This document shows positions 1 through 24,247 of a DNA stretch of 24,247 bases, piece after piece (position 1 is the stretch's first letter; every line of letters starts with the position of its first letter). The position numbers and the translations under genes are program-made. The notes beneath the pieces were generated by a model that saw nothing but the letters and a program-made list of their open reading frames with translations, did not search any database and had not been told where the DNA came from. The DNA comes from a virus. The stretch covers positions 1 through 24,247 of IMG/VR virus record IMGVR_UViG_3300021091_000414, one strand, 5' to 3'.

Positions 1-70
1 TTCCACGGCCAGAATTTCCCGGCGACCTCCTGCTTCCGCTCATCATTTTACCTAGACTTGAAATCGCCAT
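1..70 (-). CDS. 5' end of an unidentified late gene, cut by the window edge; tape-measure-like by position
   Basis: An open frame starts with ATG at 70-68 on the minus strand and runs without a stop for 23 codons to the window edge. It begins MAISSLGKMM and continues rich in Ser, Gly and Arg. The upstream region has only a weak purine stretch (GATAAGAG, about 6 nt before the ATG) as a ribosome-binding site, but a late-promoter-like CATAAATA lies at 153-160. It is the first gene after gp26 and its overlapping small ORF. In T4 the same hub region carries 51, 27, 28 and 29, and in many tailed phages the gene after the tail assembly chaperones is the tape measure. A gp29/tape-measure role is therefore a positional inference only. 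The visible residues are too few for any family call, and the start codon itself is uncertain. Confidence 0.4.
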   Translation of the reverse strand, partial: MAISSLGKMMSGSRRSPGNSGRG

Positions 71-152
71 ATATTATACTCTTATCTGCGATAAGACACA
101 CCTTAAGTCACTTAACGCATGATATACCGTGTCATATCAATATGATGTCATT

Positions 153-160
153 TATTTATG
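153..160 (-). promoter_or_regulatory. Late-promoter-like octamer CATAAATA
   Basis: The minus strand reads CATAAATA in the AT-rich gap between the 59-codon ORF and the truncated left-edge gene. It differs from the T4 late consensus TATAAATA at the first base. It lies about 80 nt upstream of the ATG at 70, which would leave a leader of roughly 70 nt. This is a motif match only. Confidence 0.4.
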
Positions 161-173
161 ATAAAATTCATGA

Positions 174-353
174 TTATTGACGCTGAGCCGCTTCCTCTTT
201 CTTCTTTTCTAGGTAGGCAAGAAGCATATTGACATATAGCTCACGTTCCCACGGTATAAGACTTTCTACTTCAGATAAACTCCATTTATGATATTGCATC
301 AATGAAAAGTTCATTTCATAGTAGTTTTTTAGCGTGTTATGAGCGCACGCCAT
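174..353 (-). CDS. 59-codon gp51-like/tail-chaperone-extension ORF overlapping the gp26 stop
   Basis: The ORF runs from ATG 353-351 to TAA 176-174 and encodes 59 residues. A central motif, SLSEVESLIPWERELYVNML, is followed by a charged helix rich in Lys and Glu. From memory, short ORFs with an IPWERE-type motif follow gp26 in many T4-like phages and are called baseplate hub assembly or gp51-like. The start shares one base with the gp26 stop (TAATG). The best Shine-Dalgarno candidate, GGAG, is 16 nt away, so independent initiation looks poor. The ORF is in the -1 frame relative to gp26, and a run of seven T immediately precedes the gp26 stop. It could be made by coupled reinitiation or as a C-terminal extension of gp26 by -1 frameshifting. 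The ORF is convincing; its mode of expression is inferred. Confidence 0.72.
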   Translation of the reverse strand: MACAHNTLKNYYEMNFSLMQYHKWSLSEVESLIPWERELYVNMLLAYLEKKKEEAAQRQ

Positions 354-1060
354 TAAAAAAACTCGGCAACTCCATCAAATGTTACCTTATCGACCTGCCC
401 GCATCCGCCACAAGTATATTCAATCTCATGGCTTAATTTTGGCATTGACTCGAAAAACTTGGTGATTCGTTCATACTGACCAGTGTTCATCGATTCAATA
501 AATTCTATACCTTCTTCCAAGGTGTCTGGTGGAAAGACATTTTCAGCATCATAGACATACTCGATGCATGAAGCCATGAGAGCAAGTTCATTCTTTTCGT
601 TGTTGGTCAATTGTCGAATGCTATCGATAGTCGGGTATTTCATCTTTAAGCCAAGCTTGTCATCGATCATGAATTTATCAACATGATGCTCATTGCGCTT
701 TACCTTTACCTGATCGAGCTTGATTATCACTTCTGTTGCATGATCGCACTTGACACCTTCACGATTTACACCTCCGCGATGACGATATGTAAACTTGACT
801 TCTTCACCTACTGACTTGGCGCGCAGATTTAAAAATAAATATTCGACATCGAAATAGGGTAGTTTCGTTACATCGACACCATCTACACATGCGCTAATCG
901 CATCCTTGATGGATCGAATGATTGAATCCTGATCTTCTGACTCTACTGCAATAAGAAGAGCTTTTTCTTCTTTAACTAGAAATGGGCGAAATGTTACTTC
1001 TTTTCCCGTTGAGGGAATATTGATTGCAAACTTAGGCGTAAGAATTTTCGGTAGCGGCAT
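353..1060 (-). CDS. 26: Baseplate hub assembly protein, T4 gp26-like
   Basis: The 235-aa product matches the T4 gp26 (T4 baseplate protein) family. Its N-terminus, PKFAINIPSTGKEVTFRPFLVKEEK with the run split here as PKFAINIPSTGKEV then TFRPFLVKEEK, is the family signature; T4 gp26 is 208 aa. A C-terminal CGGC (Cys217, Cys220), with Cys105 and His107 upstream, could form a small zinc site. In T4, gp26 takes part in making the central baseplate hub, and related proteins in other myoviruses behave like tail assembly chaperones. The gene follows gp54 by 26 nt, and GGAG lies 8-11 nt before the ATG. It ends in GAG TTT TTT TAA, so the stop sits on a T7 run and overlaps the next ATG by one base. Family assignment is strong; chaperone function is inferred. 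Confidence 0.85.
   Translation of the reverse strand: MPLPKILTPKFAINIPSTGKEVTFRPFLVKEEKALLIAVESEDQDSIIRSIKDAISACVDGVDVTKLPYFDVEYLFLNLRAKSVGEEVKFTYRHRGGVNREGVKCDHATEVIIKLDQVKVKRNEHHVDKFMIDDKLGLKMKYPTIDSIRQLTNNEKNELALMASCIEYVYDAENVFPPDTLEEGIEFIESMNTGQYERITKFFESMPKLSHEIEYTCGGCGQVDKVTFDGVAEFF
355..361 (-). promoter_or_regulatory. Candidate -1 frameshift site (T7 run) at the gp26 stop
   Basis: On the minus strand gp26 ends GAG TTT TTT TAA, which makes seven consecutive T. A -1 slip of the Phe-tRNA on the last TTT, with the stop in the A site, re-pairs perfectly on TTT. Decoding then continues TTA ATG GCG into the 59-codon ORF, giving a fusion of about 295 aa. GGAG at 373-370 lies 8 nt upstream of the T run, similar to the stimulatory Shine-Dalgarno-like element of the dnaX site. 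I could not identify a clear downstream stem-loop by eye. Confidence 0.45.
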
Positions 1061-1086
1061 AATATAACTCCATTATAAATTATAAA

Positions 1087-2013
1087 TTAGAAAGGAAATA
1101 TCGTCTTTTGGGCAACTATTGTATTTCTACCACCAGATAATAGTTGAGAGCCTGTTGCTGAAAATGCGCCGTTTAGCCCTTGGCCCTTTATTAGTGAAAA
1201 CGCTGGCGCAAATCGATTAAGCGTATTAATTCCTCCTCGTATCACATTGGATATGCTAGCATCTGGGCGAGCATCAGGAAATTTAACATGCTCTTCTTGA
1301 AAATATCGATATGTAAATTGAATTGTTAATTTGCCATATCCATCGTCGGCCCATGATAGAGGAACGTCAGCTATATTAAGAGGAAATGGTTCCAATAGTG
1401 TAACGCGATACGCAAAATCTATTTCGCGCTCTTGCTGCGTTCCAAAAATATTCAATCCAAATGGGTTAGTGATAGCAGTGGTATCAAATCCAACGGCCTG
1501 AGCTATGCCGCTCAATTCTCCAAATAATGATCTAGGGCTACTACGTGCGGATTGCATCGATGGCGATGTGCCGTATGTATGAATTTCAATTGATGCGCCC
1601 TTTGTTCCGGTGTCATAGTAGCCAACATCAAATGGTGCGTGTCGCGCGACTGGCTGCCCGCCTCTGCCCATCGTTCGGCTTGGCCCCAATATTGAATCCT
1701 GCCATCTCATGAAAAACTCGCGCTCGCGCATGTCCTCGCTTAAAATTACTGTAAGCGTTAAGTCTTGAGACAGATATGCATAGGGAATCTTGCGTATCGG
1801 CCCGTAATATCTCTGATCGTGAGTTAGCACATTTCGCGTGGGTAAAGAAGCGGATTCAATTCTAAGAGAAAGAGTTCTAGGAATAGATGTCGTGTTATCC
1901 GTTCTCAGCGCGTTCGGTGGTGTTATTATGACCATAAAATATGCCGGCTTCGCAAAGCCCGTTTCGTGCATATTGGCTACGAAGTTTTTTAGATTGAATT
2001 TATTACCACTCAT
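1087..2013 (-). CDS. 54: Baseplate tail-tube initiator, T4 gp54-like
   Basis: The 308-aa product is close to T4 gp54 (320 aa). This protein sits on the gp48 cap of the hub and starts polymerisation of the tail tube, with a fold related to the tube protein. Visible family traits are the LSLRIESASLPTR strand pattern near residues 47-59, MREREFFMRWQD near 95-106 (the 'reference residue plus helix' typical of gp48/gp54/gp19-like proteins), and LTIQFTYRYFQEE near 230-242 followed by a Gly/Ser-rich C-terminus. A good ribosome-binding site (GCGGAG) lies about 10 nt before the ATG. It is third in the minus-strand order gp4-gp2-gp54-gp26, although in T4 gene 54 sits beside 48. gp48 is the alternative, but the gene at 3247 fits gp48 better. 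Confidence 0.78.
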   Translation of the reverse strand: MSGNKFNLKNFVANMHETGFAKPAYFMVIITPPNALRTDNTTSIPRTLSLRIESASLPTRNVLTHDQRYYGPIRKIPYAYLSQDLTLTVILSEDMREREFFMRWQDSILGPSRTMGRGGQPVARHAPFDVGYYDTGTKGASIEIHTYGTSPSMQSARSSPRSLFGELSGIAQAVGFDTTAITNPFGLNIFGTQQEREIDFAYRVTLLEPFPLNIADVPLSWADDGYGKLTIQFTYRYFQEEHVKFPDARPDASISNVIRGGINTLNRFAPAFSLIKGQGLNGAFSATGSQLLSGGRNTIVAQKTIFPF

Positions 2014-2052
2014 CGAATCACTCCGCTATTAGTCGATTTGAGAAATGTGTCA

Positions 2053-2670
2053 TTAATAGATTCTTTCTTTGCTTTCTTCATATACATCATTTCTATCAGC
2101 CTTCGCGAATCTATCTAATGGAAGCATTATGGCCATGTTCCATTCGGTAGGATCGATGCGAAAAAATCTCGACCGAAGATGCGAAAATAGATATTGTTTC
2201 ACACAGGGGCGAAAGTATTTTAATTTAGACACTCCATTAAGTATATTATATGATATTCGTATTTTTGTATTCTCGTCAAGCGTGTCACTTGTGGTATAGT
2301 CATATAACGCATCCATAAGGCGCGCTCGAAGTCTGGGCGAAATATAATGTAAATTCAAGCCATAGAATCCAGGGCCCGATCCAGCCTTACCCGACGTTAC
2401 ACGAGGCTTAAATGGAATTATCAGAGGAAATCTATCATAATATGGCAGAGTCTCTTTAGTCTTTGGGTCATATGAAAATAGATACATATTACCCAACATT
2501 GGATATGATTCATATCTAGTTTTATCAGACTTCAATAGAATTTGTGGCGAGCTTTTTGTTGTTTTCAGGGCTTGATTGCGAAACCAAGTTGATGACGCCT
2601 TTTCCATGGAAGGCAAAATACCTAATTTTTCGCCTCTTGTGAGAATTGGTTCGAAGATATAAGCGGCCAT
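2053..2670 (-). CDS. 2: DNA end protector / head completion protein, T4 gp2-like
   Basis: The 205-aa product has the pattern MYLFSYDPKTKETLPYYDRF followed by PLIIPF, and FYGLNLHYISPRLRARLMDA. I associate these with proteins annotated as gp2-like DNA end protectors in T4-like phages; T4 gp2 is longer (274 aa). In T4, gp2 protects the packaged DNA end from host RecBCD and is needed for head completion. Genes 2 and 4 are adjacent in T4 as here, which supports the call. The gene follows gp4 with a 34-nt gap, and TGATAAATAG overlapping the gp4 stop may be its late promoter. The ribosome-binding site is weak (ATAGGT). The name depends partly on synteny; the conserved phage family itself is clear. 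Confidence 0.68.
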   Translation of the reverse strand: MAAYIFEPILTRGEKLGILPSMEKASSTWFRNQALKTTKSSPQILLKSDKTRYESYPMLGNMYLFSYDPKTKETLPYYDRFPLIIPFKPRVTSGKAGSGPGFYGLNLHYISPRLRARLMDALYDYTTSDTLDENTKIRISYNILNGVSKLKYFRPCVKQYLFSHLRSRFFRIDPTEWNMAIMLPLDRFAKADRNDVYEESKERIY

Positions 2671-2698
2671 ATGTACCTATGCGTATAATGTAACTAGC

Positions 2699-2706
2699 TA
2701 TTTATC
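2699..2706 (-). promoter_or_regulatory. Late-promoter-like octamer GATAAATA upstream of gp2
   Basis: The minus strand reads TGATAAATAG, overlapping the TGA stop of gp4, about 29 nt before the gp2 ATG. The identical ten bases occur on the plus strand at 3172-3181 before the gp48 leader. Repetition of the same decamer before two transcription units supports a real late promoter. Confidence 0.55.
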
Positions 2707-3157
2707 ACTTCTTTCCGAACAATTCTCGCTCGGTAATTATCATAAACTTCCATCCTCGATCATTACAGTATTCAGTGGCCGCTTGCCATTTAGCATTATT
2801 GACGCCATATGTCATGACTTCTGTAACATATTTTCTTGTTATGGGCTGACTTTTCTTTCGAACTGTCGGAATCTTTGTCTGCGCCGCCGGCTTTATTTCT
2901 ATCATATGAATTGTCGCGGGGCTTGAATCGCGCTTAATCTTGACAATGAAATCGGGAAAGTATCGGTGGACTTTGCCGTCCAGAGGAGATACATAGGGTA
3001 TGGCCAATTCTTCGCTTGACCATTGCACGACACTGGAATTTTCATCGAGATAACGCATGACGCGAAATTCCCACAATGATCTATAGATAATATTTGTGGG
3101 ATTACCGTTATATTTACTGGGGTTATGAGGAACAAATCTTCCTCTATAATATTTCAT
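2705..3157 (-). CDS. 4: Head completion protein, T4 gp4-like (TnsA/PD-(D/E)XK-like fold)
   Basis: The 150-aa product has the same length as T4 gp4 and aligns by eye along its whole length: NPSKYNGNPTNIIYRSLWE, QWSSEELAIPY, DGKVHRYFPDF, EIKP, AKWQAATEYC and RGWKF. gp4 is needed to finish DNA-filled heads before tail joining. Restriction-endonuclease-like positions are present: Glu30, Asp69 in FPDF, and Glu87 and Lys89 in EIK, which match the nuclease-like core of this family. Whether the protein cuts DNA is not shown by sequence. The start at 3157 has no clear Shine-Dalgarno sequence. It is the first gene of the minus-strand unit, divergent from gp48 across a gap of 44 nt to the leader ATG. 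Confidence 0.9.
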   Translation of the reverse strand: MKYYRGRFVPHNPSKYNGNPTNIIYRSLWEFRVMRYLDENSSVVQWSSEELAIPYVSPLDGKVHRYFPDFIVKIKRDSSPATIHMIEIKPAAQTKIPTVRKKSQPITRKYVTEVMTYGVNNAKWQAATEYCNDRGWKFMIITERELFGKK

Positions 3158-3172
3158 AATTGTATATAGTAT

Positions 3173-3180
3173 GATAAATA
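3173..3180 (+). promoter_or_regulatory. Late-promoter-like octamer GATAAATA upstream of the gp48 leader
   Basis: TGATAAATAG lies in the divergent gap between gp4 and the plus-strand operon, 22 nt upstream of the leader ATG at 3202. A strong AAGGAGG follows at 3188-3194. It is identical over ten bases to the motif before gp2. It is the only evident start signal for the gp48-53-hub-gp5 transcript. Confidence 0.6.
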
Positions 3181-3201
3181 GAATATAAGGAGGATATGTA
3201 C

Positions 3202-3246
3202 ATGTCGAAGTTCACAATCCCTAATCATTATCGGTATAAGCACTAA
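3202..3246 (+). CDS. 14-residue leader peptide in frame with gp48
   Basis: The ORF encodes MSKFTIPNHYRYKH and then TAA. It has the textbook ribosome-binding site AAGGAGG at 3188-3194, 7 nt before its ATG. Its stop is immediately followed by the gp48 ATG in the same frame (TAA ATG), and gp48 has no Shine-Dalgarno sequence of its own. Three readings are possible: a leader that delivers ribosomes to gp48 by reinitiation; the true gp48 N-terminus interrupted by a stop that is read through; or a point mutation or base-call error. I do not recognise the peptide. The strong initiation signal makes translation likely. Confidence 0.55.
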   Translation: MSKFTIPNHYRYKH

Positions 3247-4290
3247 ATGTTTGGTGACCTAATTGATGCCGCCGCCGAAGCAGAGGCCATTCGGAAGAGC
3301 CCTTTACGTGTTTTAGACAAGTTCGGAGGTAAATTCGGAGGTAAAAAACGTCTGACATTTCCTGAAGAACTTCAGCAGATCGATCATTGGGTGACATTTA
3401 CGGCAATGGAGACAACTCAGGCTATTAGAACAGAATCTTCTAAACGCAAGGCAATGGCATCAGTTACACTTCCTCTACCTGCCGGATTACAGACTGCTTA
3501 TAACATAAGCTATAGCGAGCTGGCATTGGGAGCTCTGGGTCGCGAATTTATGGATGCGCTTGGTGGCGATTCTGAGGCGCAAGGGCTTTTCAAAAAAGCG
3601 GGCGCGGCCGCAACGGCGGGCGCCGCGAGTGGTGCGCTCATCGGGGCCACAACCGGCGTCGGCGTGTTCGGCGCCGCGATTGGTGGAGCTGCGGGCGGGG
3701 TCGCCGTCAAGGCGGTGCAGGGGGGCCTCGGCGGTGACGATCAACGATTGGGTCAGATCGCAGTGAGTTCCGCAATGGGCGAGGATAAAATGGCCGCGGC
3801 GGCTGCGGCTCAGTTTGGCGTAGCTCGTAATCCTCATAAAGTTGTGTTATTCGATAGTGTAGGATTTCGAACACATTCATTTTCATATCAATTTACGCCA
3901 AAAAACAGAAGAGAATCGGAAACACTTAATCAAATAATAAAACTATTCAAGTATCACGCATCTCCAAGCATGAACCCAACAGGTACTATAAAGATGGATA
4001 CAGTTAACTCTCTGTTCGGGAGCCAACTTCCGGACGTAACCCTTTCTGGTGGTAAACACTTCTTTAAATACCCTGAATTTTTTCAAATTAAATTTCACCA
4101 TCCAAAATTTCTATTTGAAATAGGCGACTCGGTCTTAAAGACCGTAGACGTTAATTATCATGGTGGAGGTTCTATGTCATATGCGCGCGATATAGCAGAC
4201 ACAGAACCAGCTCCAACACAAGTCAATCTTAGTTTATCATTCATGGAGACGGATATTATCACTAAGGAAAACATTGATAAGGGTAGATAA
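3247..4290 (+). CDS. 48: Baseplate tail-tube cap, T4 gp48-like
   Basis: The 347-aa product is similar in length to T4 gp48 (364 aa), which caps the hub under gp54. The N-terminal part has a tube-like strand region and a TAYNISYSELALG segment near residues 83-95 comparable to T4 gp48. Residues about 118-162 are a glycine/alanine zipper with almost no charge, encoded by unusually GC-rich DNA. The C-terminal half carries FSYQFTPKNRRESETLNQII near 212-231, the reference motif of this family, and a final strand region with LSLSFMETDIITK. The start directly follows the in-frame leader stop and has no ribosome-binding site. gp48 and gp54 are paralogous tube-fold proteins, so a swap is the main alternative. 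The last base of its stop is the first base of the gp53 ATG. Confidence 0.78.
   Translation: MFGDLIDAAAEAEAIRKSPLRVLDKFGGKFGGKKRLTFPEELQQIDHWVTFTAMETTQAIRTESSKRKAMASVTLPLPAGLQTAYNISYSELALGALGREFMDALGGDSEAQGLFKKAGAAATAGAASGALIGATTGVGVFGAAIGGAAGGVAVKAVQGGLGGDDQRLGQIAVSSAMGEDKMAAAAAAQFGVARNPHKVVLFDSVGFRTHSFSYQFTPKNRRESETLNQIIKLFKYHASPSMNPTGTIKMDTVNSLFGSQLPDVTLSGGKHFFKYPEFFQIKFHHPKFLFEIGDSVLKTVDVNYHGGGSMSYARDIADTEPAPTQVNLSLSFMETDIITKENIDKGR
3598..3745 (+). other. GC-rich glycine-zipper segment inside gp48
   Basis: This stretch is visibly far richer in G and C than the AT-leaning flanks and contains several GGCGC, GCGGCCGC and GGGG runs. It encodes alternating Ala/Gly with Leu, Ile and Val: AGAAATAGAASGALIGATTG then VGVFGAAIGGAAGGVAVKAV. 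The pattern resembles membrane-active glycine zippers. The flanking gp48 sequence returns to normal composition on both sides. It may be an insertion or an adopted segment, or simply a codon-usage consequence of Ala and Gly. Confidence 0.6.
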
Positions 4291-4871
4291 TGCCACACTT
4301 CTTTACTCCTAATCCTCTAGTATTATACGATCCTCTTAATACAAACAGACGGCATCTAGCTACGGATATAACGCGCCGATTTAAATTGGAAAATGTTATA
4401 AAAAGCCCGGGCCTGGTTTATTATAACTATATGATAAAGGATACAGATCGGCCTGATATCATTGCGGATAAACTGTATGATGATTCCACTCTTGATTGGT
4501 TGATTTTCGTCATCAATAATATATTCGATCCATATTTTCAGTGGCCACTTACATATAAGCAATTCAACGATTACTTGGTTCAGAAATATGGTAGTGTGAG
4601 TGTTGCTCATACTGGAATTCATCACTATGAACAAATCATACGTGCGCGAAAGGATTATAATACAGCCGACGGCGAGCGAATTGTTATTCCCGAATACGCT
4701 CTACAGGTGGATCAAACAACATATACTTCATTGGCTAGTAGTGACCGTAGATCGGTTACTAATTACGAATATGAGGAGGATGCAAACAATCGCAAGCGCA
4801 GCATAAAACTAATTGACGCAGTATTCGTTCCTGCCATACTTCAGCAATTTGATGAGATATATCGAGCATGA
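4290..4871 (+). CDS. 53: Baseplate wedge subunit, T4 gp53-like
   Basis: The 193-aa product is nearly the same length as T4 gp53 (196 aa). Recognisable features are the N-terminal DITRRFKLENVIKSPGLVYY near residues 26-45, then the dense motif IIADKLYDDSTLDWLIFVIN near 56-75 with NNIFDPYFQWPL after it. That motif is typical of gp53 and its LysM-like baseplate relatives, where a particle-bound 'difference in wedge or diameter' pattern DSTLDW..L.NN..DP is conserved. In T4, gp53 joins wedges to each other around the hub. The start overlaps the gp48 stop (TAATG) and the end overlaps the next gene (ATGA), so translation is probably coupled along the operon. Confidence 0.88.
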   Translation: MPHFFTPNPLVLYDPLNTNRRHLATDITRRFKLENVIKSPGLVYYNYMIKDTDRPDIIADKLYDDSTLDWLIFVINNIFDPYFQWPLTYKQFNDYLVQKYGSVSVAHTGIHHYEQIIRARKDYNTADGERIVIPEYALQVDQTTYTSLASSDRRSVTNYEYEEDANNRKRSIKLIDAVFVPAILQQFDEIYRA

Positions 4872-6184
4872 GTTTCGTTCTCGGAAAGGGATCGCTAGAT
4901 CGACTTACGATTCGATCCACAAGAAGTAAAGCTGAGACTAATCTATCTTCGCTTGCTACGATGATTACATTCTATGAGGATATGTTTACTCCCTTCATGT
5001 CGTGCGACGTACAGATTACCGACGGTACTTCTTTACGGACACAGACAGATGGCATCATCGGCGGAGAACTTGTATCTGTCGATATGGGCGATGGCGGCGG
5101 CGGAAGAAAACTAAAGAGTGATTTTTTCGTGCGCGATATTGCCAATATAACAAAGATAAAGCCCGACGTAGAGACATATACATTACGCCTTACGGCATTA
5201 CATGATCTATATGATGCGCCAACTACATTGAATGGTTCTTACACAGGCGAAATAGAAAAATCTATAGATAAAGTAATCACCGAATTCATTACACCAAAGA
5301 CAAAAAAGAAACTCGTTACGGTAGAGGCTTCTCTAGGTATACAAAGTATCATAGCATCGCAGATTACGCCATTAGCCTTTATAAAACAATTAACACGCGA
5401 GGCTCAGTCTAAAACCAATCCCTCGTCTTTGTATTTCTTCTATGAAACAGTAGAGGGATATCACTTTATTACCATAGACGAACTATTCAGCAAGTCAGTT
5501 CCAAACACGCATAAATTTATACATGATGAGTTATCACAGTCACAACATTCGCCGGGTGCGTCTACCCGACTAAGTACGAATATATTAAATCTTCAAATAG
5601 ATGAGACTCCTTCTATTGGATATCTACAGAGTCAGGGTGCTAGTAGCCAGACTTATAGTCTAGACACACTGACTAGAAAGCGTACAATAATCGAAAATTA
5701 TTACCATGAGTCGTTTAAAGGAGCTAAAGGTGACAATCCTAACTTTCCCATTGAAACAAGTAAACAGTTTTTCGGTAATTCTAAGGGTAAATTATCGGAA
5801 AAGGGCGGCACTGCTCAACATTATATAATAGGTTCGAACCCAAATACTCTGCCCTATGTAAGCGAGAGAGACCCGAGTAGAGATACTACGTTTAGGCACA
5901 GACAATCATTTGCTGCAATAGAGACTATGACCAAGGCGCTATACGGCGCTCGCAGAAAGCATATCTCAATATACGGCAATCCAAACATAAAGCCGGGCGA
6001 TACGATTGATCTTACTCTACCTATGACTACCTCCTCGGATGAAAAGAATAAAAATAACCCAAATGATTCGGGAAAACATATTGCTACGGCGGTCAAGCAT
6101 GTAATACAAATGGCCGAGGGCAAATATGAAACTGTTATTGAATGTATGAAACGCGGTTCCGATAAACCAATTAATAAGTATTAG
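4868..6184 (+). CDS. 27: Baseplate hub subunit, T4 gp27-like
   Basis: The 438-aa product lies between gp53 and gp5; T4 gp27 is 391 aa. gp27 forms the trimeric torus that holds the gp5 spike and connects to the tube. Traits seen are an N-terminal strand region with TFYEDMFTPFMSCDVQITDG near residues 34-53, the typical hub start in which a tube-like domain packs around the axis. Others are ITPLAFIKQLTREAQS near 174-189 and YFFYETVEGYHFITIDELF near 198-216, the 'screw off after a large loop' pattern of gp27/gpD/gp44-type hubs. A C-terminal PGDTIDLTLPM segment resembles the last hub strand domain. It overlaps gp53 by ATGA and is followed 9 nt later by gp5. The hub role is strong; the exact gp27 orthology is moderately sure. 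Confidence 0.8.
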   Translation: MSFVLGKGSLDRLTIRSTRSKAETNLSSLATMITFYEDMFTPFMSCDVQITDGTSLRTQTDGIIGGELVSVDMGDGGGGRKLKSDFFVRDIANITKIKPDVETYTLRLTALHDLYDAPTTLNGSYTGEIEKSIDKVITEFITPKTKKKLVTVEASLGIQSIIASQITPLAFIKQLTREAQSKTNPSSLYFFYETVEGYHFITIDELFSKSVPNTHKFIHDELSQSQHSPGASTRLSTNILNLQIDETPSIGYLQSQGASSQTYSLDTLTRKRTIIENYYHESFKGAKGDNPNFPIETSKQFFGNSKGKLSEKGGTAQHYIIGSNPNTLPYVSERDPSRDTTFRHRQSFAAIETMTKALYGARRKHISIYGNPNIKPGDTIDLTLPMTTSSDEKNKNNPNDSGKHIATAVKHVIQMAEGKYETVIECMKRGSDKPINKY

Positions 6185-6193
6185 GAGAATATT

Positions 6194-7699
6194 ATGGAAG
6201 CTGGAGGAGCCACTCCCAAAGATGGAGATCATGCCGGACTTGATGGATTCGTATGGTTCTTTGGCGTAGTCGAAGACCGCAATGATCCGCTAAATGCTGG
6301 TCGCGTGCGTGTGCGCGCGCATGGATTTAATACGGCTGATAAGGCTCTTCTGCCGACCGATAAATTACCGTGGGCGCAATGTATAATGCCAGTAACTTCT
6401 GCCTCGCTGGGCAAAATAGGATCTTCAGCTACGGGATTGATTGAGGGCTCATTTGTTTTTGGATTTTATACCGACGGCAAAAATAGACAGCAGCCAATTA
6501 TTATGGGTTCGTTACCAGGAATTGCAGCCAAAGGGCCCGGCGCAGGAACATCCAGTACAACGCCCGGATCTGGATTTGGTGATCCCGATGGAATATTCCC
6601 ATTATATGGAATAGGATTGGCAGATACGCCTTCGCTTGGTGTTGGTGCTGAATACGGCGGTTCGGATAACACTTCCGCCAAGTTCGAGAGTTGGACACCC
6701 GATGTCTCAGTTGCATCGCGTCATAGAGTATCCAGTGTCGGCGACGACAAGGCCGACGACAAATACCCAAAACTCAATAAAGATAAAAAGATTATACCCG
6801 ACACATGGAGCGAACCTCTTCCTAGAGGAGGTAAGCCGTCGATCTATCCTTATAATCATGTAACAAGAACTGAATCTGGGCATGTTATTGAAATAGACGA
6901 TACTAAGGGCGGCGAACGTATTCATCAATATCACCGAACTGGAACATTCTATGAGATGCAGCCCGACGGTAATCGTGTAACAAAAGTTGTCGGTTCGGAT
7001 TATGAGATTATCATTAAAGACAAGAACGTCTATATTCAGGGCGCATGTAACGTCACAATCAAGGGCGACGTTAAGATGCTTTGTGAGGGAGACCTTGTGC
7101 AAGAGGTTAATAAAAATTATCATTTGACTGTTCATGGCGATATGATAACCAAGATCGGCGGAAATCAACTTACGGAAATATCAAGCGATAGATCAACCAA
7201 TGTCGATGGCAAAGATTCACTTCTGGTTTCAGGAAACCGTATATCCACGATAGGAAACGATTACTCTCTTAACGTGGGCAAAGAAAGAAAAACACAGATT
7301 GGATCTTCGGATGTCAAAGTTGTAGCCAATACTGTTACCACGGTGGCCGGTGGAGGTATCAATTTTACAACGCCTAAGAATACAAATATATCCTCTGTGG
7401 GCGATCTTAACTTTGCAGCTGCCGGCAATATAGCCATAAAGTCCAAGGGCACATTCAAGCTTAATGTCGAGGGGATGCATATTCAGACATATAAGAGTGA
7501 ATCACATTTCCGACATGTGGGTAATGCATTTCCAACGTATAAGGCCGAATCTCATTTTCGACATGAGGGCCATTTCAAGTTTTTTTATGGAGCAGACACG
7601 TCGAAAGACTTTGCGGCGGGCACTGATCATGTTGCACCCTCGCCAGCACGAAGCAGTGACTCTACTCGTAATACCGCAACGGAAGCGACATCATCATGA
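6194..7699 (+). CDS. 5: Baseplate central spike, T4 gp5-like, without a lysozyme domain
   Basis: The 501-aa product starts with an OB-fold (about residues 13-115: FVWFFGVVEDRNDPLNAGRV, then RVRAHGF and FVFGFYTDGKNRQQPIIMGS). This fold binds the gp27-like torus. A linker rich in Gly and Pro follows where T4 gp5 carries its lysozyme domain; no lysozyme-like sequence is visible. From about 220 onward a triple-stranded beta-helix runs, with the VxGxxxxx-type repeats of gp5C (VYIQGACNVTIKGDVKMLCE, HLTVHGDMITKIGGNQLTEI). Near the tip, TYKxESHFRH occurs twice (432-441 and 448-457), adding His438, 441, 454, 457 and 460, followed by a Ser/Thr-rich tail. A ribosome-binding site, AGGAG, overlaps the upstream stop. 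The spike pierces the outer membrane on contraction. Confidence 0.9.
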   Translation: MEAGGATPKDGDHAGLDGFVWFFGVVEDRNDPLNAGRVRVRAHGFNTADKALLPTDKLPWAQCIMPVTSASLGKIGSSATGLIEGSFVFGFYTDGKNRQQPIIMGSLPGIAAKGPGAGTSSTTPGSGFGDPDGIFPLYGIGLADTPSLGVGAEYGGSDNTSAKFESWTPDVSVASRHRVSSVGDDKADDKYPKLNKDKKIIPDTWSEPLPRGGKPSIYPYNHVTRTESGHVIEIDDTKGGERIHQYHRTGTFYEMQPDGNRVTKVVGSDYEIIIKDKNVYIQGACNVTIKGDVKMLCEGDLVQEVNKNYHLTVHGDMITKIGGNQLTEISSDRSTNVDGKDSLLVSGNRISTIGNDYSLNVGKERKTQIGSSDVKVVANTVTTVAGGGINFTTPKNTNISSVGDLNFAAAGNIAIKSKGTFKLNVEGMHIQTYKSESHFRHVGNAFPTYKAESHFRHEGHFKFFYGADTSKDFAAGTDHVAPSPARSSDSTRNTATEATSS

Positions 7700-9354
7700 G
7701 TGCAGACGTATCAAACTTACAGAGCGTAATAGAGGCCGCGAAAAAAAGCGCGGGCGTGACTGGTCTTGGAAATTCTAATGGAGCTGCCGCGGCAGCTGCG
7801 GCGGGGCTAAAGGTATATGAATTTGGTAAACTTAAAGATGTAGTTGCGCCAGACTTTAATACACTAGCCGCGACGGCAAAGAGTGCAGCCAGCTCTATGA
7901 ATGAAGCCGCGCAGCAAATTACCACTGCTATGCCAAGCTTGACAGTGAAGTTGGGTGACGTGATAGATAGCCTGCCCGTTGCCGGCCTTTCAGACGCCCT
8001 GAATGGGCAAATGAAATCTTTGACGGCGGGCGCTCAGTCTGCGCTAGGAGACGCGGTCACAGGAAGCACTGCCGCGATTACTAAGATCGCAGATAGCATT
8101 CCAAAAACTTTTACCCTTGACGGTTCTGCGCCGGCCGGTGCCGATGGCGGCGCGAGTGCTTCAGTAGCGAGCGCGGCGGCAAGCTTAGGAAATGTACAGA
8201 ATAACCTAACTGACGCAATGACAAAACTAAGCGACATGAAACAAATCGTAAGCAATGCAATACCGGCCGCGACAGGTTCCTCATTAGAGGCTCTAACGAA
8301 TATGAAGAAGCAACTAACTGGAACCATAGAGAGCGCAGAAGGTTTGCAGAAAAGCATAACTGATGCGCTTCCACAACTTCCTACGCTTCCATTTACAATT
8401 CCTAGCACAATAGCTGTTGCGGCTCTTATATCGAAACTACCGACTTTACCGTGCGGAATAAATATCAAGTTAGATGCGCTTGCGGGGCTACAAAAAGAAT
8501 TAGATAAGGTAATGGGCGAATTAAGTTCGACTGTCAATGGAGTATACGATAAAATTGATTCACTGAAAGCTCAAATGGAAGCTGCTCTAAATGAATGCGT
8601 GAATAAACTGAAAGATGCATTAGGCGAGATAAAGATTCCTACTCTGGAGTTCCCGATCGAACTACTTAAGGTCTTAAGCTTGATACAGGGAGATGCAGCA
8701 GCGTTTGCTGCCGCACTCGCAAAACTTAAAATTAATTTTCCCTCAATAGATGTCGATTCTATCTTAAAAAAGATGTTTTCTGGGCTGGATTTCAATTTCT
8801 GTAAACTTGTACCCAATGTAAAAATCATTGATGGTAAAGAAGTAACTAAAGCAGAACCGTCAACTACCGCCGTCGCTAAGCCTGAACCAGTGACGCCTGC
8901 AGCGGCACCAACGCCTGCCGTGAAGGCGCCGACGTTATCATCGCGACTTGGTACAATCACCGAGAAGGACAAACAAGAACTGGACTCTTATGTGAAAAGA
9001 GTCATCGTAATTGCGATAGCCTTCGGATCGACAGCAGATTTCATTGAACTTAAGAATCAAACCAGACAAAAGATCGAGCAGTGGGGTGAGAAAATTCGCG
9101 CTAGAATAATGGCGGATAGAGAAAAGTACTTTCGACTGACGCCGGTCGGCGAGATCGATGGCGCGGGATCAACACCAGAGACGTGGGTACCAAAAGATCC
9201 GGCAAAAAATAAACTAACTCAGGTAGATGAAGAATTGGGCTTACTTGCTACACTCAAGTTCTCAGCGCTGCAGGAGCTGCTTCGCATCGGATCTGACAAC
9301 GCTTTCGGAGACGTGCTGTCGCGTCCGGTACTCGACGGCGGTGGCGGCGGTTGA
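7696..9354 (+). CDS. Unidentified Ala-rich, helical tail protein between gp5 and gp25
   Basis: The 552-aa product overlaps gp5 by ATGA and so is translated with the spike. It is Ala/Ser/Lys/Leu-rich and mostly helical in appearance. It includes an alanine run near residues 31-36, possible coiled-coil segments (for example about 270-315), proline-flanked hydrophobic stretches such as LPFTIPSTIAVAALISKLPT near 231-250, and an Ala/Pro-rich linker near 385-415. A charged C-terminal domain with RQKIEQWGEKIRARIMADRE near 453-472 follows. The end is a run of five glycines and TGA; the same frame then stays open for 29 codons. The length is near that of T4 gp29 (590 aa), but the tape-measure position seems to be in the minus-strand block. 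A hub-associated or ejected tail protein is also possible. I do not recognise the family. Confidence 0.6.
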   Translation: MSADVSNLQSVIEAAKKSAGVTGLGNSNGAAAAAAAGLKVYEFGKLKDVVAPDFNTLAATAKSAASSMNEAAQQITTAMPSLTVKLGDVIDSLPVAGLSDALNGQMKSLTAGAQSALGDAVTGSTAAITKIADSIPKTFTLDGSAPAGADGGASASVASAAASLGNVQNNLTDAMTKLSDMKQIVSNAIPAATGSSLEALTNMKKQLTGTIESAEGLQKSITDALPQLPTLPFTIPSTIAVAALISKLPTLPCGINIKLDALAGLQKELDKVMGELSSTVNGVYDKIDSLKAQMEAALNECVNKLKDALGEIKIPTLEFPIELLKVLSLIQGDAAAFAAALAKLKINFPSIDVDSILKKMFSGLDFNFCKLVPNVKIIDGKEVTKAEPSTTAVAKPEPVTPAAAPTPAVKAPTLSSRLGTITEKDKQELDSYVKRVIVIAIAFGSTADFIELKNQTRQKIEQWGEKIRARIMADREKYFRLTPVGEIDGAGSTPETWVPKDPAKNKLTQVDEELGLLATLKFSALQELLRIGSDNAFGDVLSRPVLDGGGGG

Positions 9355-9444
9355 TATTTAGATAGCCCAAGTAGAAAGGCGACTGGCACAGCGGTGCCGA
9401 CGAACTTCTTGGCGTTGTTCTTGGCGTTGACGCAAGTGGTTTAG
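9355..9444 (+). other. In-frame continuation of the 552-aa ORF beyond its TGA
   Basis: After TGA at 9352-9354 the same frame reads 29 further codons to TAG at 9442-9444. The predicted peptide begins YLDSPSRKATGTAVP and ends in the hydrophobic stretch TNFLALFLALTQVV. The DNA is richer in G and C than the rest of the intergenic gap and contains a tandem 12-nt repeat, TTCTTGGCGTTG, at 9406-9417 and 9418-9429. It may be a former C-terminus cut off by a point mutation, a read-through extension, or chance. No start codon or ribosome-binding site suggests an independent gene. Confidence 0.35.
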
Positions 9445-9445
9445 A

Positions 9446-9453
9446 ACTAAATA
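9446..9453 (+). promoter_or_regulatory. Late-promoter-like octamer ACTAAATA (distal) before gp25
   Basis: GAACTAAATAG spans 9445-9454, 46 nt upstream of the gp25 ATG. The same 11 bases precede tail fibre 2 at 23836-23845. It differs from TATAAATA in the first two bases. Occurrence at two gene starts in true intergenic DNA supports a functional variant. Confidence 0.45.
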
Positions 9454-9466
9454 GACATATTAATCG

Positions 9467-9474
9467 ACTAAATA
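9467..9474 (+). promoter_or_regulatory. Late-promoter-like octamer ACTAAATA (proximal) before gp25
   Basis: This is a second copy, GACTAAATAC, exactly 21 nt downstream of the first. It lies 25 nt before the gp25 ATG, with AGGA as ribosome-binding site at 9491-9494. The pair would start a gp25-gp6-gp7 transcript separate from the hub genes. Confidence 0.45.
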
Positions 9475-9499
9475 CCAAATAATAATCGATAGGAATATA

Positions 9500-9898
9500 A
9501 TGGCGACGGTATCAAAACAAATAACATATAGAGATTTTGATCTGCGATTCATAGCCCATCCTATTACGGGTAAGCTTAATATGCTGAAAAATAGCAATTC
9601 GATAAAACAGGCAGTAAAGAATCTGATTCTAACTAATTTCTACGAACGCCCATATGCTCCTCTATTTGGATCGGATGTTCGCGCTACGTTATTCGAAAAT
9701 TATACGCCTCACACAGAAGATGAATTGAGAGATGCAATAACAATAGCCCTAAATAACTTTGAGCCTCGCGTAGAATTGTTATCCATCGATTTTGGTGGTA
9801 ATCCCGACCTCAATCAACTTTCTGTTTCAATTGTGTTTCGTCCAATCAATGCAGTCGAAGCTATAACCCTAAATGTCTCATTAGATAGAGTTCGATAA
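9500..9898 (+). CDS. 25: Baseplate wedge subunit, T4 gp25-like
   Basis: The 132-aa product has the same length as T4 gp25. This protein joins the sheath to the baseplate wedge, and its relatives occur in all contractile injection systems. Visible signatures are NSIKQAVKNLILTNFYERPY near residues 34-53, then APLFGSDVRATLFEN, and the family's invariant EPR motif in NNFEPRVEL near 89-97. The last segment is a strand pair ending in NAVEAITLNVSLDRVR. The gene has its own promoter-like motifs and a modest ribosome-binding site (GATAGGAA). Its TAA shares a base with the gp6 ATG, matching the tight gp25-gp6 linkage known from other T4-like phages. Confidence 0.93.
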   Translation: MATVSKQITYRDFDLRFIAHPITGKLNMLKNSNSIKQAVKNLILTNFYERPYAPLFGSDVRATLFENYTPHTEDELRDAITIALNNFEPRVELLSIDFGGNPDLNQLSVSIVFRPINAVEAITLNVSLDRVR

Positions 9899-11751
9899 TG
9901 GCCGCAAATACTGCTATACCCGTAACGGGGTTGAATTATAACGAGATTCGCGCGAATTTGCGCGATTTCATAGCGGCTAAGCCAGATTTTGCTGATTTTG
10001 ATTTTCAAGATTCTGCTCTGGGCACTCTACTCGATCTATTGGCATACAACACATATTATAATGCGTTCTATGCTAGCATGGCCGCGTCCGAGGCCTTTAT
10101 TGATAGCGCACAGTTTTATGATAGCGTAGTTTCTCGCGCAAAGCTGGTAAATTACACACCAGTTTCAGCACAAGGTGCTACGGCCAATGTTAGAATATCA
10201 TTTGTGGATGCCTCGGTCAGTTCGTCACTTCTATCTATTAATATACCTAAAAACACAGAATTCACATCGACCATCAATAGTATATCATATACTTTTGTGA
10301 CTCCTCGGGCGTATACAGTTCTTGCCAATTCCAGCAACGGATTTGCAACTAATATCGATCTAGTTGAAGGTATACCACTAACGCATCGATATCTATTTAC
10401 CTCATCCAACACCGAATTTATACTTCCAAATTCTGACGTCGATACTCGTAGCATTTCTGTAACCGTCACAAGTTCGGGTAATACGTCTACGTATACGCCC
10501 GTTAGCGATATTCTTACTATTAATTCATCGTCCAAAATATTCTATATCGAAGCGGATCGCGATTCTAAGTACAAGATCAGTTTCGGTGACGACGTTCTTG
10601 GAGATAAACCCGACTTTAATAGCACAGTAGCTATTTCATATCGCGTATGCAATGGCACTAGAGGTAATGGCGCTAACAATTTCACATCGGCAGGAAGTAT
10701 CGATAATCAATCGGTATTCACTTTATCTGTAAATAATCGCGCAGTAGGCGGCTCTAGTCAAGAAGATATTGAATCCGTTCGATTTAATGCGCCCAAAAAT
10801 TATGAGACTCAAAATCGAGCCGTTATTGCGGCCGATTATCAGCGTATCATTCTACGCGATAATAGGGATCTGCAGGCTGTCAATGTCTGGGGTGGTGAAG
10901 AAAATGATCCGCCCATTTATGGTAAAGTATATGCTTCAGTCAAGCCTATTATTGGTACTCTAATATCTGCATCTCGCGCCGCTCAAATAAAAACAAACAT
11001 TCGTAAGTATAATGTGCAATCTATCGATTTGGAAATTGTCGATCCCACATTTGTATTCATAGAACCGACAATTACGGTAAATATGAACGTCGAAGCAACT
11101 ACACTATCTGCATCGGAAATTGCGGCGCTGGTCGCAGCACGAGTAATTGCATATGAGGGCACCAATCTCAATCGATTTGGTGGGCGATTTAGGTATTCTA
11201 AATTTCTTAATTATCTGGATAATTCCGATATCGGTATTACCGGCTCTTCTGGTTCAGTGCAGCTACAGAAGCGATTCATACCATCGACAACCGTTAAAAA
11301 TTCATATACATTCAACTTTAATCAGCGAATCGCAAATCACATGGGAGGAACTAATTCGGCCGTGTCAAGTAGTAGATTTACATTAAACGGCGAAGATAAT
11401 TCATTTATAGATGACGACGCTGAAGGTAATATTCGCACATACTATACTTCAGGTATCAATAAAATTTATACTAATGTTGCGGCTGGGACAGTGAATTATG
11501 ACACGGGCAAAATCGTATTAAATGCTTTTATACCAACTGCATACGTAGGCAATCACATATCGATAAATGTAATCCCCACCACTCAGAATTTCGCGCCAAT
11601 ACGAAATCAGATATTGCTAATATCAGGAGCATCAATAAAAGTATTCGACGATGAGACGCAAAAGGAATTGGCAGCTATTACTAGTGTCAATACCATTGGG
11701 AAATCTGCTAATGTTTCTGAGACCGGACTTGCTCCAGTGACGACGTACTAA
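9898..11751 (+). CDS. 6: Baseplate wedge subunit, T4 gp6-like (J-like)
   Basis: The 617-aa product is near the T4 gp6 length (660 aa). The N-terminus shows the conserved FADFDFQDSALGTLLDLLAY near residues 22-41, followed by NTYYNAFYASMAASEAFIDS, which forms the helical core of the wedge. Middle strands (VRISFVDASVSS, NTEFTS) and KYKISFGDDVLGDKP near 222-236 are typical of the gp6/gpJ family, as is FNAPKNYETQNRAVIAADYQ near 297-316, which is found in almost all members. gp6 dimers form the continuous inner ring of the baseplate that changes shape on triggering. It overlaps gp25 by one base, and 1 nt separates its stop from the next ATG. Confidence 0.93.
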   Translation: MAANTAIPVTGLNYNEIRANLRDFIAAKPDFADFDFQDSALGTLLDLLAYNTYYNAFYASMAASEAFIDSAQFYDSVVSRAKLVNYTPVSAQGATANVRISFVDASVSSSLLSINIPKNTEFTSTINSISYTFVTPRAYTVLANSSNGFATNIDLVEGIPLTHRYLFTSSNTEFILPNSDVDTRSISVTVTSSGNTSTYTPVSDILTINSSSKIFYIEADRDSKYKISFGDDVLGDKPDFNSTVAISYRVCNGTRGNGANNFTSAGSIDNQSVFTLSVNNRAVGGSSQEDIESVRFNAPKNYETQNRAVIAADYQRIILRDNRDLQAVNVWGGEENDPPIYGKVYASVKPIIGTLISASRAAQIKTNIRKYNVQSIDLEIVDPTFVFIEPTITVNMNVEATTLSASEIAALVAARVIAYEGTNLNRFGGRFRYSKFLNYLDNSDIGITGSSGSVQLQKRFIPSTTVKNSYTFNFNQRIANHMGGTNSAVSSSRFTLNGEDNSFIDDDAEGNIRTYYTSGINKIYTNVAAGTVNYDTGKIVLNAFIPTAYVGNHISINVIPTTQNFAPIRNQILLISGASIKVFDDETQKELAAITSVNTIGKSANVSETGLAPVTTY

Positions 11752-11752
11752 C

Positions 11753-14134
11753 ATGCCGGCCGTCGGGTCAAATGATGTATATCGCAAGCTATCTTCTCAG
11801 ATTGAATCTCAGTTTTCTGAATTCATTCGAGCAGATGGTCCAAAATTTATTTCGTTTGTCAAGGCGTATTTTGAATACATGGAGCAGAGCAACAAAGCTC
11901 TAGATTCAAGTCGAGGGCTATTTGATAATCTAGATATCGACCGAACGGTCGATGATTTCATAGAATACTTTCAGCGCGAATTCATGAATACTATTCCGCG
12001 CAATATTGCAGCAAATAAAAGATTACTGATAAAACACATTAAACAGCTATATCGATCACGCGGTTCTCAGGAATCGTATAGATTTCTGTTTAGGGCCATG
12101 TTCGATACCGAAATAGATTTCTATTATCCTGGCGACGATATTCTTAGAGTTTCTGATGGGCGATGGGTTAATGAAATCGTTTTAAGTGGATATAGGATTG
12201 ATGGTGATCCTCTTCTTATGGACGGGCGACTAATTACTGGACAAACATCAGGTGCTACGGCTCAAGTTATAGAAACATTAAACATCACATCTTTGGGTGT
12301 ATCGCTATATCAGTTTCGTCTACAGTCTCTACAGGGAACATTTACTGCCGATGAACTTATTAGCGACGGACAAGGCAATTCAATTCGGCTTAATAGCACA
12401 GTCGGCGAATTATCGTCGGTAAATATTATTGATGGCGGCGCATTTAATCAATCAGGCGATGTGTTATCTATATCTGGCGCTTCTGGTTCTGGCTCAGCCA
12501 CTGCAACCGTATCAGCTACATCTGAACAAAGCGCAATGACTTTTCGGATTGTCAATGGTGGTTCTGGATATCGCACTACCAATAGTATAATTACAATGAG
12601 CGGCGGTGGACCTGTTCGAACAGCGCGAATTTCCATTGTTAATATATCTAATACTGAAAATATAACCATAAATCAAGACGTTATTGGTGGTGTTAAAAAT
12701 GTAGTCCTCAATACAGGCCTAACATTCAGTACGGGATCGACTAATAGCACAGCAATAAGTGCTAATCTGGCAGCTGCCAATATAACATCGACTATGACGA
12801 CTGCATTAAGCTTCTCTAATATAACGGCAGGTTCGATTAACACCATTGCACTATTGGATCCAGGCGTTGGATATACCAGCATACCTACATTGACTGTAGT
12901 GGATGCCGATATTTCTATTCAATCGATAGAGGATGTCGATAAGGGAGGATTTAAGGGTCAAAATGCGGTAATTGTAGCTAATACTGTGCCAGGAACTGTT
13001 ACTTCGATTTCTATCAATAGTGCCGATTCCAATTTCGTTCGTGATGATGTACTCACAATAACAAATAATACAAGAAGCATAGCCAATACAACCGACACAT
13101 CTACAGACATTAAGGCCAATATAACCCGTGGTCTTATTCGACAGGGAGTATATAATGCCAACGGCGTAGCTAGTGTTTTTAGCGTAAAAACACTAGGTGG
13201 GCGTTATATCGATACGCGTGGTCTTATAAGTTGGAATAATAAACTACAAGATAATTATTACTATCAAGAATATTCATACGTCATCCGAGCCACAAAACTC
13301 GTAGACGAGTATAGAAATGCTATAAAAAAGATATTACATCCTGCTGGTACCAAGATGTTTGGTATTCTGGACACAAATAGTACTTTGGATCTTTCGTCGT
13401 TCGGCACTATCGATACCATAGTGGATGATAGTATTCTAAGTGTCGAAGTCACCTCTATTCCTGATTTGTATGAATCTATTCTACTAGCCGATTCTATAGT
13501 TGGCGGTATTCTGCATGCTGGTCCAATTACAGAATCTACGACAAGCACCGACACAACAAACGCAACCAATACAGCAGTTGCTGCCCTTAGTGAATCGGTC
13601 ACAGGCACTGACACAACAGACGCAGCCAATATAACAACAGCAGCCATTAGTGAATCGGTCACAAGCACTGATGCAACAGACGCAACCAATACAGCAGTTG
13701 CTGCCCTTGGTGAATCGGTCACAGGCACTGACACAACAGACGCAACCAATACAGCAGTTGCTGCCCTTAGTGAATCGGTCACAAGCACTGATGCAACAGA
13801 CGCAACCAATACAGCAGTTGCTGCCCTTGGTGAATCGGTCACAAGCACTGATGCAACAGACGCAACCAATACAGCAGTTGCTGCCCTTAGTGAATCGGTC
13901 ACAAGCACTGATGCAACAGACGCAACCAATACAGCAGTTGCTGCCCTTGGTGAATCGGTCACAAGCACTGATGCAACAGACGCAACCAATACAGCAGTTG
14001 CGGCAATTACAGAGCAAAGCGGTATTCTATTAACGTGGGAAAATGTGATCGAATCTAGTTATGATCCGCAGGTTATATCTGATGTGCTTAATGGTCTTCT
14101 TTCAATTGACGATACGGTCAATGCTACTACGTAA
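11753..14134 (+). CDS. Large baseplate structural protein at the gp7 position, with C-terminal tandem repeats
   Basis: The 793-aa product begins with a domain conserved in T4-like phages of aquatic bacteria: FSEFIRADGPKFISFVKAYF near residues 20-39, DDFIEYFQREF, and LIKHIKQLYRSRGSQESYRF near 91-110, then FYYPGDDILRVSDGRW. A long beta-rich part follows with repeated glycine turns (GGSGY, GVGY). A second conserved segment has YYYQEYSYVIRATKLVDEYR near 502-521 and HPAGTKMFG near 529-537. Residues about 603-742 are 20-residue repeats of the form ATNTAVAAL[S/G]ESVT[S/G]TD. It occupies the place of T4 gene 7, but direct homology to T4 gp7 is not evident to me. The C-terminal repeats may project outward like a fibre stalk. 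Confidence 0.7.
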   Translation: MPAVGSNDVYRKLSSQIESQFSEFIRADGPKFISFVKAYFEYMEQSNKALDSSRGLFDNLDIDRTVDDFIEYFQREFMNTIPRNIAANKRLLIKHIKQLYRSRGSQESYRFLFRAMFDTEIDFYYPGDDILRVSDGRWVNEIVLSGYRIDGDPLLMDGRLITGQTSGATAQVIETLNITSLGVSLYQFRLQSLQGTFTADELISDGQGNSIRLNSTVGELSSVNIIDGGAFNQSGDVLSISGASGSGSATATVSATSEQSAMTFRIVNGGSGYRTTNSIITMSGGGPVRTARISIVNISNTENITINQDVIGGVKNVVLNTGLTFSTGSTNSTAISANLAAANITSTMTTALSFSNITAGSINTIALLDPGVGYTSIPTLTVVDADISIQSIEDVDKGGFKGQNAVIVANTVPGTVTSISINSADSNFVRDDVLTITNNTRSIANTTDTSTDIKANITRGLIRQGVYNANGVASVFSVKTLGGRYIDTRGLISWNNKLQDNYYYQEYSYVIRATKLVDEYRNAIKKILHPAGTKMFGILDTNSTLDLSSFGTIDTIVDDSILSVEVTSIPDLYESILLADSIVGGILHAGPITESTTSTDTTNATNTAVAALSESVTGTDTTDAANITTAAISESVTSTDATDATNTAVAALGESVTGTDTTDATNTAVAALSESVTSTDATDATNTAVAALGESVTSTDATDATNTAVAALSESVTSTDATDATNTAVAALGESVTSTDATDATNTAVAAITEQSGILLTWENVIESSYDPQVISDVLNGLLSIDDTVNATT
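13561..14001 (+). repeat. 60-bp coding tandem array in the gp7-position gene
   Basis: Seven full 60-bp units lie at 13561-13980, a partial eighth reaches about 14001, and a degenerate partial unit lies upstream at about 13528-13560. Unit starts read CGCAACCAATACAGCAGTTG. Units differ at a few positions (CTTAG or CTTGG; ACAGGCACTGACAC or ACAAGCACTGATGC), and the second unit is the most divergent. Units 13741-13860 are identical to 13861-13980, a perfect 120-bp duplication extending about 21 bp further. Since 60 is divisible by three, several other frames also stay open across the array. Confidence 0.95.
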
Positions 14135-14148
14135 TTGATATTGTGTCT

Positions 14149-14156
14149 TATAAATA
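14149..14156 (+). promoter_or_regulatory. Consensus T4-type late promoter TATAAATA
   Basis: TATAAATA is an exact match to the T4 late consensus, in the 60-nt gap after the gp7-position gene. A strong AAAGGAGG follows at 14178-14185, nine bases before the ATG at 14195. It is the best promoter and ribosome-binding-site pair in the window, suggesting high expression of the next gene. Confidence 0.75.
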
Positions 14157-14194
14157 GCTAATATTTCAACTACTCATAAAGGAGGATACACTCA

Positions 14195-14782
14195 ATGACT
14201 ATCGAAACTATCAAGGTAAGTGACATCAACTCAGCCAGTGTGACACGCAACGCTCAGACAAGTGAATCCGTATCGGTACAGGGCGTATATAAGGCCGTGT
14301 GCTATGATGCGGAAGGAAAGATCAAGTGGGAAGATAACTTTCCTAATATCGTTACTACGGTAGGTAAGAATAATCTTCTTAACATTTATCTCGGGGCTAA
14401 CTCCATTACGGCTGTTCCTGTCACCTGGTATCTTGGGCTCATCGTAGCAAATGGGTATTCCGGAATTTCCGTAGCGGATACTGCCGCATCACATGCTGGC
14501 TGGTTAGAATCTGGCGCTCAAGGCGGAGCTGCTCCCGGCTATAGCCAGGGTACCCGTCGAGCCGTCACTTTCGCCGCGGCCGCGAATGGCGCAAAGGCTA
14601 CATCTAATGCTGCAATCTTTACAGTTAGCTCAGCTGGTACAATTAAGGGCGCTTTCCTGATAAACAATGAGACAAAGGCTGGCACAGGCGGTATTCTGTA
14701 TTCGGCCGGGCTATTTACTGTCGGCGACAAGGTAGTTACCGCAGCGGATACACTAAACGTAACATACACGGCATCTGCTTAA
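14195..14782 (+). CDS. Phage virion structural protein of a widespread tail/decoration-like family
   Basis: The 195-aa product reads VYKAVCYDAEGKIKWEDNFP near residues 31-50, NIVTTVGKNNLLNIYL, VTWYLGLIVANGYS, ADTAASHAGW near 94-103, RRAVTFAAAANGAKATSNAA near 120-139 and GAFLINNETK. The pattern 'WY.GL...Y....ADT..SH.GW...R....A.A..G...SN.A.F' is one I know from small structural proteins of many unrelated phages. Their function is mostly unassigned. The gene has its own consensus late promoter and the strongest ribosome-binding site in the region. It may therefore be a high-copy virion component inserted between the gp7- and gp8-position genes. It could be a decoration, collar or fibre-associated protein; sequence alone does not decide. 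A 28-nt gap follows before gp8. Confidence 0.7.
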   Translation: MTIETIKVSDINSASVTRNAQTSESVSVQGVYKAVCYDAEGKIKWEDNFPNIVTTVGKNNLLNIYLGANSITAVPVTWYLGLIVANGYSGISVADTAASHAGWLESGAQGGAAPGYSQGTRRAVTFAAAANGAKATSNAAIFTVSSAGTIKGAFLINNETKAGTGGILYSAGLFTVGDKVVTAADTLNVTYTASA

Positions 14783-14810
14783 TTTCATCAAATCATCATA
14801 GAGTATAGCT

Positions 14811-16400
14811 ATGCCTGGTATTATTACAAGACGATTTCGAATAAACAATGCCAAGCAATTTTTTGATGCAATAAGTGCTGCCACAAAGAAATTTTATATC
14901 TTCATCGGCCGCGTGACGCCTTATGCCGATGAAGCTGCGCCAACTACGCCAACCGATACAATTCAAAACACTCACTTTGATGGTTATCGCGACATGATTG
15001 CAATGAAACGAGTGCAGTCTTCCGACATATCGCAAGTAATACCTAAATATTTATGGGCCAATAATACTGCTTATACTCAATATATCGACACCAGTACGTC
15101 ATTGTTTCCTACTTCAACATCAGTCTATTCGAATACTACATTCTACGTATTAACCGATGCTGATAACGTATATAAATGTATATACAATAATCGTGGTGGG
15201 CGATCAACCGTAAAGCCTACTGGGACAAGTACGTCTATCATAACTACAGCTGACAAGTATCGCTGGAAATTTCTATACAACGTAAGTGGAGCAGATAAAA
15301 CTAAATTCTTTTCTACATCGTTTATTCCTGTAAAGACACTAACAGCTAATAATGGAAGTGCTCAGTGGTCAGTTCAGCAGGCCGCAGCAAATGGTGCAAT
15401 ACATAATATTCTAATTACAGCTAATGGAACAGGATATGTAACGACATCAAATACATTCTCGGCCGTATCAAATAGTACGACGATGGTATTAAAGAATAAT
15501 GCAAGTACTACCGATGACATTTATACACTATCGACTCTATATATTTCTGCTGGATTAGGAGCTGGTCAGCTTCGTAAAATCGTGAACTATGTCGGATTAA
15601 CCCGTACTGTAACAGTAAATACCGCTTTTACTCAAACACCAAATACATCTTCTAGTTATATTGTAGGTCCAAACGTAATCATAAAAGGTGATTCTGGAGC
15701 CTCCAGCGCACAGCGCGCGCTCGCATACGTTTCGAATGCTGCATTTGGGCAAATTCGAGATATCACGATGATAACCGAGGGTCTACACTATTCCACAGCT
15801 AACGTATCTATTTCGGCCAATTCATCTTATGGGTCAGGCTGTGTCGCCAGGCCAATAATATCGCCTAAGGGTGGGCACGGTAAAGATCCCGTACAAGAGC
15901 TTGGTGCAGTCGATGTTATGCTAAGTGTGCGCGTAACAGGATCGGAATCCAATACATTTCCTACCAATAATGACTTTCGTATAATTGGTTTAGTGAGCGA
16001 TCCATTACTTCGTGGTGGCTCATCGGCTAATGCGTCGGTAATCGATCAGTGTAGCAGGATTACCGTTACGTCGCTTTCTGGCGATCTTACTTCTGATGAA
16101 ATCATTACTGGTGATACCAGCGGAGCTAAATCCAGGTTTGTACGATTTGCCAATACAAACAATGCACGAACAGCAGGTATAGTTCGTGTTATTCGAGTTG
16201 CCACAAATGGAACAGGCGGCACATATAAGGTAGGGGAAACTGTCACTGGAAGTGTTTCGGGAAAAACTGCCACGGTAGCATCATTTACCAAGCCTGCCGT
16301 GAGAGAATTTACCGGAAACATTATATATACTGAGAACAGGACGTCTATCGCAAGAGCGCCCGAGCAATTAGAGGACATTAAAATGGTTGTGAAATTCTAA
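14811..16400 (+). CDS. 8: Baseplate wedge subunit, T4 gp8-like
   Basis: The 529-aa product is longer than T4 gp8 (334 aa), as in cyanophage-type relatives. Family features include YIFIGRVTPYADE near residues 29-41, FYVLTDADNVYKCIYNNRGG near 111-130, the conserved ADKYRWKFLYNVSGADKTKF near 147-166, and a C-terminal region with SPKGGHGKDPVQELGAVDVM near 352-371 followed by NDFRIIGLVSDP. In T4 a gp8 dimer binds gp7 and gp10 in the wedge. The ribosome-binding site is weak (TAGAG), and the upstream strong promoter probably serves it too. The stop overlaps the next ATG by one base. The expanded second half contains repeated Gly/Ser/Thr strands of unknown role. Confidence 0.85.
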   Translation: MPGIITRRFRINNAKQFFDAISAATKKFYIFIGRVTPYADEAAPTTPTDTIQNTHFDGYRDMIAMKRVQSSDISQVIPKYLWANNTAYTQYIDTSTSLFPTSTSVYSNTTFYVLTDADNVYKCIYNNRGGRSTVKPTGTSTSIITTADKYRWKFLYNVSGADKTKFFSTSFIPVKTLTANNGSAQWSVQQAAANGAIHNILITANGTGYVTTSNTFSAVSNSTTMVLKNNASTTDDIYTLSTLYISAGLGAGQLRKIVNYVGLTRTVTVNTAFTQTPNTSSSYIVGPNVIIKGDSGASSAQRALAYVSNAAFGQIRDITMITEGLHYSTANVSISANSSYGSGCVARPIISPKGGHGKDPVQELGAVDVMLSVRVTGSESNTFPTNNDFRIIGLVSDPLLRGGSSANASVIDQCSRITVTSLSGDLTSDEIITGDTSGAKSRFVRFANTNNARTAGIVRVIRVATNGTGGTYKVGETVTGSVSGKTATVASFTKPAVREFTGNIIYTENRTSIARAPEQLEDIKMVVKF

Positions 16401-19400
16401 TGGCATCCATAGCAAATACCGCCACTCTCTCTACCAATCTGAATGTCGATCCTTACTATGATGATTTTAATGAGTCTAAGAATTTTCATCGAGTTCTGTT
16501 TAGACCGGGCTTGGCTGTGCAGGCGCGCGAGCTTACGCAGATGCAATCTATTCTTCAGAATCAGATTGATCGCTTCGCAGAGCATATATTCAAGGAAGGT
16601 AGCATCGTTCGTGGATGCGAACTAAAGCTTGATCAGAGATTTTACTATGTGAAGCTTCGCGATAAAAATTCTACAGGGTCTACGGTAAACGCGGCCGCGT
16701 TTTTAAATAAGACAGTCAAGGGAACAACGTCTGGTGTTCGTGCTGTTGTTAATGCTACTACCGATGGCTCGCAAGCCAATACACCAAACTTTAAGTCATT
16801 ATATGTAAAGTATATTGCCGCAAATACAAGTGGCGCAAAGTTTTTTGCTAATAATGAAATTCTAACAGCCACAGATGGATCAGGCATCACGGCCAATACA
16901 ATTACGGCCGCTATGGGTGGCGCTACAGGTCACGGCAGTTCAATCACGATTGCCTCTGGTGTCGTGTTCGCGAAAGATCATTTCATTCGTGTCGATGAAC
17001 AAACGCTAACTCTGGAAAGATATTCGGCTAATGCGACATTCCGTATTGGTTTGGATATTAATGAGAGCATCGTATCCGACGTTGATGATACTACTCTACT
17101 CGATCCCGCAAGTGGCGCATTTAATTATGCTGCTCCAGGCGCAACTCGATTAAAGCTTGTGGCCACGCTCGCCAAAAAAACAACTACAGAAAACACTGCG
17201 AATAATTTCATCGAACTTATGCAAATTAAGAATGGTGTAGTTCAAAGTCAGTCCGACAAGCCTGAATATGCTGCAATCAAGGATTATATCGCTCGGCGTA
17301 CATACGATGAATCGGGCAACTATATTGTTCACGGAATGAGTCTTCGTCTGAGAGAACATCTATCTAGTGCCAACAATCAAGGCGTATTCACGGCCGCACA
17401 GGGCGGTAACACTAGTCTTATAACGATTGATATGCAGCCCGGCAAGGCTTACGTTCAGGGATATGATATTGAAACTCTAGTAACAAAACAAATTAATATT
17501 AGAAAAGGCATTGATTTTCAATCTCTAGAGCAGGTCAAGACATTGATTGATTATGGTAATTACGTTATAGTCGATAACGTAGTTGGTGCATGGGATATCA
17601 ATGGTCAAGATACAGTTACACTGCGCGGCCAACAGGCCAATGCGATAAGCACTCGCTCATATTCGACAACCAATTATCCTGCTTCCTCTATTGGTACTGC
17701 CCGCGTGCGTGGGCTTGAATATTATTCGGGCACTCCTGGTCTTCCGTCCGCTCAATATAAGGTGTATCTGACAGATATAAAAATGACGGCGGCCAACAAA
17801 AGTTTCGCTAATGTTCAATTTATTGGATTCTCGGCCGGTGGGTCAAGCGCGAACGGTAAAGCTGATATCGTCGGATCAAATGGACTTAATGCAAACACTG
17901 CCGATCCCTCGTTCGATAGGGCAGTATTCAAGTTGCCCACAATTGCAACGAAAAGACTACGTGATACATCAGGTAATATCGATACCGACTTTACCTTCTA
18001 TAAATCATTCGATATATCGTTCGGTGCAACAGGCCAAGCCACTATAACTACGGGCGATAATTCAGAGCGTTTTGCCGGATCGGGCACATTAAGCGATTCC
18101 GCAACTAGGTCGAATTACTATATTGTCTCGCGAGGCTCGGCTAACACAAATACTCTCACCGGCACAGTAAGTGTAACGAATGGTTCAAATACAGTAACTG
18201 GTTCTGGAACGGCATTTACGACGCAAGTAAACCCTGGCGATCTGATTCGCATCGCTAATACTGGTACCACAAATTTTCTTGTGAGCGAAGTGACGAACGA
18301 TACTTCACTGAAAGTGCTAAATGCTGCCGGAGTTACAAAGACGGGTATGCCGTTTCACAAGAGATTTATACAGGGGCAAATTCTCGATCTTGGTGGCGTA
18401 GGCCGCGACGGCACGCGATCCATTACAGTTTCGGGTTCACCCACGACTACTTCGTTAATCGATTTAAATGAAACTCTTAATTCACCAGCAACGCTTACTG
18501 CTACTGCCATCGTCAAGCTTACCAAGGCGGATGGTCAAGAAGCAGCTAAAACTGTTGTTCGTAACAGATTAGTTCAGATTCGCATTGGTAATGCCGCTGC
18601 GGGAAATTCGTATGCAGGTAATACATCTGGGCCATGGCCACTAGGACTATCCGATGGATTTAAACTTGTTTCGGTTCGCAAGCAAAGCGGAAGCAATTTC
18701 GCATCTGTATCTGCTGGATCGGACGTAACGAATGACTTCATTCTCGATAGCGGTATGCGCGATAACTTTTATGATCATGCTCGATTAGTTAAGAAGCCAG
18801 GTAGCGGCCTAACTATTTCTTCTGGTGATAGGCTTCTTGTTAAACTGGATCATTTCACTCATTCGTATTCGACCGGCGTAGGATATTTATCGGTAGATTC
18901 ATATCCTGTAAACGATGCAACGGCTGGATCAGATACGACTAAAATCTTCACATATGAAATTCCCGTATATACTTCGCCGTCAGATGGCATGAGCTTTGAT
19001 CTTCGCGATTCAATCGATGTGCGACCACGCACGACTGATACTGCAAATAGCGTTACTACTCTGACTAATATATCGGTCAATCCACTGGTGTCAACATCAT
19101 TCGATGAACCAAGTGGTGGTCTACATTTCTCTCCACCTCAACAAGATTTGACGGCTGATCTTGACTATTACCTTGAGCGTAAGGATCTTATTGTTCTGAA
19201 CAAGGATGGTTCGATGGGAGCAATAGCCGGTACGCCTTCACTATTTCCCCGCGCGCCGACGGTGCCAGCCGAGGGCATTATTCTGGCCGAAGTGAGTCTT
19301 GCTCCATATCCTTCACTTCCGTCTGAAATTGCGCGGCGAGTGGGCAGGCCTGATATGTCAAACGGTGTTTATCCTGTGAAGAATTCACGCTTTACAATGC

Positions 19401-22400
19401 GTGACATAGGCGTCATTAAGGATCGTGTAGACAATCTTGAATATTATACTTCTCTATCTCTTCTTGAAAACGATGCCAAGTCATTGATCGTTCAAGATGC
19501 AAATGGGCTAGATCGATTCAAGAATGGAATTTTAGTCGATTCGTTTACCGGTCACAAGATCGGTAACGTGTATGATTCCGATTATAAGATTGCAATCGAT
19601 CCTTCGAAGGGTGAAGCTCGGCCTCCGTTTGCCATAAACAACGTAGAACTATTTTACCATGCTGCGAATTCATCGAATGTCGTTCGCACAAATGTTACCG
19701 CCGATGGTATTTCTCGCGATCAGATAGTATTGATTAGTAATTCACAAATTCTGTTCTCAAATAATGAAACCCTAACATCTGGTGCAAGCACGGCCAACCT
19801 TCGATATCAGGTAGACAACAAATTGTATATCGAAGCTGCCACAGGCAACTTTGCCGCGGCCGCTTCTGTAGTTGGCGGTACTAGCGGCAAAACAGCTACT
19901 ATCAGTAGCACTATCACAACGACTGTTGGCGATTTGTTGACTCTTCCATATACTCATGAAATTCTCGTAGATCAGAAATATGCAACAACTACTCGCAATA
20001 CAGCTGGAGCTTTCTACAATTGGGCTGGCGTGCTAGTTCTTGATCCAGCCGAAGATTATTGGGTAGATACGACGATTGCTCCTGCCGTTCAGGTTAATTT
20101 CGATTTAAATACAGATAACTGGTTGCATCTGGCCAATTCATGGCAGACACAATGGGGTGCATGGAACACAGTATGGACAGGTACGAGAGCTAGTGGAGCA
20201 ACTTCGACTAGTACTTCAGGTGTATATGCGTCGGGCCAACAGCTCCTGCAGGACTTCACCATATCCAATGAAATGGTGACTACTACTGAGAGAAGCCGAA
20301 CTGGTATCACACCAACAATTACAGTGCAGAACACAACACAGTCTTTGGGTAATACTGTCCGTGATGTGAATCTACAGCCCTACATGCGCTCGCGTGTCAT
20401 TCGATTTACAGCCCATGCAGTAAAACCAAGCACACGATTATACGCATTCTTTGATGGTACGAATGTGTCCAATTATGTGACGCCGACCAACTCTTCGTTT
20501 GCAAACACAGCAAACGAGGGCGGTATTCTAACAAGCGATAGCACAGGCAGATTATACGGTACGTTCCGTGTACCAAATGATAGCTCGCTTCGATTCAATA
20601 CAGGATCGCGCAATCTGCGCTTTACGGATAATCCTACGAACGCTCAGGGTCTGGGGCTTCTTACAACTTCGGCCGAAGCTACCTATACAGCCCAGGGTCT
20701 TTCTACTACAGCGCAAGACACAATTGTTGCGACAAGACAGCCTGTAATCACTCAGATAACATCGACAGAGACGACAACTATCACAACAAGTAATTGGGTT
20801 CAAGTCGGTGGCGGCACAAATGTTGTCGGCACTATACCTGATCCGCCGCCGGCGCCGGCGGCCGCCGACTTCGGCGTTTGGGGGTTAGCGAGCCCGGGCG
20901 ATGGCGACGCCGACGATCCCATATCCCAGACATTTCTTGTCAATACTATGCAATCGTCCAGAATATCTGGCACAGGCGCGTTCATCACCAAAGTCGATCT
21001 ATTCTTCTCGACAAAGGATTCGACGCTACCAGTCATCGTGGAAATTAGAGAAGTCGATCCGGCTACTGGGCATCAAACATTGCGTACAGTTCCCTATGGT
21101 CAGGCTATTGTCCCATCGTCTCTTGTCAATACAAGCACCGATGGCAGCAAACCCACACCGTTCTACTTCCCTTCGCCAGTATATCTTTTGAATGATCGTT
21201 CATATGCAATCGTAGTCATTCCCGGCGCATCAAATCCTAATTATCGTGTACACACGGCTCGAATTGGCGAAAACGATACGCTGACGGGCAACAGAATTAC
21301 AGCCCAGCCCGCATCCGGTATGATGTTTATTTCCTCAGATGATCGTACCTACAGCGCAATTCAAGAAGAGGATATGAAGTATCGCCTGTATATGGCAAAA
21401 TTTAACAAGTCCTTGGTTGGTAGTATTGTGGTCAAAAATGAAAATCGCGACTATCTGACTGTAGCAAATCAATCGGCCGCACTTCATACGATTGGTGAAC
21501 AAGTTCACGGGATAACTCTTCTTCATGGTACATTTGCAAATACAAAAACCCTAAGCGTTGCAAACAATACGACATTTGCACAGGGCATGGTATCTGGTGC
21601 CACTGGTATAGTTACCTCGTTTTCGGCCAACACGGTTACTGTTCGCGATGTTACCACGGCTGTTAAATTCAAGGGCAAAGAGAGAATTCGTATACGTACA
21701 AACAACGCAACGAGCGGCGGTATTGTCGGTAATTCGACAGGCGTTATAATATCGGCCACTACTCCAATCGGCTTTGTTACCTACTACGACGCGGTGAACT
21801 ACGCAAATACTCACCTGCATCTTTCTAACACATCATTTATAAACAGCGGTGCCGCTTGTACTTCCAATCGTATGTTCACGAACAATACATTTATACGTGG
21901 GCAGTCAAACGGATATACCGCACGAATCGTTGCAATGAATAGACTTCAGGGAGATGTATTTAAGTTTACAACTGATTATCTACAACCATCAAATACTACT
22001 ATCTCTTCAAGTACCAAGATGGCTTTATCTGGCTCGTCACGCGATACGTCATATGTTCCTGTCAATATTAATGGAGACACAGAACTGAATGTGCCTCGCT
22101 TTATTCTATCGCGGTCAGTAGAGTCTAATACCAGTGCCAGTAGTAGTTCATTCGCATCATCTCGGTCGGCCGAGTTCAAAATCGCGATTGGGTCTACCAG
22201 CGATTTGTCAAGCCCGGCCGTTGATTTGCGTCGTACTTCACTTTGCCTGATAGAAAATCTTATCAACTCCAATAATGCTATTGGATCAAGTGAAGACGGC
22301 ATTAAGACTGGCGGCAATGCAAAGGCTAAATATATTAGTCGGCGCGTAACACTGGCTGATGGGCAAGATGCCGAAGACCTTCGTGTATATGTAACCGCAT

Positions 22401-22768
22401 ATAAACCAAGTGGCGCAGGAGTGCATGTTTACTATAAGGCTCTGAATAGAGAAGACAGCGATACTTTCTCTGATTCTAGCTGGATACCAATGACTCCTGT
22501 AACAGACGCTGGTTTCACAAGCACTGCGCGGTATTCATCCAGTGAGGATACAGAGGATTTTCTAGAGCTGGCCTATAAGATAGATTCATATTCAAATACA
22601 CACAAGTCAGGAGCCAATACGACAAGTGGTATTATGGAATATCGCAATACACTGGGCGCGCGATATACGGGCTTCAAGTATTTCGCAATCAAGATTGTTC
22701 TAACGCATACTACAAGCACACGGCCGCCACGTATTCGCGATTTCCGCGCAATCGCACTACAGATTTAA
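16400..22768 (+). CDS. Giant baseplate/fibre-anchoring protein, DUF4815-type N-terminus
   Basis: The 2122-aa product is the largest in the window. The N-terminus has LFRPGLAVQARELTQMQSIL near residues 33-52, then QNQIDRFAEHIFKEGSIVRG, the signature I associate with DUF4815 proteins of T4-like marine phages. Conserved blocks follow: a Trp-rich WGAWNTVWTG near 1250-1259, MRSRVIRFTAHAVKPSTRLY near 1328-1347 with AFFDGTNVS, FNTGSRNLRFTDNP near 1400, and a Pro/Ala hinge (PPPAPAAADFG) near 1482-1492. Then come DPISQTFLVN near 1510 and a C-terminal RVYVTAYKPSGAGVHVYYKA near 1996-2015 with PPRIRDFRAIALQI at the end. Such proteins replace or surround gp10-like wedge parts and likely carry fibres. It starts in overlap with the gp8 stop. 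Confidence 0.75.
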   Translation: MASIANTATLSTNLNVDPYYDDFNESKNFHRVLFRPGLAVQARELTQMQSILQNQIDRFAEHIFKEGSIVRGCELKLDQRFYYVKLRDKNSTGSTVNAAAFLNKTVKGTTSGVRAVVNATTDGSQANTPNFKSLYVKYIAANTSGAKFFANNEILTATDGSGITANTITAAMGGATGHGSSITIASGVVFAKDHFIRVDEQTLTLERYSANATFRIGLDINESIVSDVDDTTLLDPASGAFNYAAPGATRLKLVATLAKKTTTENTANNFIELMQIKNGVVQSQSDKPEYAAIKDYIARRTYDESGNYIVHGMSLRLREHLSSANNQGVFTAAQGGNTSLITIDMQPGKAYVQGYDIETLVTKQINIRKGIDFQSLEQVKTLIDYGNYVIVDNVVGAWDINGQDTVTLRGQQANAISTRSYSTTNYPASSIGTARVRGLEYYSGTPGLPSAQYKVYLTDIKMTAANKSFANVQFIGFSAGGSSANGKADIVGSNGLNANTADPSFDRAVFKLPTIATKRLRDTSGNIDTDFTFYKSFDISFGATGQATITTGDNSERFAGSGTLSDSATRSNYYIVSRGSANTNTLTGTVSVTNGSNTVTGSGTAFTTQVNPGDLIRIANTGTTNFLVSEVTNDTSLKVLNAAGVTKTGMPFHKRFIQGQILDLGGVGRDGTRSITVSGSPTTTSLIDLNETLNSPATLTATAIVKLTKADGQEAAKTVVRNRLVQIRIGNAAAGNSYAGNTSGPWPLGLSDGFKLVSVRKQSGSNFASVSAGSDVTNDFILDSGMRDNFYDHARLVKKPGSGLTISSGDRLLVKLDHFTHSYSTGVGYLSVDSYPVNDATAGSDTTKIFTYEIPVYTSPSDGMSFDLRDSIDVRPRTTDTANSVTTLTNISVNPLVSTSFDEPSGGLHFSPPQQDLTADLDYYLERKDLIVLNKDGSMGAIAGTPSLFPRAPTVPAEGIILAEVSLAPYPSLPSEIARRVGRPDMSNGVYPVKNSRFTMRDIGVIKDRVDNLEYYTSLSLLENDAKSLIVQDANGLDRFKNGILVDSFTGHKIGNVYDSDYKIAIDPSKGEARPPFAINNVELFYHAANSSNVVRTNVTADGISRDQIVLISNSQILFSNNETLTSGASTANLRYQVDNKLYIEAATGNFAAAASVVGGTSGKTATISSTITTTVGDLLTLPYTHEILVDQKYATTTRNTAGAFYNWAGVLVLDPAEDYWVDTTIAPAVQVNFDLNTDNWLHLANSWQTQWGAWNTVWTGTRASGATSTSTSGVYASGQQLLQDFTISNEMVTTTERSRTGITPTITVQNTTQSLGNTVRDVNLQPYMRSRVIRFTAHAVKPSTRLYAFFDGTNVSNYVTPTNSSFANTANEGGILTSDSTGRLYGTFRVPNDSSLRFNTGSRNLRFTDNPTNAQGLGLLTTSAEATYTAQGLSTTAQDTIVATRQPVITQITSTETTTITTSNWVQVGGGTNVVGTIPDPPPAPAAADFGVWGLASPGDGDADDPISQTFLVNTMQSSRISGTGAFITKVDLFFSTKDSTLPVIVEIREVDPATGHQTLRTVPYGQAIVPSSLVNTSTDGSKPTPFYFPSPVYLLNDRSYAIVVIPGASNPNYRVHTARIGENDTLTGNRITAQPASGMMFISSDDRTYSAIQEEDMKYRLYMAKFNKSLVGSIVVKNENRDYLTVANQSAALHTIGEQVHGITLLHGTFANTKTLSVANNTTFAQGMVSGATGIVTSFSANTVTVRDVTTAVKFKGKERIRIRTNNATSGGIVGNSTGVIISATTPIGFVTYYDAVNYANTHLHLSNTSFINSGAACTSNRMFTNNTFIRGQSNGYTARIVAMNRLQGDVFKFTTDYLQPSNTTISSSTKMALSGSSRDTSYVPVNINGDTELNVPRFILSRSVESNTSASSSSFASSRSAEFKIAIGSTSDLSSPAVDLRRTSLCLIENLINSNNAIGSSEDGIKTGGNAKAKYISRRVTLADGQDAEDLRVYVTAYKPSGAGVHVYYKALNREDSDTFSDSSWIPMTPVTDAGFTSTARYSSSEDTEDFLELAYKIDSYSNTHKSGANTTSGIMEYRNTLGARYTGFKYFAIKIVLTHTTSTRPPRIRDFRAIALQI

Positions 22769-22769
22769 C

Positions 22770-22985
22770 ATGTATACAAAAGTGAAAGATGCGCCTGGTT
22801 TTGTTCGAGGAGAAAACTCCGCTATATTATCGACAGATGTGGCGAGTTTAACTTCATATAAAAAACGGCGCGATCAGCTTAATGAAATGAGAGCTGCTGT
22901 ACATGATATAAATAACATGAAGATAGAATTAAATGAAATAAAATCCATGTTGCAAACAATTATCGGAAAAATACAAAATGGCTAA
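22770..22985 (+). CDS. Small coiled-coil protein linked to the DUF4815-type protein
   Basis: The 71-aa product begins YTKVKDAPGFVRGENSAIL, followed by a helical half with a clear heptad look (RRDQLNEMRAAVHDINNMKI, then ELNEIKSMLQTIIGKIQ). Short proteins with a 'KV+.A.G.VRD.NS.AIL' start and a C-terminal coiled coil are common next to large structural genes in T4-like marine phages; no function is assigned that I know of. It starts 1 nt after the upstream stop with no ribosome-binding site, so its translation is probably coupled. It overlaps fibre 1 by 8 nt. A trimerising adaptor or fibre chaperone is a reasonable guess, but only a guess. Confidence 0.7.
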   Translation: MYTKVKDAPGFVRGENSAILSTDVASLTSYKKRRDQLNEMRAAVHDINNMKIELNEIKSMLQTIIGKIQNG

Positions 22986-23820
22986 AATTGCCAACGTAGC
23001 ATTGACCAATACATTTGATACATGGCGTATTACGTCAAATAAAGCATTTGATCGGCTAAGTCAGTTTGCAATAAACAATTCATCGCTATATGCAAATACA
23101 GTTACGGCCAATAACAACCTTAATGCATTGAAAAATGCCACGATTACAAAGAATCTAACTGTATCGGGCAATACATCCACTAATAAAGCAACTGTTACCT
23201 CAGCGCTGACTGTATCGGGTAATACAACATTAGGTGCTGCAGGTAAGACAATTACATCTACCGGTGTTCTAGCTCATACTGGTAATCTAACTGTATCTGG
23301 TAATACCTCCGCTAATAAAGCAACAGTTACGTCGGCTCTAACAGTATCAGGTAATACAACATTAGGTGCTGCCGGTAAGACAATTACATCGACTGGTCTT
23401 CTGGGCCATACTGGTCGAGCCACTATTAGTACAAATCTAACTGTATCTGGTAATACGACGCTGGGTGCTGCGGGTAAGACGATTACAACGACAGGTGATC
23501 TATCCCACACCGGTGATATTACTGCATCTGGTGATATCACATCGAATTCGGATCTGGCATTTAAGTCTAACGTCGAAATAATTACCAATGCTCTCGACAA
23601 ATTAAGTAACATCAAAGGTATTACATTCAATAGCGATGGTGTTTTGCGCCGTCGGACAGGAGTCATAGCTCAGGATGTACAGACGGTGTTGCCCGAAGCT
23701 ATTCATACTAATTCCGATGGTCATCTATCTGTTGCATATGGCAATATGGTCGGACTTTTAGTGGAAGCCATCAAGGAACTGGATAAAAAAATCAAGAATA
23801 TTACCGAATCAAATCGATAA
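22978..23820 (+). CDS. Tail fibre 1 with C-terminal S74 intramolecular chaperone
   Basis: The 280-aa product has three parts. Residues 1-58 form an attachment region shared with fibre 2 (FDRLSQFAINNSSLYANTVT). Residues 59-102 and 103-146 are two 44-residue repeats built around LTVSGNTTLGAAGKTITSTG, with a partial third to about 178; this beta-repeat style is typical of trimeric fibre shafts. The C-terminus (about 191-280) is a Peptidase S74 domain: Ser191 and Lys196 in SDLAFK match the Ser-Asp-x-x-x-Lys dyad, followed by GVIAQDVQTVLPEAI near 228-242 and YGNMVGLLVEAIKELDKKI near 254-272. The domain normally helps trimerise the fibre and then cuts itself off before the Ser. The protein is short for a receptor-binding fibre, so it may be a tip or a short fibre. 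Confidence 0.85.
   Translation: MAKIANVALTNTFDTWRITSNKAFDRLSQFAINNSSLYANTVTANNNLNALKNATITKNLTVSGNTSTNKATVTSALTVSGNTTLGAAGKTITSTGVLAHTGNLTVSGNTSANKATVTSALTVSGNTTLGAAGKTITSTGLLGHTGRATISTNLTVSGNTTLGAAGKTITTTGDLSHTGDITASGDITSNSDLAFKSNVEIITNALDKLSNIKGITFNSDGVLRRRTGVIAQDVQTVLPEAIHTNSDGHLSVAYGNMVGLLVEAIKELDKKIKNITESNR
23154..23417 (+). repeat. Two 132-bp tandem repeats in fibre 1
   Basis: Two consecutive 44-codon units start at the AATCTAACTGTATC-type sequences at about 23154 and 23286. They encode NLTVSGNTS[T/A]NKATVTSA followed by LTVSGNTTLGAAGKTITSTG. They differ mainly by synonymous changes, and a shortened third copy follows. The core LTVSGNTTLGAAGKTIT is the same as in fibre 2. Confidence 0.8.
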
Positions 23821-23836
23821 GACAAATAACTACTGA

Positions 23837-23844
23837 ACTAAATA
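23837..23844 (+). promoter_or_regulatory. Late-promoter-like octamer ACTAAATA before fibre 2
   Basis: GAACTAAATAG at 23836-23845 is identical in 11 bases to the distal motif before gp25. It sits 36 nt upstream of the fibre 2 ATG, with GAAGG as ribosome-binding site. It indicates that fibre 2 can be transcribed independently of fibre 1. Confidence 0.5.
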
Positions 23845-23880
23845 GTCTAAAGTTCTTTACTAAAAATATAGAAGGTTAAT

Positions 23881-24247
23881 ATGGCCAAGATCGCAAACGT
23901 CGAAACATCAGATACTTTTGGAATATGGCGAACACGCTCGAACGCGGCGTTTGATCGGCTAAGTCAGTTTGCAATAAACAATTCATCGCTATATGCAAAT
24001 ACAGTTACAGCTAATAACAATCTCAATGCATTGAAAAATGCCACGATCACAAAGAATCTACTTGTATCTGGTAATACAACATTAGGCGCTGCTGGTAAGA
24101 CGATTACATCCACAGGTGTTCTAGCTCACACTGGTAATCTAACTGTATCAGGCAATACAACATTAGGCGCTGCTGGTAAGACGATTACATCCACAGGTGT
24201 CCTAGCTCACACTGGTAATCTAACTGTATCTGGTAATACAACATTAG
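23881..24247 (+). CDS. Tail fibre 2, 5' part of a paralogue of fibre 1, cut by the window edge
   Basis: The frame is open from ATG 23881 to the window end (122 codons). It starts MAKIANVETSDTFGIWRTRS, then repeats the fibre 1 attachment segment almost unchanged at residues 24-60 (FDRLSQFAINNSSLYANTVT, ANNNLNALKNATITKNL). The shaft follows as 27-residue units (LVSGNTTLGAAGKTITSTGV, LAHTGN) with an exact 81-bp period. The 5' 20 residues differ clearly from fibre 1, while the next segment is nearly identical in DNA. The C-terminus is not in the window, so whether it ends in another S74 domain cannot be seen. ACTAAATA and GAAGG upstream give it its own expression signals. Confidence 0.85.
   Translation, partial: MAKIANVETSDTFGIWRTRSNAAFDRLSQFAINNSSLYANTVTANNNLNALKNATITKNLLVSGNTTLGAAGKTITSTGVLAHTGNLTVSGNTTLGAAGKTITSTGVLAHTGNLTVSGNTTL
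24055..24247 (+). repeat. 81-bp tandem repeats in the fibre 2 shaft
   Basis: Units start at 24055, 24136 and 24217 with AATCTA, spaced exactly 81 bp. Each encodes N-L-[L/T]-VSGNTTLGAAGKTITSTGVLAHTG. The first two full units differ at only a few bases. The array continues past the window edge. Confidence 0.85.

Follow-up and report, generated by a model that had tools for sequence, protein, structure and literature searches.

The window, that is, the whole stretch of viral DNA analysed here (24,247 nucleotides, IMG/VR record IMGVR_UViG_3300021091_000414), carries close to its beginning a T4-like gp26 gene and, downstream of it on the same strand, a small open reading frame (ORF). The features of this junction are the following.

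353..1060, minus strand: gp26, putative short tail assembly chaperone form (TAC-N), 235 aa
174..353, minus strand: ORF for the gp51 C-terminal domain (putative TAC-C), 59 codons (59 aa), in the -1 frame relative to gp26
355..361, minus strand: putative slip site, a T7 run made of the codons TTT TTT and the T of TAA, with a U_UUU tetramer; the first heptamer base is G362
370..373, minus strand: GGAG, internal Shine-Dalgarno-like (SD-like) candidate stimulator, 8 nt 5' of the T7 run
330..352, minus strand: predicted hairpin UGGCGUG / CGCUCAUAA loop / CACGCUA, 7 bp, -8.2 kcal/mol, directly 3' of TAA
351..353, minus strand: ATG overlapping the gp26 stop (TAATG), possible gp51 reinitiation start with a weak SD

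The 3' end of gp26 reads GAG TTT TTT TAA, with the stop codon at 355..353 (minus strand), and the ATG of the small ORF has one base in common with this stop. When the sequence was read again, all coordinates given by the first-pass annotation for gp26, the T7 run, the small ORF, the overlap and GGAG were correct, as were the -1 frame of the small ORF and the length of about 295 aa of the extended product (235 + 1 + 59 = 295 aa). The absence of a good ribosome-binding site in front of the small ORF was also confirmed, the anti-SD pairing of the overlap ATG being weak (-2.5 kcal/mol vs -5.9 kcal/mol for gp26's own ATG). The peptide spanning the putative fusion junction would be VTFDGVAEFFLMACAHNTLK.

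The T7 run alone is unremarkable in the window, where TTTTTTT occurs five times when both strands are counted and another gene carries an in-frame AAG TTT TTT TAT at positions 7577-7588. The junction exceeds chance only by comparison with relatives. A sequencing error at the T run was ruled out, as the related loci L083-L086 carry the same sequence or a GAA variant of it. The other T7-bearing gene (6194-7699) contains GAGGGCCATTTCAAGTTTTTTTATGG at 7565-7590 (plus strand), with an in-frame G_TTT_TTT and an SD-like GAGGG upstream; this site closely resembles the gp26 junction and is followed by no known -1 gene. Elsewhere in the window, the gene at 11753-14134 holds internal tandem repeats of ESVTSTDATDATNTAVAAL at 13264-14017, with long open frames also on the other strand, and two adjoining genes at 22978-24247 encode proteins with nearly identical starts (MAKIANV... 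in each, then FDRLSQFAINNSSLYANTVTANNNLNALKNATITKNL), as if a repetitive structural or fibre-like protein had been duplicated recently.

gp26 and the small ORF belong to the T4 gp26/gp51 family

Curated profile searches placed both products in the T4 gp26/gp51 family. The gp26 of the window matched Pfam T4_baseplate PF12322 (E 2e-61) and phrog_150 (E 1e-65), and relatives of it were present in more than 1,300 phage records, while the small ORF matched phrog_634, 'baseplate hub assembly catalyst' (E 2e-23), over positions 59-116 of 121, i.e. over the second half of the profile only. AlphaFold (AF2) models were obtained for gp26 (confident, pLDDT 88.6) and for the small ORF (all-helical, pLDDT 81). 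Sequence searches of the PDB with gp26 and with the gp51-domain ORF gave no match for either, and fold searches gave no significant PDB match, the highest-probability and non-significant one being the HK97 tail assembly chaperone 2ob9 (probability 0.28, E 2). In a viral structure library, the named matches were either related to gp26 or uncharacterised proteins of phages. The fold link that these models suggest between gp26 and solved chaperones is weak and serves as a hint.

In T4, gp26 and gp51 are encoded apart, with gp51 on the opposite strand. The phrog_150 match of T4 gp26 (208 aa) reaches only position 235 of the profile, whereas for T4 gp51 (249 aa) the phrog_150 match extends to position 280, with further matches to PF12322 (residues 1-201) and to phrog_634. 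T4 gp51 thus consists of an entire gp26-like chain and the C-terminal domain, which makes it the long form, encoded by a gene of its own. What decided this composition were the PHROG and Pfam scans, and not hhalign, which gave only partial local matches when the gp26 and gp51 alignments were compared with the single T4 gp51. This gene lies at 3192-3938 (minus strand) of the T4 record (L082) and is absent from the feature table of that record.

Because T4 gp51 combines a gp26-like protein with the C-domain, gp26 and gp51 look like the short and the long tail assembly chaperones. The arrangement that would give two forms, the long one being the short one plus a C domain in the -1 frame, is conserved in the family, with T4 having a separate long gene. 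In L084, a near-identical relative, the gene that follows shows similarity to tape measure families (best E 1.6e-8, about 120 residues). This is the neighbour to be expected for a chaperone pair, and it puts the pair just upstream of the tape measure gene; the window ends before that gene.

A slippery heptamer and an open -1 frame are conserved at the gp26 end

We compared the junctions of 299 usable loci from scans of viral contigs and phage records, reduced to 182 non-redundant representatives at less than 90% gp26 identity. An in-frame canonical heptamer, T_TTT_TT(C/T), was present at the gp26 end of 176 of the 182 (T_TTT_TTC in 123, T_TTT_TTT in 53), at 0 to 8 codons before the gp26 stop. 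It was kept in 37 of 42 lineages at less than 50% identity, and loci from a later scan carried it too. Non-canonical junctions were those of T4, of the window clade (G or A_TTT_TTT) and of two Ackermannviridae records, Pseudomonas phage Cygsa01 and Vibrio phage K448 (NTT TTC, with a U_UUC tetramer kept). A search from L139, a representative without the heptamer, found no relatives.

The pair FF is invariant in the protein at the gp26 end. The residue before it is S, D, N, A or G, and the third base of that codon was T in all 176 phages, whose first F codon was TTT without exception (log10 P about -38 and -28, respectively, with representatives taken as independent; kinship makes these values and the counts of representatives overstate independence, and the direction is clear). 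At other FF sites of the same genes, T_TTT_TTY was found in only 3 of 184 cases and G_TTT_TTT in 28 of 184. Since the latter is common there and occurs in another gene of the window, G_TTT_TTT is not strongly slippery alone.

Translation in the -1 frame from the slip site matched the gp51 HMM in 179 of the 182 representatives, and the other two frames in none. In 86 of 181, no ATG, GTG or TTG precedes the conserved gp51 block, and in many phages the first start codon that could be used comes only after the conserved gp51-domain residues H5 and L8. In GenBank, the locus is annotated as two genes or as gp26 alone; in P-HM2, gp51 is annotated with a start in the middle of the domain. Because the frameshift signal is conserved in the family, those phage records examined here that list gp26 and gp51 as two independent genes are probably misannotated.

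The first-pass annotation had proposed a -1 programmed frameshift, and this reading gained support from the family-wide comparison. Two of the junction features that it had singled out, the T run and the -1 relation, were conserved nearly without exception, while the overlap of an ATG with the gp26 stop was not, being present in only 37 of 181. Relatives with no slippery run and a ribosome-binding site proper to the small ORF were looked for, and the only case found was T4, whose long form is a separate gene.

Candidate stimulators flank the slip site

Pairing to the 16S tail exceeded a synonymous-codon null only at positions -21 to -3 before the slip site (mean z -1.09), with z near zero in three upstream control windows. 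Likewise, the 38 nt immediately 3' of the slip site were the only region in which RNA structure exceeded the synonymous-codon null (mean z -1.17, 33% of junctions at p<0.05), compared with 6% and 3% at p<0.05 in the regions further downstream; a first test by dinucleotide shuffling had given a mixed outcome. Across 63 junctions of the cyanophage type, a 5-bp stem shows covariation, with 80.6% pairing and 29 double-change cells; none of 500 shuffles was as good, and sliding the pairing abolished the signal. The exact pairing of the stem is not fixed, since other phages use a longer alternative stem.

The hairpin is not present in every relative. One universal hairpin was rejected as a description of the family, structure being found in about 40% of the one-codon-after-slip phages and being absent on average from the stop-adjacent ones. 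The stop-adjacent group overall has no excess structure, and two of its members, the window (p 0.015 vs the synonymous-codon null; z -2.1 for its hairpin) and L140 (p 0.005), do show it. In L195, L043, L179 and L019, the slip site is directly followed by hairpins of great strength (-13 to -16 kcal/mol, with up to about 12 bp).

The slip site of the window clade is degenerate

In the tree, the window groups with L083 and L086 among phages whose remaining members have T_TTT_TTC TAA. Two changes distinguish this clade, GAT to GAG or GAA and TTC to TTT, by which perfect P-site re-pairing was lost, a U_UUU tetramer was left and a T7 run up to the stop codon was created. The window clade is a derived exception with a degenerate heptamer, G/A_TTT_TTT, directly before TAA. 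In the window, the X_XXY_YYZ pattern is broken by a G at the X position, which is T in nearly all relatives, a point that the first-pass annotation left unmentioned; an in-frame tetramer of the U_UUY type (Z_ZZN), the alternative motif in accepted use, is present as U_UUU at 359..356, and both kinds of stimulator, the upstream GGAG and the downstream hairpin, are in place. In E. coli, U_UUY tetramers shift at a low rate when a stimulator is present (0.26-5.6% for six motifs, U_UUC more than U_UUU), and U_UUU tetramers shift poorly without stimulators (PMC4066793). As the slip site of the window is a weaker derivative, we infer the use of frameshifting in this phage from its relatives, and consider it likely in the window clade. 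The hairpin, which begins right after TAA and hence closer than usual, counts against it.

The main rival to frameshifting in this clade is termination-reinitiation, in which ribosomes restarting at the overlap ATG would make a separate 59-aa C-domain protein, the old frameshift being lost or minor. The window has the TAATG overlap, and the X base of its clade has changed from T to G or A. An overlap ATG was found in all five non-T4 representatives without the heptamer vs 32 of 176 with it (Fisher p 3e-4, from few lineages), and for this reason reinitiation stays a rival; the overlap ATG in heptamer-less phages may mark a switch to it. The five are L130, L132, L134, L139 and the window (351-353), and the share among heptamer phages is 18%. 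Against reinitiation, overlap ATGs as a class lack an SD (mean +0.21 vs -3.68 kcal/mol for gp26 starts), the AUG of the window is partly buried in the hairpin, which takes in its UG, and the nearest sister phage, L142, has ATA in its place and no other early start. Moreover, only a fusion is possible in many relatives, and T4 encodes a fused long form. Taken together, we regard reinitiation as rather improbable.

Far less probable is transcriptional slippage, by which RNA polymerase would add one U on the T7 run, so that a minority of mRNAs would carry gp26 and gp51 in the same frame. The T7 run does sit at the junction, and the under-representation of UUUUUUU in E. coli genes, for which transcriptional slippage was offered as a possible reason (PMC4066793), counts in its favour. 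Most relatives (123/182), however, have T6 followed by C, probably too short for such slippage, and still keep the arrangement; the enriched SD and hairpin elements act on ribosomes, and other T7 runs are tolerated in the window. An incidental T run, i.e. a conserved FF end in an AT-rich genome with gp51 as an ordinary downstream gene, would fit the invariant FF and the five T7 runs of the window, but is close to refuted by the T that precedes FF whatever the amino acid, the constant TTT of the first F, the avoidance of the motif at FF sites elsewhere and the many gp51 ORFs without a start codon; junctions with other FF codons and an intact gp51 were not seen among the 182 representatives.

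Proposed mechanism and relation to known systems

We think it probable that gp26 and the ORF downstream of it belong to a single tail-assembly-chaperone locus, in which a -1 slip on the T run yields a 295-aa fusion. Under this frameshift reading, the majority of ribosomes would end at TAA and produce gp26 (TAC-N), and a minority would shift by -1 on the T run and continue into the gp51 domain, giving a gp26-L-gp51 fusion (TAC-NC). On the model of lambda G/GT, the short form would coat the tape measure protein, the long form would recruit tail tube subunits, and both would leave the finished tail. The relatives would shift via T_TTT_TT(C/T), preceded at about 8-9 nt by an SD-like stretch and in many cases followed by a hairpin. 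The window clade would do so on the U_UUU tetramer, or by slippage of the P-site UUU while UAA waits in the A site, with the help of GGAG and the hairpin.

Vladimirov, Gautam and Davidson are said to have described in 2022 a frameshift conserved across several T4-like groups, T4 itself relying on genes 26 and 51. To judge from its title and from papers citing it (PMC10885494, PMC12846349), that work (Virology 566:9-15) identified the T4-like tail assembly chaperones. In these citing papers, T4-like TAC-N genes are described as carrying polyT frameshift signals (PMC12846349), and some T4-like phages as carrying separate short and long genes instead (PMC10885494). Since the chaperone frameshift of T4-like phages is in Vladimirov et al. 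2022 and the citing papers, the core finding is already known. The first-pass annotation had expected a frameshift to link gp26/gp51 directly to the G/GT system; the frameshift reading was supported, and the link is not new. The quantification, the SD and hairpin evidence and the clade with a decayed slip site may be new.

The frameshift site of T7 gene 10A/10B, a capsid gene, is GGUUUUC. It shares with the window a U-rich slip with imperfect P-site re-pairing, the protein being unrelated. PolyT signals are mentioned in PMC12846349. The TAC locus of Vandenendeviridae/Andersonviridae described there involves a myovirus chaperone with a T run as the site of a -1 frameshift, and its motif, GTTTTT, is G-led like that of the window; these are different phage families, and the likeness is one of motif and arrangement. 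Lambda G/GT (Xu, Hendrix & Duda 2004; PMC5009743) likewise has a short and a -1 extended long form beside a tape-measure-like gene; its slip sequence differs, so that the likeness lies in the arrangement, with a fold link that is only suggestive. The T4-like gp26/gp51 of Vladimirov et al. (2022) belong to the same gene family and follow the same short/long logic, from which the window clade departs by its G/A_TTT_TTT beside the stop and its overlap ATG.

T4 has long been listed as the exception to tail-chaperone frameshifting, the G-T frameshift being widely conserved except in this phage (Atkins et al. 2016; PMC5009743), and its wider family shows the frameshift signal, with a gp51 that has no start codon of its own in many of the phages examined. 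If the ratio of about 30:1 known from lambda holds here (PMC5009743), a shift rate of a few percent would be enough. The window clade is a natural experiment on the extent to which a slip site can decay. It might even be a natural intermediate that has lost the canonical heptamer and whose long-form domain is switching to independent initiation or to a stop-codon slip, an idea that we hold as doubtful; if true, it would represent a third way to set the chaperone ratio, beside the cyanophage heptamer and the separate long gene of T4.
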